NCBI GenBank assembly: GCA_019359445.1
Contig: JAHHHJ010000002.1
Location: forward strand, 248,001 to 312,000
Source: Kastovskya adunca ATA6-11-RM4
GTDB lineage: Bacteria > Cyanobacteriota > Cyanobacteriia > Cyanobacteriales > Coleofasciculaceae
Direction of reading: 5' to 3'
Length of the DNA stretch: 64,000 nt
Shown here piece after piece: positions 1 to 64,000 of this stretch (the stretch's first letter is position 1; the number at the start of each line of letters is the position of its first letter). Below the pieces are notes generated by a model. It was not told the origin of the DNA. It saw only the letters and a list, made by a program, of their open reading frames with translations, and did no database searches. Both the position numbers and the translations under genes were made by a program.

Positions 1-690
1 ATCTTGGCAAATCCGCCATTTGGGGGGAAGGAACGCAAGGAGGTACAGCAGAATTTTCCGATAAAGACTGGGGAGACGGCATTTCTGTTTTTGCAGCACT
101 TCATCAAAATGCTGAGGATGGGCGGTAGTGCGGCAGTGGTTATCAAAAATACGTTCCTCTCCAATTCGGATAACGCTTCGCGGGCGTTGCGTCAAGAGCT
201 TTTGACTAGTTGCAATCTGCACACGATTTTGGATTGTCCGAGTGGGACTTTTATCGGGGCGGGGGTGAAAACGGTGGTGCTGTTTTTTGAGAAAGGAAAG
301 TCCTTTGACGCTGTTCCCTTCGACTTCGCTCAGGGAACGGGGATGCCTTTATTTTCTCAAGGAAAACCGTTAAGTGAGGGAATGGCAACTCAGAAAATTT
401 GGTATTACCAACTCGATCCGGGGCGTAGTTTGGGTAAAACTAATGCGCTGAATGATGACGACTTGCGGGAGTTTGTGGAGTTACAGGCTACGTTCGCAGA
501 GTCGGAAAAGTCTTGGCTGGTGGATATTGCTGATATAGATCGGGTGACGTTCGATCTGTCGGTGAAGAATCCGAATAAGGCTGAGGAATCGCTGTTACGA
601 GAACCGCAGGAAATTTTAGATGAAATTGCTGCGTTAGATGTAGAAAGTGCGGAGATTCTGGCAGGAATTGGAGGGATGGTATGTCGTTGA
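1..690 (+). CDS. hsdM: Type I restriction-modification DNA methylase subunit HsdM, C-terminal part (5' end cut by window)
   Basis: The reading frame is open from base 1, so the gene begins before the window and only about 229 codons are visible. Residues 4-7 of the visible part are NPPF, the catalytic motif IV of N6-adenine methylases, followed by a helical region with a GGSAAVVIKNTFL strand typical of the HsdM catalytic core. HsdM transfers a methyl group from S-adenosylmethionine to adenine as part of an M2S complex and also joins HsdR for restriction. The stop overlaps the hsdS start by 10 bp, so the two are translationally coupled. Motif I (SAM binding) would lie upstream of the window and cannot be checked. 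Assignment as HsdM is firm given hsdS and hsdR next to it. Confidence 0.93.
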   Translation: MLANPPFGGKERKEVQQNFPIKTGETAFLFLQHFIKMLRMGGSAAVVIKNTFLSNSDNASRALRQELLTSCNLHTILDCPSGTFIGAGVKTVVLFFEKGKSFDAVPFDFAQGTGMPLFSQGKPLSEGMATQKIWYYQLDPGRSLGKTNALNDDDLREFVELQATFAESEKSWLVDIADIDRVTFDLSVKNPNKAEESLLREPQEILDEIAALDVESAEILAGIGGMVCR

Positions 691-1925
691 AGATGAATAC
701 TAAGCAGTTGCCAGAGAGATGGACTGAGAAGAAATTTGGTGAAATTGCCCTCTTAAACCGTGGTCATAATCCACCCAAAAGCCAATTTATTCATAAACCA
801 AGAGAAGGTTACGTTAGATTTTACCAAATTCGAGACGGCAACAACGACGACTATGAAGTGTATGTTCCGGATACGCCTAAGCTGCATAAAGTAGAACCTG
901 ATGACATTTTAATGGTAGCTTACCGACATATTGGTAGAGTTTTTAGAGGTGCTAAGGGAGCATTTAACGTAGCTCTCTGCAAAATCACCAACAAAGACCG
1001 TTCCATTATTGACAATGATTATCTTTTTTACATAATTCCAACTGAATTTGTTCGCGGTGAATTAATGAAGCAAGCTGAACGCTCGTTAATTCCATCCATG
1101 TCGGTTAAGCACCTGGCAGAGATAAAAATTCCAGTTCCACCACTTCCTGAACAAAAGCGGATTGTGGCAATTTTAGATGAGGCGTTTGAGGGGATTGATA
1201 GAGCGATCGCAAACACCAAAAAGAACCTCGCCAACTCCCGCGAACTATTTGAAAGTTATCTAAACGCCATCTTTACCCAGAAAGGCGACGGATGGGTAGA
1301 CGCAGCGATTGAAGATCGTATCAAGTTTATTGATTATCGTGGTCGTACACCCAATAAGACAGAAGGCGGAATGCGGCTTATTACGGCTAAAAACGTAAAA
1401 ATGGGATTTTTACAACTAGAACCACAAGAATTCGTCAATCCAGATATTTATGATGATTGGATGACTAGAGGAATTCCCCAAAAAGGTGATGTTTTATTCA
1501 CGACTGAAGCACCACTAGGCAATGTGGCTCAACTAGATACAGATGAAAAAGTAGTTTTTGCCCAAAGAGTCATCATTATGCAGCCAGATGAGAAATTCAT
1601 TAACAAAACTTTTTTGAAATTCCTGCTTCTATCAAACATAATTCAGCAGCGCATACAGAACAAAGGTACTGGAGCAACAGCACAAGGTATTAAAGCTAGT
1701 TTACTCAAAAAAATTCCGATTTCATTTCCTTCTGATCTTCTTATTCAAGAAGCTATAGTTTTAAAACTTGAAACTCTTGAAGCCGATACTAAGCGACTCG
1801 AAACCATCTACCGCCAAAAACTCGCCGCCCTCAACGAACTCAAACAATCCATCCTGCAAAAAGCCTTCACTGGCGAACTCACCGCAGACACCCCAAAAGC
1901 TGCTAAAGAGGCAATTGCAGCATGA
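681..1925 (+). CDS. hsdS: Type I restriction-modification specificity subunit HsdS
   Basis: 414 aa, normal length for HsdS. It gives the M2S methylase and R2M2S restriction complexes their DNA target. Two target-recognition domains are visible (about residues 10-155 and 215-355). Each is followed by a conserved helical spacer: LPEQKRIVAILDEAF with a coiled coil near 155-195, and a second spacer near 360-405 ending in LKQSILQKAFTGEL, the usual HsdS signature. The start ATG at 681 overlaps the end of hsdM and gives the full first domain. The stop overlaps the next start as ATGA. The recognised sequence cannot be predicted by eye, and the two domains look unlike each other, as expected for a bipartite asymmetric target. 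Confidence 0.93.
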   Translation: MSLKMNTKQLPERWTEKKFGEIALLNRGHNPPKSQFIHKPREGYVRFYQIRDGNNDDYEVYVPDTPKLHKVEPDDILMVAYRHIGRVFRGAKGAFNVALCKITNKDRSIIDNDYLFYIIPTEFVRGELMKQAERSLIPSMSVKHLAEIKIPVPPLPEQKRIVAILDEAFEGIDRAIANTKKNLANSRELFESYLNAIFTQKGDGWVDAAIEDRIKFIDYRGRTPNKTEGGMRLITAKNVKMGFLQLEPQEFVNPDIYDDWMTRGIPQKGDVLFTTEAPLGNVAQLDTDEKVVFAQRVIIMQPDEKFINKTFLKFLLLSNIIQQRIQNKGTGATAQGIKASLLKKIPISFPSDLLIQEAIVLKLETLEADTKRLETIYRQKLAALNELKQSILQKAFTGELTADTPKAAKEAIAA

Positions 1926-3346
1926 TTACCCTAGAAACCCTTGAAAAATGGCTGAATGCACCTGCTGAAACCGAAAAACTTGAATTTAAACAAGCCAAGC
2001 AGCAATTTAATAAAGTTGACTTACTCAAGTATTGTGTAGCATTAGCCAATGAGGGAGGTGGATATCTAGTTTTCGGCGTAACCAATAAGCCACCACGTCA
2101 AATTGTAGGTTCCCAAGCTTTTCCATCACAGACTTCCCTGAATGAAATTAAATCCCGTATTGTAGAAAAACTCGGATTCCGCGTAGACGTAACAGAATTA
2201 GCCCATCCCAATGGTCGAGTGTTAGTCTTTGAAATACCACCTCGTCCTGTAGGACAAGCTTATACCTTTGATGGTGCATACTTGATGCGATCTGGTGAAG
2301 ATTTACGCCCAATGACACCAGATGTACTCAAGAAAATTTTTGCAGAAGACCAACAAGATTGGTTTTGCCAATCTGCTCGATCAGAAGCCAGCCCTGATGA
2401 TGTAATCAACCTTTTAGATACTCAATCATACTTTGAACTACTAAAAATTTCCTACCCTACTACCCGCGATGCCGTCCTAGAAAGATTGCAGAACCAACAT
2501 TTAATTAAACAAACAGCACAGGGCTGGACAATCACTAACTTAGCTGCCATCCTGTTAGCAAAAAAACCAGATGCCTTTTCCCCTACATTAGCTCGTAAAG
2601 CACCCCGTGTAGTTATTTACGAAGGTATAGATAAGCTGAAAACTCGTAATGAAATAACAGGTGTTAAAGGTTATGCAGTTGGCTTTGACGGATTAGTGGA
2701 TTTTGTCCACTCAGCAGCACCGCAAAATCGCTTCATCGAGGAAGTTGTGCGGGAAGAAGTAAAGATGTTCCCAAAACAGGCTTTACGAGAACTGATTGCT
2801 AATGCTTTGGTGCATCAAGATTTTCTAGCAACAGGTACTTCAGTGATGATCGAGATGTATAGCGATCGCGTTGAGATATCTAATCCCGGCATTCCGCCTA
2901 TTCAGGTAGAGCGATTTATTGATGAATATCGCTCCCGTAACGAACAACTTGCCGACCTAATGCGACGTTTCGGTATATGTGAAGAAAAAGGCAGTGGCAT
3001 TGACAAAGTTGTAAGCGCAGCAGAGGACTTTCAACTACCCGCACCAGATTTTCGAGTGGGTGAGACCCGCACCACAGCAGTACTGTTTGCCCATCAAGAT
3101 TTTGCCGATATGAGCAAATCAGACCGAATTCGAGCCTGTTACCAGCATTGCTGCTTGCTATTCGTCAACAATCAACGAATGTCTAACCAAACCCTACGAG
3201 AGCGGTTTCGTTTAAGTGAGTCAAAGGCAAAGGCTGTCATCGTTTCTCAGATTATAGGAGCTACTAAGGAAGAAGGCTGGATCAAGACTGATGAATCTGA
3301 ATCAAGCTCTACCCGTTATGCTCGCTATCTTCCCTTTTGGGCTTAG
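1922..3346 (+). CDS. AlbA_2/Schlafen-type putative DNA-binding protein, RecG-like COG2865 family, inside the R-M operon
   Basis: 474 aa. Residues about 15-130 form an AlbA_2 (Schlafen-core-like) domain: E-KLEFKQ at the start, then ALANEGGGYLVFGV. The middle and C-terminal parts carry the REL-ANALVHQDF and EISNPG motifs that continue this family (often mislabelled 'ATP-dependent DNA helicase'), with a KGSGIDKV segment near 360. No helicase motifs are present. The ATG overlaps the hsdS stop by 4 bp, so it is in the same transcript. Genes of this family often sit between the subunits of type I R-M loci, where they are suspected to regulate or supplement restriction; that role is inference. The C-terminal about 90 residues look like a winged-helix DNA-binding domain. 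Confidence 0.8.
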   Translation: MITLETLEKWLNAPAETEKLEFKQAKQQFNKVDLLKYCVALANEGGGYLVFGVTNKPPRQIVGSQAFPSQTSLNEIKSRIVEKLGFRVDVTELAHPNGRVLVFEIPPRPVGQAYTFDGAYLMRSGEDLRPMTPDVLKKIFAEDQQDWFCQSARSEASPDDVINLLDTQSYFELLKISYPTTRDAVLERLQNQHLIKQTAQGWTITNLAAILLAKKPDAFSPTLARKAPRVVIYEGIDKLKTRNEITGVKGYAVGFDGLVDFVHSAAPQNRFIEEVVREEVKMFPKQALRELIANALVHQDFLATGTSVMIEMYSDRVEISNPGIPPIQVERFIDEYRSRNEQLADLMRRFGICEEKGSGIDKVVSAAEDFQLPAPDFRVGETRTTAVLFAHQDFADMSKSDRIRACYQHCCLLFVNNQRMSNQTLRERFRLSESKAKAVIVSQIIGATKEEGWIKTDESESSSTRYARYLPFWA

Positions 3347-3349
3347 AAG

Positions 3350-3505
3350 CAAAAAAGTGATTAATTGCAAATCGATATCAGCCCCTCTCAAAACCTGAAA
3401 CCCTTACAGAACAAACAAAAAAGTGATTAATTGCAAATCGATATCAGCCCCTCTTAAAACCTGAAACCCTTACAGAACAAACAAAAAAGTGATTAATTGC
3501 AAATC
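3350..3505 (+). repeat. 66-bp direct tandem repeat, 2.4 copies, between the AlbA_2 gene and hsdR
   Basis: Unit 1 is 3350-3415, unit 2 is 3416-3481 and a 24-base partial third unit is 3482-3505. Each begins caaaaaagtgattaattgca. Units 1 and 2 differ at one base (cctctc versus cctctt). There are no spacers between units, so it is not CRISPR. It lies between two genes of one operon, where it could form structure in the mRNA or drive copy-number change upstream of hsdR. Confidence 0.93.
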
Positions 3506-3519
3506 CAGATGAGCGAAAT

Positions 3520-5853
3520 ATGAACGAAGCCGAAACCCGCGCCGAACTCATTGACCCTGCACTCAAAGCCGCAGGATGGGGAGTTATCGAAGGAAGTCGC
3601 ATCCGTCGCGAAGTTATCGCCCCTGGTCGCTTAGTTGGCAACGGTAAACGCGCTCAATCAGACATCGCCGATTATATGCTGGTTTATCGGGGTGAAAAAC
3701 TCGCCGTCATCGAAGCCAAAAAACGCGACCTACCCGACACCGAAGGTTTAGGACAAGCCAAAAAATACGCCGAAAAATTGGAGACTCGATTCGCCTACTC
3801 CACAAATGGCATCGGTATCTACCAAGTCGATATGCTCACAGGTGCAGAAGGCTACATCAACCAATATCCCACCCCCGATCAACTGTGGGAAGCCACTTTT
3901 AGCCAAGATAACCAGTGGCGCGATTTATTTGCAGCCATCCCCTTTGAAGACAGAAGCGGTACATGGGAAGCCCGTTATTATCAACACAATGCCATTAAGC
4001 ACGTCCTAGAAGCGATCTGCCAAGGAAGAGAGCGAATTCTATTAACGATGGCAACTGGTACAGGCAAAACCTTCATTGCTTTCCAACTCGCCTGGAAACT
4101 CTTTCAAAGTCGTTGGAACATCAGCCGAAAACCCACCCGTCGCCCTCGAATTTTGTTTCTAGCCGATCGCAATATCCTAGCCAACCAAGCCTATAACTCC
4201 TTCTCTGCCTTCCCCGACGATGCCCTTGTCCGCATTGACCCTAAAGCCATCAAAAAACGGGGTCGAGTCCCCAAGAATGGCAGTATCTTTTTTACCATTT
4301 TCCAAACATTCATGACTGGAAGGGATGAAGAAGGTAATCCTACCCCTAAATTCAGTGACTATCCCCCCGACTTTTTCGACTTCATCATCATTGATGAATG
4401 TCACCGAGGCGGAGCCAGTGACGAAAGCACTTGGCGCGGCATTTTAGAATACTTCTCCCCAGCCGTACAACTGGGACTAACTGCCACCCCCAAACGTGCC
4501 AACAACGCCGACACTTACGCCTACTTCGGCGAGCCAGTCTATACTTATGCCCTCAAAGACGGCATCAACGACGGGTTTCTTACTCCCTTTAAAGTCAGAC
4601 AGATCGAAACTAACCTCGATGAATATATTTACAGCCCCGACGATGAATTAATCGAAGGTGAAGTAGACGAAGCGAGAACCTACACCGAAGCCGACTTCAA
4701 CCGCATTATTGAAATTAGCGATCGCGAACGTTACCGAGTGCAACTGTTCATGGAAGAAATTGACCAGAATCAAAAAACTCTGGTGTTTTGCGCCAACCAA
4801 GACCACGCTCTAGCGGTGCGAGATTTAATCAATCAAATGAAGATTAGCACTAACCCCAATTACTGTGTTCGCGTCACCGCCAATGATGGGAAACTGGGAG
4901 AACAGCACCTCAGCACTTTTCAAGACAACGAGAAAAATATCCCCACGATTCTCACCACGTCCCAAAAGCTATCCACTGGGGTTGATGCCCGAAACGTTCG
5001 TAACATCGTGCTGATGCGTCCCATCAATTCGATGATTGAATTCAAGCAGATTATCGGTAGAGGGACTCGCCTATTTGAGGGGAAAGACTACTTCACTATT
5101 TATGATTTTGTTAAAGCCTACGAACACTTCAACGATCCTGAATGGGATGGCGAACCCCAAGAACCTGTAGTAGTCAAAAAGCCTGAAGGTGCAGATACAA
5201 CCAAAGGTTTCATAAAAGACACTAACAAAGGTAGCGTGGAAACTCCAGAAGAACGCCGCCCTCAAAAAATCAAAATCAAGCTAGCTGATGGGAAAGAACG
5301 CACCCTCCAGCACCAGAGTTTTACTACTTTCTGGAGTCCAGACGGTAAACCCATGACCGCCGCAGAATTTGTAGAACGTCTGTTTGGCGAAATTCCTGAA
5401 CTATTCAGAGATGAAGACGCATTAAGAGAACTCTGGAGCCGCCCTGATACCCGTAAAGCCCTATTAGAAGGACTTGCAGAGAGGGGCTACGGGGAGGAAC
5501 AACTCACGGAAATTAGCCGCCTGATTGATGCTAAAGAAAGCGATTTATATGATGTGCTGGCTTATATCGCCTATGCCTCTACACCCATAAGCCGCCGAGA
5601 GCGCGTCCTCGCTCACAAGTCGTTAATCTTCTCGCGGTATATCGGCAAACAGCAAGAATTTCTCGACTTTGTACTGGAACAATACATCAAAGCAGGGGTA
5701 GGGGAACTCGATCGCACTAAATTACCTCAACTGTTAGAGCTGAAATATCATACCGTTGGTGATGCGGTTACAGCATTAGGAAACGTTGCAAATATTAGGG
5801 AAGTATTTATCGGGTTTCAGCAGTATTTGTATTCCCAGGAAGGAGCAGCGTGA
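3520..5853 (+). CDS. hsdR: Type I restriction enzyme translocase/endonuclease subunit HsdR
   Basis: 777 aa, the compact EcoEI-like form. An N-terminal PD-(D/E)XK nuclease domain is seen at about residues 40-75 (SDIADYML then LAVIEAKKRD). The SF2 motor follows: Walker A MATGTGKT near 176, motif II DECHRGG near 292, motif III LGLTATPKR, and later motifs STGVDARNVR and QIIGRGTRL near 490-520. The C-terminal helical region from about 600 contacts HsdM. It cuts unmethylated DNA after ATP-driven translocation. The start ATG at 3520 follows the tandem repeat with a weak ribosome site. All catalytic motifs appear intact, so the system should be active if the missing hsdM start is normal. Confidence 0.95.
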   Translation: MNEAETRAELIDPALKAAGWGVIEGSRIRREVIAPGRLVGNGKRAQSDIADYMLVYRGEKLAVIEAKKRDLPDTEGLGQAKKYAEKLETRFAYSTNGIGIYQVDMLTGAEGYINQYPTPDQLWEATFSQDNQWRDLFAAIPFEDRSGTWEARYYQHNAIKHVLEAICQGRERILLTMATGTGKTFIAFQLAWKLFQSRWNISRKPTRRPRILFLADRNILANQAYNSFSAFPDDALVRIDPKAIKKRGRVPKNGSIFFTIFQTFMTGRDEEGNPTPKFSDYPPDFFDFIIIDECHRGGASDESTWRGILEYFSPAVQLGLTATPKRANNADTYAYFGEPVYTYALKDGINDGFLTPFKVRQIETNLDEYIYSPDDELIEGEVDEARTYTEADFNRIIEISDRERYRVQLFMEEIDQNQKTLVFCANQDHALAVRDLINQMKISTNPNYCVRVTANDGKLGEQHLSTFQDNEKNIPTILTTSQKLSTGVDARNVRNIVLMRPINSMIEFKQIIGRGTRLFEGKDYFTIYDFVKAYEHFNDPEWDGEPQEPVVVKKPEGADTTKGFIKDTNKGSVETPEERRPQKIKIKLADGKERTLQHQSFTTFWSPDGKPMTAAEFVERLFGEIPELFRDEDALRELWSRPDTRKALLEGLAERGYGEEQLTEISRLIDAKESDLYDVLAYIAYASTPISRRERVLAHKSLIFSRYIGKQQEFLDFVLEQYIKAGVGELDRTKLPQLLELKYHTVGDAVTALGNVANIREVFIGFQQYLYSQEGAA

Positions 5854-6046
5854 TTCAGAACACTCTGGCTAGTACAAACCTTTAGGCATACCAAAATGCA
5901 AGCTGAGCGATCGCCTCAGCTTCTCAGGCTGACGAGATACTCGCTTCAAGTCGAGTATTCTTAATTAGGCGATCGCTCATTCATTCCCTCCCAAGTTTTC
6001 CAGCAACACTTGCTACGCCTCAATCTGAGAAGTGTAACTAATGGAT

Positions 6047-6076
6047 GCGATCGCTGATTGAAGGCGATCGCTTTTT
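6047..6076 (+). terminator. Hairpin built from two HIP1 octamers, probable hsdR terminator
   Basis: GCGATCGC at 6047-6054 and again at 6064-6071 pair across a 9-base loop and are followed by TTTTT (6072-6076). The octamer is its own complement, so two copies make an 8-bp stem. A second small hairpin (atactcg/cgagtat, 5937-5943 with 5952-5958) lies nearer hsdR. The orientation of the T run fits termination of rightward transcription before the convergent smpB gene. Confidence 0.55.
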
Positions 6077-6086
6077 AAGCATCCTA

Positions 6087-6554
6087 CTAATAGTGCTTCA
6101 TCACCCGTGCCATTTCTCGCTCATCCTGACGCTTCTTCAGGCTTTCGCGCTTGTCGTGGAGTTTCTTTCCTCTCGCCAGCCCCAGAGTCACCTTTACCAA
6201 ACCGCGCTTCAGGTACATTTTTAATGGCACTAGGGTTAAACCCTCTTGTTCTACCTTGCCAATTAGTTTGTTAATTTCCTTGCGGTGCAATAGCAATTTG
6301 CGTGTCCGACGCGGGTCATGATTGAAATAATCGCTGCTGCTTTGGTAGGGAGAGATATGCACGTTCAGCAACCACGCTTCTCTGTTGCGAATCAAGCCAT
6401 AGCCATCGCGCAGGTTAACCTTACCCGCTCGGATTGATTTGACTTCCGTTCCCTTCAACTCAATCCCTGCTTCAAAAGTCTCCAGGATTTCGTATAGAAA
6501 TCGAGCTTGCCGATTGTCACTAACAATTTTATAACCGTCGTTTTTTTCACTCAT
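6087..6554 (-). CDS. smpB: SsrA-binding protein SmpB
   Basis: 155 aa, the usual size. SmpB binds transfer-messenger RNA and brings it to stalled ribosomes for trans-translation and tagging of incomplete proteins. The family signatures are clear: NRQARFLYEILETFEAGI at the start, LKGTEVKSIRAGKVNL, then GLTLVPLKMYLKRGLVKV and the basic tail GLARGKKLHDKRESLKKRQ. The gene is alone and convergent with hsdR. Its start ATG at 6554 leaves the standard N terminus. Confidence 0.97.
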   Translation of the reverse strand: MSEKNDGYKIVSDNRQARFLYEILETFEAGIELKGTEVKSIRAGKVNLRDGYGLIRNREAWLLNVHISPYQSSSDYFNHDPRRTRKLLLHRKEINKLIGKVEQEGLTLVPLKMYLKRGLVKVTLGLARGKKLHDKRESLKKRQDEREMARVMKHY

Positions 6555-6704
6555 ATCAACAAAATTAACGTCTGATGCCAGGAATTGTGATCATAAAAGT
6601 AATTCCTGACGTTGTGCTTTCTGTGTTACAACCTGTCACACCAAGGCGTCCACATCTACAGGTCGTCTTTTGAGGGCAATATTTTGTAAAGAAACGTTAA
6701 AGAC

Positions 6705-6733
6705 TTGACATTTACCTCCAAATTAGTAACAAT
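6705..6733 (+). promoter_or_regulatory. Sigma-70-type promoter of the DUF4278 gene
   Basis: A perfect -35 TTGACA (6705-6710) is followed after 16 bases by TAACAAT (6727-6733) as -10. Transcription would start near 6740, leaving a leader of about 130 bases before the ATG at 6872. Confidence 0.6.
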
Positions 6734-6739
6734 AGATAC

Positions 6740-6871
6740 AGAAAGTAAATCGTTCATCTCTCAGCGTTCTAAAGACAAAGTAACTGGAAACGGTATCGAG
6801 AGACGGAAGTACGGAGTTATCCCGAAGGAACGCGCCTCATCTCACCACAGTTCATTACAGAGGCGAAAACC
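6740..6871 (+). other. Long 5' leader of the DUF4278 gene
   Basis: About 130 bases without an open frame lie between the predicted promoter and the start codon. The segment 6790-6860 is purine-rich and contains short complementary pieces (for example cgcgcctcatctc near 6830 and gagagacgg near 6799), so a structured leader is possible. No known riboswitch class is recognised. The rest of the 6555-6704 stretch, upstream of smpB, shows nothing else. Confidence 0.35.
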
Positions 6872-7180
6872 ATGAAACTCTCTTATCGCGGTATTAGCTA
6901 CGATTACAATCCCCCTAAGGTTGAAGCTACTGAAAGCAAAACCGTAGGCAAGTATCGGGGCTTAGACTGGAGATTCCGGAATCTGAAAAAGCCATTCGTA
7001 CAACAGGCAACTGTTGATCTAAAATACCGTGGCGCAGCCTACCAAGCAGCGATCAACCCGGAAGTTGCAACAACTTTGTCAACTCAAGACAAAGCTCGCT
7101 ATCAGATGCTCAATCAAGAACGTGCGGCACTGAACCGTCAGCGGGCAATGTTGAATCGTGCAACCGCTGAACTTGCCTAA
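6872..7180 (+). CDS. DUF4278 domain protein
   Basis: 102 aa. DUF4278 is a small domain common in cyanobacteria with no known function. Its hallmark (KLSYRGISYDY) opens the protein, and a second, degenerate copy (LKYRGAAYQ) follows at about residue 49-57, so the protein is a two-motif member. The C-terminal third (QDKARYQMLNQERAALNRQR) is helical and coiled-coil-like. There is no signal peptide. It has its own promoter and a strong terminator, so it is monocistronic. Many relatives respond to light or stress, but nothing here proves that. Confidence 0.8.
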   Translation: MKLSYRGISYDYNPPKVEATESKTVGKYRGLDWRFRNLKKPFVQQATVDLKYRGAAYQAAINPEVATTLSTQDKARYQMLNQERAALNRQRAMLNRATAELA

Positions 7181-7210
7181 GTAGCTAATAATTTCAGCAT
7201 AATCTAATAA

Positions 7211-7248
7211 AAGAACCCCCAGCTAAAACTAATGACTGGGGGTTCTTT
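7211..7248. terminator. Strong bidirectional terminator between the DUF4278 and CPBP genes
   Basis: A 12-bp perfect stem, AAGAACCCCCAG (7211-7222) with CTGGGGGTTCTT (7236-7247), encloses a 13-base loop. T-rich sequence follows on the plus strand (tttattttgg) and A-rich sequence precedes it, so it can serve both convergent genes. Confidence 0.85.
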
Positions 7249-7294
7249 ATTTTGGGCTTTTTAGGCGATGTGGCGCTTTGCAGAAGATAATTTG

Positions 7295-9829
7295 TTATTT
7301 TTTTTCGTGTTTTGGCAATAACTGCTGGGAGACATTGCGATTCAACATTTGCTGTCCTCCTAATCCCAATAGCCAAACAACCACTACTACCCAATGGATG
7401 AGAGCGATCGCCCAAACAGACCCCGTCAGAGCGTAGACTACGGTACAAACTAACCCCAAAAGCCCTGTCAACAGGAGAAAAAGGGGATTGAGAAATGTAG
7501 GATATCCAGGTGGATAGACAGTCAGCGCACTCAACGGATGATAAAGGATAAATAACAGCAGACTCAACGCCGCCCAAAAGCACCAAGTCTGCACATCAAC
7601 TCCTTCTGTGGGATGGGGTATCAGCAATACTCTAAACACCAACTCCTCCAGCAAGGCGGGAGATATCAGGCTAGTGAAGGCGAAGCGAAAGGTTTGCCCA
7701 GGGGTCATTTCCTTTAGGGTAAGGAAGTTTGCCTTTAAAAAGCCTTGCTGCCAGCCCAAGGGTAGTGCAATGAGTCCATAAGCGAGGAGCATTCCGGCGG
7801 ATAACAACCAACCTTGAGGATGGGGGACGCAGCTAACCGCTTCAATCACGCGGGAGAAGGCGTTGGGAATTATATAAAACTGTCCAAACAGTTCTGTCGG
7901 TGCGAGGGGGCTAATATCAGGGTTCCATCCGCCAACTTGGTTGGTGCGAAGAAACCAAAGTGTCGCGCCATGACGGAGGAACAGGCTGATTATTTCATCG
8001 TGTGCCACTCGTGGTAAGACTGTTCGCCAACTGAGAAGTTGGGTGAGCCAACTGTTGTCCCGAATAAAGCGATCGCCTGCGGGAATTCCTGCTATTTCAG
8101 TATTTTTTTGCCAGTCTGAGCGCACAATCCCTAAGGGAATTAGCTCTTTTCCCAGGTCTTTACCCAGTTTTACAAGCTGCTGAAAGCGCAAGGTTTGAGG
8201 GTGATCTGGATGTGATTGCAGCCATGATTGAATCGCGGGGGTGGTACTGACTTGCTGTTCAATGCGTTTGATCGTTCGATACATCGCCTGACTAGAATCT
8301 TGAACGCAAGAGAGGGCAGGAGTTACCATGGCTGCGCCCGTCCCGTCTCCCGTGCGGTAACGCGCCATCATGATATTGAGTTGCTGTTGCAGTTCCCGTA
8401 GGGGTGAGAGGGAAACAGTACCAAAGTTGTAGTCTTGGGCGATCGCATCTAGTTTGACTAAGACATCCGCAACTGGTCGATTACCCAGCCAACCTCGCTG
8501 CAAGTTGCCCATATAATCTGCCCAGCTAACCGTCCCCGCAATGATGGCGTTGGGATTGTGGGCGTAGACTTGTTGATACTGAATGTCAAACCGTAACTCA
8601 TTGGTGAAAGGATCGCGCACCACCTCCGCTAATCCGTAGGCAAAGTGACCTGTAACCGTACCACCGAAGTTTGGCTCTGCCTTCTTGCCACCAATGCCGC
8701 CAAAGAGGTGAACCACGAGGGCGCGATCGCCTTCTTGCCATTGGGCGATCGCCTGTTGCGGTTGAGGCTTGCTAGGGTCAACCAGAACCTTGGTAATTGT
8801 CCCTTTCTTCGCCTGCTGCCAGTTTTGGTGATTAATGTAATTTAGCCCGGCGGCTTTGCCCAACAGCACCCGATCCGGTTGGAGTTGAAACAGCGATCGC
8901 GGCGCAATTCCCTGCACCACAAACACCCCTTCTGCATTCTTGGCTCCATAGATGTACCACCCACTTTTTCCGGCGGCGGAGTGTTCCAATTGCTGCGGGG
9001 TTGATTGATAGCGACCATCAGGGCTGGGTAACACCTGGGGAATGCGAACGACCTCTTCGGCTCCATCAAACTGCTGGGAGGCGGGGTTGTAGTGGCGCAC
9101 CCGGAAGAATTCCTGAGATAGGGAAGGTGAGGGTTTCCCCAAATCTTCGCCACCCCTCCTATTAGATACAGGCTTTAGCACCTTGACTAAGCCATAGAAG
9201 CGACCCGTCACTTGAACAGGTTCCTCTGCAATCCTCAGTACAGTTGACTCTTGACTCGTTGAAGTTACCGTCACTTGCTTGAGGGCAACAATGACATCAT
9301 CTTCAGGTCTTGCACCAGCGAGGGATTGTAACGGGCCGACTTGCGGACGGTGGTTCAACCGGGTGGGATGGACGTTTCCACTGCGCTGACTCTTTTGGGC
9401 ATCTGGCGTAAAGTTGACATCTTGCGTCACCATTTGCACATACGCCTGTACATCTGGTGATTGGCTCCACTCTAGGCGCACCACTTGCCCCACCAAGTTT
9501 TGAGCTTCTGGGGGAGCATTATAGACTTCAAACTCAACCCAATCGGATGCCTTCTGCGTTGGCGGTTGGGTTGGCAGGATGAGGCGTCCTAACCAGGGGG
9601 CAAGGGGGCGGTAAAGCTGAGAGTCAAGGCTTTGTTGGAGGGGATAATAGTCCGGGTGATTAAACGGCGACTGACGAGCGATCGCATATTTCGATTCTGC
9701 TGTCTGATTGTTGTCCCCAAGGCGAGTCAACCCCCCGATACTGACAATCAGCACCACCAGAACCACAAAAATCAGCCACAGTTGTTTTTGCCTCTGCCCA
9801 AGGCTCCGCCTTATCCGTTGTTGAACCAC
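7295..9829 (-). CDS. Large cyanobacterial CPBP-family intramembrane protease
   Basis: 844 aa, far longer than a bare CPBP protein. One transmembrane helix is at about residues 17-35. A long region that is mostly soluble follows (about 60-600), with GDRALVVHLFGG-type segments probably in lumen or periplasm. The C-terminal about 230 residues hold 5-6 membrane helices with the CPBP motif ALLEELVFR (paired glutamates and arginine) and a later YHPLSA histidine motif. These are the catalytic residues of glutamic intramembrane proteases (Rce1/CAAX type). The substrate is unknown. The long N-terminal domain is shared by cyanobacterial members and has no assigned function. The gene is alone on the minus strand. 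Confidence 0.8.
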   Translation of the reverse strand: MVQQRIRRSLGQRQKQLWLIFVVLVVLIVSIGGLTRLGDNNQTAESKYAIARQSPFNHPDYYPLQQSLDSQLYRPLAPWLGRLILPTQPPTQKASDWVEFEVYNAPPEAQNLVGQVVRLEWSQSPDVQAYVQMVTQDVNFTPDAQKSQRSGNVHPTRLNHRPQVGPLQSLAGARPEDDVIVALKQVTVTSTSQESTVLRIAEEPVQVTGRFYGLVKVLKPVSNRRGGEDLGKPSPSLSQEFFRVRHYNPASQQFDGAEEVVRIPQVLPSPDGRYQSTPQQLEHSAAGKSGWYIYGAKNAEGVFVVQGIAPRSLFQLQPDRVLLGKAAGLNYINHQNWQQAKKGTITKVLVDPSKPQPQQAIAQWQEGDRALVVHLFGGIGGKKAEPNFGGTVTGHFAYGLAEVVRDPFTNELRFDIQYQQVYAHNPNAIIAGTVSWADYMGNLQRGWLGNRPVADVLVKLDAIAQDYNFGTVSLSPLRELQQQLNIMMARYRTGDGTGAAMVTPALSCVQDSSQAMYRTIKRIEQQVSTTPAIQSWLQSHPDHPQTLRFQQLVKLGKDLGKELIPLGIVRSDWQKNTEIAGIPAGDRFIRDNSWLTQLLSWRTVLPRVAHDEIISLFLRHGATLWFLRTNQVGGWNPDISPLAPTELFGQFYIIPNAFSRVIEAVSCVPHPQGWLLSAGMLLAYGLIALPLGWQQGFLKANFLTLKEMTPGQTFRFAFTSLISPALLEELVFRVLLIPHPTEGVDVQTWCFWAALSLLLFILYHPLSALTVYPPGYPTFLNPLFLLLTGLLGLVCTVVYALTGSVWAIALIHWVVVVVWLLGLGGQQMLNRNVSQQLLPKHEKK

Positions 9830-10003
9830 GATCGAGCCAAATTAAATAGATAGCTATAATTTAGCTCGATCGATAAGGCGATTAATTCCTCTGCTTATAG
9901 CAGCCGCCCCATAGGTTAAGACATTCCTGATTCTCTAAAACCAAGTGCTGGTTGAATCTTAAACGCACCGACTCACCGACTCAGGACTTTGCTCTAAAGC
10001 CGC

Positions 10004-12055
10004 TTATTCCCTGGTTTGACTGTGCTGGATTTGCTGCAATAGTTGCTCCTCGCTGAGGGCGGGTTCTAGACAGGAGAGTCCTTGACAGACTAAACCTACA
10101 GCATTGGCAGGAAGTTCGGAGGTTGGGGCTAAAACACTGGCGGGTAAGTAGTGGGCAGTCAAATCAGCCAAGCGATCGGAAGTGGTGCGAACCAAAGTAC
10201 AGTAGCGATACCAATCGAGAGCCGTAAACAGGCTAGGGCAAGCTTGGGCAGCCTGATTCATGATGCTACCAAAAGATTGTAAAGTTTGCTCAGCGCGATC
10301 GAGGTATTGCAAGTCTTCAGTGGCTAAGGCAAGGCGGACTAAGTTAGCCACGGCTACACCATTAGCGGCGGGTGTAGCGTTGTCCATATAACTACGTTCC
10401 CGCACCAGTAAGTCTCCGCTAGCGTCCACGGCTGCATTGTAGTAACCTCCCAGTTCTACACTCCAGAGAAATTCGTCAAACTCTTCTTGGACTGAGAGTG
10501 CCTTTTCTATCCAGCCGCTTTGTTCGGGAGTACAAGCCTGTAAATCTAGTAAGGCTTTGATGAACAACCCATAGTCTTCCGACTGGGCTAAGACGGCGGC
10601 GTGTCCGTCGTAGTTGAGGCGATGGAAGCGTCCATTTACCCACTGGTTATTCAAAATGAAGTTGGCAGCATTGGTTGCCAGTTCCAGGTACTCCGGCTTT
10701 TTAAAGACACCGTAGGCCCTAGCTAGTCCTGAAATCATCAAGCTATTCCAGGCGACAATCATCTTCGTATCAGTGACAGCAGGAATGCGCCCCGACCAGT
10801 TTCCGGTTTTAGCTTCTTGGTTGTTGCGGGCAGGGGGAAAGGTGTCTAAACTCTCTGCTGTTGCGCCATAACGAGCTTGGAAAAGTTTATCTAAGGCGGT
10901 TTCTACGGTATCACTGAGGCGATCGCTATTCCATCGCTGTAAAACAATGTTGCCTTCAAAATTTCCCTTCGGCGTAATCATAAACTGCTGTTTCAGTTCC
11001 GCCAACTCTGCTTCTGTCAGCAGTTGTTCCAGTTCGGCGTAACTCCAGATGTAAAACGCCCCTTCCTCCGGTTCGACTTCATGAGGATTAGTAAAACTAT
11101 CCGCATCCTGCGCGGCATAGAAGTAACCCTCCGGTGCGGTCATTTCTCGCTTTAGCCATTGCACCGTTCCCGCGATTCCTCGTTCAAAGGCAGGTTCCTG
11201 AATGCCTGCACTCCATAAATTTGCTAAATACTCGACGATTTGTCCATTGTCATAGAGCATCTTTTCAAAATGGGGCACCGTCCAGGAGGGGTCAACAGTA
11301 TAGCGGTGGAACCCTCCAGCAACCTGGTCATAAATTCCGCCTTTAGCTAAATCGAGTCCCCGTTGTGTTGCAGCTTGCCTAGGGTCATACTGCGACTCAA
11401 AATTAAACCGGGTGCTGCGTAGTACCAGATCCGCATAGGGAATCATCGGGAAGCTGGGGCCTCCGACACTACTGCCGCTAATGACGCTGGTATTTTTCTC
11501 TAATCCTTGCTGGAACAACTCTGCACTCAACTCTTGAGAGCCAGGACGTAGTGTTGCCTGTTGCAGGTTTTCTAAAATTTCGGCTTTGAAGCTTTGCAGC
11601 TTAGTGGTTTCAACATCGTAGAAGCGGCGAATCGATTGCAACACCTGTAAAAATCCCGGTCGTCCGTAGCGCGGCTCAACGGGAAAGTAGGTACCACCAT
11701 AAAAGGGTACCCGGTCGTCAGGGGTGAGAAAGACATTTAACGGCCAACCCCCTTGTCCGGTCATCATCTGCAAGGCTTGCATATAGATGCTGTCAATGTC
11801 GGGGCGTTCTTCCCGGTCTACTTTGATCGGCACGAAATTCTCATTCATGTAGTCGGCGATCGCTACATCGGAAAACGCTTCCCCTTCCATCACTGTGCAC
11901 CAGTGGCAGCTAGAATAGCCAATTGACAAAAAAATGGGCTTATTCTCAGTTTTTGCCTTTAAAAGCGCCTCATCAGACCAAGACCACCAATCAATCGGGT
12001 TTTCGGCATGTTTGCGGAGGTAAAGGCTTTGAGATTCGGCAAGGCGATTAGTCAT
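10004..12055 (-). CDS. YyaL/SPATA20-type thioredoxin-domain protein (DUF255)
   Basis: 683 aa from the ATG at 12055, which gives the conserved N terminus [20 protein letters not shown]. An upstream in-frame ATG at 12097 would add 14 unlikely residues. Residues about 5-165 are a DUF255 thioredoxin fold with the signature [11 protein letters not shown] (CxxC) and [10 protein letters not shown]. The rest is an (alpha/alpha)6 barrel similar to N-acylglucosamine epimerase/glycoside hydrolases, with [14 protein letters not shown] and [10 protein letters not shown]. The family is widespread from bacteria to man but its reaction is unknown. Length and motifs are complete. Confidence 0.85.
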
Positions 12056-12254
12056 GGGAACAGATGATGGTAAGGGTAAGGGATAGATGCACTGCAAGAT
12101 CGTGGCTTAAGGCTGAGGGAGGCTTGAGAATGCCTAGGTTTGCAACCCCGCCCAATATTGCCAGCAGATTTGGCGGATGTTTGGCGTCAGCCCCTTTGTT
12201 GTCAGTCTATCGTCAGGAACAAATCCATCATCTGAAGATCGGTAGAGATAGTAA

Positions 12255-12374
12255 GTCAGGGATCTCAACCGAAACGCGATCGCGTGAACTCCACAAAAGT
12301 AACCTCAACCACATAACAGCCATACTTCCTTGGAAAGACGCGATCGCACAGATGTCTTCCTAGGACTGTAAAAG
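12255..12374. repeat. 120-bp dispersed near-palindromic repeat, copy A
   Basis: Nearly identical to 16402-16521 in the same orientation. It contains a HIP1-centred palindrome (acgcgatcgcgt, 12274-12285). It also has an imperfect hairpin with arms at 12328-12339 and 12354-12364 (ccttggaaagac with gtcttcctagg) around a second HIP1 site. It fills most of the 430-bp gap before the Uma2 gene; the remainder of that gap shows nothing recognisable. Confidence 0.88.
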
Positions 12375-12484
12375 TTGCGATCGCTGGCGAGGCAATGACT
12401 GTCAGTTAGTCATCAATGATAATTGTGGGTGAATGGCGAGTTACGGTTGAAGAAACCGCCCCAGCAATCGACGGAGGAACACCA

Positions 12485-13120
12485 ATGACCGTTACCATTC
12501 CCATTCGTGCCATTGAACTCACTCCCGGTAGCACGATTAGCCTTCATAACCTTTCCTGGCAAGACTTTGAAGAGATTCTTATCGAACTGGGAGAAAAGCG
12601 CAGCACCCGCATAGCATACTACCGAGGAACGCTTGAAATCATGTCTCCTTTGGCACTGCACGAACGCCCCCATCGCATTATTGCTGATATTGTCAAAGCT
12701 ATCTTAGATGCTCAAGGAAAGGACTGGGAAGATTTTGGATCAACGACTCTGAAACAACCAGAAATTGCGGGAGTGGAACCTGATACCTGCTTCTACATCC
12801 AGAATGCCAGTCGTGTTCGAGGTTGCACCAATATGGATCTACAGGTTTACCCACCCCCCGATCTCGCCATTGAGTCTGATGTCACTTCAAAGACGACTTT
12901 GAATGCTTATAAAGCCTTGCGCGTTCCAGAAGTATGGATCTATCGGAATTGCCAACTGACGATTTATCTTCTCCAGAACGGGGACTACGCCGAATCATCC
13001 ATCAGTTCTATCTTTCCCGATCTTCCCATCACCGAAATGATTCCCCAACTGGTACAAAAAGCCATTGATGAGGGAACCAGTCGGATGCTGCGCGAACTGA
13101 AAATACAAATAAGTCAATAA
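12485..13120 (+). CDS. Uma2-family (DUF820) putative endonuclease
   Basis: 211 aa from ATG 12485, chosen because GGAGG (12473-12477) lies 7 bases upstream; the frame also reaches back to 12416. Uma2 proteins have a PD-(D/E)XK nuclease fold and are greatly expanded in cyanobacteria, often near mobile or duplicated DNA. Visible are YYRGTLEIMSPL-HE, then PDTCFYI, then PPDLAIESDVTSK holding the D...ExK-type residues, and VPEVWIYR-L near the end. The biological role is unproven. The gene lies beside a repeat and a nucleotidyltransferase remnant, consistent with a mobile neighbourhood. Confidence 0.88.
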   Translation: MTVTIPIRAIELTPGSTISLHNLSWQDFEEILIELGEKRSTRIAYYRGTLEIMSPLALHERPHRIIADIVKAILDAQGKDWEDFGSTTLKQPEIAGVEPDTCFYIQNASRVRGCTNMDLQVYPPPDLAIESDVTSKTTLNAYKALRVPEVWIYRNCQLTIYLLQNGDYAESSISSIFPDLPITEMIPQLVQKAIDEGTSRMLRELKIQISQ

Positions 13121-13155
13121 CTGGAAGGACTGGAACCAAACTAGATAAGCAAAAT

Positions 13156-13284
13156 ATGGATAGTGCCACTCGCCTCCAGGAGATTTTAGTTGATTCGCCA
13201 ATTGGTGTTGTGTTACCTGCGATCGCGCTTTTGAATCTCCCCGACTGGTGGTTAGCTGGCGATGCAGTACGAAATACGGTTTAG
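13156..13284 (+). pseudogene. Remnant of a nucleotidyltransferase-family protein (N-terminal scrap)
   Basis: A 42-codon frame encodes LLNLPDWWLAGDAVRNTV and then stops. This resembles the N-terminal segment of the DUF925-type nucleotidyltransferase family (typically LPDWWIGAG-VRN-VWD...), which is normally about 190 aa. The stop comes where the family continues with the catalytic part, so this is a truncated leftover. The rest of the gap to 13469 shows no gene. Confidence 0.5.
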
Positions 13285-13469
13285 CGATCGCTATTTGTCA
13301 ATGATTGTTAGTTATTAATGACTTCGATATCTTTTCAGAGCATAGGGAAAGCTTGATGTGGGGGTTTTTAGAACCGAGAGAAAATAACAAATTTTTGGCA
13401 AACCTTTTCTGCCTGTTAAGGTTAAAAGGCTCTAACAAGAGTATGGAAATATGAACTCAAGGTCAAAAC

Positions 13470-14669
13470 CTAATACAATTCTGCGAAAAGAGTTAGCTGT
13501 TGTACCTTTGTTTCTTTTTTTTCTCTCTGCTTGTTTTTACAAGGTTTAGTTGGTTTTGCAATTAATCCGTTTTCCCGCTTTTCCAATAATCCTGAAAAGA
13601 AAAGCCATCCGAGCATTCTACTTGTGTAATCCCCTGCTGACTTAATTTTAACGCCCTTTTCGCTAGAAAAAGCCTCAACTATTATATTCCGCAAATTCTC
13701 TCTAGTCATAGTTTTACTTTTGTTAGCTCTCAAGTGCTGATAAATTACTTTTGTTACAGCATAATTCTTTAGTATTTCTGCTATGTGACCAGCGATTTCC
13801 ATTTCCTCTGATTTTGCTAAGTAGGGTTGAACTATTACTTTATATCCTTGAACAGATACCATTTGTAAGTTTTGCAAATCTAAGATAATATTATCTGTTT
13901 TACTTTCCGAAAAATTAGTTTTCTTCTCTAACTCTCGTCGAACTATACCTTTAGAACCTTCTTTTTTTATAAGTTTAAATACTTTCAGTGCTGTATTAAT
14001 AGAATTTCGTATTCTATAGCCAAATGCACGTTCAATATCTAAGAAATGGAATAAGCTTAACTGTTCACCGGATTGGAATAAGCTTAACTGTACTCCTGAA
14101 AATCTATCGTAAAAAGTCCTATTTAGCTTATTTGCAATTTTCGAGATATCATAATACTTTCTCTCTCCTATTACTCCTGTATTTTCTTGATAGAAGCTGT
14201 AATTTAGTTTCTCTACAACCTTTAATAAGCTTTTAGGCTGTTTTTTGAAACTCGCTTCTAAATTTTGATGTATCAGCTCATCTAATGACCAAATGGGAAA
14301 TTTAGTATTATCAAAATTTTCAGGAATTTGAGTAACAATCGCATCAAGTTCCATATAACTTGCATAAGCAAGCTCTATTGCAGACTCTGAATTTCTAAGC
14401 TTGGATGTTTGCAGATTCCTTATAAGGCTATGATTAACAGGACAAACTTCCACTACTTTTTTTATTCCAGAAATCTCTTTTTCGGCATCGTTCTCACCTA
14501 CCAAGTCAATGAGTAAGAGGTAGATGAGATCTAAGCCTCTTGGTGTTATGTACCCTTGAATTTGCTTGAAACGCATCAACTCCCAGAGATGATCGGCATC
14601 CTCAACAAATCCAACTCGATTGAGTAGCAACTCTTGAATAAGGAGGTAAGAAACCAAAACTCGTCGCAT
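13470..14669 (-). CDS. Degenerate PIN-like domain fused to a winged-helix region with three beta-clamp-like motifs; function unknown
   Basis: 399 aa. Residues 1-120 follow the PIN pattern of cyanobacterial VapC-like proteins: hydrophobic strand, LLLNR, then IQGYITPRGLDLIYLL, VVEVCPV, and ESAIELAYASYMELDAIVTQIPENF. The acidic residues expected at the active site are replaced: Ser7 stands where the first Asp should be and Ser96 where the E-D-A aspartate should be, so nuclease activity is doubtful. Residues about 210-380 look like two winged-helix domains. QLSLF occurs at 194-198 and 203-207, and QLTLF at 391-395, matching the beta sliding-clamp binding consensus. The gene starts 5 bp after an XRE regulator and shares its promoter. 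I do not recognise the full-length family. Confidence 0.6.
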   Translation of the reverse strand: MRRVLVSYLLIQELLLNRVGFVEDADHLWELMRFKQIQGYITPRGLDLIYLLLIDLVGENDAEKEISGIKKVVEVCPVNHSLIRNLQTSKLRNSESAIELAYASYMELDAIVTQIPENFDNTKFPIWSLDELIHQNLEASFKKQPKSLLKVVEKLNYSFYQENTGVIGERKYYDISKIANKLNRTFYDRFSGVQLSLFQSGEQLSLFHFLDIERAFGYRIRNSINTALKVFKLIKKEGSKGIVRRELEKKTNFSESKTDNIILDLQNLQMVSVQGYKVIVQPYLAKSEEMEIAGHIAEILKNYAVTKVIYQHLRANKSKTMTRENLRNIIVEAFSSEKGVKIKSAGDYTSRMLGWLFFSGLLEKRENGLIAKPTKPCKNKQREKKETKVQQLTLFAELY

Positions 14670-14674
14670 TACTC

Positions 14675-15040
14675 TTACTGCTCCTGATACTCAAGGGGAG
14701 TTTTGGGATTGGAGGCTTTTGGATACTTGTCAGTACCTATTCGCTTGCGTATATCTGACGGTGAAAGCCCTTCCTGTTTGACGTGTTTACCCTGTTGGCT
14801 AGATTGGTATTGAGTTTCAATGGTTTCCTGTTCAGGTTCCCATCGCATCAGATCTCCCGGTTGGCAGTTAAGAGCAGCACAAAGCTTTTCGAGGGTCGTG
14901 CGTTCCAACCGTTCTGGCACATCCTGAGAATTTTTCAACTTGGAGATTGTGACAGGATGCATACCAGTTGCCTCTGTCAAATCCTTATTTTTCATGTGCC
15001 GCTCAGCCATTAGCACATTTAAGCGCCATTTGATAACCAT
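14675..15040 (-). CDS. XRE/Cro-type helix-turn-helix regulator
   Basis: 121 aa. Residues about 5-68 form a Cro/CI-type HTH domain: RLNVLMAERHMKNKDLTEATG, then MHPVTISKLK as the recognition helix, and LEKLCAALNCQPGDLM. The C-terminal 50 residues are polar and probably disordered. It is the first gene of a two-gene minus-strand operon with the degenerate PIN-like gene (5-bp gap). It likely represses its own promoter through the palindrome at 15171-15221. It resembles the antitoxin or regulator half of many small two-gene systems. Confidence 0.88.
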   Translation of the reverse strand: MVIKWRLNVLMAERHMKNKDLTEATGMHPVTISKLKNSQDVPERLERTTLEKLCAALNCQPGDLMRWEPEQETIETQYQSSQQGKHVKQEGLSPSDIRKRIGTDKYPKASNPKTPLEYQEQ

Positions 15041-15170
15041 AGTTCTTCCTTAACGAGAGTGGCTCTGTTGTAGCCAGCGCCAACCTGCTTGCGCTACCCA
15101 CAGAGCCAATTCCTCTTGAGTTCTAGCTTTATTAACTACAGCTTATCATTTTTTAGCAACAGAGTAGACA

Positions 15171-15221
15171 ATATTAGCCACAGCGACTAATATTATTTTT
15201 ATTAGCTGCTGTGGCTAATAT
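15171..15221. promoter_or_regulatory. Probable operator: 14-bp inverted repeat upstream of the XRE gene
   Basis: ATATTAGCCACAGC (15171-15184) is repeated inverted as GCTGTGGCTAATAT (15208-15221) with an AT-rich 23-base centre that also contains TAATATTA. It sits 130 bases upstream of the XRE start and also upstream of the divergent pentapeptide gene, the usual place for an autorepressor site. The rest of the 15041-15344 gap shows nothing else. Confidence 0.55.
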
Positions 15222-15344
15222 ATAAGCGGCTAAGACTAAGAAAAAGCGAGTTCAGTCTAGGGGAACACTGCTCCTCATCAAACTACCTGGCTTCAAGTGC
15301 TAATTCGAGCAATCCCAAGTTCGACACTTGCTGTCTGAATTTGG

Positions 15345-16142
15345 ATGGCTCCCAAGCTAGCTTTCTGGTTAAACAGCGTTAACAACTTAAAAATCATGCC
15401 TAGCCTTAAACTGTCCCCAAACAATGATTTTTCTCAAAAGGACTTGAGTGCTTTGGATCTAAGCCACCGCGACCTTAGTCACTCTAACTTGTCATGTTCA
15501 AAGTTCAACGGAAGCGATTTGAGTCATTCCCGGCTAAATGGCGCTAAATTACAGGAGGCTCAACTTTATGGAGCCAATTTGACAAAGGCAAAGCTTTGTG
15601 GCGCTCAGTTACCTGATGCTAAGTTAAATGGTGCTGATTTAACTGGCGCTGATTTAACTGGCGCTGACTTTACTGGTGCTGACTTGCAAAGAGCGAATTT
15701 GAAAAACGCTAACCTAAGCAGTACAGACTTGAGCGGCACGAACGTTCAAGGTACTCAATTTGGAGGCAGCACTGGACTAACTGAAGATGCGAAGCGCGAC
15801 TTGAAAAACCGAGGTGCAATTTTTAAGGATGCAGCGCCTGGAGTCCAAGATATCAAATGGTGGATGCAGTACGTTTTAGTACCGCTCATAGTTGCTGGCA
15901 TAGGTGGGAGCGGTATCGTGGGTATTATCAATGCCCTAAATAGTGAATCTTCTTCATCACCAACGCCTACACCTACAACCCAATCTACAACTCAAGGTAT
16001 TTTATCACTCCAACAAACTGTGAAAATCCCAGTATTAGAATTCCTCCGAAATGAGGCAGAGTGGACAACCTCCTACTTAGATAAAGAAATCAGGGTAGGA
16101 CGAGGTGCAACAGGCAATCTGTTTGTGTTTCGTCGTGAGTGA
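15345..16142 (+). CDS. Pentapeptide-repeat protein with a C-terminal membrane helix
   Basis: 265 aa from ATG 15345; ATG 15396 is an alternative, and neither has a good ribosome site. Residues about 35-140 are pentapeptide repeats of the A(D/N)Lxx type (for example GADLTGADLTGADF), forming a right-handed beta helix. A flexible link then leads to a hydrophobic helix at about 182-205 (YVLVPLIVAGIGGSGIVGII) and a Ser/Thr/Pro-rich tail. It is probably anchored to a membrane with the repeats in the cytoplasm. Such proteins are abundant in cyanobacteria and their roles are mostly unknown. Divergent from the XRE operon, it may share its control region. Confidence 0.85.
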   Translation: MAPKLAFWLNSVNNLKIMPSLKLSPNNDFSQKDLSALDLSHRDLSHSNLSCSKFNGSDLSHSRLNGAKLQEAQLYGANLTKAKLCGAQLPDAKLNGADLTGADLTGADFTGADLQRANLKNANLSSTDLSGTNVQGTQFGGSTGLTEDAKRDLKNRGAIFKDAAPGVQDIKWWMQYVLVPLIVAGIGGSGIVGIINALNSESSSSPTPTPTTQSTTQGILSLQQTVKIPVLEFLRNEAEWTTSYLDKEIRVGRGATGNLFVFRRE

Positions 16143-16401
16143 GTTGGGCGTTTTGGGCGATCGCGTTCTATCAACTCTGCAATTATGGAGAATGCGATCG
16201 CTCACAAGTAAAATCCGCTCGTTCAAGTCATCTGAAGCCCCATATCGAAGGTTCCCACATAGCCTTGTGCATCTTGGGTAAGCTGGAGCATCAGTTGCGT
16301 GTCTATGTTTTGATTAAGCCCAACCAAAATTACAGCTTGCCCTTCATCTAAATTACAGTTTGGTAGTTCGAGCTAGTGACAGCCAGAGACATCTCTAAAA
16401 T

Positions 16402-16521
16402 GTCGGGGATCTAAACCGCAGGCGATCGCCTGAACTCCACAAAAGTAACCTCAAATACACAAAGCGCCATACTTCCTTGGAAAGACGCGATCGCACAGAT
16501 GTCTTCCTAGGATTGTAAGAG
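16402..16521. repeat. 120-bp dispersed near-palindromic repeat, copy B
   Basis: Second copy of the 12255-12374 element, same orientation. Its first HIP1-centred palindrome is aggcgatcgcct (16420-16431) where copy A has acgcgatcgcgt: both flanking bases changed but the pairing is kept. The rest of the 16143-16638 gap contains further HIP1 sites and no recognisable gene. Confidence 0.88.
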
Positions 16522-16638
16522 TGGCGCTCCCGTTCGGGCAGCGATCGCGCTATCGCACAGTTTGCACAGACTGTCTATAGCGAGAAAGAAGCACAATCCA
16601 CAGCTTTTCTAGCGTGGAACAGTTCTATAGGAGTTTGA

Positions 16639-17448
16639 ATGGTTATGAACAGTTCACCGAACCGACCTCTAGCTGTCGTGACAGGTGCCACCAAAGGCAT
16701 CGGTTACGAGCTTGCCAAACAGTTTGCCCAAAACGGCTTTGATCTCCTCGTCACAGCCACCGGACCGAGTATCAATGAAGCCGCTCAAACCTTTGAGGGA
16801 CTGGGTGCCAAGGTCGAGACGGTGCAGGCTGATCTTGCTACTTATGACGGTGTTGAGAAACTCTACAACCAAATTAAGGCGACTGGCAGATCGGTAGAGG
16901 CGATCGCCATTAACGCAGGAATTGGTGTCGGCGGTGATTTCGCCCGCGAGACTGACCTGAAAGACGAGCTGAATCTCATCAACCTGAACGTCGTTTCATC
17001 TGTGCATCTCGCCAAACGGGTAGTGAAAGATATGGTCGAGCGCGGCAAGGGTCGAATCCTCTTTTCTTCGTCAATTGCTGCCATCATGCCGGGGCCGTAT
17101 GAAGCAGTCTACGCGGCTTCCAAGGCATTTGTACACTCCTTCTCGGAAGGGCTACGCAACGAGTTAAAGGATACAGGTGTCACCGTCACTTCGCTCATGC
17201 CTGGGCCAACTAGTACCAACTTCTTCCATGGCGCGGGAATGGACGACACCACGGTGGGTGAAACACAGAAGGATGACCCGGCTGAAGTCGCTAAACAGGG
17301 TTTCGATGCTCTGATGGCAGGCAAGGATCACATCATTGCCGGTTCGCTCCTGACGAAGATTGAGGGCAATATAAGCAAGGTTTTGCCTGATACCGTCAAG
17401 GCTGAACTGCATGGCCTACTGACTAAGCCTGAGTCGGCTAACAAGTAA
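16639..17448 (+). CDS. Short-chain dehydrogenase/reductase (SDR family)
   Basis: 269 aa. Classical SDR layout: TGATKGIG nucleotide-binding motif at about residues 16-23, NAG near 94-96, catalytic serine in FSSSIAAI near 143, and YAASK (Tyr and Lys) near 159. AGGAG at 16629-16633 lies 5 bases before ATG 16639 and 11 before a second ATG, so the true start may be two codons later. It is an NAD(P)-dependent oxidoreductase; the substrate cannot be told. Base composition and codon use look more GC-rich than the neighbours on either side, as does the next gene, hinting that both arrived together. Confidence 0.87.
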   Translation: MVMNSSPNRPLAVVTGATKGIGYELAKQFAQNGFDLLVTATGPSINEAAQTFEGLGAKVETVQADLATYDGVEKLYNQIKATGRSVEAIAINAGIGVGGDFARETDLKDELNLINLNVVSSVHLAKRVVKDMVERGKGRILFSSSIAAIMPGPYEAVYAASKAFVHSFSEGLRNELKDTGVTVTSLMPGPTSTNFFHGAGMDDTTVGETQKDDPAEVAKQGFDALMAGKDHIIAGSLLTKIEGNISKVLPDTVKAELHGLLTKPESANK

Positions 17449-17582
17449 CCCACGCAACGCTTTTGTGATGTATGTAAAGGCGTTTTGGCGGATATTCTCT
17501 ACCGACCGGAGCAAATGCAAGCATCGAGTGAGGTGCAGACATCAATACCCGTAGACAAAAAGTAGTTTAAAGCAGAACATTT

Positions 17583-18443
17583 ATGCATATTCATCATCTT
17601 AATTGTGGCTGCATGTGCCCGGTCGGTGGGGCGCTCTTCGATGGCTTTAGTCGTGGTCTAACGGCTCGCCTCGTCTGCCACTGCTTGCTTATCGAGACAA
17701 ACCAGGGACTTGTTCTGATTGATACTGGCTTCGGTCTACAGGATGTCCAGTCGCCTTACTCGCGGCTCAGCCCTTTCTTTATTCATTTCAACGGTATCCA
17801 GTTCGATCGCAAGTACACAGCGATCGATCAGCTTGAGCGGCTGGGATTTTCTGCACGGGATGTGCGCCATATCGTGCTGACCCACCTCGATTTCGATCAT
17901 GCGGGTGGGCTGGAGGATTTCCCGGAAGCAACTGTACATGTAATGCAGACTGAAATTGACGCCGCGCAGGATCGGCACGGTTTCATTGCCAGAAGGCGCT
18001 ATCGTCCAGAGCAGTGGGACGAGGTAAAACGCTGGAAGTTCTATTCACCGGGGGGCGAACCCTGGTTCGGCTTCGAGGCTGTCCGCGATCTTGAGGGACT
18101 ACCGCCGGAGATTCTCCTAATTCCGCTTGCTGGTCATACACGGGGTCATGCTGGCATTGCCATCCAGACACCAGAGGGTTGGCTGCTGAATGCAGGCGAT
18201 GCCTACTTTTACCGACACGAGATGGACTCCGACCAGCGACGCTGCACGCCAGGAATGCGTTTCTACCAAACGATGATGGAGGTGGATCGTGAGGCGAGGC
18301 TCCACAATCAAGATCGGCTACGTGCATTATCGCGCGATCGCAGTAACGACGTGCGCCTCTTTTGCAGTCACGATGCGATCGAGTTCAAAGCGTTCGCCGA
18401 CCAGTCCAGCGACTCCGAGAACTTGAGAATTCATCATTCATGA
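17583..18443 (+). CDS. Metallo-beta-lactamase-fold hydrolase
   Basis: 286 aa. Zinc-site motifs are complete: THLDFDH (HxDxDH) near residues 100-106, AGHTRGH near 181-187, GDAYF near 202, and a late CSHD near 260. The N-terminal CHCLLIETNQGLVLIDTGFG strand pair is typical of the fold. The nearest relatives by layout are lactonase/glyoxalase II-like hydrolases, but the substrate is unknown. It follows the SDR gene by 134 bp in the same direction and has similar composition, so the pair may act together on one compound. That link is inference. Confidence 0.87.
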   Translation: MHIHHLNCGCMCPVGGALFDGFSRGLTARLVCHCLLIETNQGLVLIDTGFGLQDVQSPYSRLSPFFIHFNGIQFDRKYTAIDQLERLGFSARDVRHIVLTHLDFDHAGGLEDFPEATVHVMQTEIDAAQDRHGFIARRRYRPEQWDEVKRWKFYSPGGEPWFGFEAVRDLEGLPPEILLIPLAGHTRGHAGIAIQTPEGWLLNAGDAYFYRHEMDSDQRRCTPGMRFYQTMMEVDREARLHNQDRLRALSRDRSNDVRLFCSHDAIEFKAFADQSSDSENLRIHHS

Positions 18444-18595
18444 GGTCTGGGTCGGTCAGATTGATTGAAGAAGCAGAAGTAGAGCGATCGCGCCGAACAA
18501 CAGAAGATTATGCTCAGTTAGTCTATTATTTTGATGTTTGAGGTCAAGGCTAAAACTGACTCCTGGTTCAAGGTGCGTCAGAAGATTAATAATAA

Positions 18596-18865
18596 TTAGG
18601 CAATTTGCAGCGTACTGGGTTCAGGAATGGATTCACCTTCTGCTTGCCAAGCTTCCAAGTACATATCAATTACTTCTTCACCGTTACGAATTGCTTCCTC
18701 ACGAGTTTTGCCATGAGTGCAAGGCATAACAACGCGATCTGCGCTAGCTCTTTCAGAGCCGCTCCGCTAACGCAGCAGCGCTTCGCTATCGCTAAACTCT
18801 GGAATCGTGACTAGGAAAAGCTGATCTTCATCAGACCATTGAACAATCATGCTGTATCGACTCAT
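18596..18865 (-). pseudogene. HicB-type antitoxin gene interrupted by a 54-bp repeat with an in-frame stop
   Basis: Read on the minus strand from ATG 18863-18865, the frame gives a HicB-like protein: SMIVQWSDEDQLFLVTIPEF, then after an insertion DRVVMPCTHGKTREEAIRNG and MYLEAWQAEGESIPEP, ending at 18596. The 54 bases at 18740-18793 keep the frame but contain TAG at 18767-18769. Without the insertion the protein would be about 71 aa, normal for this family. The ATG overlaps the stop of the PIN gene as ATGA, so it was the third gene of that operon. It is non-functional unless the stop is read through. No HicA toxin gene is nearby. Confidence 0.75.
18740..18793. repeat. 54-bp small repetitive element inserted in the HicB gene
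   Basis: The sequence is rich in GCGxTAGCG-like palindromic words (cgctgctgcgttagcggagc on the minus strand, then gctctgaaagagc, a short hairpin). Such structured short repeats are common in large cyanobacterial genomes. Its length is a multiple of three, so the host frame resumes after it. Boundaries are inferred from where HicB homology breaks. Confidence 0.55.
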
Positions 18866-19470
18866 GAATCTTCATCCTTTTCAATCTCAAAATATTGCTT
18901 AGATCTAAAATCTAAAGCTCTGTGGTACATCACTATAAAATATTCCTCTAATTTTCTGTTGTACTGTTTATGCTGTTCAATAATTAGACTCAAGTCACCA
19001 TCAATCAAAAAACGCTCAAAGAATAACCAACCTAATAAATGGGCTGTAGTTTGCACTCTAGGGTGAGTTAAGACTTCTTCCGCAAGATTTCTTGCATTTT
19101 TATCATCAGTTAAACAAGCCTGATAAGTCTTTTTTGCAAAAGCAATGGATGCCAGTTCTCCTTTACCAAGATTCTTGCGCTTCTGTAACACCTCGATTTC
19201 TTGTAAGTCTTCAATATCTAAGTGATAATTCTTAAACTTCCCATTCTGTATTTCTTGTCTTAATAGATTTTGCAGTGCAATATCTTCAGGTTTAACTTCT
19301 GTTCGAGGTTTGTATAGGCACTCATAATAAACGAAGTCAGTGCAGCAAAAAGAGCAGCCTACAGAATATGCTGTTGTACGAAGGAGTTGGGATGAAATTA
19401 TATTCCAAATCGCGCAAGTATCAACGACATTAAACTTGTGAAATTTAGATGGGTCACGCTCAGTTGCCAT
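18862..19470 (-). CDS. PIN-domain protein (putative RNase toxin) of an XRE-ImmA/PIN pair
   Basis: 202 aa. Acidic residues expected for a PIN nuclease are present: Asp17 in NVVDTCAIW, Glu50 in YYECL, Glu105 in GKGELASIAFA and Asp122-Asp123 in CLTDDKNA. PIN domains cut RNA with metal ions. Length is a little above VapC because of a C-terminal helical tail. The start overlaps the end of the upstream XRE-ImmA/IrrE gene by 11 bp and its stop overlaps the broken HicB gene by 4 bp, so the three formed one transcript. This arrangement fits a toxin with a regulator/protease partner; the toxin role is inference. Confidence 0.78.
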   Translation of the reverse strand: MATERDPSKFHKFNVVDTCAIWNIISSQLLRTTAYSVGCSFCCTDFVYYECLYKPRTEVKPEDIALQNLLRQEIQNGKFKNYHLDIEDLQEIEVLQKRKNLGKGELASIAFAKKTYQACLTDDKNARNLAEEVLTHPRVQTTAHLLGWLFFERFLIDGDLSLIIEQHKQYNRKLEEYFIVMYHRALDFRSKQYFEIEKDEDS

Positions 19471-20605
19471 ACTTTAAACCTCTCCCATAGAGAGCTGCCA
19501 TTGCATCTAGCTCACGCTCACTCACTAAGAGCATCTCTGCCAATCTACCTGCTGATATGACATCTTGTTCATATGCATCAAGGCAAAGACTGACGTAAAA
19601 AGTGGACAATCCTCTTTTCAATGATTGTTCTCGACGCTGACGAGAGCCTGGAGATAAATTTGCTGGCAACTCTGGATCGATTTTTCTATCTCCTGGCACT
19701 CTGACAGATTTAATTTGTGTTTCGATAGATTGTGATATGAGATTTGCATTTCTTAATGCAATTGCTAAAGCTTCGGTACTCACTTTCAGTCTGTTTGCCC
19801 AATCAATTGCTTTATCAGGAGTCCAGTTACTTGAGTCTGGAATATTATTTAGGAAATCTGGTGGCATGAGATAATGAGATGCAAATGTATTTGCTCTGAC
19901 TTCCACAAGATTACTTTTATCCCCTGTAAAAGAAACAATAAAATCTTCTTCTTCATCTAAAATTGCATGAGCTGATTCATGAGCAGCCGTAAACCTTTGT
20001 CTGTATACATCTTCACTATAGTTAATCAAGATACATTTTCCAGCCGTAGGGTGTTTAATATATAAGCCAGAAATGTTTGAATTACCTAATTGGCGACGAA
20101 ATATATGAAATCCTAAAGTGCGAAAATCCTCATAGATATCACTCCCTACTTGAATAAAAGAATAACCAAGGTGTTTTCTGAGCCTTGCGGCGGCTTTCTC
20201 ACCATGACCTTTAAAGTAACTTCCAATTTTAGAAAAGCTAAAAGGTTTGTAGTCTCTTCTAGGAAGAGAGTTAAGCAAGAATTCCTCACATTCACATAAG
20301 AATAAAAACTCTTGTACAGCCCGACGATCTTCTTTGGAAAAATAATCGCCATGTCTTCTGTATAACGTCTCAGTTTGTTCAAAGGGAGCTACTTTTTCAT
20401 TGGAAATGAAGAATTGGTAATCACATTGATAGTAGTCCGCTAGGATTAGAACCTCATCTCCTGTAGGTCGTCTTTCTGCACTTTCTAAAGCGGCTAGAGC
20501 TTGAGTTGATATACCTGTTACTGCTGAAACTTCGTCAAGAGAAGTTTTGAGTTGCTCACGATATTTCTTCAGTTTTGAACTAAATAAACTCAGATCAAAT
20601 GTCAT
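19460..20605 (-). CDS. XRE helix-turn-helix plus ImmA/IrrE metallopeptidase protein
   Basis: 381 aa. Residues about 8-65 form an XRE HTH (KLKKYREQLKTSLDEVSAVT, ISTQALAALESAERRPTGDE). Residues about 150-280 are an ImmA/IrrE (COG2856) zinc peptidase with HESAH at 209-213 (HExxH) inside FTAAHESAHAILDEEEDF, then VEVRANTFASHYLMP, whose Glu is the likely third ligand. Such proteins bind DNA as repressors and cleave or are paired with a partner under stress. It is first in an operon with the PIN gene. The C-terminal 100 residues add another helical region with an SERELDAMAALYGRG end. Confidence 0.87.
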   Translation of the reverse strand: MTFDLSLFSSKLKKYREQLKTSLDEVSAVTGISTQALAALESAERRPTGDEVLILADYYQCDYQFFISNEKVAPFEQTETLYRRHGDYFSKEDRRAVQEFLFLCECEEFLLNSLPRRDYKPFSFSKIGSYFKGHGEKAAARLRKHLGYSFIQVGSDIYEDFRTLGFHIFRRQLGNSNISGLYIKHPTAGKCILINYSEDVYRQRFTAAHESAHAILDEEEDFIVSFTGDKSNLVEVRANTFASHYLMPPDFLNNIPDSSNWTPDKAIDWANRLKVSTEALAIALRNANLISQSIETQIKSVRVPGDRKIDPELPANLSPGSRQRREQSLKRGLSTFYVSLCLDAYEQDVISAGRLAEMLLVSERELDAMAALYGRGLKYGN

Positions 20606-20724
20606 AGAGTAAAATCCTGGGAGGATTCTTGAGCTAAGATAACTCTACAAGGAGAGATGCGGTTGCTGCACAAATGAGGTCTGTTCTAGTGCTGCCAACC
20701 CTAAGGGAGCAACACAGCGATCGC

Positions 20725-20859
20725 TCACCCCATATTTCCAGTCAATAGGTCAGTCACTGCCAACCACAAGCCTGGAAACACTTGGCTTTGAATCACCCCG
20801 TTCTCATCAGCTGACAATGGAACAGACTCAGATGTAGAGAATTTGATTTTCCATTTCAT
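20725..20859 (-). pseudogene. C-terminal scrap of a Uma2-family protein
   Basis: A 44-codon minus-strand frame encodes VPLSADENGVIQSQVFPGLW followed by LAVTDLLTGNM, which matches the usual C-terminal segment of many cyanobacterial Uma2 proteins (Q-S-xFPGLWL-V--LL-GNM). The nuclease part is missing. The rest of the 20606-21000 gap shows nothing else. Confidence 0.45.
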
Positions 20860-21000
20860 CATCTGTGAAGACTTGTGCTAAAGCTAGGTGTGGTAAATTT
20901 CATACACTACACAGAAGCAATCTAACGACTGCGTTCAGCGGTGGTAAATAACCTTGAACTGCACATTAAAGGCTTGATTTTGTCTGCTGCAACGTGATTG

Positions 21001-21225
21001 TTAGATGGCATTGTCTCCCGACTGCGAACTACTGCGAACACGCTCAACAAATTCAGGATAGTTTTCCAAGTCCTCTAAAGACTGTAACGGTGGCATTTCA
21101 ACCCAATTCGCCTCTGCATGTAACTTGTCTACGTAAGCATAAAACGCTTCTTGGTCATCCCGATGAGCCAAAACGTAGGCATGTAAATCTTTCTGACTCA
21201 TTGCCTGAAAGTTAGGTTTGCTCAT
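21001..21225 (-). CDS. DUF6887-type small protein
   Basis: 74 aa from ATG 21225, chosen because GGAGG lies 8 bases upstream. The opening MSKPNFQAMSQKDLHAYVLAHRDD is typical of a small cyanobacterial family (DUF6887), acidic and mostly helical. It follows a DUF6888-like frame with a 4-bp overlap; the two families usually occur as a pair. Function is unknown, and a toxin-antitoxin-like role is only a guess from the paired layout. Confidence 0.7.
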   Translation of the reverse strand: MSKPNFQAMSQKDLHAYVLAHRDDQEAFYAYVDKLHAEANWVEMPPLQSLEDLENYPEFVERVRSSSQSGDNAI

Positions 21226-21398
21226 TGCACATACCTCCATCTGCCGTTGGGATATATCTCAATGATATTCTCCTCACCTGCCAAGAAGAAGACATTTCCT
21301 GTGCGCTCGTCCACACGAACAATATTTACAGGTAAGTAAAGTTTCGTAAACCAGCAGCACAAAACAAAGCACTGGGTTTTTTGTTCTGACGTAGGAAT
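21222..21398 (-). CDS. DUF6888-type small protein with an apparent non-ATG (ATT) start
   Basis: A 58-codon minus-strand frame reads IPTSEQKTQCF...WFTKLYLPVNIVRVDERTGNVFFLAGE and IEIYPNGRWRYV, then TGA overlapping the start of the DUF6887 gene. This matches DUF6888, whose members normally start MPT-EQ. Here the codon at the M position is ATT (21396-21398), and another ATT precedes it. AGGAG lies just upstream. In-frame stop TGA precedes at 21411-21413, so no ATG start exists. Either ATT is used or the gene has lost its start. Confidence 0.5.
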   Translation of the reverse strand: MPTSEQKTQCFVLCCWFTKLYLPVNIVRVDERTGNVFFLAGEENIIEIYPNGRWRYVQ

Positions 21399-21693
21399 AA
21401 TCTCTGCTCCTCATTACCTATCACCCCGCAGAATATTATCATCTTGTGTAAACTACTTCTTCAGAAGCATCGGATGGTTAATCTTGGAAGTTGGGGAGCT
21501 TATCTGTCATTTTTACTGGAGATTATTCCGAATACCAGAGTTATCCATCACCAAAGATATTATGTCGCACTCAGATGTCTAACTCTTTCATTTGGCTCTT
21601 TGTTAGTAAGTAGCAATTAAACAGACTCAAATTTCGTAATACTAGCGAATAAGGCAGCATAACACCGCTCTTGAAGAGAGTTTTACCGCATAA

Positions 21694-21888
21694 GAGCGAT
21701 CGCCTGGACGAGTCTTCACCCGCACGCAAATCCTGGAACACATCTGGGGCTACGATTTCAATCCCAATACCAACGTTGTGGATGTGTGCGTTCAACGTAT
21801 TCGTAAAAAAATTGACTCCATCGGTGGCGCGGGTTGGATCGAAAGCATTCGCGGCGTTGGCTATCGATTTCGCCAATCAGAGTCTTAG
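21694..21888 (+). pseudogene. Remnant of an OmpR-type response regulator (DNA-binding domain only)
   Basis: An open frame after an in-frame TAA at 21691 encodes RVFTRTQILEHIWGYDF, VVDVCVQRIRKKID and WIESIRGVGYRFR and then stops at 21886-21888. This is the last 60 residues of the winged-helix effector domain of an OmpR/PhoB-family regulator. The receiver domain and start are absent. The 290 bp upstream (21402-21693) hold nothing recognisable. Confidence 0.8.
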
Positions 21889-21939
21889 AGGCTGCTTCTA
21901 AAGTAATGTTAACTAGCTAGGTTGCCTAACGATTGGATA

Positions 21940-22059
21940 GATCCCCCCTAGCCAGGGTTAAAAAGGGGGGAACAAAATCTCTTGAAAGTCCCCCGTGATA
22001 TCAAAGGCGAAGCAACATCTAGCTTCCCCCTTTTTAAGGGGGACGGGAGGGGGATCTCC
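21940..22059. repeat. Dispersed 'GATCCCCC' repeat with inverted ends, copy 1
   Basis: About 120 bp beginning gatcccccctagcc and ending gggggatctcc, so the ends are roughly inverted. The inner part (gtgatatcaaaggcgaagca, then gcttccccctttttaagggg) recurs at 55225-55341 with high identity in the same orientation. Related words occur at 49378-49510. It occupies the gap between the regulator remnant and the next gene. Confidence 0.8.
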
Positions 22060-22226
22060 AGGAATTTACAATTCTTTAGAGACAGCCTCTTACCAATTGG
22101 GGTGTAACAAGTGCGGCGTATAACTCAATACCAAGGCAAAGCAAGGGAGAATTCACGGAGCTGGTGAAGTGAGATTGTTTAGATAAGGTGTTGAGCTGAA
22201 TCTCCCCTACTCCCTCTGCGTCTCAT

Positions 22227-22442
22227 CTAAGACTGCAACAAATTTGCCCTAGCTTGATCGTAGGCTGCTCTTTGTTGCGGAGTAGCCGAACGCAAACATT
22301 CAGCATGGATGCGTTCCAAACTTTCCATATATTCCTGATTTTTGCCCAAAGTTGGATTGGTGCGTGTAGCGGCAACAAAAGCAAGTTGAGCGCGTAAGGG
22401 CAACTGATGGAATACTTCTAGGCGAACTTCCAGATTAGACAT
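22227..22442 (-). CDS. Small conserved-looking hypothetical protein
   Basis: 71 aa, not recognised. It is helical throughout (MSNLEVRLEVFHQLPLRAQL, later YMESLERIHAECLRSATPQQ), soluble, without cysteine motif or signal peptide. GAGGAAAAAAC precedes the ATG at a good distance, which supports expression. It stands alone between a repeat element and a divergent HD-domain gene. Confidence 0.55.
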   Translation of the reverse strand: MSNLEVRLEVFHQLPLRAQLAFVAATRTNPTLGKNQEYMESLERIHAECLRSATPQQRAAYDQARANLLQS

Positions 22443-22560
22443 AGTTTTTTCCTCAATAACTCTGTTTTAAGAGTAGAAAATAGATGAAGAACTGTAAATG
22501 ACTTAAGTTTACTGGATACCCCTGTCCGATGCTTTCTAACTTTTTGAGTAATTATTTAAA

Positions 22561-23142
22561 ATGCTGCTTTCAGAACGCTTTACCGAGGCTCTGACCTTTG
22601 CCACCCAATTACATGCCGAGCAAATCCGTAAAGGAAGCGGAGTACCTTATGTTGCTCATCTGCTGGGAGTTGCCAGCATTGCCTTAGAGTATGGGGCCAA
22701 TGAAGATGAAGCGATCGCCGCCCTTCTCCACGACGCCATTGAAGATCAAGGGGGTGACGCCACGAGAACAGAAATTCGCCGCCGTTTTGGAGACACCGTC
22801 ACTGCCATTGTTGATGGCTGCACCGACGCCGACACTGACCCTAAACCCCCTTGGCGGCAATGCAAAGAAGACTATATCGCCCACATACCCACCGCTTCTG
22901 TATCCGTGCGGCTCGTTTCGGCTGCCGATAAACTGCACAATTCCCGCTCTATTCTCAAAGATTACCGGGTTTTAGGTGACGCCCTCTGGGAACGATTCAA
23001 AGGTGGTAAAGACGGCACTCTTTGGTATTACCGCTCTTTAGTTACCACGTTTTCTGGGGTTGAAGTTACGCCATTAATCGAGGAGTTAAGCCGAGTCGTT
23101 TCCGAACTCGAACAGCTAGTTGCAAGTTGTGATGCAGAGTGA
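22561..23142 (+). CDS. HD-domain phosphohydrolase related to RelA/SpoT hydrolase domains (small alarmone hydrolase-like)
   Basis: 193 aa. HD-superfamily metal ligands are visible: H at HLLGVASIA near residue 33, HDAIED near 57-62 and ADKLHN near 122-127. These match the MESH1/SpoT hydrolase arrangement (HD_4). There is no synthetase, TGS or ACT domain, so it is a single-domain hydrolase, with (p)ppGpp as plausible substrate by homology only. The start ATG fits the conserved opening SERFTEALTFATQLH. Confidence 0.83.
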   Translation: MLLSERFTEALTFATQLHAEQIRKGSGVPYVAHLLGVASIALEYGANEDEAIAALLHDAIEDQGGDATRTEIRRRFGDTVTAIVDGCTDADTDPKPPWRQCKEDYIAHIPTASVSVRLVSAADKLHNSRSILKDYRVLGDALWERFKGGKDGTLWYYRSLVTTFSGVEVTPLIEELSRVVSELEQLVASCDAE

Positions 23143-23280
23143 TGGGATGAATTGGCAACAGGCTGATCGATCTCTGATTGCCTAGCTAGTGAGCCGATTA
23201 ATTTCAGTCGGAACTCCTTCGACGGATCTGCTCTTTGCTGATTTGAAAACCACTTTCTTTATTGACGGAGGTTATTTATT

Positions 23281-23457
23281 CAATTCAGGAAAGACGGCGA
23301 ATTTGTTAAAGACGTACAAGCTGTTGCTCAACTTAACAATTCCCGCGAAGAAGCCGAACGTGCTATCCGATCCATATTTGAAGTACTGGAAAGGCACAAT
23401 ACTAGTAATTTCTTAGGAGCGAAGACGACATCTTTGCTCCTAAGAAACCTGTATTAG
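23281..23457 (+). pseudogene. Probable DUF2267 remnant
   Basis: A frame without its own start (stop at 23263-23265 upstream) encodes GEFVKDVQAVAQLNNSREEA then ERAIRSIFEVLERHNTSNFL and ends at 23455-23457. The pattern V--VA-L-SREEAERA-R--LE-L-ER resembles DUF2267, which is normally 130 aa or more. It lies next to a stress-gene cluster where DUF2267 proteins are often found. The family call is tentative. The rest of the 23143-23490 gap is empty. Confidence 0.35.
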
Positions 23458-23490
23458 CTAATATCTAGGCAGTGTTTGCCCGGAAATAGT

Positions 23491-23967
23491 CTAAATTTCT
23501 GAACCACCGTGAGGGCTGGCACCGGAGGAGGTAACGCTATTGCGGAGGAAGGTTATTTGCTGCTCGAACTCGGCACCTTTTAGCGCTTCTAGCAGTTCTT
23601 TGGCTTTACCTTGCAGTTGGTAGTCGGGGGGCATGGGGACAATCGTGGTGGATTCCATGCCTTGTGCCAAGCGGTACCAGAACAGCAGCTTGGTGTTGTC
23701 GCTTAAAGAGCCGTATTCGCGGGAAATAGTATTGTCAGCGTTGTTGAGGAAGTCACGCTGAAGTTGGAGCTGCTCCTCGTGAGACTTTTCCTTCACTTGG
23801 TTGAACAGTCCTTCGGCAATTTCATCTCCGGCAGCTCCAGGAGCGGCGGGGGTGATGGATTTGCCCATTTCGGTGTAAACGAACCAAAGTAGAGCGAGTT
23901 GGTCGTCAACGTTCAGGTTTTTGAATTCTTGTAAGGCTTGGTCAGGGTTGTCTTTTAGATATGTCAT
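23491..23967 (-). CDS. Helical carotenoid protein (OCP N-terminal domain homologue)
   Basis: 158 aa, equal to the N-terminal domain of orange carotenoid protein without the C-terminal NTF2-like domain. The match is in VDDQLALLWFVYTEMGKSIT followed by PAAPGA, with the conserved Trp and Tyr that contact the carotenoid ring, and LLFWYRLAQGM near residue 110. HCPs bind a keto-carotenoid; family members quench singlet oxygen or the phycobilisome, depending on clade. No OCP C-terminal homologue gene is adjacent. It is divergent from the SDR gene across a 266-bp gap, suggesting shared stress control. There is no membrane helix, so it is cytosolic. Confidence 0.9.
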   Translation of the reverse strand: MTYLKDNPDQALQEFKNLNVDDQLALLWFVYTEMGKSITPAAPGAAGDEIAEGLFNQVKEKSHEEQLQLQRDFLNNADNTISREYGSLSDNTKLLFWYRLAQGMESTTIVPMPPDYQLQGKAKELLEALKGAEFEQQITFLRNSVTSSGASPHGGSEI

Positions 23968-24233
23968 AAATGCATACTCCTATGGATTTCAAGGGTTCAG
24001 AAACTTTTTTTATTGGCGGTGAAATTAAAACACGTTTGATTAATCCACTTAGTTCGTCGATATTCAGGTTCCGAACCAATGTCCATGGTGAACAAAATAT
24101 TGAAGCTGTACCCCTGCAAGAAGGCATAAAGATTAAAAAACATGAAGAAAATTAAACCCTGCTAAAGATAGAGGTGAGTAACGGCAATTGCATAAGAGTT
24201 GTTAGGAGGAGTTAATTTAAAAGGAATTTTGAC

Positions 24234-25109
24234 ATGAGTAGACGTTTAGAAGGGAAAGTGGCGATTGTAACGGGTGCTGGAGCTGGCATTGGTGAAGCGA
24301 TCGCGCACAAATTTGCCAAGGAAGGCGCGAAGGTTGTTGTCAGTGGACTTCCTGACGATCCAGTCGCAGACGTAGCCGCCGCGATCAAAGAATATGGCTC
24401 AGAAGCGATCGCCTATGCAGGTGATGTCTCAGAAGCCGCTCATGCTGAAGCTTGCGTCCAAGCCGCGATTACGGAATACGGCAAGCTAGACATTTTGATC
24501 AACAACGCCGGAGTCTTCCTCGCCACGGCAGAAACTCAGGACTACCCCCTGGAAGTCTTCGATCAAACCCTCCGCATGAATCTGCGTTCAGCATTTTTGA
24601 TGACCAAGTATGCTCTCCCCCACTTACAAAAAACTAGGGGTAACGTCGTCTCGGCGGGTTCAGAAGCTGGCTTCAACGGTTTAGCGCAAAACACCCCCTA
24701 CGGCGGAACCAAAGCCTGGATGCACTCCTTTATGAAAGGAGTTGCTGTCGAGCAAGCCAAGTATGGCGTCCGTGCTAACTGCGTCTGTCCCGGTGCAATC
24801 GACACCGCTTGGACGCACAAAGAAGACGGTCCCATGGACGCGCAGATGGAAGAAATGCTGATTAACGCCACCCCTATGGCGCGACGAGGTACTCCTGAAG
24901 AAATGGCAAATGTTTATGCCTTCATTGCGTCTGATGAAGCGAGTTATGTCACCGGGGCTTTATGGCTAGCCGATGGCGGTGTCACCGTAGCCAAAGGTGC
25001 AGTCGGACAACAAACCCCCGATGAATTCCGCAAAGCACCCCAGGGCGAACTCCGTCTGGATCATTCCAAAGAAGGATTGGAAAACAAAAACCTGCAAACC
25101 ATTAAATAA
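24234..25109 (+). CDS. Short-chain dehydrogenase/reductase (SDR family)
   Basis: 291 aa. TGAGAGIG near residues 13-20, NNAG near 91-94, Ser in VVSAGSEAG, YGGTK (catalytic Tyr/Lys) near 158-162, and DEASYVTGALWLADGG near the end. The form is that of glucose/3-oxoacyl reductase-like SDRs of about 250 aa with a 30-residue C-terminal extension. The substrate is unknown. It opens a plus-strand series of stress-type genes. Confidence 0.88.
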   Translation: MSRRLEGKVAIVTGAGAGIGEAIAHKFAKEGAKVVVSGLPDDPVADVAAAIKEYGSEAIAYAGDVSEAAHAEACVQAAITEYGKLDILINNAGVFLATAETQDYPLEVFDQTLRMNLRSAFLMTKYALPHLQKTRGNVVSAGSEAGFNGLAQNTPYGGTKAWMHSFMKGVAVEQAKYGVRANCVCPGAIDTAWTHKEDGPMDAQMEEMLINATPMARRGTPEEMANVYAFIASDEASYVTGALWLADGGVTVAKGAVGQQTPDEFRKAPQGELRLDHSKEGLENKNLQTIK

Positions 25110-25409
25110 GTGGCGTTTCAACTTCGCACCTGCAACCACTGACGATCAAGCCAGATTCCTATTTCATCCTTTAGGAGAGCCAGAGTAAAACACTACTGAC
25201 TCTAAAGAGGGAAGAAAAGAACCTAGGGGATATCCATACTAAGGAGTCCTGTTCTCCTTGGGTGCTTGTCCCCTAATAAAGATGGGGAAGGAAGAACAAT
25301 AACGATTCCCCTAGCCCCTTTTTCCAAAAGGGGGAGCGAAGTATTCTTGGCAACTGAACTCTAAGCGGTGACGAAGTGAAAAGTAAATGCTGATTTAAGG
25401 AAATAACTA
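25110..25409. other. Intergenic region between SDR and SRPBCC genes
   Basis: No gene. A small hairpin aaggag/ctcctt (25241-25246 with 25254-25259) and a short piece of the 'CCCCTAGCCCC...AAAAGGGGG' repeat words (25308-25345) are the only structures seen. Confidence 0.5.
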
Positions 25410-26111
25410 ATGACATCAAGAGAAGAAAACTTAAGCGATCGCGCCAATCGTCAAGAAACGTCAGGAGTCAGTGATACCGAACGTTGGGCATCATTGATTA
25501 GTGGCGGTGCGTTGGTACTAACCGGACTCCAACAGCGTTCCTTACGGGGGATACTCACTGCCGTAGCTGGTGGAGGCTTAGTCTATCACGGTGCGGCTGG
25601 GCAAAAAAGTATCCCAGATGCCGTCGGGCTGAACAAGAGCATCAAAGTTGAAAAGACGGTGACGATTAACAGATCCCCCGCAGAGCTTTATAGCTTCTGG
25701 CACAACTTTGAGAATTTACCCAGCTTCATGAAGCATCTCAAGTCAGTGACGGTAATCGATGCAAAGCGATCGCACTGGATTGCCAATGCACCTCTGGGTG
25801 CCAGTGTGGAATGGGATGCGGAAATTATCCGGGAGCAAGAAAACCATTTAATTGCCTGGGCATCTGTAGAGGATGGGGATGTTGATAACTCTGGTTTTGT
25901 GCGCTTTCAGCCGGCAACAGGGGGACGAGGCACCGAGATGAAAGTGGTGATGGAATACAACCTACCAGGAGGTGCTGTGACGGCAGCTCTTTCTACTCTC
26001 TTTGGCGAAAATCCGGAACAACAACTAGGAGACGAGTTAAGCCGTTTCAAGATGTTGATGGAAGCAGGAGAGATAGCGACGATCGAAGGTCAACCTTCTG
26101 GAAGACGTTAA
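25410..26111 (+). CDS. SRPBCC-fold protein with N-terminal DUF2892-like membrane segment
   Basis: 233 aa. Residues about 25-70 resemble the DUF2892/YgaP inner-membrane segment (ERWASLISGGALVLTGLQQR, then a second hydrophobic stretch). Residues about 80-225 form a START/SRPBCC (polyketide cyclase-like) domain: VEKTVTINRSPAELYSFWHN and ENLPSFMKHLKSVTV, with VEWDAEI and a C-terminal helix. It is likely a membrane-linked small-molecule or lipid binder. This two-part architecture is common in bacterial stress clusters. Confidence 0.82.
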   Translation: MTSREENLSDRANRQETSGVSDTERWASLISGGALVLTGLQQRSLRGILTAVAGGGLVYHGAAGQKSIPDAVGLNKSIKVEKTVTINRSPAELYSFWHNFENLPSFMKHLKSVTVIDAKRSHWIANAPLGASVEWDAEIIREQENHLIAWASVEDGDVDNSGFVRFQPATGGRGTEMKVVMEYNLPGGAVTAALSTLFGENPEQQLGDELSRFKMLMEAGEIATIEGQPSGRR

Positions 26112-26206
26112 AACTAACTATTTTCTGGTAAAAGAATTGAAGGAGAAAAAGACAACATAGAAACTGTTGTCTGCAAACTTCAAAAACAATCAATGAGGAT
26201 TAAAGA

Positions 26207-26635
26207 ATGAGTGGAATTATTTCTATTTTAAGAGGCATTCGCCTACACAAAATTTTCGCTGTTTTATTAGCAGTTAGCGCCTTTCTAGTAGTTCCTGCGT
26301 TTAGTGCCAGCCCATCCCTATATGCACGGGCGGATCAAAGCGCGTACACAGGTGGCGATCGCTACGCAGGTAGTGACTATGTAGATAAGGGCACTATAAA
26401 AAGAGTCCAACAAAGAGCCGAAGACCTGGGTGATAGTGAAGAGCGACCCATTGGTGATACAGGCTTAAAGAACCTTAAAAAACTGGGCGAAAATATTCCT
26501 GAGACTATAGGATTGAATGCTCGTCAGGGTTTCTTTGGTGGCGATCCCGACAACTTAGATAAAGATAATGTTGTGGACAACGCTAAAAGAGCCGTAGAAG
26601 GAACCAAGCGAGCTGTGCAAGACGCCGTTGATTAA
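26207..26635 (+). CDS. Exported small protein with signal peptide, function unknown
   Basis: 142 aa. A signal peptide is clear: IRLHKIFAVLLAVSAFLVVP followed by AFSASPS with an AxA-like cleavage site near residue 37. The mature part is polar and charged, and ends in a helical repeat-like tail (NAKRAVEGTKRAVQDAVD) similar to LEA or apolipoprotein-type amphipathic helices. It is related to the next gene in overall plan and in the final GTKR-V-DA motif, so the two are probably diverged duplicates. The target is periplasm or lumen. The context suggests protection under stress; that is inference. Confidence 0.65.
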   Translation: MSGIISILRGIRLHKIFAVLLAVSAFLVVPAFSASPSLYARADQSAYTGGDRYAGSDYVDKGTIKRVQQRAEDLGDSEERPIGDTGLKNLKKLGENIPETIGLNARQGFFGGDPDNLDKDNVVDNAKRAVEGTKRAVQDAVD

Positions 26636-26717
26636 TTTTTAGTACGAGCTGCAATTGCAATCAGGGCAACGTTAGGCGTTGTCCTGAGATTTCAAAATTA
26701 GACATTAAAGGTGGTTT

Positions 26718-27101
26718 ATGAACACAATAATTCTCTTTCTGCGCCAAGTCAGTTTATCAATGGCTAAAGTGGTTCACTTACGTCAGATTTTGACTGTTTT
26801 TTTAGCCGGAGTTACTTTCTTTGTGGGTGCGGCTTTTAGCAGCAACCTGCAAGCACAAGCGGCATCAATGACGCCAGAAGCTACCCAATACCAGGTAGAT
26901 AACTCGGCGGCGGGTGCAAGCAATCAGTATCAGGCAAAACCAAAGTCTGACTTGGGAGATGCCTTGGACAATGTTCGCGAAAAGCTAAATCTTGACGAAC
27001 CTGTCTATGAAGGGACAAAAGTGTTTGGCGAGCAAGTTAAAGAAAAGGTTAGAGAAACACTTGACGGGACAAAGCGGACTGTAGAAGACGCCACGTCTTA
27101 G
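26718..27101 (+). CDS. Exported small protein with signal peptide, probable paralogue of the previous gene
   Basis: 127 aa. Signal peptide LRQILTVFLAGVTFFVGAAF followed by SSNLQAQAAS, cleavage likely near residue 49. An internal ATG (the M before AKVVHLRQ) could be the true start and would shorten the N terminus. The mature part is disordered and then helical, ending EKVRETLDGTKRTVEDATS, which parallels the tail of the preceding protein. It is 82 bp downstream in the same direction, probably cotranscribed. Family not recognised. Confidence 0.62.
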   Translation: MNTIILFLRQVSLSMAKVVHLRQILTVFLAGVTFFVGAAFSSNLQAQAASMTPEATQYQVDNSAAGASNQYQAKPKSDLGDALDNVREKLNLDEPVYEGTKVFGEQVKEKVRETLDGTKRTVEDATS

Positions 27102-27254
27102 ATCAATATTTGACGTTTGATAATTCCCCATCCGTGCATCTTAATGTTTTAAAGGGTTTAGCTGCTAGGGGAGCGGTTAGTAGTATCTATGCCTCTGCTG
27201 ACAAGATACGGATGGGGGCATTATCAAATTTTTTAGACAACAAGAGGAAAATAT

Positions 27255-27596
27255 ATGAATGATACAACTGTCAAAAAAGTGAGTGCCGAAGTTTCACCTC
27301 ATGGTGAGATGGGACAAAAGTACCTTGTCTCTGGCAAAACTGTTTCCATGCGCCTGTGGGAAAATCAGGAACCTAATGAAGGGAAAGAAGCGGCAACACG
27401 GGATTATGAAACTGTTGGCTATGTAATTAGTGGTCGCGCCGAGTTGCACCTAGAAGGACAAATGATTTTGCTGGAATCTGGAGATTCTTGGCTAGTCCCA
27501 AAGGGCGCTTCTCACAGCTACAAAATCCTAGAATCGTTCACAGCGGTTGAAGCAACCAGTCCTCCGGCTGAAGTCCACGGACGAGACAACGGTTAA
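27255..27596 (+). CDS. Single-domain cupin protein
   Basis: 113 aa. Cupin motif 1 is VGYVISGRAELHLEGQ with motif 2 LLESGDSWLVPKGASHSYKI, ending in a His that normally binds metal. Motif 1 lacks the usual HxH pair, so metal binding may be altered. An aggaaa ribosome site precedes ATG 27255. Last gene of the series before a strong terminator. Confidence 0.83.
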   Translation: MNDTTVKKVSAEVSPHGEMGQKYLVSGKTVSMRLWENQEPNEGKEAATRDYETVGYVISGRAELHLEGQMILLESGDSWLVPKGASHSYKILESFTAVEATSPPAEVHGRDNG

Positions 27597-27639
27597 GCTA
27601 ATTTAAAAGTTAATTTAGGTTGACATCACGCTTTTAGGG

Positions 27640-27691
27640 CGAAGCATTCATTGGTTAAATTATTGAGCCAATGACGAATGCTTCGTTTTTT
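27640..27691 (+). terminator. Rho-independent terminator after the cupin gene
   Basis: CGAAGCATTCATTGG (27640-27654) pairs with CCAATGACGAATGCTTCG (27668-27685) with one small bulge, followed by TTTTTT. The sequence from here to 27914 is AT-rich and otherwise empty, and holds the promoter region of the catalase gene, although no clear -35/-10 stands out. Confidence 0.85.
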
Positions 27692-27914
27692 ATTTTTAGG
27701 TATATTTCTATACATAACTAAAGTGTAAACTTTTTATTTCTCAACATATTTTAACTTTTATACCACTAAAGATTGAGGCACGAAAAACATCGGACTCGAT
27801 ACCTTGGAAACCAATTGACACAATAATTTAAGTGTCAAGATGTAGTCGGTTTTAGAAAAGGCATTTATTACCTTATAAACCGATAAATTTACAGAATTCA
27901 GGAAACTTTTTCAA

Positions 27915-28775
27915 ATGTTTTATCACAAAAAAAGGATGCAGTATTTCACTGCTCCAGAACAGCCGAATGCGGTCTATGCCAAAAAGCTTCAAGAGCTGAT
28001 TGGTGGCCCCTATGGCGAGATGACCGTCATGATGCAGTATCTATTTCAAGGCTGGAACTGTCGGGGCCCCGCAAAGTACAAAGACATGATGCTGGACATC
28101 GGGACTGAGGAAATCGGGCACATCGAAATCCTGGGGACGCTGATTGCCCACCTTCTGGAAAAGGCACCTGTATCAGAACAAGAAGCAGCGGCTAAAGATC
28201 CAATCGTTGAAGGGATCATGGGCGGCATGAAAGCCGAACATGTAATTATGGAGACCATGAACCCACAGCACGCCATTGTCTCCGCTGGGGGAGCGTTGCC
28301 CGCTGACAGTGCCGGATATCCCTGGAATGGTCGCTATGTCACCGCTAGCGGTAACTTGATGGCTGACTTCCTCTCCAATGTCCAAGCTGAGGCACAAGGA
28401 CGATTGCAGGCAGTACGGCTGTATGAGATGTCAGATGATCCGGGAGTAAAAGATACTCTGAGTTACTTGATCGCCCGCGATACGATGCACCAAAACCAGT
28501 GGCTGGCAGCAATTGAGGAACTGAAGAGCGACGGGCTGGAGGATTTACCTGTTCCTAGTTCTTTCCCGCAGTCCCAGGAGAAGCAAGAAGCGAGCTACCA
28601 GTTCTGGAACTTGTCGGAAGGTACAGAAAGCTCGGAAGGACGTTGGGCAAAAGGGTCAAGCCCGGATGGTAAGGGGCAATTTGAGTATGTAGAGAATCCT
28701 GAACCGCAGGGAACGGAACCCAATCTCCCTCAACCGAATCCGATACTGCACGCGACACCCAAACATCGTGGCTAA
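27915..28775 (+). CDS. Manganese catalase
   Basis: 286 aa. It breaks hydrogen peroxide into water and oxygen at a dimanganese centre. Ligands are visible at the family positions: Glu35 in YGEMTVMMQYLFQ, Glu66 and His69 in GTEEIGHIEI, then Glu in VQAEAQGRLQAV and His in RDTMHQNQW. These match the five-ligand set of the non-haem catalases, and numbering from ATG 27915 agrees with it. The C-terminal tail of about 70 residues is Pro/Glu-rich as usual. Own transcription unit between two terminators; cytosolic. Confidence 0.95.
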   Translation: MFYHKKRMQYFTAPEQPNAVYAKKLQELIGGPYGEMTVMMQYLFQGWNCRGPAKYKDMMLDIGTEEIGHIEILGTLIAHLLEKAPVSEQEAAAKDPIVEGIMGGMKAEHVIMETMNPQHAIVSAGGALPADSAGYPWNGRYVTASGNLMADFLSNVQAEAQGRLQAVRLYEMSDDPGVKDTLSYLIARDTMHQNQWLAAIEELKSDGLEDLPVPSSFPQSQEKQEASYQFWNLSEGTESSEGRWAKGSSPDGKGQFEYVENPEPQGTEPNLPQPNPILHATPKHRG

Positions 28776-28840
28776 GGCTTTTGGGTAGAAGACTAGCATT
28801 TTTGCAGTGAGGCGATCGCTATTAAGAGTTAACTGCTCTC

Positions 28841-28858
28841 AAAAGGCGATCGCCTTTT
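28841..28858. terminator. Palindromic HIP1 terminator between the catalase gene and hisIE
   Basis: AAAAGGCGATCGCCTTTT is a perfect 18-bp palindrome with an upstream HIP1 site at 28811-28819. The A and T runs at its ends suit termination in both directions of two convergent genes. The DNA repeat and the terminator are the same object here. Confidence 0.55.
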
Positions 28859-28860
28859 GT

Positions 28861-29511
28861 TTAACGACGACGTGCTTGTAGTTTGCGGTAGACATCACGA
28901 ATATCAACGTTGTGGTGAGCTAGAGCCACTAGGCTGTGATAGAGCAAGTCTGCAACTTCTCCAGCGATCGCGTCTTTGTCATCATCCTTACAAGCCATCA
29001 CGACTTCTGCTGACTCTTCCCCAATCTTTTTAAGAATCTTGTTGTCCCCCCCAGCCAATAGTTTGCAGGTGTAGGAGGTGTCAGTGGGGTTGTCCCGGCG
29101 ATCGCAAATTACCTCGAACACCTGAGACAGGGTATCAGCCGGGGGTGGTGCCTTGGTGCCATCGACTTGGTGAAAACAGCTCCGTTCTCCTGTGTGGCAA
29201 GCAATATCACCGATTTGTTCAATGCCGATCAGTAAGGCATCGCTGTCACAGTCATAACGTAGCGATTGCACTTTCTGAATATGACCGGAGGTTGCGCCTT
29301 TATGCCACAATTCACCGCGCGAGCGACTCCAATACCAAACTTCCCCGGTAGTGAGAGTCTTTTGCAGGGATTCTTGATTCATCCAAGCCATCATCAAGAC
29401 GGTGCCATCAAGATAGTCTTGCGCGATCGCAGGCACCAATCCTTGCTCGTTGTAGCGAATGTCATCAAGGGGAATGGCTTGGCTAAGGGAAGGAGTTTCA
29501 GCAAGTGACAT
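28861..29511 (-). CDS. hisIE: Bifunctional phosphoribosyl-AMP cyclohydrolase / phosphoribosyl-ATP pyrophosphatase
   Basis: 216 aa from ATG 29511 (MSLAETPS); an in-frame ATG at 29532 would add 7 residues. It carries out steps 2 and 3 of histidine synthesis. The HisI part (about 15-125) shows [26 protein letters not shown] and the metal motif DCDSDALL plus [10 protein letters not shown]. The HisE part (about 130-216) shows [16 protein letters not shown] and [11 protein letters not shown]. Both domains are complete. A partial copy of its 5' end lies at 31377-31465. Confidence 0.95.
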
Positions 29512-30004
29512 TAGGTTTACAACGCGTTGCACAGAGTTGGGGCAGTTACCAATTTGTATGGTAAAGCACTATTGACCATCCGCACTAATTCATTTCGCTC
29601 TCCCACCTAGGAGAAGGACGAACCCAGAACGTTGTAACTGTTGTGAGGGTGGGGCTTCAAGGCGATCGCGTTTGATTTTATTAGCAAACCTTAAGCATTC
29701 TTTAACTGAATCGCTCGTAAAGATTAACCTTTACTTATGTCATTTTTGCTAAATACTTCTTTTGCCTTGACTCCTTGTAATTTTTATCAATTCGTTTAAA
29801 TTTAATTCAGATTAACTCCAAGCTTCGCCTGTGTCCGTACCCCTATTTGTAGATATAGTAATTCTATCTTGTGACAGATACACCCCGCTAATTATTTAAT
29901 CAATATAGTTAGCCAGGACATCTTAATATTTCTTTGCTTGCCTCGTTATCAGGTTAAATCTGCTGCTCAAAACCAGCAACATTACCACACTATTCTTATA
30001 TCTC
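29512..30004. other. Intergenic region between hisIE and the glycosyltransferase gene
   Basis: About 490 bp, AT-rich toward the right end. It holds a HIP1 site near 29662 and no frame, tRNA or clear terminator. It must contain both promoters of the divergent genes but no confident boxes are visible. Confidence 0.5.
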
Positions 30005-31330
30005 ATGAATAATTCCACGAAAAAGATAGGCTATCTACTGCTTGGCTATCCTAAACTTTCAGAAACGTTTATTCTCAATGAGATTTTAGAACTAGAAAAT
30101 CAAGGATTATCTTTACAGATATTTTCTCTACGCCATTCCATTGACAAAAAGATTCATCTCGACGTTAAAAAAGTAAAAGCAAAGGTTACTTACATCCCTT
30201 CATTACACCCAAAGTTTATATTTAAAGACGCGGCTCGTTTACTATGGGCACATCTGAAACTCTTTTTGCAAAATCCCAAGCGCTATATTAATACTTTCCG
30301 GTTTCACCGATCTCGATCAGAAATCAAAAGTATCCACGCCAATGACTTTTTACAAGCTGGATATCTTGCACTAGACCTAAAAAAAGCAGGAATATCCCAC
30401 CTCCACGCTCACTTTGCGGATATACCTGCTTCTTTAGCAGAAGTTGCCTATCGTTTTTGTGAGATTCCTTATAGCTTCACTGCCCACGCAAAAGACATCT
30501 ATCTCTCTCCACCAGAGACTCTCGCACGGCGTATTAATGAAGCAAAATTTGTCTTGACTTGTACAAAATATAACCAGAAATATTTACAAGACATCTCCGG
30601 AAATAGTTCCTCAGTACATCTAGCTTATCATGGTTTAAATTTGAACCGTTTTCAACCAAGTCTAATGACAGAACCGGTAAAAAATGAAATGCCTTTAATT
30701 CTTAGCATTGGGAGATTTTGTGAGAAAAAAGGATTTCCCGATTTACTTAAAGCCTGTCATTTGCTAAAACAAAACGGTCATCAATTTCAGTGCGAAATTG
30801 TAGGCTATGGTTCTTTGCAAGACCAAATTGAACAGCTTATTACAAAATTTGGCTTAGATGATGTGGTGACGCTGGTGGGACAATTAACTCAGGATGAGTT
30901 AGTTGAGCTGTATCGCCAAGCGGATATTTTTGTGCTTGCCTGTCGAGTGGCGGAAGATGGCGATCGCGATGGCATTCCTAATGTTTTGATAGAAGCGATG
31001 GCAATGAAAACACCTGTCATTTCTACAAATATCTCCGCCATTGCTGAACTGATCGATCACCGCGTGACGGGTATTTTGGTACCGCAGAAAAATCCTCAGG
31101 CTTTAGCCAAAGAACTCGAAACCTTAATTACCCAGCCAGAATTGTTGCAGCAACTCCAGCAGGCAGGACGAGCTAAGGTCAGACAAATGTTTTCGACAAC
31201 GAGAAATGTTAAGCAAGTGAAAGATCTGCTTCTAGAAGCCTTAGATGAATCAGCGCCAGCAAAAGTCGGAACTCCTCCACAAGAAGTGTCCGCCACCGCA
31301 ACGAGACGCTCAAAGCCCATCAGCCGCTAA
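30005..31330 (+). CDS. Family 4 glycosyltransferase (GT-B fold), exopolysaccharide type
   Basis: 441 aa. N-terminal Rossmann domain with GYPKLSETFILNEI and HLHAHFADIPASLAEVAYRF, and SFTAHAKDIY near residue 157. C-terminal domain with LILSIGRFCEKKGFPDLLKA and the nucleotide-sugar motif EDGDRDGIPNVLIEAMAMKT (E-x7-E) near 320. Retaining GT4 enzymes of this WcaL/colanic-acid-like type move a sugar to a lipid-linked or extracellular polysaccharide in the cytoplasm. The last about 20 residues are low complexity. No other polysaccharide genes flank it; instead it stands between hisIE and a duplicated hisI scrap. Confidence 0.9.
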   Translation: MNNSTKKIGYLLLGYPKLSETFILNEILELENQGLSLQIFSLRHSIDKKIHLDVKKVKAKVTYIPSLHPKFIFKDAARLLWAHLKLFLQNPKRYINTFRFHRSRSEIKSIHANDFLQAGYLALDLKKAGISHLHAHFADIPASLAEVAYRFCEIPYSFTAHAKDIYLSPPETLARRINEAKFVLTCTKYNQKYLQDISGNSSSVHLAYHGLNLNRFQPSLMTEPVKNEMPLILSIGRFCEKKGFPDLLKACHLLKQNGHQFQCEIVGYGSLQDQIEQLITKFGLDDVVTLVGQLTQDELVELYRQADIFVLACRVAEDGDRDGIPNVLIEAMAMKTPVISTNISAIAELIDHRVTGILVPQKNPQALAKELETLITQPELLQQLQQAGRAKVRQMFSTTRNVKQVKDLLLEALDESAPAKVGTPPQEVSATATRRSKPISR

Positions 31331-31376
31331 AGTCATTACCATCATTGGTTTCAGGGTGCATCTAATTGTGGTGTGT

Positions 31377-31465
31377 GCGATCGCTGGCACCAATCCTTGC
31401 TCGTTGTAGCGAATGTCATCAAGGGGAATGGCTTGGGTAAGGGAATGAGATTCAGCAAATGACAT
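31377..31465 (-). pseudogene. Duplicated 5' fragment of hisIE
   Basis: The 89 bases repeat the first 29 codons of hisIE almost exactly ([19 protein letters not shown] is identical), including the ATG at 31465. Homology stops at a HIP1 octamer (31377-31384), which is also present in the real gene at the same codon. After that the frame runs into unrelated sequence. The rest of the 31331-31809 gap, up to the synthetase start, holds nothing clear. Confidence 0.88.
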
Positions 31466-31809
31466 TTTGATTAGATTTAGGGAATTACATACCAACCCGA
31501 AGTCCGTTTCACCACTTGGGCTAGTTTGGCTACAAACCTACTTCTTTCTTCTCAATACCTGTTGCAACAGCAGTAGGTATAAGCCAGGTTTAGCATCGGT
31601 TCATTGTACCTTCTTTTAAAGAGACTTCTAATTGGTGACGTGTAAACGCTGACAGTGACTAGGGTTCAGCGATACCATGTCCTCATCGTCAACGCTTAAA
31701 TGATTCAATCTCTGCAACCAAATTTGAGTGCAACCCAAGCTGCTATACAATCTTGCTGGATCGTCTATGGGTTCTGCCAAGCATGGACGAGGTATCCAGG
31801 GGGAAAAAG

Positions 31810-34800
31810 ATGAAAACTGAGGGATCAGAGGTTTTTGTTTTTCCGGCATCGTTTGCCCAGCAGCGGCTATGGTTTCTCGACCAGTTGTTTCCAGGCAATA
31901 CTTTCTACAATGTGTCCGCCGCCCTTCGCCTGACAGGTGTGCTCAACGCGGCGGCGCTGGAGGAGACGTTCAACGAAATTGTGCGTCGCCATGAAGCTTT
32001 GCGTACCACGTTTAGGATGCTTGAGGGGGAACCTGTCCAAGTCATCGCCCCGACTTTAACCCTACCCCTGTCAGTGGTAGATTTGCGGAGTGCCTCAGCA
32101 ATTGAACAGGAAGCTGAAACTCGACGGCTGGCTATCGAGGAGCGATCGCGTCCTTTCGATTTGTCTCAGGAACCGTTACTACGAGTGATGCTGCTACAGC
32201 TAGCCGCTTCAGAACAGGTAATCTTGCTGAATCTGCACCACATTGTCTGCGATGGTTGGTCTATTGGCGTACTCATTCAGGAACTAGGAGCGCTGTACAC
32301 CGCCTTTGCCAATAATAAGCGATCGCCTTTAGCGGAACTACCTATCCAATATGCCGACTTTGCCCACTGGCAACGCCAATGGCTACAGGGTGAGGTTTTA
32401 GAGGATCACTTAGGGTACTGGAAGCAGCAACTAGAAAATCTCCCCCGGCTGGATTTACCCACTGACCGACCTCACCCAGCGACTCCCACCTACCGAGGGA
32501 CGACGCAATTTCTAGAGTTGCCGAAAAGCCTAAGCCAGCGACTAGAAGCACTCTCGCAGCGCCAAGGGGTGACTCTGTTCATGACCCTCCTAGCGGCATT
32601 CCAAACATTACTCTACCGCTACACACAGCAGACAGATATTGTCGTGGGTTTACCCATTGCCAATCGCAACCGCCGGGAAATAGAGGGGTTAATTGGCTTT
32701 TTTGTCAATAGCCTGGTGCTGCGTACCAACTTATCAGGCAATCCCCCATTTCTGGAACTGCTGGGCAGAGTCCGGGAGGTAGCGCTAGAAGCTTATGCCC
32801 ATCAGGACTTACCCTTTGAGAAGCTGGTAGAGGAACTGCATCCAGAACGCACTCTCAGCCACCACCCCTTATTCCAGGTGGCGTTCAGCCTCCAAAACAC
32901 GCCAATTGAGGCACTAAAATTGCCTGGGCTTACCCTGTCGCAGATGGACGTTGACAACCCTAGTGCCAAGCTTGATCTAGAGTTCCACTTGTGGGAATCG
33001 CCGGAAGGTCTTAGAGGACAGGTAGTATACAGCAGCGATTTATTTGATGAGGCTACCATTACCCGGATGCTGGGACATTACAACACCCTGCTGCAAGGTA
33101 TTGTCACTAGTCCAGAGCAGTGCATCGGTGAATTGCCGCTGTTAACAGTAAGGGAACAGCATCAACTACTAGTGGAGTGGAATCACACCCGCCGAGATTA
33201 CCCCCAGGAGCAGTGCTTTCATCAGTTGTTTGCAGCCCAGGTAGAGCAGACACCTGAGGCGATCGCTTTAGTCTTTGAAGACAAACAACTCACCTATTCC
33301 CAACTGAATATCCGAGCCAACCAACTCGCTCATTACTTGCAAAAACTTGGGGTAGTTCCCGAAGTTCTCGTCGGTATCTGCCTAGATCGTTCTGTGGAAA
33401 TGATTGTAGGACTGTTGGGCATCCTCAAAGCGGGTGGAGGATATTTGCCCTTAGATCCTACCTATCCCCAAGAACGCCTTAACTTTATGTTGGAGGACGC
33501 TCAAGTATCCATCTTGCTAACTGATTCCCTGAATGCTGCACTTTTTCAAGGTTGGGGAGATCTCCAACAGGGAGGGACTATAGTTTGCTTGGACAAAGAC
33601 GCGGAGATGATCGGTTCTACTCTTCGAGAACCCTTTTTGCGGGGCATAACTGCGATCGCTCAACCCAATCAGCAGAACCCCACCAGCCGCGTCACCGCCG
33701 ATAACCTAGCCTATGTCATCTACACCTCTGGCTCCACAGGAAAACCGAAAGGCGTTCAGATTCAGCATCGAGGGTTGTGCAACTTAGCAAAAGCCCAAAT
33801 TGAAATCTTCAACCTCAGCCCTGGTAAGCGCGTTCTGCAATTCGCCTCCTTAAGTTTTGATGCCTCAATCTTCGAGATCGTCATGGCACTTTTGACAGGA
33901 GCAACACTCTATTTAGCCAAAAAAGCATCCCTTCTGCCCGGACAATCCCTGATCGAGCTGTTGCGGGACAAGGCAATTACCCATGTGACGCTCCCGCCTG
34001 CTGTACTCACAGTTTTACCAACAGCCGAACTTCCTGCACTACAGACCATTATCGCCGCCGGAGAATCCTGTTCCCCAGACATAGTAAGGCGTTGGGCAGC
34101 TAATCGTCAGTTTTTCAACGCCTACGGGCCAACTGAAGCAACTATCTGGTCAATGGTTGCAGAAATCCCAGAGAACAGCACTAAGCCAGTCATTGGTCAC
34201 CCTATTGCTAACACGCAAGTCTATATATTAGATGCCCAGCTACAGCCTGTACCGATTGGAATTAGGGGCGAATTGTACATTGGCGGCGATGGACTAGCGC
34301 GAGGTTATCTCAACCGCCCGGAGTTAACGGCTGAACGCTTTATTCCTAATCCTTTGAGAAAGGCAGAAGTCAAAGGTCAACCGGATGAAGCAGAAAATTT
34401 ACTTCAGACTTCCTGGAATACGCCCCCCTGGGAGCTAAGACTTGATTCTGCAAACCGTCTTTATAAGACGGGTGACTTGGCTCGTTATCGACCAGATGGC
34501 AATATCGAGTTTTTAGGTCGCATGGACGATCAAGTCAAGATTCGCGGCTTCCGCATTGAGTTGGGAGAGATTGAAGCAGTGCTGAGTCAGCATTTGGCAG
34601 TGCGGGAGACGGCGATCGTTGCTAGAGAAGACGTACCTGGTACTCAGCGCTTAGTGGCTTATGTGGTTCCCTCCCAGGAGACATCATTAATGCTAGGAAC
34701 GCCAGGATTTGCCCCTGCACTGCGACAATTTTTAAAAGAGAAGCTCCCTGAGTACATGGTGCCCTCAGCTTTTGTGGTATTGGAGTCGCTACCGCTAACC

Positions 34801-36054
34801 CCTAATGGCAAAGTAGACCGTCGTGCTTTACCTGCACCTGACTGGCTTCAGCAACCGAGGGAAAAAGTTTTTATTGCTCCTCGGACTCCCACACAGTTAA
34901 CATTGGCAAAAATTTGGGCGGAAGTCCTTCACCTAGAGCGGGTGGGGATTGATGACAACTTCTTCGACTTGGGAGGAGATTCACTGCTGGCTGTACGCTT
35001 GGTGGAGCAAATACACCAGCAGTTTCAGCAGGAGTTGCCACTGTCTACGCTGTTCTTGAATCCCACGGTTGCAGCCTTAGCTAGCACTCTCAGCTCAGAA
35101 ACCGATCTGCCTTGGTCGCCATTAGTTCCTATTCAGCCTGCTGGTTCAAATCTACCTTTTTTCTGCGTCCATCCCATCTTTGGGGTTGTCTTTCCCTATT
35201 ATGAATTGGCGGCTCATTTGGGGGCAGACCAACCTTTTTACGGGTTGCAACCCCTCGGCATTGATGGAAAACACCCTCCCTTAAACCGTGTCGAGGATAT
35301 GGCGGCTTACTACATTAAGGCATTGCGGGCAGTGCAGCCGGAGGGGCCCTACTCTCTTGGGGGGTGGTCTTTTGGGGGTTTGGTTGCTTTTGAGATGGCG
35401 CAACAATTGCAAAGGCAAGGGCAGCAAGTGGCTCTACTAGCTGTGCTTGATACTCTGGCACCCGTCTCTGGGAATAAACCTTCTTTGTGGGCGGGTTGCA
35501 AGTTTTTGATCACTACAGTGGGGCAGTCTATATGGCCTTTTGTCCTAGATTATTTTTATCTATTGACTACTCCTAATCAGCCTCAAAGCGATGCGGCTCA
35601 AGGGGATCGGTTTGGCTGGCGCAATGCCTTTGGTTTTCCCCTATTCCGGCGCGTTTTTCAACGGATGGGAATTAATCGCTCATGGCAGTCCCTCTGGGGA
35701 CGGGCGGCTTTATCTAGCCTCATTCCTCAATCACAAAAACGGCAGATATTACGCGAACGTTCCATTCGCCCGCTGTTTCCTGTTTTTCAGGCTAATAGCC
35801 AAGCAACTCTCAGCTATGTGCCGCAAATTTATCAGGGCAAAATTACTCTCCTGAGGGCAACCACTCAGGTGAGCGGGACTGATGGCGACCCAACTCTGGG
35901 ATGGAGTCAGCTAACGATGAAGGAGGTAGACGTTCATCTGGTTGCTGGTAATCACCTGACTATTTTGAAGAAACCCCATGTTCAGGTGCTTGGCGAACAG
36001 TTGAGGCGATGTCTGGAGAAGGGAACTAATACTAGGGCAAACACATCTTATTGA
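31810..36054 (+). CDS. Single-module non-ribosomal peptide synthetase (C-A-PCP-TE)
   Basis: 1414 aa from ATG 31810 (GGGGGAAAAAG upstream); in-frame ATG 31783 is possible. Order: condensation domain (about 1-450) with LHHIVCDGWS; adenylation domain (about 475-1010) with YTSGSTGKPKG, NAYGPTEAT, YKTGDLARY and LTPNGKVDRRAL; peptidyl carrier protein with LGGDSLLAVRL, whose Ser takes phosphopantetheine; thioesterase (about 1115-1405) with GGWSFGGLVAF and a late GNHL His. My reading of the Stachelhaus pocket is D-A-F-T-I-A-A-I-W-K, closest to Phe-type pockets, so an aromatic residue is the best guess. No other NRPS, PKS or tailoring gene is adjacent. The product is probably a small acylated or dimeric amino-acid derivative; unproven. 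Confidence 0.93.
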   Translation: MKTEGSEVFVFPASFAQQRLWFLDQLFPGNTFYNVSAALRLTGVLNAAALEETFNEIVRRHEALRTTFRMLEGEPVQVIAPTLTLPLSVVDLRSASAIEQEAETRRLAIEERSRPFDLSQEPLLRVMLLQLAASEQVILLNLHHIVCDGWSIGVLIQELGALYTAFANNKRSPLAELPIQYADFAHWQRQWLQGEVLEDHLGYWKQQLENLPRLDLPTDRPHPATPTYRGTTQFLELPKSLSQRLEALSQRQGVTLFMTLLAAFQTLLYRYTQQTDIVVGLPIANRNRREIEGLIGFFVNSLVLRTNLSGNPPFLELLGRVREVALEAYAHQDLPFEKLVEELHPERTLSHHPLFQVAFSLQNTPIEALKLPGLTLSQMDVDNPSAKLDLEFHLWESPEGLRGQVVYSSDLFDEATITRMLGHYNTLLQGIVTSPEQCIGELPLLTVREQHQLLVEWNHTRRDYPQEQCFHQLFAAQVEQTPEAIALVFEDKQLTYSQLNIRANQLAHYLQKLGVVPEVLVGICLDRSVEMIVGLLGILKAGGGYLPLDPTYPQERLNFMLEDAQVSILLTDSLNAALFQGWGDLQQGGTIVCLDKDAEMIGSTLREPFLRGITAIAQPNQQNPTSRVTADNLAYVIYTSGSTGKPKGVQIQHRGLCNLAKAQIEIFNLSPGKRVLQFASLSFDASIFEIVMALLTGATLYLAKKASLLPGQSLIELLRDKAITHVTLPPAVLTVLPTAELPALQTIIAAGESCSPDIVRRWAANRQFFNAYGPTEATIWSMVAEIPENSTKPVIGHPIANTQVYILDAQLQPVPIGIRGELYIGGDGLARGYLNRPELTAERFIPNPLRKAEVKGQPDEAENLLQTSWNTPPWELRLDSANRLYKTGDLARYRPDGNIEFLGRMDDQVKIRGFRIELGEIEAVLSQHLAVRETAIVAREDVPGTQRLVAYVVPSQETSLMLGTPGFAPALRQFLKEKLPEYMVPSAFVVLESLPLTPNGKVDRRALPAPDWLQQPREKVFIAPRTPTQLTLAKIWAEVLHLERVGIDDNFFDLGGDSLLAVRLVEQIHQQFQQELPLSTLFLNPTVAALASTLSSETDLPWSPLVPIQPAGSNLPFFCVHPIFGVVFPYYELAAHLGADQPFYGLQPLGIDGKHPPLNRVEDMAAYYIKALRAVQPEGPYSLGGWSFGGLVAFEMAQQLQRQGQQVALLAVLDTLAPVSGNKPSLWAGCKFLITTVGQSIWPFVLDYFYLLTTPNQPQSDAAQGDRFGWRNAFGFPLFRRVFQRMGINRSWQSLWGRAALSSLIPQSQKRQILRERSIRPLFPVFQANSQATLSYVPQIYQGKITLLRATTQVSGTDGDPTLGWSQLTMKEVDVHLVAGNHLTILKKPHVQVLGEQLRRCLEKGTNTRANTSY

Positions 36055-36323
36055 GCCAAAACCTTAGCGAGATAGGCATTGTTCCAACTTGCCTTCGACG
36101 TGCGACCAATATGTGTAAGTTTAGAGATATTCTCTAAATAATAACCTGGAAGCGAGTCAACGTTTGCCGCACTTTCACTGTTAGAGGTAGCAAGAACGAT
36201 ACGCTTAGGTTGCAAGAAAGATTTATGGTTTCAGTTTTGTGGATAAAGAGAGACTGTCAACGATGTTTTACAAGCTTTGCAGATATAGTGAAATTTTAGG
36301 TATGTGTTTATTTCTTTAGTTTA

Positions 36324-37316
36324 TTAAACAAGTATTCTTGAAAAATATGGTGATTGACGATAAAACAAAATATAAGTTTCCAACATTTCAAGCGATATAT
36401 TTTCCTTGGAATTAAATAAAAAACCTAACTCATCTTGAATTTCCTTTGCTTTAGAGTTTGGCAAACGCGAATCAATGTGCAATCGTTCCTTAATTGTTAA
36501 ATCCGGTACGTTGATTCGTCGCGGCTCTTTCCAATCTATATTACTAAGTTCCCATTTATCTATATTTGTTTGATTAAGAAATTCTTGATTTTTAGCGCTC
36601 TCAAGTAGGATGCCTGTCACTGTAAGCATTTGTTGTCCATCTGCATATGAAAAAGCACTTAGAGGTTGAAAATAAATATCAGATTTTCCTACCATTGCTA
36701 AGTTAGCCGCATACTTTAGAACAAGACAAAGTGCCTCTGGAAACCTCTTTTCTGTCATCATGTTTGCTGTTACATCAGCCAAAGGAAAAATATCTCCTAA
36801 CATTGTGTTCAATTTATTGATTCTCGAAGCTTGCAGCTCAAAGGAATTCATTCCTTTATGAGATGCAACATAAGAGGCTGGATGAGAATTGACAGTTATT
36901 TTAATAATATCGAGTGGCTCTAGCTTGTTAATAGTAGCCTGGAATTCCTCAATCTGCTTTCGTAGGTCAGATGGTCTAACGTAATCTAGCCAAATGATAG
37001 TTGGATCTGTTCTTTGAAATTCGTTTATAAAGTCGTCGCTAGATTGCTGAATACAATCAATACAGTTGTGAGGCTGGTTAAATTTCTGCCTATTGTAGAC
37101 TTCTGTATCTTCTTCTATAGAGATCATATTGCCTATTCCAAATCGAGAATGAATATATTTGAAGTCCTCCAAAGAATGCCCACCAAAGCCTATATATTTG
37201 TAATGAAAAACATCACAATCTGAATACTTATCTATTTTTGATAGTAACTCCAAAAATGCATACCTATCAATTGCTTTGTTAGGTCGTAAATGATAAGGAA
37301 TTGATGCCCCACTCAT
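36324..37316 (-). CDS. Rossmann-fold, methyltransferase-like protein paired with a GHKL ATPase
   Basis: 330 aa. Residues about 35-115 look like a class I methyltransferase core: YKYIGFGGHSLEDF (glycine loop, 40-52), MISIEED (acidic end of strand 2, 64-70) and TIIWLDYV (106-113), followed by IKITVNSHP. The SAM-binding assignment rests on this pattern alone. The C-terminal 120 residues are unlike known domains. Its ATG overlaps the stop of the upstream GHKL gene by 4 bp (ATGA), so the two are translated together. The family is not one I can name with certainty. The pair is a candidate defence or DNA/RNA-modification module; that is inference from the tight pairing. Confidence 0.6.
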   Translation of the reverse strand: MSGASIPYHLRPNKAIDRYAFLELLSKIDKYSDCDVFHYKYIGFGGHSLEDFKYIHSRFGIGNMISIEEDTEVYNRQKFNQPHNCIDCIQQSSDDFINEFQRTDPTIIWLDYVRPSDLRKQIEEFQATINKLEPLDIIKITVNSHPASYVASHKGMNSFELQASRINKLNTMLGDIFPLADVTANMMTEKRFPEALCLVLKYAANLAMVGKSDIYFQPLSAFSYADGQQMLTVTGILLESAKNQEFLNQTNIDKWELSNIDWKEPRRINVPDLTIKERLHIDSRLPNSKAKEIQDELGFLFNSKENISLEMLETYILFYRQSPYFSRILV

Positions 37317-38746
37317 TGTCTAGCCTCTCTCAAGATTTTTTCAAAGCATTCATTACCAACCTCTGAAGGTTCACGCTCAGAGTCTTCAAATAAGTACTCA
37401 GCAACTATTGCGATCTCTTTTTCATGTCTGGAAAATTTTATACTTTTTGTATTGGATTTACTATTTTGGATTTGTGGCATAGGTAGAGAAGGAACATACT
37501 TTCTTTCATGACTTCTATGTCTAACTTTTATCCACTCTTGACTTGGAATCTCTTGAAAAAGTTTATTGGGGTCAACAAGCTGGGCTTTCTCTACTCTTGC
37601 CTTTTCTTCAACAATATTTGTTTTCCACTTGTTAGTATACGACGTAAATAATTTAAGCCCTTCTCGCATAAAGTCCTTGACATACAAATAGATATCAGAG
37701 GATGAATCTATACCTCTTTTAGTAGTCGTAATTGGCAATTTTCTCGCCTCTTTACTGCGAAAGTATACAACCCCTGAAATTGCAATAAATTGAGGATGAT
37801 AACTAGGAACTTTCTCCTCTCCCCAGCCAGTCAAACGAGTTTTATCGCAATAGAGTACGACACGATCATTGCAGACAATAGTCCAACCTGCTGCTTCACT
37901 ACTTCTCCTATTACCTACCATCTCATCATTCACTTCCTCTTCACTAGCCGTAGCTCTATAAAAACCAATTGCCAGTTTAATTTCAACTCCATCTTTATCT
38001 AATTCATAAAGGTAGGGAGCAATAGTACTTGATTTGTCCATCTGCTCAACACCATCCCAGAGAAGATCTAAAGGCTTGGGAGTAACTTTTACTTCATTGA
38101 TCCAGACTGTGAAACCTTTGTGAAGGATATAACTGTAATGATGAGAAATTTTATGTACGAGAGAATTACTTAGCGTAGATTGCTGTGAAGAAAATGCCTT
38201 AATAATACTAGGATGTAAATCAGATATTTTGATTAACGTCCCATTGTGATTTAAAGTAGATTCAATTAGTTTAAATGGCAAGTTCCAATCCTTATCATTA
38301 GTTAACCATTCAGGATGAATAGTAACTTTAAAAGAATCAGTGTTTGTTTGCGATGTTACTTCGCTTGAGCCTCCCATTTTGAAGATTGCTCTTTTCATTC
38401 CAATGCCATAAGTCCCGATCGTATAAACGTCATTATCGACATTATTATTAGGTCTTCCCATCCTAAAAGCATAGCTTCTAGCCACCTCTAGTGGTATACC
38501 ACCGCAATTATCCTCAATTATGAAACTTTCGTTTGAGAAGGTTAGTTTTGCCCAAAAATTTTTATACGGCTTCTCGGAAGGATGATTATCTTTAATAGTT
38601 CGTTGTATTCCATCAATACAATTATCTAAAAGATCAAGAATTGCATCTTCAAGTTCAATGTCGCGAGTAAGCATCTCTACAAAAAAGCTTTTTGTAGGTG
38701 ATGCGTTTAGTTCATCTGGTCGCTTTCGCTCGTTAGGTAACGTCAT
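37313..38746 (-). CDS. GHKL (HSP90/MutL-like) ATPase protein, first gene of a two-gene module
   Basis: 477 aa. A full Bergerat ATP fold occupies about residues 15-190: N-box DAILDLLDNCIDGI (Asn42), G1 IIEDNCGGIP (Asp79, Gly82-83), G2 IGTYGIGMKRA (110-120), and NGTLIKISD as G3. The C-terminal part is a Lys/Glu-rich linker and helices without a recognised effector domain. GHKL ATPases close as dimers on ATP; bacterial stand-alone ones are common in defence loci. Overlaps the methyltransferase-like gene by 4 bp. Base composition (A/T-rich codons) is lower in GC than the flanking ndhD and NRPS genes, a hint of transfer. Confidence 0.8.
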   Translation of the reverse strand: MTLPNERKRPDELNASPTKSFFVEMLTRDIELEDAILDLLDNCIDGIQRTIKDNHPSEKPYKNFWAKLTFSNESFIIEDNCGGIPLEVARSYAFRMGRPNNNVDNDVYTIGTYGIGMKRAIFKMGGSSEVTSQTNTDSFKVTIHPEWLTNDKDWNLPFKLIESTLNHNGTLIKISDLHPSIIKAFSSQQSTLSNSLVHKISHHYSYILHKGFTVWINEVKVTPKPLDLLWDGVEQMDKSSTIAPYLYELDKDGVEIKLAIGFYRATASEEEVNDEMVGNRRSSEAAGWTIVCNDRVVLYCDKTRLTGWGEEKVPSYHPQFIAISGVVYFRSKEARKLPITTTKRGIDSSSDIYLYVKDFMREGLKLFTSYTNKWKTNIVEEKARVEKAQLVDPNKLFQEIPSQEWIKVRHRSHERKYVPSLPMPQIQNSKSNTKSIKFSRHEKEIAIVAEYLFEDSEREPSEVGNECFEKILREARQ

Positions 38747-39268
38747 GTCTAATCCTTCACTGATTTTTATTCAGTAATTGAAAAACTACCTCAATTCCAC
38801 TAGAGACGAGATCAGCTCTTCCAATCGAACTCAGAGGGTTTACTTACGATTGTGATTAAACCGGACTTGGTTGGATGCTTGAACTGGCGATGACTGCCCC
38901 TAGTTCTTGCCAGATTATCAGCCATCCTGTTCTATTAGCTTAATCACGTCCCTAACTTTCATGCTGAGCCTCTAGCACCATTGCACCCTTTTATCCTGCC
39001 AAAATGTGATCGCGTCCCTAACGTACTTGACAAAAGCAGCAATTTGTGAGATTAGGATGGAGTGCAGGCGATCGCATCTTCCAAGTTAGACTCCACGAGA
39101 AAAGAGCGATCGCCTTGAATCTGCTGCCGCCGTTTACCATACGCTTAAGGTTCTTAACCTATACCTATAGATCCGTTTATAGTGATCTACAAGAAATATT
39201 TATGAATAAATGTTTACAAAGTTTAATAAGATAATCACATAGACAAATAAGTATTTTTTCCTAATGCC
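38747..39268. other. Intergenic region upstream of ndhD
   Basis: About 520 bp. It contains several HIP1 sites and twice the words gatcgcgtccctaac/atcacgtccctaac (near 38943 and 39008). A small inverted repeat aggttcttaacct lies near 39148. It is AT-rich close to the ndhD start. No gene or RNA recognised. Confidence 0.45.
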
Positions 39269-40984
39269 ATGATAGCGGCTCAATTTCCCTGGCTTAGCGC
39301 GATTGTCCTGCTCCCACTCGTTGCTGCACTGCTGATCCCTTTTCTGCCGGACAAAGACGGCAAGCGCGTGCGCTGGTATGCACTCGGCGTGGGGGTCGCA
39401 GACTTTGTATTGATGTGCTACGTCTTTTGGAAGCATTACGATCCAACGAGCGCTACTTTTCAACTTGTAGAGAAATATACCTGGCTGCCTCAGTTAGGCT
39501 TGAACTGGGCAGTTTCCCTCGATGGAGTTTCAGCCCCGCTTGTGCTTCTGGCAGGATTAGTGACAACACTCTCCATGTTTGCGGCGTGGCAAGTCAATCT
39601 CAAACCCCACCTGTTCTATTTCCTGATGCTGGTGCTGTATTCCGCACAGGTAGGGGTATTCGTCGCCCAAGACGTGCTGCTGCTGTTCATTATGTGGGAA
39701 GTAGAACTAATTCCCGTCTACCTACTCGTTTCGATTTGGGGTGGACAGAAGCGTCAGTACGCCGCGATGAAGTTCTTACTATATACCGCCGCCGCTTCTA
39801 TTTTTATTTTGGTCGCTGGTCTGGGAATGGCATTCTACGGCGACAATCTGACCTTCGATATGGTCGAACTCGGCTTAAAGGATTACCCCCTTACTTTAGA
39901 ACTGCTGCTTTATGCAGGATTGCTAATTGCCTTTGGTGTCAAACTAGCGGTTTTCCCCTTGCACACCTGGCTACCGGATGCACACGGCGAGGCATCTTCT
40001 CCCGTATCGATGGTATTGGCAGGTGTACTGCTGAAGATGGGCGGATACGGGTTGATTCGCCTCAATTTAGGACTTCTTTCTGATGCACACGTTTACTTTG
40101 CACCTGTATTAGCGATTCTAGGCGTTGTCAATATTATCTACGGTGCGTTTAACTCTTTTGCCCAGACGAATATGAAGCGTCGCCTCGCCTATTCCTCGGT
40201 TTCTCACATGGGATTTGTCCTATTGGGGATTGCGTCCTTTACCGACTTGGGAGTCAACGGCGCAATGCTGCAAATGATTTCTCACGGTTTGATTGCCTCA
40301 TTACTATTCTTTTTAGCTGGAGTGACTTACGACCGCACTCACACGATGTCCATGAAAGAAATGGGCGGAATTGCTCAGGCAATGCCGACTGTGTTTGCCC
40401 TGTTTACAATGGGTGTGATGGCATCGTTGGCGCTGCCGGGAATGAGTGGCTTTGCTAGCGAACTGTCGGTTTTCATCGGTGTAACGACAAGCGATATCTA
40501 CAGCTCAACTTTCCGCACCGTGACCGTCTTTCTAGCCGCCGTGGGTGTCATTCTGACCCCGATTTATCTACTTTCGATGCTGCGACAGGTATTTTACAAT
40601 TCTGGTGAAGTCCCTACCTGCGACATTGCACCTACCTGCGATATTACGGATACAGATTTGCAGAATCAGGGAAATCAGGAGCCGGTTTGCTTTGGTACAA
40701 ACTGTAGCTTGCCGATAGATGCAGCATTTGTCGATGCCAGACCTCGTGAAGTGTTTATTGCCGCTTGCTTTCTGGTGTTGATTATCGGTCTTGGCGTATA
40801 CCCGAATATGGGTATGCAAATGTACGATGCAAAAACTGTTGCAGTCAATGCTCAGGTTCGCCAATCTTATACCCAAATCGCAGCCATGAATCCCCAGATT
40901 TATGCGGGAGGATTCTCAGTTCCTAAGGTTGCTGAGTCGGAAGTAACGCCCGTTTTGGGAATGGTAGAGCCTTATTCCAGGTAA
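39269..40984 (+). CDS. ndhD: NAD(P)H-quinone oxidoreductase (NDH-1) subunit 4, NdhD
   Basis: 571 aa. A proton-pumping membrane subunit of the NDH-1 complex in the thylakoid, used in respiration and cyclic electron flow around photosystem I. About 14 membrane helices are visible. Conserved ion-path residues include Glu in [19 protein letters not shown], Lys in [20 protein letters not shown] and [20 protein letters not shown]. The opening [11 protein letters not shown] fits the NdhD1-type family. Unusual is a loop at about residues 445-485, before [14 protein letters not shown], longer than normal with PTCDI repeated (two copies 18 bp apart). No other ndh genes are adjacent; whether it is D1- or D2-like cannot be settled by eye. 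Confidence 0.95.
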
Positions 40985-41005
40985 GCGCCGCATGAGTAAT
41001 CAATC

Positions 41006-41065
41006 CTTTGGTAGCCGGCTGTAGAGGCATTTTGCTCCTACCGAGAGGGTTATCAGCTACCAAAG
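41006..41065 (+). terminator. Probable ndhD terminator with a long loop
   Basis: CTTTGGTAGC (41006-41015) pairs perfectly with GCTACCAAAG (41056-41065), with a further smaller stem in the loop (gtagagg/ctcctac region), and TGATTTTTT follows. The loop is long for a classic terminator but the T run supports it. Confidence 0.5.
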
Positions 41066-41615
41066 TGATTTTTTGGCTGCGCTTATCGGCTCAATTGCGA
41101 TCGCCTTTACCTCTGTAGTTCGTTAAACGCTGATTCTCTCAGGGGCTTAATTGGCAGCCCAATTTTTACTTATACCTTCACTAATTTGTTATCAGTAACT
41201 ATTGTCAGTGACAAATAATTAGTTAATGTACAGCAGTTTGTCGCCGTACAGTAGTAGTAATCTCTGTGTCTAAAATCGGTGGAAGGCGATCGCATCCAAC
41301 AATTACAGCAGCAGATTCAGACATGGCAAGCGATGCGGTCAAAGTTGGGAGGGAATGAATGAGCGATCGCTTCTCCTTCTGCCGAGTTGCCCTGTCATCG
41401 GATGGAGTTGCAATTTCAGTCAATGGTAGGGTGTGAAAAGCCTCAATTGAGGTTGCTGTCGAAGTGTCCCAGGATTGGGGCGAGGTTTAAGATCCCGAAA
41501 GCTTTTTGAGTAAGGTGTTTTTCTTGATAACGGCTAAAATCAGCGGCGGCAGATAACCTTTGCCGTAACACCGATCCTCGAACCAGCCGTCCGTTGTATT
41601 GTGTTGTTAGGTAGC
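41066..41615. other. Intergenic region between ndhD and the HEPN-like gene
   Basis: About 550 bp. It contains three HIP1 sites and no convincing frame: no ribosome site and no family resemblance in any frame. No structured repeat seen. Confidence 0.5.
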
Positions 41616-43253
41616 TCATACAGTTGATTGCTGCTCAATATCACTCGACAACTTCTCCAAAAACTTAGCAGATTGCTCAAGCAAGTCGCAGAAGACTCTT
41701 TGTAGCTCTTTTTCCGATAGCTGAAGCCTCTTGACCAGTTTTGAATAATTACTACCTTTTAGGTGAGCAACACCAGACGAACGAATATTTTGAATATCTC
41801 GAAGCAGAGCTAATCCCTCCTGGCAATCAACAAAATTCTTCTCCTCAAGGAAAACAGCAAATTTTGCTATACCTCTTGGAGGATCAGGAATAGATGAAAT
41901 ATTTTTTCCAATTTCGTTCTCATTCAAAGCATCTATGAGAACTTTAGCTAGTGTGAGAATTTGCAAGTCGAATTCTGATTGACTATTATTCAGTGGAACC
42001 CGAAGATTTTGGAAGAAATGAGAATCTTCAGATGAGAGTTCGCGAAATAAAGACCAACCATACTTAGCTTTCCATTTTTGATTTAATTGCTTATATCTTT
42101 GCTTAAAATTTAAATCTTTCCCTTGAGGATCAAAAGGTACACCAAGAAAATCTCGCATATACTTTGTCGTACTTAGTGACCCTTTTGGAGTGATATTAAA
42201 AACTTTCCAGTATGCTCGCTCTTTAGCGGGAAGATCGCGACCTAAATCGCCTAGATAGACTATAACCACATTTTCATGGTTGTTATCCATGCGAAGTCCC
42301 CAGCTCACACCACATCTTAGATACGAATCTTCCACTGAAAAACGCTCAGGGTCGTTATAGTATTTTTGAAGCACATCACGCTTGAAATAAACTGGTGTGA
42401 GATAGTGGGGTGCATCAGGATTCGCGCCAAAATTATTAGCTAATTTATTCCCATTGCAGGTGAAAGTAATAGGATCACCATCAGGAGTTTCACCTATCTG
42501 GAATTCCTCATATATTTCCGTTTCATCTTCACTATAAGGCCAAACTCCACTTTTCGACTTAGGGTATGGAAGAAGCAACTTCTTGCCATGAAGATACGAT
42601 ACAGTGCTGTAGTTACTATAACTAGATGTTTCAGTTACTCCAAATTGATAAATTGTCTGCTCATCGTTATATTCACCTCTTCGTTGGTCTTCTGGCACAG
42701 TAGAAATATCTAGGTTAGAGTAACGAATATAATCAAAAAGTAATGCAAGATGTGCATTTTTAATGGCAATAAATTGCCGAATTTGCTTTAGACGAATCAA
42801 GATTGTCTCGTTTTGAAAGCGAATAATAGTTTCTTCTTCTCCAGATTCATCAAATTTCAAAAACTCATTTTTCCTTGGCTCATGGTAAAGGTTATGAAAA
42901 AATCGAAATTCTTCAGATATTTCAGGATGGCTTTCCCTAAACCCAACATAATCTCGAATAAATACTAGGGGTTCTGCATCTGCAATACCAAACCTACTGT
43001 ACTCAACGGTACCATTTCCAAATCTGACACAACCTGGAAATCCGCTGCTGATATCTACTTCCCAATTTGTAGTTTGTAGGGCTTCAGGAACACATTCGTT
43101 AGGAATTAATCCGGAGTAAAAAAATTTAGTATCTTGTACATTTTGAGAGTAATGATAAACTTTTATCCAGGTCTCATCGCCAAGACGATCCTTAATGTAT
43201 TCACGTTCCTGAGCAAATAGCGCGTGTGATAGCTCTCTTGATTCTTCTGTCAT
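41616..43253 (-). CDS. Large uncharacterised protein with a C-terminal HEPN-like RNase motif, beside tRNA-Val
   Basis: 545 aa, not recognised as a whole. The N-terminal about 400 residues are mixed alpha/beta with aromatic-rich patches (VYHYSQNVQDTKFFYSG, IYQFGVTETSSYSNYST). The C-terminal 130 are all helical and contain RSSGVAH (Arg491 to His497), the R-x4-6-H motif of HEPN ribonucleases. This resembles defence proteins with a sensor-like front and a HEPN end (ApeA-like plan), but the front is not clearly ApeA. Monocistronic, AT-rich codons unlike its neighbours, and next to a tRNA gene, which fits acquisition by transfer. The defence role is inference. Confidence 0.55.
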   Translation of the reverse strand: MTEESRELSHALFAQEREYIKDRLGDETWIKVYHYSQNVQDTKFFYSGLIPNECVPEALQTTNWEVDISSGFPGCVRFGNGTVEYSRFGIADAEPLVFIRDYVGFRESHPEISEEFRFFHNLYHEPRKNEFLKFDESGEEETIIRFQNETILIRLKQIRQFIAIKNAHLALLFDYIRYSNLDISTVPEDQRRGEYNDEQTIYQFGVTETSSYSNYSTVSYLHGKKLLLPYPKSKSGVWPYSEDETEIYEEFQIGETPDGDPITFTCNGNKLANNFGANPDAPHYLTPVYFKRDVLQKYYNDPERFSVEDSYLRCGVSWGLRMDNNHENVVIVYLGDLGRDLPAKERAYWKVFNITPKGSLSTTKYMRDFLGVPFDPQGKDLNFKQRYKQLNQKWKAKYGWSLFRELSSEDSHFFQNLRVPLNNSQSEFDLQILTLAKVLIDALNENEIGKNISSIPDPPRGIAKFAVFLEEKNFVDCQEGLALLRDIQNIRSSGVAHLKGSNYSKLVKRLQLSEKELQRVFCDLLEQSAKFLEKLSSDIEQQSTV

Positions 43254-43320
43254 TCAGATATAGCTCAATCGGCTTTTCCTGCGTCCTTAGAGTTCCTTAA
43301 GTGACTGTAATTTTGAAAAA

Positions 43321-43394
43321 TGGACACAACTGGACTCGAACCAGTGACCCCCACGATGTCAACGTGGTGCTCTAACCAACTGAGCTATGCGTCC
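43321..43394 (-). tRNA. tRNA-Val (anticodon GAC)
   Basis: On the minus strand: acceptor GGACGCA with TGTGTCC and discriminator A, D-arm TAGCTCAGTTGGTTAGAGCA, anticodon stem CCACG/CGTGG with loop TTGACAT (anticodon GAC, reading GUC/GUU), and T-arm CTGGTTCGAGTCCAG. 74 bases, CCA not encoded. The 3' end faces the HEPN-like gene. Confidence 0.96.
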
Positions 43395-43557
43395 GTAACG
43401 GTCTACAAATATAACAGGTTTCTTGCTAAAAGTGCAAGCTTTAAAGCGCGATCGCTTTTTCTCTCATTTCTGCCCCAGCAAAAAAAGGCCATCGGCATTT
43501 TAGAGGTAACTGTGTCTGCTAAAATATCGGGGTTGTTCAGCTTGATGATAAGCGTCT

Positions 43558-44061
43558 TTGAGTCAATCAGTAGACATCTCCAATATCGACGTATTGGCGC
43601 AAGAACTCGCCACAATTCAGCAAACGAGTTCTAAGCGAATTGCCCTTTTGGGATCGCGCCATGTTCCGATTACTCATCAGCATCTGATCGAGATGATGAG
43701 CTATGCCTTAGTTTTAGGTGGTAATCGTCTTCTTACATCTGGTGCAACTGGCACCAATTCTGCCGCCATCCGGGGAGCCATGCGGGCAGATCCTAGCTTG
43801 CTGACGGTGATTTTGCCCCAGAGTCTGGAACGCCAGCCTAGAGAATCGCGAGAGCAATTACAGCAGGTGATACATCTGGTGGAAAAGCCGGAAAACGACA
43901 ATCTCTCCTTAGCAGAAGCAAGTGCTCTGTGCAACCAAGAGATTGTATCTCGCTGCCAACAATTAATTTGTTTTGCGTTTCACGACAGCCATACACTGCT
44001 CAAAAGCTGCGAGGACGCAGAAGACCAACGCAAGGTGGTGACACTGTTCTACTTCGACTAG
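43558..44061 (+). CDS. DNA recombination-mediator protein A-like (DprA/LOG-fold) protein
   Basis: 167 aa starting at TTG 43558, chosen because it gives the family N terminus MSQSVDI; no ATG is available upstream. A Rossmann-like fold with KRIALLGSRHVP, MMSYALVLGGNRLLTSGATG and TVILPQSLERQPRESREQL resembles the nucleotide-binding core of DprA and the 'LOG'-type proteins. Cyanobacterial members are annotated as DNA recombination-mediator protein A, but they lack the full DprA length (about 370 aa), so a role in loading RecA is not assured. Free-standing gene. Confidence 0.78.
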   Translation: MSQSVDISNIDVLAQELATIQQTSSKRIALLGSRHVPITHQHLIEMMSYALVLGGNRLLTSGATGTNSAAIRGAMRADPSLLTVILPQSLERQPRESREQLQQVIHLVEKPENDNLSLAEASALCNQEIVSRCQQLICFAFHDSHTLLKSCEDAEDQRKVVTLFYFD

Positions 44062-44745
44062 GCGAGAAATTTGTCAGCGATCGCAATTTTGCTTAACTCT
44101 ATTGCTATTGCTGTCTCGCTTTATCTGCCCTTCCTCGTCGTGGGCTAAGTCTCTATGAGTGTGGGTGAGGAGTTGGGTAGGTAAAACTTATTTAAAGCGT
44201 CTACGACCTTTGTAGTAGCAGCATTGATGGCGTCGATGACGAATCCCGATGCTGCACTAGCCACCGAAGTGGCGATCGCTTTGCCTTGTCTGCTGATACT
44301 GCTATATTTTCCCCATTTCCCTGAGGCGATCGCTCAAGTTTGGCATCAGTTCTTGGGGTCGCGCGATCGCAATTTTCTACAGTCTAATAATCACAACATT
44401 ACCCTGGAGTCGCTTTAGCACTGTCTTGAACTATTGCCCCACAGATGGTAATAAATTGTCATGCGTTCTAGTGTAGTCCGTTGGCGATGATGACTTAAAA
44501 CGAAGGTCACTGACTTGAGTGGACAATGGTTGTTTTTGAGAAAAACCCAGCTTGGGGGGCTTCCCCCCAATCCCCCCACTGGGGGATGAGTGCCTCCCCC
44601 AGACCCCCTGCACAAGGTTTGATCGGTTGTGATGAATGTTTTTGAGTTAGTACTATTCGACTTAAAATGAGCGGCACGCAATTGATCAAATCGGCTATTT
44701 ATCGAGTAATACTAAGCACTGTCCTTTAAAATTCCTAAATTAATT
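44062..44745. other. Intergenic region with G-rich hairpins
   Basis: About 680 bp. A 64-codon frame (44224-44418), hydrophobic in its middle (IALPCLLILLYFPHFPEAI), has no clear ribosome site and no recognised family; it may be a tiny membrane protein or chance. A dense G/C-run repeat lies at 44552-44608. The rest shows only HIP1 sites. Confidence 0.4.
44552..44608. repeat. G-run/C-run hairpin repeat
   Basis: TTGGGGGG (44552-44559) and CCCCCCAA (44563-44570) form a tight hairpin. Next comes tcccccc-act-ggggga and then cctcccccagacccc. On the minus strand it has five or more runs of four or more G, so it could form G-quadruplexes. This wording is typical of a dispersed repeat in Oscillatoriales-like genomes. 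Confidence 0.65.
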
Positions 44746-45237
44746 ATGGCTTCAACATACTCCTTTGATGTCGTTAGCGACTTCGATCACCAAGAGCTAG
44801 TTAACACTGTCGATCAAGTTGTACGGGAAATCAAAAGCCGCTATGACCTCAAAGATACTCAGACCACTCTAGAGTTGGGGGAAGACACGATTACCCTCAA
44901 CACAGATAGCGAGTTCACTTTAGAGTCAGTTCACGACATCCTTCGCACCAAAGCCGCCAAGCGCAACCTCTCCCTGAAAATTTTTGACTACGGCAAAATC
45001 GAATCGGCTAGCGGTAATCGGGTTCGCCAGGAAATTAAGCTGGTTAAAGGCATTAGTCAAGAACTGGGCAAAAAACTTTCTAAGTTGATTCGCGATGAAT
45101 TTAAGAAAGTACAAGCCTCCATTCAAGGAGATACTGTCCGGGTTTCCAGCAAATCCAGAGATGATTTACAACTAATCATCTCTCGACTAAAGCAGGAAGA
45201 TTTGCCCGTTGATTTGCAGTTTACAAACTATCGCTAA
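44746..45237 (+). CDS. YajQ-family nucleotide-binding protein (UPF0234)
   Basis: 163 aa, the full family length. It has two ferredoxin-like halves, with [20 protein letters not shown] at the start and [20 protein letters not shown] and [20 protein letters not shown] in the second half. Some YajQ proteins bind cyclic di-GMP and act as regulators in other bacteria; in cyanobacteria this is untested. It is followed after 11 bp by a DUF202 gene in the same direction. Confidence 0.93.
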
Positions 45238-45248
45238 TGGGTTGCTAA

Positions 45249-45776
45249 GTGGACTCCCCAGAAATAAAGAAGATTGACCGCCAGCGAGAGCATCAAGCTA
45301 ACGAGCGTACCTTTTTAGCCTGGTTGCGTACCTCAATTGCCTTGATTGGTTTCGGATTTGCGATCGCCCGCTTTGGTCTATTTCTACGGGAATTGCAATC
45401 CACCGTTACCGCCAATCCAGGTACTGTAACAACCCCTGCTTCCTTCCTGCGTTCTCAGACGGTGGGGATTGGTCTGGTTGTTGTCGGCATTACGATCATT
45501 ATCTTTGCCGTGTGGCGCTATAACCAAGTCTTTTGGCAAATTGAACGCGCCGCCTACCGTCCTTCACGGCTGCTTGTGTGGGTAACGGCGGGAGTTGTTT
45601 TAGTTTTGGGGGTTCTTAGCATTCCTCTGGTGCTGTGGCGACCCTTGCCTCCTGCGGCTCCGTCCTCCTCAACGAGCCGCCGAATGAATACCGTTTCCCC
45701 TCCTTCTTCATTGCCCCTCGTCCGCAGCTTCTTGGAGTTAGCTGTTAAACATAGCGATCGCAACCAACTGAATTAA
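45249..45776 (+). CDS. DUF202 (YidH-type) membrane protein
   Basis: 175 aa from a GTG start at 45249. The signature RQREHQANERTFLAWLRTSI is the start of the DUF202 domain, followed by three membrane helices (about 28-46, 74-95, 112-132). The last 40 residues are Ser/Pro-rich and outside the domain. Location: inner or thylakoid membrane. Function unknown. It lies 11 bp after yajQ, so is probably cotranscribed with it. Confidence 0.85.
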   Translation: MDSPEIKKIDRQREHQANERTFLAWLRTSIALIGFGFAIARFGLFLRELQSTVTANPGTVTTPASFLRSQTVGIGLVVVGITIIIFAVWRYNQVFWQIERAAYRPSRLLVWVTAGVVLVLGVLSIPLVLWRPLPPAAPSSSTSRRMNTVSPPSSLPLVRSFLELAVKHSDRNQLN

Positions 45777-45872
45777 AGATGGCGTTATTGGTATGCAGTT
45801 TAGCGATCGCCTTGACATCTTTTAGACCTACAGGGCTTGTGCAGATAGTCGCAGCACACACCAATTCTCTAG

Positions 45873-45900
45873 TAGGGGCATGGGCATAGTCCATGCCCTT
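45873..45900. terminator. Hairpin between the DUF202 gene and hemL
   Basis: AGGGGCATGG and CCATGCCCTT pair (9 of 10 bases) around a short loop, with T-rich sequence after it on the plus strand (atagttt). It separates two convergent genes. Confidence 0.55.
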
Positions 45901-45918
45901 ATAGTTTACCGACTGAAA

Positions 45919-47220
45919 TTAGAGACTCGACATCACTTCCCGTGCCGCTTCTAATGTGCGGTCAATATCCTCATCAGTATGCGCCAACGACGTAAAGCCA
46001 GCCTCAAACTGCGAAGGTGCTAGATAAACTCCCCGCTCCAACATGCCGCGATGGAATTGACTAAACTTCGCTAAATCTGACTTCTTGGCATCCTCATAGT
46101 TGTGAACAGGTTCTCCGGTAAAGAACAAGCCAAACATGGCGCTAATTTGACCGCCATAAGCCGCGTGACCTGTTTCCTGGGCAATTTGCAGCAAGCCATC
46201 AGCAAGCTTTTTGGTAATCCGATTTAGTTGATCGTAAGTGCCAGGTTTTTGCAGCAATTCCAGGGTTTTAATTCCTGCGGTCATCGCTAGAGGATTACCT
46301 GAAAGTGTACCCGCCTGATACATCGGCCCGGCGGGAGCAACCATAGACATAATGTCTTTACGTCCGCCATAAGCACCAACTGGCAAGCCGCCACCGATGA
46401 CTTTACCTAGGGTTGTCAAGTCCGGGGTGACACCAAATTTTTCTTGAGCGCCACCGTAGGCAATCCGGAACCCTGTCATCACTTCATCAAACACGAGTAA
46501 CGCCCGATGCTCTTGAGTCAGCATCCGCAACCCTTCCAGGAAGCCCGCATCTGGAGGAATAAACCCAGCATTGCCGACAACTGGCTCTAAAATCACCCCA
46601 GCAATTTGATTGGGGTTATTAGCAAACAGCGCTTTAACGGCTTCTAGGTCGTTGTAGGGAGCTGTTAAGGTGTTGTTGGTTGTTGTCTTGGGGACACCAG
46701 GAGAGTCAGGTAGCCCCAGCGTCGCCACTCCTGAACCTGCTTTGACCAGGAACATGTCGGCATGACCGTGGTAGCAGCCCTCAAATTTAATAATCTTGTC
46801 GCGTCCGGTAAAGGCACGCATCAAACGCAGGACGGACATGCAAGCTTCTGTACCAGAGTTGACAAAGCGCACCATTTCAACGCTAGGAACGCCATCAATC
46901 ACCATTTCTGCCAGCACATTTTCCAACACGGAGGGAGCGCCAAAGCTGGTACCTTTTTCTAAGGCGTCGTGCAATGCTGCAATGACTTCAGGATGGGCAT
47001 GACCGCAAATCGCTGGCCCCCAGGAGCCGACGTAATCAATGTATTGGTTGCCATCGACATCCCAGACATAGGCTCCTTTGACACGGTCAAAGACAATCGG
47101 TTGCCCTCCTACTGATTTAAACGCTCGGACTGGGGAGCTGACTCCTCCAGGCATCAGCTTCTGAGCAGCCGCGAAAATTTCTTCTGATTGGGTTGTTTTA
47201 AAAGAGGCGGTGGAAATCAA
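45919..47220 (-). CDS. hemL: Glutamate-1-semialdehyde 2,1-aminomutase
   Basis: 433 aa from TTG 47220, which is preceded by AAGGAG at 6 bases and gives the family N terminus ([20 protein letters not shown]). Extending to ATG 47313 would add 31 unlikely residues. It converts glutamate-1-semialdehyde to 5-aminolevulinate, the first tetrapyrrole precursor for chlorophyll, haem and bilins. PLP enzyme: [56 protein letters not shown] and the Schiff-base Lys in [18 protein letters not shown]. Cytosolic, own unit. Confidence 0.97.
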
Positions 47221-47638
47221 TACGTTCTCCTTGATTGAATATTTAACGGCAAGCAAGTGGTGAAAGAAATCACCGCGTCCGAAAGTCTTCACAGTACTTG
47301 CTTCGACTTCCATGCTAAATGTCAGCCGTGACTAAAGGCGAATGCGCCATCAATTATCCTATCTCTAGCGATCGCGAATCGAGATTGTACACAAAAAATT
47401 CAGATTGAACCTATTGACAGTTTGACACTCAGCGCTATAAAGACGCTGATGCTTGGATCATAGATCCATCGGGTTGCCTGTGCCTGCTGCTATTTTTTAG
47501 CCGCGTCGAACTGGCGATCGCTAGAGAAAAGTTCTTCCTACAGATCAGGAGATGAGGATAACCGCCAACCTCACCCAACCTTCAATACTTCAACTGTGTT
47601 AACTTAAAAAAGTTGTCTAAAATTCGCACATCCAGGGT

Positions 47639-47694
47639 TTCGGGTGTTTCCTCATTACTGATGGAAATCCGCCTGGGTGGAGGATAAACCCGAA
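47639..47694 (+). promoter_or_regulatory. Hairpin in the rpsB 5' leader
   Basis: TTCGGGT (47639-47645) pairs with ACCCGAA (47688-47694), and inside it TTTCC (47647-47651) pairs with GGAAA (47663-47667). It ends just before AGGAG (47697-47701) and the rpsB start at 47709. In many bacteria S2 controls its own operon through such a leader; here this is inference. The rest of the 47221-47638 gap has HIP1 sites and no gene. Confidence 0.5.
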
Positions 47695-47708
47695 TCAGGA
47701 GTTAAATC

Positions 47709-48518
47709 ATGGCAGTCATTTCTTTGGCTCAAATGCTGGAGTCAGGGGTTCACTTTGGTCATCAGACCCGTCGCTGGAACCCCAAGATGGACACGTATAT
47801 TTATACCGCTCGTAATGGCGTGCATATCATTGACTTGGTGCAAACTGCCCAGTTGATGGAAGATGCCTACAACTACATGCGGACAGCATCAGAGCAAGGC
47901 AAAAAGGTACTTTTTGTGGGCACAAAGCGGCAAGCCGCCGGAATCATTGCTCAAGAAGCTGCCCGTTGTGGGTCGTACTACGTTAACCAGCGCTGGTTGG
48001 GCGGAATGCTCACCAACTGGGAAACCATCAAAACGCGGGTAGAACGCCTCAAAGATCTAGAGCGTCGCGAAACCAGTGGAGCCCTCGATCTCTTGCCGAA
48101 AAAAGAAGCGGCGATGCTACGTCGGGAGTTGAGCAAGCTTCAGAAGTACTTAGGCGGCATCAAACTGATGCGTAAAATCCCCGACATTGTGGTGATCGTA
48201 GACCAACGGCGGGAATACAACGCCATTCTTGAGTGCGAGAAACTCGCGATCCCCATCGTGTCAATGTTGGATACCAACTGTGATCCAGATGTAGTTGATA
48301 TTCCCATCCCAGCTAATGACGATGCAATCCGGTCGATTAAGCTGATAGTGGGTAAATTGGCAGATGCCATCTATGAAGGGCGTCACGGTCAGCTCGAATC
48401 TGAAGACGAGGATTACGAGGACTTTGAGGGCGCAATGGACTACATGGATGAAGACTACGTCGATGAAGCTGATGAAGCGCCTGAAGCTAATAAATCTGAC
48501 GAGGATAGCGCGGAATAA
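47709..48518 (+). CDS. rpsB: 30S ribosomal protein S2
   Basis: 269 aa. Part of the small ribosomal subunit. Signatures: [51 protein letters not shown] and [20 protein letters not shown]. The C-terminal about 40 residues are strongly acidic ([15 protein letters not shown] and onward), an extension seen in cyanobacterial S2. First gene of the rpsB-tsf unit; the next gene is 38 bp downstream. Confidence 0.98.
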
Positions 48519-48556
48519 TAAAAGGGTAAGTACGTTTATACAGGGATAAAAGCACA

Positions 48557-49216
48557 ATGGCGGAAATTTCAGCAAAACTCGTCAAAGAACTGCGCGATAA
48601 AACTGGCGCAGGGATGATGGATTGCAAAAAAGCGTTGAAAGAAAACAACGCTGATATCAATAAAGCCACGGAATGGTTGCGGCAAAAAGGGATCACCTCG
48701 GCTGAGAAGAAATCTGGTCGTGTGGCAGCAGAAGGAATCGTAGATAGCTACATCCACACTGGCGGTCGAGTTGGTGTGTTGGTGGAAGTCAACTGTGAAA
48801 CCGACTTTGTTGCTCGTCGCGAGGAGTTCAAAGCTCTAGCACGGAACATTGCTATGCAAATCGCCGCTTGCCCTAATGTTGAATATGTCAGTCTTGATGA
48901 CATTCCCTCTGAACTTTCCGAGAAAGAAAAGGAAATTGAGATGGGACGGGATGACTTAGGCAAAAAGCCCCAGGAGATCAAAGAGAAGATTGTTCAAGGG
49001 CGAATTGAAAAACGCCTTAAAGAGCTGTCTTTGCTCGATCAGCCTTACATCCGCGACCAAAGCATTACGGTAGAAGAGTTGGTGAAGCAAAGCATTTCCC
49101 AACTTGGCGAAAACATTCAAGTACGCCGCTTCGCTCGTTTTGTGCTCGGTGAAGGGATTGAGAAAGAAGAAAGCAACTTTGCTGAAGAAGTCGCTGCACA
49201 AATGGGCGGCAAGTAA
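48557..49216 (+). CDS. tsf: Translation elongation factor Ts
   Basis: 219 aa. It exchanges GDP for GTP on EF-Tu. N-terminal UBA-like domain and [17 protein letters not shown]-type core (here [20 protein letters not shown]), then [14 protein letters not shown]. Short compared with the E. coli form, as usual in cyanobacteria, and without the PSRP-7 S1 extension of plastids. Cotranscribed with rpsB and followed by a terminator. Confidence 0.98.
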
Positions 49217-49244
49217 GTCAGGTAAACGCTAAAAAGCGAAGGAC

Positions 49245-49288
49245 AAAAGGCAAGAGTTAGAAAAACAATTTCTTTCTTTTGCCTTTTT
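49245..49288 (+). terminator. Terminator after tsf
   Basis: AAAAGGCAA (49245-49253) pairs with TTGCCTTTT (49279-49287), the T run continuing to 49287. The loop (agagttag...tctttc) is partly complementary and may lengthen the stem. Confidence 0.8.
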
Positions 49289-49350
49289 AGTTGAGGACTT
49301 ATACCATTTCCCTTTTAAGAGGCTACGCATAGATCCCCCTCAACCTCCCT

Positions 49351-49570
49351 TAAGAAAGCTACGGTGTACACACATTTGTTACCAGGATGCAAAGGGTTGT
49401 CTGATCCCCCTAAATCCCCCTTAAAAAGGGGGACTAAGATTTCTGTTCCTCCTTCTAAATCCCCCTTAAAAAGGGGGACTAAGATTTCTGTTCCTCCTTT
49501 AAAAAGGGGCTAGGGGGGAGCAAACGGTGGAAAGCCATCTCGCCCGACTTATGTGTACACCGTAGTCTTA
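49351..49570. repeat. About 200-bp MITE-like element with inverted ends
   Basis: The left end ctacggtgtacacacat (49359-49375) is matched inverted by atgtgtacaccgtag (49551-49565), and TTAAGA lies outside each end. Part of it (ttgttaccaggatgcaaa and the following gatccccctaaatcccc) recurs in reverse orientation at 55345-55404. It carries no frame. It occupies most of the 49217-49714 gap. Similar 'gatccccct' words outside the ends suggest it landed in an older repeat. Confidence 0.75.
49411..49500 (+). repeat. 45-bp tandem duplication inside the MITE-like element
   Basis: Two nearly perfect copies (49411-49455 and 49456-49500) of a unit starting taaatcccccttaaaaaggg; each has its own small C-run/G-run hairpin. 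Confidence 0.9.
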
Positions 49571-49714
49571 AAAAAGGGGGAGCAAGAAAAGTATCTGTAG
49601 CAAGCAAAATTTATGGAGACGGGACAGGGGCGCTGTGTCTTGCCCCGACGACAGAATCAGCGTTTTCATAGATGATCTGCGTCAGAGACCGTTTATTGGA
49701 CTTGATAGAGTGTT

Positions 49715-50719
49715 ATGGCAAAACCAATTGAGCAAATTGAGCGAGACATTGCCGCCTTAGAAGAGGCGATCGCTAATCTGCGTTTAGAAGTCCATGAGGC
49801 TTACTCCCACTATCTCAACTTATTAGGTCAAGCGGTGCGGCAGCAGCTAATTATGGTGAGCTACCATATCTGCACCCAAGGCTATCCCAAATCCTTTGTC
49901 AGTTTGCCGTTTGCTCAACGACACAAGCTCCAGCAAGCGCTCAAGCAGCTATGCTCTGAGGCACAGGAACAGTTACGTTTAGCTTTAGACGCACCGGAAA
50001 CAAAGACTGAATCAGAAGAAAATCCGGAGGCAATTTTCCCACTCCCCAGGCAATTCCCTGAGGATTCAAACTCACCCATTGCTCCAACGCTGGGAGACTT
50101 AACGCTGAACTTAGACTCTCCCTCAGATAGCGAGCTATCTTTTGACTTAGACTCCTCCTTGACGCCGGATACCAGTGACTATTCTTTCGAGTTGGAACTT
50201 CCGGCATTAAATCAGGATTCATTTCTTTTATCTCCTGAAACCAGCGAAACGGAGGAAGAGGCTCCGCCCTTATCTAGTGCTGAACAGCTTGTGCAGTGGC
50301 AAGGGCAAATCGAACAGGCGATCGCGAAGATTCTGAAAACCGCCTCCCGTGATGCTAATCGCCTGCTGCAGCAAAATAATATTCTTCCCCAGCAACTTCC
50401 AGAAGCCGTTCTCGAAGCCGCCATGCGCGCCAAGGGAGCGATGGAGGTCACACCAGGGCCGCCGAATCTTCTAAACTTGTTGGTGGAACGGCAAACTGAG
50501 GACAAATTAGAAGACTCGACAATCACACCCCTACTGGCGATTAATTTGCGATTATCAGAAATTGAGTTTGCTGACCCTACCTTAACGGCTAAACGCAGTC
50601 AACTCCGCCACCTGTCTAGCAAAGCGATGCAGCTGCGGCGGCAGGATCGAAAACAACAGCGAGAGTTAGCGAGCGCTCAGGCAGAATCCGCTTGGCGATC
50701 GAGTTGGTTTGATGAATAG
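49715..50719 (+). CDS. Cyanobacterial hypothetical protein, helical ends and acidic middle
   Basis: 334 aa, not recognised by name. The first about 95 residues are helical (IEQIERDIAALEEAIANLRL, coiled-coil-like). The middle (about 95-195) is low-complexity, Ser/Asp/Glu/Leu-rich (NLDSPSDSELSFDLDS) and likely disordered. The end (195-334) is helical again, with RLLQQNNILPQQLPEAVLEA and LRHLSSKAMQLRRQDRKQQ. No signal or membrane helix. It is directly upstream of recG in the same direction (95 bp gap), so possible cotranscription. Function unknown. Confidence 0.6.
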   Translation: MAKPIEQIERDIAALEEAIANLRLEVHEAYSHYLNLLGQAVRQQLIMVSYHICTQGYPKSFVSLPFAQRHKLQQALKQLCSEAQEQLRLALDAPETKTESEENPEAIFPLPRQFPEDSNSPIAPTLGDLTLNLDSPSDSELSFDLDSSLTPDTSDYSFELELPALNQDSFLLSPETSETEEEAPPLSSAEQLVQWQGQIEQAIAKILKTASRDANRLLQQNNILPQQLPEAVLEAAMRAKGAMEVTPGPPNLLNLLVERQTEDKLEDSTITPLLAINLRLSEIEFADPTLTAKRSQLRHLSSKAMQLRRQDRKQQRELASAQAESAWRSSWFDE

Positions 50720-50814
50720 GGACTCAGAAGGCAAAATAAGGTAAAAAGCATTACTTTTTACTGGTTGCTCTCCTGATCTCCTTAGCCTTGAAATTGACCA
50801 AAAGGAGGCGAAGA

Positions 50815-53343
50815 TTGGAAACGGAATTGCCAGATTGGGTGAGGCTACAAAAAGCCCTAGCCGTGGAAGCACAGAAGGGTTTTACAGACTTGATGGGCAA
50901 GCAGTACCGCTTCAGTGAGTTTCTTTGCCTGAGTTTGGGGAAAAAATCTTACCATCTGCGGGAAGAAGAGCAGCGCCAGTGGCGATCGCTTGCCACGGAG
51001 TTTGCCCGTTATCCTCAAATGGATATTGAAGCGCGGCAACACCTAATCGCCCAGACACGGCAGTTTCTCCATCAGCTTCAGCACAACCCAAACCTCCGCC
51101 CAGCCTCACCGTTATCTCCACCGGATCAAAGTCTGGAAACGGGCAAGTCACAATCTCACTCCGTAAAAGCCAAACTTCCCCGCACAACACCCGTCGTTCA
51201 GTCCCACACCAGCGATCCCTACGGATTGTCTCCCCGCACCCCTACCTTGGAGCAGCCGTTAGAAAAGCTAGACAATATTGGCCCCAGAAAAGGTGGATAT
51301 TTATCTCGCCTGGGGTTACATACAGTGCGGGACATCCTGTACTACTATCCCCGCGACCATATTGACTACGCCCGTCAGGTGACAATCTCAAAGTTAGTAG
51401 TTGGCGAAACGGTGACGCTAATGGGAACGGTGAAGCGTTGTAACTGCTTTACTAGCCCCCGCAATAAAAAACTGACAATTTTCGAGTTACTGATCAAAGA
51501 CCATACAGGTCAACTCAAAATCAGCCGCTTTTTTGCTGGCAATCGCTATAGTAGCCGGGGTTGGCAGGAGCAGCAAAAGCGCCGTTTTCCTCCAGATTCG
51601 GTGGTAGCGGCGTCTGGATTGGTGAAAAAAAATAAGTACGGTATTACCCTAGAAGACCCGGAACTGGAGGTTTTAGATGGCCCCGGCGGCAGCATTGACT
51701 CGATCAAAATTGGTCGTGTTGTGCCTGTTTATCCCCTGACGGAAGGGGTACCCGCAGATTTGGTGAGAAAAGCAGTCATTGCGGCTTTGCCTGCTGCTTT
51801 GCAGATCAAAGACCCCTTACCTGCGGGATTGCGGAACCAGTATGGGCTGATGAAATTAAAAGAGGCGATCGCTAATATCCATTTTCCCCAAGATAGCGAC
51901 ACCTTAGCCGCCGCCCGCCGCCGCTTGGTTTTTGATGAGTTTTTCTACCTACAGCTCGGCTTCCTCCAACGCCGTCAAACCCAGCGAAAAGCCCAAAACA
52001 GCGCCATTCTCGCTCCCACAGGTCAGCTCATAGAGCGCTTCTATCAGCTCCTTCCCTTTAAACTCACCGGGGCACAAACAAGAGTCGTCAACGACATCCT
52101 CAACGACTTACAATCCACCAACCCCATGAATCGTCTGGTGCAGGGGGATGTGGGTTCTGGGAAAACCGTCGTTGCCGTTATTGCCATCCTCGCCGCCGTT
52201 CAATCAGGCTATCAAGCTGCTCTGATGGCTCCCACTGAGGTTTTAGCCGAACAGCACTACCGCAAGCTCGTTAGCTGGTTTAACCTCCTCCACCTACCCG
52301 TCGAACTGCTCACAGGTTCTACCAAAGCCGCCAAACGCAGGCAGATTCACGCCCAGCTCGAAACCGGAGAACTCCCCCTGTTGGTGGGGACTCATGCCCT
52401 AATCCAAGACCCCGTAAACTTCAATCGCTTGGGTTTAGTCGTAATCGACGAACAGCACCGCTTTGGCGTGCAGCAACGGGCAAAATTACAGCAAAAAGGG
52501 CAGTCGCCTCACGTCCTCACCATGACCGCTACCCCCATTCCCCGCACGCTAGCACTAACATTGCACGGCGACTTGGATGTTAGCCAGATTGATGAGATGC
52601 CGCCCGGACGCCAGCAAATTCAAACCACTGTCCTCACGGCAAAAGAACGCACCCACACCTATGACCTCATCCGCCGTGAAATTGCCCAAGGATTTCAGGC
52701 TTACATCGTTTTGCCCCTAATTGAAGAATCAGAAAAACTCGATGTCCGTTCCGCCGTTGAGGAGCATCAGCGACTTTCGGAAAGTATCTTTCCAGAATTT
52801 CAGGTGGGGTTACTCCACGGACGGATGTCTTCTGCTGAGAAAGATGAAGCGCTCAACGCCTTTCGGGACAACCAAACCAAAATTATTGTCTCAACTACTG
52901 TGATTGAAGTCGGTGTTGATGTCCCCAATGCGACAGTGATGCTGATTGAAAATGCTGAGCGTTTTGGTTTATCCCAACTGCATCAGTTACGCGGTCGAGT
53001 TGGTCGCGGCTCTGAGCGCTCTTATTGCTTGCTGATGAGCGGTTCTAAGACTGATAACGCCCGTCAACGCCTAAGCGTTTTGGAACAGTCCCAGGATGGT
53101 TTTTTCATCTCCGAAATGGATATGCGCTTTCGAGGGCCAGGGGAGGTATTGGGTATGCGTCAGTCAGGGTTGCCAGATTTTGCACTCTCCAGTTTAGTGG
53201 AAGATCAAGATGTGTTGAACTTAGCGCGAGATGCCGCCGAAAAGGCAATGCTGCGGGATGAAACCCTGGAGCAATATCCTTTACTGAAGGCTGAGTTGGA
53301 GTATCGCTACTCCCGCTTACTGGGTGGGACAATTTTGACTTAG
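50815..53343 (+). CDS. recG: ATP-dependent DNA helicase RecG
   Basis: 842 aa from TTG 50815, chosen because AAAGGAGG (50801-50808) lies 6 bases upstream; the frame opens at another TTG at 50788. RecG remodels stalled replication forks and Holliday junctions. A cyanobacterial N-terminal extension (about 1-145) precedes the wedge domain (GETVTLMGTVKRCNCF). The helicase has QGDVGSGKTVVAV (Walker A), VVIDEQHRFGVQQR (motif II) and TMTATPIPRTL (III). Motif V is seen in STTVIEVGVDVPNATVM and VI in QLHQLRGRVGRGSERSYCLL. A C-terminal TRG-type end is present. All catalytic motifs intact. Confidence 0.96.
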   Translation: METELPDWVRLQKALAVEAQKGFTDLMGKQYRFSEFLCLSLGKKSYHLREEEQRQWRSLATEFARYPQMDIEARQHLIAQTRQFLHQLQHNPNLRPASPLSPPDQSLETGKSQSHSVKAKLPRTTPVVQSHTSDPYGLSPRTPTLEQPLEKLDNIGPRKGGYLSRLGLHTVRDILYYYPRDHIDYARQVTISKLVVGETVTLMGTVKRCNCFTSPRNKKLTIFELLIKDHTGQLKISRFFAGNRYSSRGWQEQQKRRFPPDSVVAASGLVKKNKYGITLEDPELEVLDGPGGSIDSIKIGRVVPVYPLTEGVPADLVRKAVIAALPAALQIKDPLPAGLRNQYGLMKLKEAIANIHFPQDSDTLAAARRRLVFDEFFYLQLGFLQRRQTQRKAQNSAILAPTGQLIERFYQLLPFKLTGAQTRVVNDILNDLQSTNPMNRLVQGDVGSGKTVVAVIAILAAVQSGYQAALMAPTEVLAEQHYRKLVSWFNLLHLPVELLTGSTKAAKRRQIHAQLETGELPLLVGTHALIQDPVNFNRLGLVVIDEQHRFGVQQRAKLQQKGQSPHVLTMTATPIPRTLALTLHGDLDVSQIDEMPPGRQQIQTTVLTAKERTHTYDLIRREIAQGFQAYIVLPLIEESEKLDVRSAVEEHQRLSESIFPEFQVGLLHGRMSSAEKDEALNAFRDNQTKIIVSTTVIEVGVDVPNATVMLIENAERFGLSQLHQLRGRVGRGSERSYCLLMSGSKTDNARQRLSVLEQSQDGFFISEMDMRFRGPGEVLGMRQSGLPDFALSSLVEDQDVLNLARDAAEKAMLRDETLEQYPLLKAELEYRYSRLLGGTILT

Positions 53344-53440
53344 TTGAGCGGGCTTGGAATGATAGGATGCGATCGCGGCTGACTAAATCAATGACAAACG
53401 CCAGCTCTAAGTAAATGCGGTCAAAGGGCAGAAGTAGTTA

Positions 53441-54016
53441 TTGAGCGATCGCACTCCAGCGGACAACTTAAATTATAAAAAACGACGGCGTCCTTGGGAA
53501 AGCTTTAAATTGAGAAGTGACAATAAATTAATTGGAGAACCTCAAACATTTGCTATTGAATATTCAGTAGTAAAATTCCTTGGATACATTCCTTACGGAG
53601 GATGTAGACTTTGGTTTGATGGTAAATTTTTAGGTGATATAGAGGATTTTACTCTGCTTACAGCTGTTGAAGCTTTTCTTTCACCAATTATTGAAAAGAA
53701 AGATTCTTTTCGTCTGGACGCTTCTTTTTTGAATTTCTCGGAATTCGATATATTTGAACGAATGAAGAATGGAGAAATAAACGGGCATTCTTACTTGCCA
53801 ATAGAAGGCTTTGACGCTTTTTATAATTACGTTTATTATCAGAAAGATTTTTTTTACTTTCTCTGGATGCTCGATCCAGACATGAAAGATTGGGAAGAGT
53901 ATAAAAATTTTCCGACTGATTTTTTCTCGGCAAAAGTGTCCATATATACATATGAACATGTTGTTCTTGAATTTAGAAAGAATCTGGGAAAAATGTGTCC
54001 ACAGATTCTTTTTTAA
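53441..54016 (+). CDS. Imm42-like orphan immunity protein with a captured 5' end
   Basis: At most 191 aa. The core from about residue 31 (LIGEPQTFAIEYSVVKFLGY, CRLWFDGKFLGDIEDF, YTYEHVVLEF near the end) resembles Imm42-type immunity proteins of polymorphic toxin systems. Residues 1-28 are encoded by an 80-bp copy of the 3' end of the ABC permease gene (54260-54339), so the original start seems lost. Likely starts are TTG 53510 (53510-54016, 168 aa) or TTG 53441. Codons are AT-rich and unlike recG. No toxin gene adjacent. Family match is tentative. Confidence 0.5.
   Translation: MSDRTPADNLNYKKRRRPWESFKLRSDNKLIGEPQTFAIEYSVVKFLGYIPYGGCRLWFDGKFLGDIEDFTLLTAVEAFLSPIIEKKDSFRLDASFLNFSEFDIFERMKNGEINGHSYLPIEGFDAFYNYVYYQKDFFYFLWMLDPDMKDWEEYKNFPTDFFSAKVSIYTYEHVVLEFRKNLGKMCPQILF
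53445..53524 (+). repeat. 80-bp duplication, copy 1 (5' end of the Imm42-like frame)
   Basis: Matches 54260-54339 with only a few differences and in the same orientation, starting at a HIP1 octamer (gcgatcgcactcc) and ending at ...agaagtgacaat. Confidence 0.92.
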
Positions 54017-54259
54017 GCAGCCGCGCTCAGCTTTAGTCTTCAGAAATTAAGGTCTTCGAGAATATGTGTAACCCCAAAATAAAAATATCCTTTTTCTGTA
54101 AGATCGGTCTGAAACAACGTAAATTCGTGAAAATCTAGCAAAGTGACAAAAGAGGGGTATTGCTCCCAGCGTTCCCCTGAAATGCCTACTCTGGTGTAGG
54201 GTCTGCGGCAGTTTGAGGCTATCTTCCTTGGGGGGACAGGAAATGATATTAGTTGTGGG

Positions 54260-54339
54260 GCGATCGCACTCCAACGGACAACTTAAATCACAAAAAACGA
54301 CGGCGTCCTTGAGAAAGCTTTAAATTGAGAAGTGACAAT
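54260..54339 (+). repeat. 80-bp duplication, copy 2 (3' end of the ABC permease gene)
   Basis: The right-hand 52 bases are the antisense of the last codons of the permease gene (tail QGRRRFL) and so are probably the source copy. The other copy is at 53445-53524. The remainder of the 54017-54259 gap holds no gene. Confidence 0.92.
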
Positions 54340-55160
54340 CCAAAAATTACTAAAAATAGCACTAAGCCAATCGTGCAGGCATAGCTAATTTCCAAATTAG
54401 AAAACGCTTGTTCATATAAATAGTAAACAACTGTCTTAGAACTATTAAGTGGCCCTCCCTGAGTCATGATGTAGACTTCTTCAAATACCTTTGTGGCGGA
54501 AATTGCTGAAATAACCGCGACCAACACTAGATAAGGTCGCATTAAAGGTACAGTAATATCCCAGTGCTTGATGTAGCCATCTGAACCATCCAAAGCAGCC
54601 GCTTCATAAAGTTCAGGCGGGATAGATTGCAAACCCGCCAAATAAATCACCATGTAGTAACCCAACCCCTTCCAAATCGTCACCGCCATCACGCTAAAAA
54701 TTGCCCACTGAGGGCTAGTAAGCCAAGGAATTCCTTCACTAAAACCGAGTTGATTGAGGAGTTGATTGAGCAAACCATTTTCTGCATACAGCCATCTCCA
54801 GGCAATCCCCGCCACTACCATTGAGATGACCACAGGTGTATAAAAAGAAGCGCGGAACCAACTAATTCCCCGGAGTTTTTGGTTGACTAAAATTGCCATT
54901 CCTAAAGGAAAAATCACTAAAATGGGTACGACTCCTACTAGATAGATAAGAGTATTTCCTAGGGTTTTCCAAAACACTGCATCTGTCCACAAGCGTTGGA
55001 AGTTTTCTAACCCAATCCACAAGGGTCTTGCTGTGAGGTCGTATTCATAACGAGTAAAACTCAGAAAAAAGGCTTGCAATGCTGGCCAAAATACACTTAA
55101 CCCCAAAATAAATAGGGCAGGTAAGAGGAATAGGTAGGGAGTAAGACGTTTATTAGTCAT
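54288..55160 (-). CDS. Sugar ABC transporter permease (MalF/UgpA type)
   Basis: 290 aa, six membrane helices. The EAA loop that contacts the ATPase is YEAAALDGSDGYIKHWDITVPLMRP near residue 190-213. It imports a carbohydrate or polyol together with a second permease, a solute-binding protein and an MsiK/UgpC-type ATPase. None of these partners is in the window next to it, so the gene either belongs to a scattered system or has lost its operon. Length is normal for the family. Confidence 0.9.
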   Translation of the reverse strand: MTNKRLTPYLFLLPALFILGLSVFWPALQAFFLSFTRYEYDLTARPLWIGLENFQRLWTDAVFWKTLGNTLIYLVGVVPILVIFPLGMAILVNQKLRGISWFRASFYTPVVISMVVAGIAWRWLYAENGLLNQLLNQLGFSEGIPWLTSPQWAIFSVMAVTIWKGLGYYMVIYLAGLQSIPPELYEAAALDGSDGYIKHWDITVPLMRPYLVLVAVISAISATKVFEEVYIMTQGGPLNSSKTVVYYLYEQAFSNLEISYACTIGLVLFLVIFGLSLLNLKLSQGRRRFL

Positions 55161-55224
55161 TAGTTGGTGGGGATTGGTTAGCCGTGAGGAAGCTGTTGCA
55201 CAAGATAACTTTGCAGCTTTTCTC

Positions 55225-55404
55225 GATCCCCCCTAGCCCCCCTTGAAAAAGGGGGGAACCGGAGTCAAAGTCCCCTGTGATATCAAAGGCGAAGCATCTT
55301 CTGGCTTCCCCCTTTTGAAGGGGGACGGGAGGGGGATCTCCAAGGGGAATTTAGGGGGATCAAACACATTTTGTATCCTGGTAAGAGATGTGTATACACA
55401 GTAG
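55225..55404. repeat. Dispersed 'GATCCCCC' repeat joined to a MITE-like end
   Basis: 55225-55341 copies the 21940-22059 element (gatcccccctagcc ... gggggatctcc). 55345-55404 carries, in reverse orientation, the end of the 49351-49570 element (atcctggtaagagatgtgta then tacacagtag). The composite fills the 55161-55465 gap. Confidence 0.8.
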
Positions 55405-55465
55405 GTGTGAACGCAAAGGGGAGTAGTAGCCAAATTTGATCGCATTCAGCACGTCAGCAGTTCTT

Positions 55466-56635
55466 TCACGCTAGAGTCTGGCGTACAAACTTCTCCAAGC
55501 GATCCATACCTTTCTCAATTGAGGTCATATCGGTGGCGTAGGAGAGACGAATGCAATCATCGTCACCAAAGGCAATGCCAGGAATTGTTGCGACTTGTTG
55601 AGATTCTAGAAGGGCGTTGCAAAAGTCTAGGGATTTTAGACCGCATTTACTGATATTGGGGAACAAGTAGAACGCTCCTTCTGGTACAGGACAAGTTAGT
55701 CCAGGAATAGCTTGGAGACGCTCTAACATTACCTGTCGTCGTTTGGCAAAGGCGAGGCGCATCTCTTCGACGCCATCTTGGGAACCTTCCAAAGCCGCGA
55801 TCGCCCCATACTGAGCAAAGGTACAGACATTTGATGTACTGTGACCTTGAATGGTGGTCATTGCCTTAATTAGTTCGACGGAACCAGCTAGGTAGCCCAA
55901 ACGCCAACCCGTCATCGAGAACGCTTTGGCAAACCCACTACTAACGACGCTGCGCTCAAATATGTCTGCTCCGAGCGAGCCAATACTTACGTGTTCTGTG
56001 CCGTTGTAGAGGATTTTTTCGTAAATCTCATCAGAAACTACCTGGATATTTGTCTCAACGACTACCTCTGCTAGGGCTTTGATCTCTGCTGGAGTGTAAA
56101 CCATCCCCGTTGGATTAGAGGGAGAATTGAGGACAAATAGCTGAGTGCGAGGAGTAATCGCAGCGCGTAGCTGTTCGGGGGTGATTTTGTAGTTTGTCGA
56201 GGTATCGGTGGGAACAATGACGGGGGTTCCTCCGGCAAGTTTTACCATTTCTGGATAAGACAGCCAGTAGGGAGCGGGAATAATCACTTCATCCCCAACA
56301 TCAATCATCGCTAGCATCAGGTTGAAGAGAGAATGCTTACCGCCATTGGTGACGATGACATTTTCGGCACGGTAATCGAGATTATTTTCTACTTTGAGCT
56401 TATGCGCGATCGCTTCTCTTAACTGCTGTTCCCCAGCCGCAGGGCCATACTTGGTTTTACCTTCATCCAGGGCTTTTTTAGCAGCGGCTTTGATCGGCGC
56501 TGGGGTGTCAAAATCAGGTTCCCCGGCACTGAAGCTACAGACATCTATTCCGTCTGCCTTCATCGCTTTGGCTTTGGCGGAAATTGCCAGGGTTAGGGAG
56601 GGTGGAACTTGACTAACTCGTGCTGCCAGCTTCAT
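55466..56635 (-). CDS. Pyridoxal-phosphate aminotransferase, aspartate aminotransferase type Ib
   Basis: 389 aa from ATG 56635 ([20 protein letters not shown]); in-frame ATG 56647 adds 4. It moves the amino group between aspartate (or a similar amino acid) and 2-oxoglutarate, linking carbon and nitrogen metabolism. Fold type [61 protein letters not shown] and the catalytic Lys in [19 protein letters not shown], with a terminal Arg region [11 protein letters not shown]. Monocistronic. Confidence 0.92.
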
Positions 56636-57143
56636 GCTTGTGTCCAATCCGGTTAATGATATTGATCGCGCTCAGGCTAATAGTAAGGAGCAGTTAGCCG
56701 GAGCTTGAGGTGTAGATGATTTCAAGTAAATGGAATCAGGAATTTTAGGCTTATGTAGTTACAAGCACACTTCCTCTAGTTTTCCAGAGTAGCTTGCGAT
56801 CGCCATGGAAATTGGCACTTTTTTTACTTTTTCACCTTGGCAACTCGGTTGTTGCTCCTTTGCAATAACTGTAAATAACCTCGATCAGAAGGTGATGTAG
56901 AAAAAGCAGCCAAATTGAAGAAATGTTACGGAATGGATACTTACTTTAACTGATATATTGTTTGGCTCGATACCTCCGCACTACCTATGGAGTTGAATTA
57001 GTATTCTCGACACGAGTGTACTGAGGCAACAATGATTGACCAGCTAAGTCTTCCCGCACCGGGCACTCTACTAGCGGCTGGTTAAACAAAAAAGTGTCCT
57101 GTCCACCTGCACTCTTATCCCTGTCGCTATAGGGTGTTTGTAG
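56636..57143. other. Intergenic region between the aminotransferase and J-domain genes
   Basis: About 500 bp with no frame of interest, no tRNA and no strong hairpin. It must hold divergent promoters but no clear boxes are visible. Confidence 0.5.
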
Positions 57144-57548
57144 ATGTTAGATGTTGACTGCTACGGAATCCTAGAGCTGGAGCCGAGAGTTTCCCAGGAA
57201 GAGCTTCACCAAAGTTACAAAGATTTAGCCTTTGTGTGGCACCCAGACCGTTTTATGGGAAATGCTCGGCTACAACGAAAAGCTCACGAAAAACTACAGC
57301 AGATTAATGCTGCCTATGCTCAGTTGCGTTCCCTCAGAAGAGCGGCACAAGCAACGGTTTCCCCGCCGCCCGTCTCAAAGCCATCCTCTCGTCCTCAGCC
57401 TGCAGCTAATCCCCAGAATTTCCACGAACCAAGAGTTAACTCCAGAGACTACAGGTACGAATCAAGAGTTAACTCCAGAGACTACAGGAAAGCTCCTCAG
57501 CCGCCTGTGTATGTTAGCCGCTTTGATGATTGTGCGTGGATAGATTAA
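57144..57548 (+). CDS. Small J-domain (DnaJ-like) protein
   Basis: 134 aa. Residues 5-60 are a J domain: CYGILELEPRVSQEELHQSY and FVWHPDRF with the HPD motif that stimulates Hsp70 ATPase, then INAAYAQLRS. The remainder is a Pro/Ser/Arg-rich linker containing an 11-residue duplication (RVNSRDYR twice, DNA repeats 57433 and 57466, 33 bp apart). No zinc-finger or C-terminal substrate domain, so it is a class III J protein that probably brings one particular client to DnaK. Confidence 0.88.
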   Translation: MLDVDCYGILELEPRVSQEELHQSYKDLAFVWHPDRFMGNARLQRKAHEKLQQINAAYAQLRSLRRAAQATVSPPPVSKPSSRPQPAANPQNFHEPRVNSRDYRYESRVNSRDYRKAPQPPVYVSRFDDCAWID

Positions 57549-57677
57549 CACTCAAGAGTGTTGAGTCCTGAGTCCTGAGTAGGGGAGAAAGTATGAAGTA
57601 TGAAGGGTGAAGTATGAAGTATGAAGGGTGAAGGGTGAAGTATGAAGGGTGAAGGGTGAAGGGTGAAGTATGAAAGG
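57547..57677 (+). repeat. Heptanucleotide tandem repeats (STRR type)
   Basis: After a hairpin aacactc/gagtgtt (57547-57562), tgagtcc units are repeated. Then from 57591 to 57677 come about a dozen 7-mers of two types, gtatgaa and gggtgaa. Short tandemly repeated heptamers are known from cyanobacterial genomes. No coding role. Confidence 0.9.
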
Positions 57678-57774
57678 TAAGAGGTTCTCCCCTGCTCCCC
57701 TGCTCCTCATCTCAGGGAGGACTTTTTTGGTGCGATCGCGTTTACTGGAAGTAGTCAGTCTTCGGCAAAACTGT

Positions 57775-58233
57775 ATGAATAGCTTCCCCTCCAAACTTCG
57801 CACCGTCCTCCTAATTTTGTTGGCTTGCAGTACGTTATTCTGCTCTTCCCTGACGCCCCCAGCCGCTGCTAGTCCGGCTCCGGGAGCGGGTTTAACGACC
57901 CTTAGAGCCATGGCAGCCGAGTCGGTTCCCTATGAGGAGGCGTTGAATAATTCTTTGCCTACACTGGTGGAGTTCTACGCTGACTGGTGTACTAGTTGCC
58001 AAGCGATCGCACCGACTTTGGAGAAATTGCACGATCGCTATGGTTCGCAACTCAACTTCGTCATGCTTAACGTTGACAACCCCCAGTGGCGACCCTTGCT
58101 CAAACAGTATCGCGTACAGGGCGTGCCGCAATTTTTCTTTCTTAATTCCGAACGGGTTGTGGTTAAGACGTTAGTCGGTGTAGTCCCAGAACCCGTTCTT
58201 GAGCGATTGTTTGAGCAGTTAGTCACTCAATAA
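57775..58233 (+). CDS. Exported or membrane-anchored thioredoxin-like protein
   Basis: 152 aa from ATG 57775; the frame upstream runs through the heptamer repeat and is not plausible. Signal or anchor at about residues 8-31 (LRTVLLILLACSTLFCSSLT). The thioredoxin fold has the active site YADWCTSCQAIAP (CxxC, residues about 71-74) and cis-Pro in VQGVPQFFFL. This resembles TxlA/HCF164-type proteins that reduce lumenal or periplasmic disulfides, for example for cytochrome assembly. The partner is unknown; convergent with a Rieske gene 4 bp away. Confidence 0.85.
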   Translation: MNSFPSKLRTVLLILLACSTLFCSSLTPPAAASPAPGAGLTTLRAMAAESVPYEEALNNSLPTLVEFYADWCTSCQAIAPTLEKLHDRYGSQLNFVMLNVDNPQWRPLLKQYRVQGVPQFFFLNSERVVVKTLVGVVPEPVLERLFEQLVTQ

Positions 58234-58237
58234 GTTT

Positions 58238-58669
58238 TTAGCCCGCGTTCACCACCACTGAATCACCCTCAACTTTGGCTTGATAGGCTGTCAGAGGCTC
58301 GTTAGCTGGGCCTTCTAGTACTTTGCCATCCGGTGCAAACTTAGAACCGTGACAGGGGCAAGCGAAGGCTTTTTGGTCAGGATTCCAATTCACCTCGCAG
58401 CCTGCATGGGTGCAGGTGGGATTAACGGCGAGTAGAGAGTCCGGTGCAGTGGGGTTGCGGATGACGAGTAGGGGAGTGCCAGCCAACTTTTTATTAATTT
58501 GACCATTTTGCTCTAACTCAGCCACCGTACCAACGGATTGAAATTTATTAGTGGGACTACTCTGACTGACGGGAGTTTCTGTCTCCGGAGAGCAAGCGGC
58601 GATCGCCACAGGTAAAAAACTCGCTAGCCCACCAACTCCCACCCAACTTAAAAATGTCCGACGATTCAT
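58238..58669 (-). CDS. Rieske [2Fe-2S] protein with Tat signal
   Basis: 143 aa. The N terminus MNRRTFLSWVGVGGLASFLP is a twin-arginine signal, followed by AIAACS, which could be a lipobox, so it is probably exported folded and membrane-attached. Rieske motifs are CTHAGC and CPCHGSKF, giving two Cys and two His for the 2Fe-2S cluster. Shorter than cytochrome b6f PetC (about 180 aa) and without its N-terminal helix pattern, so a different electron-transfer role is likely (arsenite-oxidase small-subunit-like by size). Partner unknown. Confidence 0.85.
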   Translation of the reverse strand: MNRRTFLSWVGVGGLASFLPVAIAACSPETETPVSQSSPTNKFQSVGTVAELEQNGQINKKLAGTPLLVIRNPTAPDSLLAVNPTCTHAGCEVNWNPDQKAFACPCHGSKFAPDGKVLEGPANEPLTAYQAKVEGDSVVVNAG

Positions 58670-58831
58670 AAAAACCTCAAGATTTTTGCCTGTTTAAGGT
58701 TTAACAGACAGACGCCAACGAATCAGGATGGTACAGCATCAACCTTAAGGATGAAGTATTCCGGCTTCAGAGGCAAGTTATGCAAAAAATGCATAGAAAT
58801 CATGCCTTTTATTAAGAATTTGCAACATTTT

Positions 58832-58873
58832 GTAATTAGAGATACAAATTTCTCTTTGGCGTTTGCATACCTT
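58832..58873 (+). promoter_or_regulatory. NtcA-activated promoter of the nrt operon
   Basis: GTAATTAGAGATAC (58832-58845) matches GTA-N8-TAC, the binding site of the nitrogen regulator NtcA. After 22 bases, TACCTT (58868-58873) matches the TAN3T -10 box at the correct spacing for a class II NtcA promoter. This would leave a leader of about 240 bases before nrtA. The rest of the 58670-59120 gap holds one HIP1 site and no gene. Confidence 0.82.
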
Positions 58874-59120
58874 TAATCAACAAGCAGAGCGATCGCATCC
58901 ACCCCACCCTCTGAATAACGTTTTAAATATTTGAACAAGCTCACAATCGGCAGTGCCTAGCCAGGAATAAGCCTCAATAAATCCTACCGCCCTAAGCAGT
59001 CGTAGTCTTTTCAAGCATTCACAAACACTGTCTTTCTACCCAACCGCAGCGCAGCGATTGGGCAACCTTAACTGTACTTAATACCCCCCCCACCATCCCT
59101 TACCCCACTCGACCACCAGC

Positions 59121-60437
59121 ATGACGAAGTTTACTAGACGGAAATTCATCCTCACAGCCAGCGCTGCTACCGCTGCCTCTTTCTTAGTCCACGGCTGTAG
59201 TTCCGGTAACAACGCAACAACAGAGGTTGACAGTGCAACTGCCGTCAATCTCAGTCCCGCCGATACTCCAGAAGTCACCACTGCCAAGCTAGGATTCATT
59301 GCCCTAACAGATGCTGCTCCCCTAATTATTGCGCTGGAAAAAGGGTTCTATAAAAAGTACGGCATGACGGATGTAAAGGTAGAAAAGCAAGCGTCTTGGC
59401 CTGTCACCCGCGACAATTTGGAACTCGGTTCAGGGGGTGGTGGTATTGATGGAGCGCATATCTTAACCCCCATGCCTTACCTGATGTCCTTAGGTAAGAT
59501 TACTCAGCAGCCCGTACCCATGTATCTCCTGGCACGGTTAAATGTCAACGGTCAGGCAATTTCAGTGGCTAATACCTACAAGGCGCTAAAAGTAGGTCTA
59601 GACAGTACTCCCATCAAACAAGCCTTTGCTCAAGCTAAAGCTGGCGGTAAAGGAGACCTCAAGGCTGCCATGACCTTTCCCGGTGGTACCCATGACCTGT
59701 GGATGCGTTACTGGTTAGCCGCAGGGGGTATTAATCCAGATGCAGATGTTTCCGTCGTTCCCATCCCACCAGCGCAGATGGTTGCCAACATGAAAGTGAA
59801 CGCCATGGAAACTTTTTGTGTGGGTGAACCGTGGAACGCGCAGCTAGTCAACCAGAATGCCGGATATACCGCCTTAGTTACAGGCGAACTCTGGAAAGAC
59901 CATCCCGAAAAAGCCTTTGCCATGCGAGCAGATTGGGTCGATAAACACCCCAAAGCCGCTAAGGCAATGTTAATGGCAATCCAAGAAGCCCAGCGATGGT
60001 GTGACAAAGCCGAAAACAAAGAAGAGATGTGTGAAATTGTCTCGCAGCGCCGATGGTTCAACGTTCCAGCCAAAGACATCGTCGAGCGCTCCAAAGGCAA
60101 CATTGATTATGGCAATGGACGCACAGAACAAAACTCCCCATATCTGATGAAATTCTGGGCAGATAATGCCTCCTATCCTTATAGAAGTCACGACCTGTGG
60201 TTCCTCACAGAAGACATTCGTTGGGGTTATCTACCTGCTGATACCGACACGCAGGCAATTATTGACAAAGTTAACCGGGAAGACTTGTGGAGAGAAGCGG
60301 CTCAAGCAATAGGTGTTCCCGCAGCAGAAATTCCCACTAGCACCTCTCGCGGCGTTGAAACCTTCTTCGATGGCGTCAAATTTGACCCAGAAAATCCAGA
60401 GGCTTATTTGAAGAGCCTCAAAATCAAGAAAGTTTAA
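59121..60437 (+). CDS. nrtA: Nitrate/nitrite-binding lipoprotein NrtA
   Basis: 438 aa. Periplasmic substrate-binding protein of the high-affinity nitrate/nitrite ABC importer. Tat-like signal RRKFILTASAATAASF then LVHGC as lipobox, giving an N-terminal lipid anchor. The binding fold shows KLGFIALTDAAPLIIALEKG, GAHILTPMPYLMSLG, LWMRYWLAAGGINPDADVSV and FCVGEPWNAQLV. It is related to the C-terminal half of NrtC. Regulated by the NtcA promoter upstream. Confidence 0.96.
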   Translation: MTKFTRRKFILTASAATAASFLVHGCSSGNNATTEVDSATAVNLSPADTPEVTTAKLGFIALTDAAPLIIALEKGFYKKYGMTDVKVEKQASWPVTRDNLELGSGGGGIDGAHILTPMPYLMSLGKITQQPVPMYLLARLNVNGQAISVANTYKALKVGLDSTPIKQAFAQAKAGGKGDLKAAMTFPGGTHDLWMRYWLAAGGINPDADVSVVPIPPAQMVANMKVNAMETFCVGEPWNAQLVNQNAGYTALVTGELWKDHPEKAFAMRADWVDKHPKAAKAMLMAIQEAQRWCDKAENKEEMCEIVSQRRWFNVPAKDIVERSKGNIDYGNGRTEQNSPYLMKFWADNASYPYRSHDLWFLTEDIRWGYLPADTDTQAIIDKVNREDLWREAAQAIGVPAAEIPTSTSRGVETFFDGVKFDPENPEAYLKSLKIKKV

Positions 60438-60442
60438 TTAGG

Positions 60443-60542
60443 ATTAGCCCTTAGCTGTTAACAGATTGCCGGGTGATGAACACATTACCAATGAGAGTGA
60501 TGGTGCTAAGCGCAGTACCAAAAGCGATCGCTAAGGGCTAAT
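60443..60542 (+). repeat. 13-bp inverted repeat between nrtA and nrtB
   Basis: ATTAGCCCTTAGC (60443-60455) is perfectly inverted as GCTAAGGGCTAAT (60530-60542) across a 74-base loop that ends in a HIP1 site. The position after the first gene suggests 3'-end protection or partial termination, which would give more NrtA than NrtB-D. Confidence 0.75.
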
Positions 60543-60586
60543 TATGAATTTCTGAATACGCATCATTACCCACAGCTAGAAAACCC

Positions 60587-61426
60587 ATGGCAACCAATCT
60601 CGATACTCGTCCTCAACGCCGCAGTAGATCAAGAACCAATATCGCCTTGAGGAAGCCGTTTCAAAAAATTATCCGTCCACTGATTGCCATCATCATTTTT
60701 CTGGTGATCTGGCAAATTCTTACCTCAAGCCCTGACTCAAATTTGCCCAGTCCTCTGAAAGTGTGGCAAGACACCTGGAACCCTCTGATTATCAATCCTT
60801 TTTTTGATAATGGTGGGATCGATAAAGGCTTAGGGATACAAATTGCGGCTAGTTTGGGACGGGTGGCAGTTGGCTTCTTTCTGGCGACCTTTGTGGGGAT
60901 TGCCTTGGGGATTTTAATTGGCAGCAGTTCCTTTATGTATGATGCGCTAGACCCACTTTTTCAAGTTTTACGCACCATTCCTCCTCTTGCTTGGTTGCCT
61001 ATTTCTTTAGCTGCCTTTCGCGATAGTCAACCTTCAGCGATTTTTGTAATTTTCATTACAGCAGTTTGGCCGATTATTATTAACACTACGGTAGGCGTCC
61101 AACAAATACCTCAAGATTACAAAAACGTTGCCCGTGTGTTGCGACTCTCTCGCCAAAAATATTTCTTTAAAGTTCTATTTCCCTCCGCCGTACCCTACAT
61201 TTTTACGGGTTTGCGAATTGGCATCGGGTTATCCTGGTTAGCGATTATTGCGGCTGAAATGTTAGTCGGTGGTGTGGGAATCGGCTTCTTTATTTGGGAC
61301 TCTTACAATAGTTCGCGACTCAGTGATATTATCCTAGCGCTGGTTTATGTCGGTTTAGTGGGTTTGTTGCTAGACCGGATGGTTGTATTTATCGCCTCAA
61401 AGGTTGTTCCTGAAGACCAAAAATAA
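60587..61426 (+). CDS. nrtB: Nitrate ABC transporter permease NrtB
   Basis: 279 aa. Membrane subunit of the nitrate/nitrite importer; six helices including IIRPLIAIIIFLVIWQIL near residue 25-42. The EAA-type loop is NVARVLRLSRQKYFFKVLFP followed by SAVPYIFTGLRIG. It works with NrtC and NrtD as ATPases. Confidence 0.95.
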   Translation: MATNLDTRPQRRSRSRTNIALRKPFQKIIRPLIAIIIFLVIWQILTSSPDSNLPSPLKVWQDTWNPLIINPFFDNGGIDKGLGIQIAASLGRVAVGFFLATFVGIALGILIGSSSFMYDALDPLFQVLRTIPPLAWLPISLAAFRDSQPSAIFVIFITAVWPIIINTTVGVQQIPQDYKNVARVLRLSRQKYFFKVLFPSAVPYIFTGLRIGIGLSWLAIIAAEMLVGGVGIGFFIWDSYNSSRLSDIILALVYVGLVGLLLDRMVVFIASKVVPEDQK

Positions 61427-61670
61427 GTAGGAAGTGTGCGATTGTTGGGGGCGTAGTTCAGGATAAAGGATGAAACTTCAAGTCCCTTTTGACACTTCAC
61501 CCCAATTTGATTAAATGTTGCTACACATCGCCCACAAAGCATAAAAATGCTTCCTGACATTAAGGGGAGAAAAAGGGATGGAAGGAGCAATAAAAGCGTC
61601 TGTAGTAAGCATTGAGAAAATTGGAATCACACTTTAATTGCAATTCGTTCAACTTTCACTTTTTTAAGCC

Positions 61671-63677
61671 ATGTCTGTCTTTGTTGAAATCGATCGCGTT
61701 GACCGAGTATTTCCCCTCCCGAATGGTGGCAAGTATATTGCCCTCAAAAATATCGACCTGAAAATTCGACAAGGGGAGTTTATTTCCTTAATCGGACATT
61801 CAGGTTGCGGCAAATCCACCTTATTAAATATCATTGCGGGTCTGGATCAACCCACTCAGGGTGGAGTGATTTTGGAAGGACGGCAAGTGACTCAACCCGG
61901 CCCCGATCGCATGGTAGTGTTCCAAAACTACTCCCTGCTTCCTTGGCTTAGTGTTAGGGAAAACATCGCTTTGGGTGTAGACGAAGTGATGGCACATCGT
62001 TCTAAGGATGAGCGTAAAGGGATTGTGGAACACCATATCGATCTGGTGGGTCTGCGACAGGCGGCTTCTAAGCGACCGGGTGAGCTTTCGGGGGGAATGA
62101 AACAGCGTGTGGCGATCGCTCGTGCTCTGGCGATTCGTCCGAAGTTGCTGTTATTAGACGAACCCTTTGGGGCGTTAGATGCTTTGACTCGTGGCGGCTT
62201 GCAAGAGCAGTTGATGAAAATCTGCCAGGAGAGTAAAGTCACCTGCATTATGGTGACTCACGATGTGGATGAAGCCCTGTTGCTATCCGACCGGATTGTG
62301 ATGCTCACGAACGGGCCAGAGTCCCACATCGGACAAATTATTGATGTGGAAATAGCGCGACCACGCCAACGCCTAGAGGTGGTGAATCATCCCAGCTACT
62401 ACCAATTGCGGAATGAGATGCTTTACTTCCTCAATCAGCAGAAAAAAGCGAAGCATCGGCAATCCAAGCTGCCCCAAATTGTTGCCCGCAATGGTTTAGA
62501 AAAAGTCAATCTGGAGATTGGCTTTATTCCGCTGACGGATTGTGCGCCTCTGGTGGTTGCCAAAGAAAAAGGCTTTTTCGCTAAATATGGCTTAGAAGAA
62601 GTCACTTTGAACCGCGAACCGAGTTGGAAAGCGATCGCCCAAGGAATCGTCACCGGACGCTTGGACGCCGCCCAAATGGTGGCTGGGATGCCCCTATCCC
62701 TGACGCTTGGGGCAGGCAATAAGCCCAAAATGCCCGTGGTTTGTGCATTAACGCTATCCCGCAACGGCAATGCGATTACCCTCAGCAAGCAGTTGTACAA
62801 CCAGGGCGTCCGCACCTTAGCCGATTTCAAATCCGCCCTGCAAGCGACGCCGGACAAAGTTCACACCTTGGGGATGGTGTATCCTTCCTCCATGCACAAC
62901 CTGATGCTGCGTTACTGGTTGGCATCAGGGGGAATCGATCCCGATGGCGATGTCAATTTGACGGTAATTCCACCACCGCAGATGGTGTCCAACTTGAAGG
63001 CGGGGAATATTGACGGCTACTGCGTCGGCGAACCCTGGAACTCTCGCGCCGTCTACGAAGACTTGGGCTTTGTCATTGCTACAGACCTAGACCTTTGGGC
63101 GGGACATCCAGAGAAAGTGCTAGGGGTGCGCGAAGAATGGGTCAACAAGTATCCTCAAACCCACATTGCTTTAGTGAAGGCACTTCTGGAAGCCTGCGAA
63201 TACTGCGATGATTTGCGTAACCGGGAGGAAATTCTCGCCCTACTAACGCGCGAACAGTATGTGGGTTCCGCGCCAGAGTACACTCGCCCTGGCTTTATCG
63301 ACCCCTATGATCGCGGTATGGGAGAAGCCCCTCAGCAATTGCCTCGCTTCAACCAGTTCTACGTCGATAGAACGAACTACCCCGATCAGGTAGAGGGCTT
63401 GTGGTTGATGACACAACTGGCTCGTTGGGGGATTATTCCCTTCCCGAAAAACTGGGTGAGCATTTTAGAACGAGTGCGGCGAATCGATTTGTTTGGTGCT
63501 GCTGTACGGGAATTGGGTATGCCAGATGTCGGACGCGATCGCGATTCCATCCGCATGTTTGACGGTACCGTATTCAATCCAGACAACCCCATCGACTACC
63601 TCAACAATCTAGAAATCAAGCGCCAAATCCGTGTTGAAGAGATTGATATTGATGATTTAGTTACCCCAGTAGCCTAA
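61671..63677 (+). CDS. nrtC: Nitrate ABC transporter ATPase with NrtA-like C-terminal domain, NrtC
   Basis: 668 aa. N-terminal ATPase (1-255): Walker A GHSGCGKST near 42-50, signature LSGGMKQR, Walker B LLLLDEPFGALD. The linker is followed by a domain from about 280 that repeats NrtA (LEIGFIPLTDCAPLVVAKEK, NLMLRYWLASGGIDPDGDVN, YCVGEPWNSRAV). In the family this C-terminal domain senses cytoplasmic ammonium-linked signals and inhibits transport, so it is regulatory. Follows nrtB by 244 bp without a visible terminator, so cotranscription is likely. Confidence 0.96.
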   Translation: MSVFVEIDRVDRVFPLPNGGKYIALKNIDLKIRQGEFISLIGHSGCGKSTLLNIIAGLDQPTQGGVILEGRQVTQPGPDRMVVFQNYSLLPWLSVRENIALGVDEVMAHRSKDERKGIVEHHIDLVGLRQAASKRPGELSGGMKQRVAIARALAIRPKLLLLDEPFGALDALTRGGLQEQLMKICQESKVTCIMVTHDVDEALLLSDRIVMLTNGPESHIGQIIDVEIARPRQRLEVVNHPSYYQLRNEMLYFLNQQKKAKHRQSKLPQIVARNGLEKVNLEIGFIPLTDCAPLVVAKEKGFFAKYGLEEVTLNREPSWKAIAQGIVTGRLDAAQMVAGMPLSLTLGAGNKPKMPVVCALTLSRNGNAITLSKQLYNQGVRTLADFKSALQATPDKVHTLGMVYPSSMHNLMLRYWLASGGIDPDGDVNLTVIPPPQMVSNLKAGNIDGYCVGEPWNSRAVYEDLGFVIATDLDLWAGHPEKVLGVREEWVNKYPQTHIALVKALLEACEYCDDLRNREEILALLTREQYVGSAPEYTRPGFIDPYDRGMGEAPQQLPRFNQFYVDRTNYPDQVEGLWLMTQLARWGIIPFPKNWVSILERVRRIDLFGAAVRELGMPDVGRDRDSIRMFDGTVFNPDNPIDYLNNLEIKRQIRVEEIDIDDLVTPVA

Positions 63678-63774
63678 AGCTAACGTTGCAGGTTGGATCT
63701 GTGCAAATTTTCACCTGCTAACCTTCAACTCTCAACTTGCAGAACGTCCCCCTTCAACCTTCTTCCTATACCTC

Positions 63775-64000
63775 ATGGCAGCAATCAACACTGGCAACCT
63801 TCTCAACACCCCATCCCATCCCCCAACTCCCAAGACTGGAGATCCCTTGCTTGTTATTGAGGATGTTTCAAAGGTTTATCCTACGCCCACAGGTTCCTAC
63901 ACTGTACTGACAGGCGTCAACCTCACTGTTCATGCAGGCGACTTTATTTGCTTGATTGGTCACTCTGGCTGTGGGAAGTCAACATTACTAAATATGGTGG
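63775..64000 (+). CDS. nrtD: Nitrate ABC transporter ATPase NrtD (3' end cut by window)
   Basis: 75 codons are visible. ATG 63775 opens a short leader followed by LLVIEDVSKVYPTPTGSYTV and the Walker A motif GHSGCGKST near residue 63-71. NrtD is the second ATPase of the importer, without the NrtA-like extension; that absence cannot be checked here. It lies 97 bp downstream of nrtC. Confidence 0.93.
   Translation, partial: MAAINTGNLLNTPSHPPTPKTGDPLLVIEDVSKVYPTPTGSYTVLTGVNLTVHAGDFICLIGHSGCGKSTLLNMV

What the first reader, a model, noticed from the sequence alone, without database searches (positions are those of the whole stretch)
13470..15040. XRE regulator paired with a catalytically dead PIN-like protein carrying three beta-clamp motifs
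Seen: the PIN pattern is clear but the aspartates are replaced (Ser7, Ser96), and QLSLF occurs twice 9 residues apart (27-bp DNA repeat, 14047-14064 and 14074-14091), with QLTLF four residues from the C terminus. Known: QL[SD]LF is the bacterial sliding-clamp binding motif. Inferred: the protein could dock on the replication clamp, for example to sense or block replication of invading DNA, with the PIN fold reused as a binding module.
Basis: partly seen in the sequence, partly recalled or inferred. Interest (0 to 1): 0.62.

Follow-up and report, generated by a model that had tools for sequence, protein, structure and literature searches.

The report
Dead toxin fold with replication-clamp hooks
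A cyanobacterial two-gene unit pairs a small DNA-binding regulator with a toxin-like protein that has lost its cutting site but carries short hooks that probably grip the ring holding DNA polymerase on DNA; relatives keep the hook, so it is very likely real, but nobody has tested what it does.

Summary
The 399-aa protein carries QLSLF twice (a 27-bp tandem duplication) and QLTLF near its C terminus; 200,000 shuffles never gave three. Its first ~140 residues have a VapC/PIN fold without the catalytic acids.

Residues ~218-376 are a winged-helix, DNA-binding-like domain shared with cyanobacterial nuclease/STAND-like ATPase proteins. The tail behind it holds a canonical sliding-clamp motif in 9 of 9 PIN fusions and 11 of 19 other relatives, against 4 of 344 background ORF tails. 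An internal motif recurs in 3 of the 8 other PIN fusions. The models leave all three motifs in low-confidence, probably disordered segments.

The dead PIN is a class feature: 0 of 19 scored long fusions keep the VapC-D98-type acid, against 64 of 78 shorter PINs. The related XRE lay near 18 of 33 acid-less and 0 of 64 acid-bearing PINs.

Best reading: an antitoxin-like XRE holds a pseudo-VapC protein that docks on replicating DNA and probably blocks replication, as SocB and RipA do by other means. Clamp docking is likely (~0.8) but unshown; the output is open.

The parts
14675..15040 (-). XRE (HTH_26) regulator, 121 aa, antitoxin-like partner; HTH at residues 6-70, then a variable tail with a short recurring stretch (here LSPSDIRKR)
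   Evidence: Pfam HTH_26 E 6.4e-21; a loose [STH]-[LP]-x-[EDT]-[LI]-[RQH] stretch is seen by eye in all 10 XREs aligned, with a second similar stretch in the XRE of L007
13470..14669 (-). fusion protein of 399 aa: PIN, linker, winged-helix domain, clamp-motif tail
   Evidence: ORF; nine-member family
14259..14669 (-). PIN/VapC-fold domain, residues 1-137, catalytic acids replaced (Ser7, Ser96, Ile115)
   Evidence: PIN_3 below its cut-off, fold match Z 16.0, column survey
14019..14258 (-). linker, residues 138-217, low confidence, probably disordered
   Evidence: pLDDT under 50 for 138-217; at most three sequences cover it in that alignment
14076..14090 (-). internal clamp motif 1, QLSLF 194-198
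   Evidence: lines up by eye with QLCLF of L065/L066 (LQLCLFQTSE vs VQLSLFQSGE)
14049..14063 (-). internal clamp motif 2, QLSLF 203-207, tandem copy of motif 1
   Evidence: 27-bp repeat visible
13542..14018 (-). winged-helix / DNA-recognition-like domain, residues 218-376, shared with nuclease/ATPase proteins
   Evidence: separate model, mean pLDDT 80, ten-residue blocks over local 11-170 between 80 and 97 except one of 60; VIA rows N.BspD6I, BrxA, SspB, BpuJI, FokI at Z 7.4-8.7 (suggestive only); homology
13473..13541 (-). basic tail, residues 377-399, probably disordered
   Evidence: pLDDT under 50 in both models; 13 of 28 relatives have GKQKGK here and most others a near form, while this protein's own stretch has diverged
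13485..13499 (-). C-terminal clamp motif 3, QLTLF 391-395
   Evidence: Q391, L392, L394 invariant in the five-row alignment; canonical motif in 9 of 9 PIN fusions
15171..15221 (.). candidate operator: two inverted copies of ATTAGNNGCNNNGGCTAAT (15173-15191 and 15201-15219)
   Evidence: 22-nt arms, 91% complementary; 2 found, 0.02 expected, but the pattern was drawn from this very site; one similar half-site before the XRE of L015 and of L064

Best explanation
The pair works like a toxin-antitoxin or defence switch aimed at replication. Anatomy (from sequence and prediction): an XRE gene with a palindromic candidate operator sits directly upstream of a protein made of an acid-less VapC/PIN domain, a flexible linker with two QLSLF motifs, a winged-helix domain and a basic tail ending in QLTLF. 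Proposed mechanism (inferred): the XRE represses the operon and, through its C-terminal tail, binds the pseudo-PIN and keeps the protein inactive. When the XRE is lost or removed, the free protein binds DNA with its winged-helix domain and occupies the polymerase pocket of the DnaN clamp with one or more QLxLF motifs; up to three motifs could fill both pockets of a clamp dimer. This displaces polymerase and stalls replication of the DNA it sits on: growth arrest, or a block on incoming replicons. The related nuclease/ATPase proteins would use the same docking module to bring a nuclease to replicating DNA.
For: Clamp docking: canonical motif (definition in PMC11139829, passages) in 9 of 9 PIN fusions and 11 of 19 other domain relatives, about 0.25 and 0.29 expected from tail shuffles (with L075 moved to the PIN group); 4 of 344 background ORF tails. 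Two members use the hexameric form (QLHLPL, QLELPL); QLSLPL is a tight-binding peptide in PMC12309361 (passages). The motifs lie in segments under pLDDT 50. The host DnaE has GQINIFDLLG (read by eye; Ile where the definition has Leu/Met), like the relatives' GQLSLFDDLG and DQLNLFDYLM. DNA binding: winged-helix model. Lost nuclease: 0 of 19 scored long fusions keep the D98-type acid, 64 of 78 shorter PINs do. Pairing: the related XRE lies near 0 of 64 acid-bearing and 18 of 33 acid-less PINs; 7 of 9 PIN fusions have it directly upstream. Operator palindrome. Precedents: SocB (PMC9690074, passage) and RipA, whose antitoxin has an XRE domain (PMC12795458, abstract, one section and passages) act on DnaN.
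Against: No binding or toxicity data were found for any member. 8 of 19 non-PIN relatives lack a canonical tail motif, so the domain does not strictly need it. An internal motif is in only 4 of 9 PIN fusions (two of these near-copies). PADLOC has no model for the protein or for P0003 and only weak matches for four relatives of the domain. Only for L016 did I see defence-type neighbours; the other loci were hardly examined. L013 and L075, the most divergent PIN fusions, have a different 320-aa partner instead of the small XRE. 15 of 33 acid-less PINs had no such XRE nearby. The CTD fold match is middling (no Foldseek match at E 0.001 or better).
Confidence: 0.42

Rival explanations
1. Sensor or recruiter, not blocker: the clamp motifs only bring the winged-helix domain to freshly replicated DNA, and the XRE, held by the pseudo-PIN, turns this into a transcriptional or defence response.
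For: The same domain and tail sit on proteins with a nuclease-like ECK motif (6 of 7 searched) and Walker A (7 of 7) (Mrr_cat in P0004), where recruitment makes more sense than polymerase blocking. A long flexible linker with duplicated motifs suits tethering. L016 lies beside a DRT-type reverse transcriptase and a kinase with PD-T4-6 matches.
Against: No output domain other than the dead PIN and the XRE is present. Transposase work argues that strong consensus motifs burden the host (PMC4549789, passages), and this protein has three strong ones.
Confidence: 0.3
2. Replicon-maintenance factor: a winged-helix plus clamp-motif protein that helps a plasmid or island replicate or persist, like RK2 TrfA (recalled from memory, in no call).
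For: L003 lies next to a CyRepA1 replication gene, with a MobV relaxase gene about 4 kb away, on a 76-kb plasmid; sporadic distribution of the domain, 6 of 386 and 22 of 388 genomes.
Against: The window lies in a contig of at least 312 kb of a 5.1-Mb assembly, and the four neighbours run through Pfam gave no replication protein. At least seven of the nineteen other relatives carry an ATPase motif, six with a nuclease-like motif. Regulator-then-PIN order is typical of TA units.
Confidence: 0.12
3. The motifs are incidental, and this is a decayed VapBC-like pair with no clamp function.
For: QLxLF is short; 8 of 19 domain relatives lack it; catalytic acids are lost, as decay would predict.
Against: Motif kept in tails that otherwise diverge, 9 of 9 PIN fusions across one long-branched group, open reading frames, a conserved second domain, and recurrence of the internal motif.
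Confidence: 0.1

Closest known systems
VapC / PIN_3 ribonuclease toxins of type II TA modules
   Same: PIN fold over residues 1-141 (VIA Z 14-16 for the VapC rows cited); small DNA-binding partner gene directly upstream; operator-like palindrome
   Different: Catalytic acids replaced; fused to a winged-helix domain and clamp motifs; partner is an XRE, a pairing described as underrepresented for PIN (PMC2701414, passages)
SocAB (Caulobacter) and RipAB (Streptococcus) clamp-targeting TA systems
   Same: Two-gene unit; toxin acts on DnaN; RipB carries an XRE domain; SocB binds through the usual clamp motif (PMC9690074 and PMC12795458, passages)
   Different: No homology claimed or tested here; the passages read do not describe those toxins as PIN or winged-helix proteins; RipB has an ImmA-like part, this XRE has no such Pfam match
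Mrr-type nuclease / STAND-like ATPase proteins of cyanobacteria (P0004, L017, L018, L019, L023, L025 and others)
   Same: Homologous C-terminal domain and tail, often with a canonical clamp motif
   Different: They carry a nuclease-like part and an ATPase instead of a PIN; no small XRE gene lies directly upstream in L017 and L018, the two read for this
Transposases with a C-terminal clamp motif (IS1634 and others)
   Same: C-terminal QLxLF in a DNA-acting protein, shown to bind the clamp (PMC4549789, passages)
   Different: No transposase domain here
FokI, BspD6I and BpuJI recognition domains, BrxA and SspB
   Same: Top structural matches over nearly the whole winged-helix domain (Z 7.4-8.7, 149-172 residues)
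   Different: Z in a range that models without true relatives also reach; rmsd over 4; no sequence match

Membership tests
VapC / PIN_3 active ribonuclease | PIN fold | tested here: met
   VIA Z 16.0, 134 residues, rmsd 2.3; Pfam PIN_3 E 6.9e-5, below its cut-off
VapC / PIN_3 active ribonuclease | conserved catalytic acids (VapC D7, D98) | tested here: not met
   Ser7, Ser96, Ile115
type II toxin-antitoxin module | compact operon with a small DNA-binding partner upstream | tested here: met
   5-nt gap in the window; related XRE directly upstream in 7 of 9 PIN fusions
type II toxin-antitoxin module | autoregulatory operator | tested here: inconclusive
   palindrome and similar half-sites found; binding not shown
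type II toxin-antitoxin module | toxicity relieved by partner | not testable with these tools
   needs an expression assay
sliding-clamp client | canonical motif in an accessible segment, conserved in homologues | tested here: met
sliding-clamp client | physical binding to DnaN | not testable with these tools
   no prediction of complexes on hand; host dnaN located
SocB / RipA families | homology to SocB or RipA | not tested
   their sequences were not fetched
nuclease/STAND-like ATPase family with the shared C-terminal domain | homologous C-terminal domain and tail | tested here: met
nuclease/STAND-like ATPase family with the shared C-terminal domain | nuclease and ATPase domains | tested here: not met
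   no such Pfam match in the window protein; Mrr_cat over its cut-off and sub-threshold ATPase_2 and nSTAND1 in P0004
catalogued anti-phage system | PADLOC model match | tested here: not met
   0 families at E up to 1 for the fusion protein; for the XRE only matches to RmrA (best 7.7e-7, over its HTH) and PDC-M64B

The most novel reading that the evidence does not exclude
The acid-less PIN_3 domain is a general handle recognised by XRE partners, and evolution hangs different host-machine-facing baits or effectors on it. Here the arm reaches for the replication clamp; in other XRE-paired members it is a C39 export-peptidase domain (L008), DUF1822 (L007) or Npun_R1517 (L081), and in members without a nearby XRE a phycobilisome protein (L090, L092) or a weakly matched sigma-70 region-4 segment (P0009). 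XRE-pseudo-PIN pairs would then be a modular guard or blocker system of cyanobacteria, with DnaN docking as one arm that nuclease/ATPase proteins share.
Probability: 0.15. Interest if true: 0.82.

Novelty: new variant of a known kind. Interest (0 to 1): 0.62.

Why it matters
It offers a concrete, testable case of a toxin fold that keeps its place in a toxin-antitoxin-like operon after losing its enzyme site; the authors of PMC2701414, in a reply to a reviewer, called working but inactivated toxins an intriguing speculation (passage). It also describes a DNA- and clamp-docking module shared between this pair and nuclease/ATPase proteins, which would be a way to aim an effector at replicating DNA. 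In the titles and abstract openings listed by ten paper searches (several listings were cut, e.g. 15 of 287) I saw no description of it; only open-licence PMC papers were searched.

Tried and rejected
Scan of genome contigs with the single protein found no relative; the alignment scan did. L026 (Pontiellaceae) looks like a chance match around GLLE and was dropped. L071/L079 are pieces of a broken gene and were dropped. Loci that repeat another by tail and length were dropped: L057=L015, L058=L023, L059=L025, L061=L020, L062=L019, L068 and L009=L003, L069=L005, L070=L011, L073=L012, L076=L014, L078=L074. L065 and L066 are near-copies and were both counted.

Phage and viral sources: no match of the protein in 50,697 phage records; no relative in two viral-contig scans. 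A phage origin is not supported at that sensitivity. In plasmids, 14 of 72,556 records matched, one over at least 80% of the protein.

PDB sequence search with the PIN alignment returned T-cell-receptor chains at E 0.25 or worse: noise. PDB sequence search with the domain alignment gave only weak matches (best E 0.07).

The PIN survey is biased: the profile was built from six acid-less PINs, and I read the 30 loci returned, 60 regions that I chose among the matches and the loci of other calls, not all matches. Two of its 70 rows under 170 aa (L080, L027) are edge-cut pieces of long genes; neither is scored at column 96. The XRE profile was built from XREs beside acid-less PINs, so acid-bearing PINs may have other antitoxins that it cannot see. 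Seven of twelve short and eight of nineteen long acid-less PINs had no such XRE nearby. Fisher values ignore shared ancestry and are not used as proof. The 344 background tails are the last 60 residues of stop-to-stop ORFs, many of them surely not genes; tails of L015 and L064 are longer (96-98 aa).

At first I took Ser96 for a special loss; the survey showed it is the rule among long fusions. PADLOC was given only seven neighbours of loci: three of L016 with strong matches (the kinase matches may be plain kinase likeness), one each of L003 and L013 with none, two of the window (XRE-ImmA matches RmrA, 1.9e-22).

Odds: the probability of the novel case was lowered from 0.17 to 0.15 when I rechecked that the phycobilisome and sigma-like fusions have no such XRE nearby.

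No structure of a complex with DnaN could be predicted with the tools.

Full report
What is there. On the minus strand, 14675-15040 encodes a 121-aa XRE regulator (HTH_26, E 6.4e-21), and five bases further on 13470-14669 encodes a 399-aa protein. The larger protein has QLSLF at residues 194-198 and 203-207 and QLTLF at 391-395. The two internal copies look like a tandem duplication, 18 identical bases at a spacing of 27. Shuffling the protein 200,000 times never gave three QLxLF. It is the only one of 77 stop-to-stop window ORFs of at least 100 aa that carries the motif.

The PIN part. PIN_3 is hit at E 6.9e-5, below the Pfam cut-off. The AlphaFold2 model (mean pLDDT 68) puts residues 1-141 on VapC/PIN structures: 1y82 Z 16.0 (134 residues, 2.3 A), P. 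horikoshii VapC4 Z 15.5, Shigella VapC D7A Z 14.5. The acids are gone: Ser7, Ser96, Ile115. I read 100 distinct ORFs hit by a PIN profile in the fetched loci. At the Ser96 column, 0 of 19 scored ORFs of 215 aa or more have Asp (S 14, T 3, Q 2); of the shorter ones, 64 of 78 scored do. At the Ser7 column all 80 shorter rows keep Asp (two of them are cut pieces of long genes), and long ones have D 15, S 3, A 1 of 19 scored. Ser7 was seen only in the window, L015 and L064. So loss of the D98-type acid marks a fusion class, and the window lineage lost the D7-type acid as well. L015 could not be scored at column 96 because its PIN is split by an insertion; by eye it reads LDYESAIEL there, again Ser. 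Sampling limits are told under Tried and rejected.

The rest of the protein. Residues about 218-376 form a compact domain (separate model, mean pLDDT 80) with low-confidence segments on both sides. Residues 138-217 and 377-399 are under pLDDT 50, and these hold all three motifs; the linker is covered by at most three sequences in that alignment, so its disorder is likely, not certain. The first half of the domain is a winged helix. The best structural matches over nearly its whole length are N.BspD6I (Z 8.7), BrxA (8.3), SspB (8.0), BpuJI (7.8) and FokI (7.4), each over 149-172 residues with rmsd over 4; apart from a second SspB entry, the later rows are mostly winged-helix regulators over 57-110 residues. 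These are DNA-recognition or defence proteins, but the Z values are in a range that models without true relatives also reach, and Foldseek gave no match at 0.001. I take it as suggestive of DNA binding, no more.

Relatives. A profile of this domain finds it in 6 of 386 genomes of the phylum and, with a larger alignment, in 22 of 388 of the order; a contig scan gave 12 loci, 11 of them kept. After dropping copies and fragments I count 28 proteins. Nine are PIN fusions like the window's: window, L015, L064, L016, L003, L013, L065, L066, L075. L075 was recognised late: it is hit by the PIN profile without the first strand and has no Pfam match. Nineteen are others. Of these P0004 (L004) was run through Pfam whole: Mrr_cat over its cut-off (E 5.9e-7), ATPase_2 and nSTAND1 below theirs. 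Of seven searched by pattern, six carry a nuclease-like ECK motif and all seven Walker A. L020 begins at the ATPase, L005 is split over two ORFs, and the remaining N termini were cut or not examined. In the tree the nine PIN fusions form one side of a branch (99/94), so one fusion event is enough. None of the eight genomes with a PIN fusion showed a second match.

The clamp motif. The published definition is Q-aliphatic-x-[LM]-[FL], or with one more residue before [FL] (PMC11139829, passages). In the tail after the conserved GLLE-like element, 9 of 9 PIN fusions and 11 of 19 others fit (strict QLxLF: 7 of 9 and 8 of 19). Shuffled tails predict about 0.25 and 0.29 (with L075 moved from the other group to the PIN group). 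Among 344 other ORF tails in the same loci and the window, 4 fit and 1 is strict. L013 has QLHLPL and L075 QLELPL, the hexameric form; QLSLPL is a tight-binding peptide in PMC12309361 (passages). The eight without the motif are L011, L063, L020, L021, L022, L023, L024 and L025; several keep look-alikes such as QPSLLDLL or QLNALDFL. The host DnaE has GQINIFDLLG, which I read by eye as its clamp motif although Ile stands where the definition has Leu or Met. Host dnaN is present.

The internal motif recurs at about the same place, before the winged helix: QLCLF in L065 and L066 (context LQLCLFQTSE against VQLSLFQSGE here) and QLTLSL in L013. By eye L064 has QLSQF and L075 QLSIQ there; L015, L016 and L003 have nothing like it. 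So 4 of 9 carry at least one internal motif, two of these being near-copies.

The partner. Seven of nine PIN fusions have a related XRE gene directly upstream; L013 and L075 have instead a 320-aa protein with an HTH-like stretch (by eye). In the survey such an XRE was near 0 of 64 acid-bearing PINs and 18 of 33 acid-less ones: 10 directly upstream, 1 further upstream, 7 downstream. Beyond the HTH, the ten XREs aligned share a loose [STH]-[LP]-x-[EDT]-[LI]-[RQH] stretch, with a second similar stretch in the XRE of L007 (by eye); I infer that it binds the PIN. Upstream of the window's XRE lie two inverted copies of ATTAGNNGCNNNGGCTAAT (0.02 expected, but the pattern was drawn from this site), and one similar half-site stands before the XRE in L015 and in L064.

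Context. L003 is on a 76-kb plasmid beside a CyRepA1 gene. L016 has a kinase with PD-T4-6 matches, a DRT-type reverse transcriptase (Drt6 E 4.9e-180) and a PDC-M02B match as neighbours. Near the window's pair are a Uma2 protein and, 4 kb away, an XRE-ImmA plus weakly PIN-like pair. I did not survey the other loci for defence genes.

How it most likely works. Shown by sequence or prediction: acid-less VapC fold, XRE pairing, winged-helix domain, conserved clamp motif in low-confidence segments. Inferred: DnaN binding (about 0.8), the XRE as repressor and antitoxin, and replication block as output (0.42 for the whole chain). Toxins that act at DnaN exist: SocB, through the usual motif (PMC9690074, passage), and RipA, whose antitoxin has an XRE domain (PMC12795458, abstract, one section and passages). 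I claim likeness in action, not kinship; no sequences were compared. The main rival is recruitment or sensing, which fits the nuclease-bearing relatives better.

Known or new. XRE-PIN pairs and inactivated PINs are mentioned in PMC2701414 (passages), and clamp-targeting TA systems are known. Passages of PMC7159879 and PMC12926913 that I looked at say nothing on this. In ten searches of open-licence papers I saw no account of a dead PIN joined to a clamp-docking DNA-binding module, or of nuclease/STAND-like ATPase proteins with clamp-motif tails. I rate it a new variant of a known kind. On rechecking, the probability of the novel case went from 0.17 to 0.15, since part of the fusions it rests on have no XRE nearby.

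Noticed in passing
window 18862-20605 (-): XRE-ImmA (Peptidase_M78) protein of 381 aa overlapping a 202-aa protein with a weak PIN match: looks like the COG2856-XRE plus PIN operons described in PMC2701414 (passages).
   Followed up: partly
L092, L090, L081, L007 (=L029), L113, L008, L110, L120, and P0009 at L003:1648-2766: Acid-less PIN_3 domains fused to very different partners: phycobilisome protein, Npun_R1517, DUF1822, C39 peptidase, pentapeptide plus LeuA_dimer; the sigma-70 region-4 match of P0009 and the DUF1822 match of L113 are below cut-off. L007, L008 and L081 have the related XRE directly upstream; L090, L092, L110, L120 and P0009 do not.
   Followed up: partly
L004, L005, L011, L012, L014, L017-L025, L063, L067, L072, L074, L077: Nineteen cyanobacterial domain relatives, several with nuclease-like and ATPase motifs, 11 with a clamp motif in the tail: possibly replication-coupled restriction proteins.
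   Followed up: partly
L015:778-2082 and L064:1000-2244: The PIN fusion runs on in frame after QLELF into a tail that looks like a VapB antitoxin (named from memory), followed by a 147-aa ORF that looks like another PIN: perhaps a fusion across two toxin-antitoxin-like units.
   Followed up: no
L030, L040, L042, L044, L046, L082, L086: Short or mid-length stand-alone PINs with the same Asp-to-Ser change and a related XRE gene downstream instead of upstream.
   Followed up: partly
window 12416-13120 (+): Uma2-family predicted endonuclease (Pfam E 1e-19; PADLOC candidate PDC-S17 E 1.6e-36).
   Followed up: no
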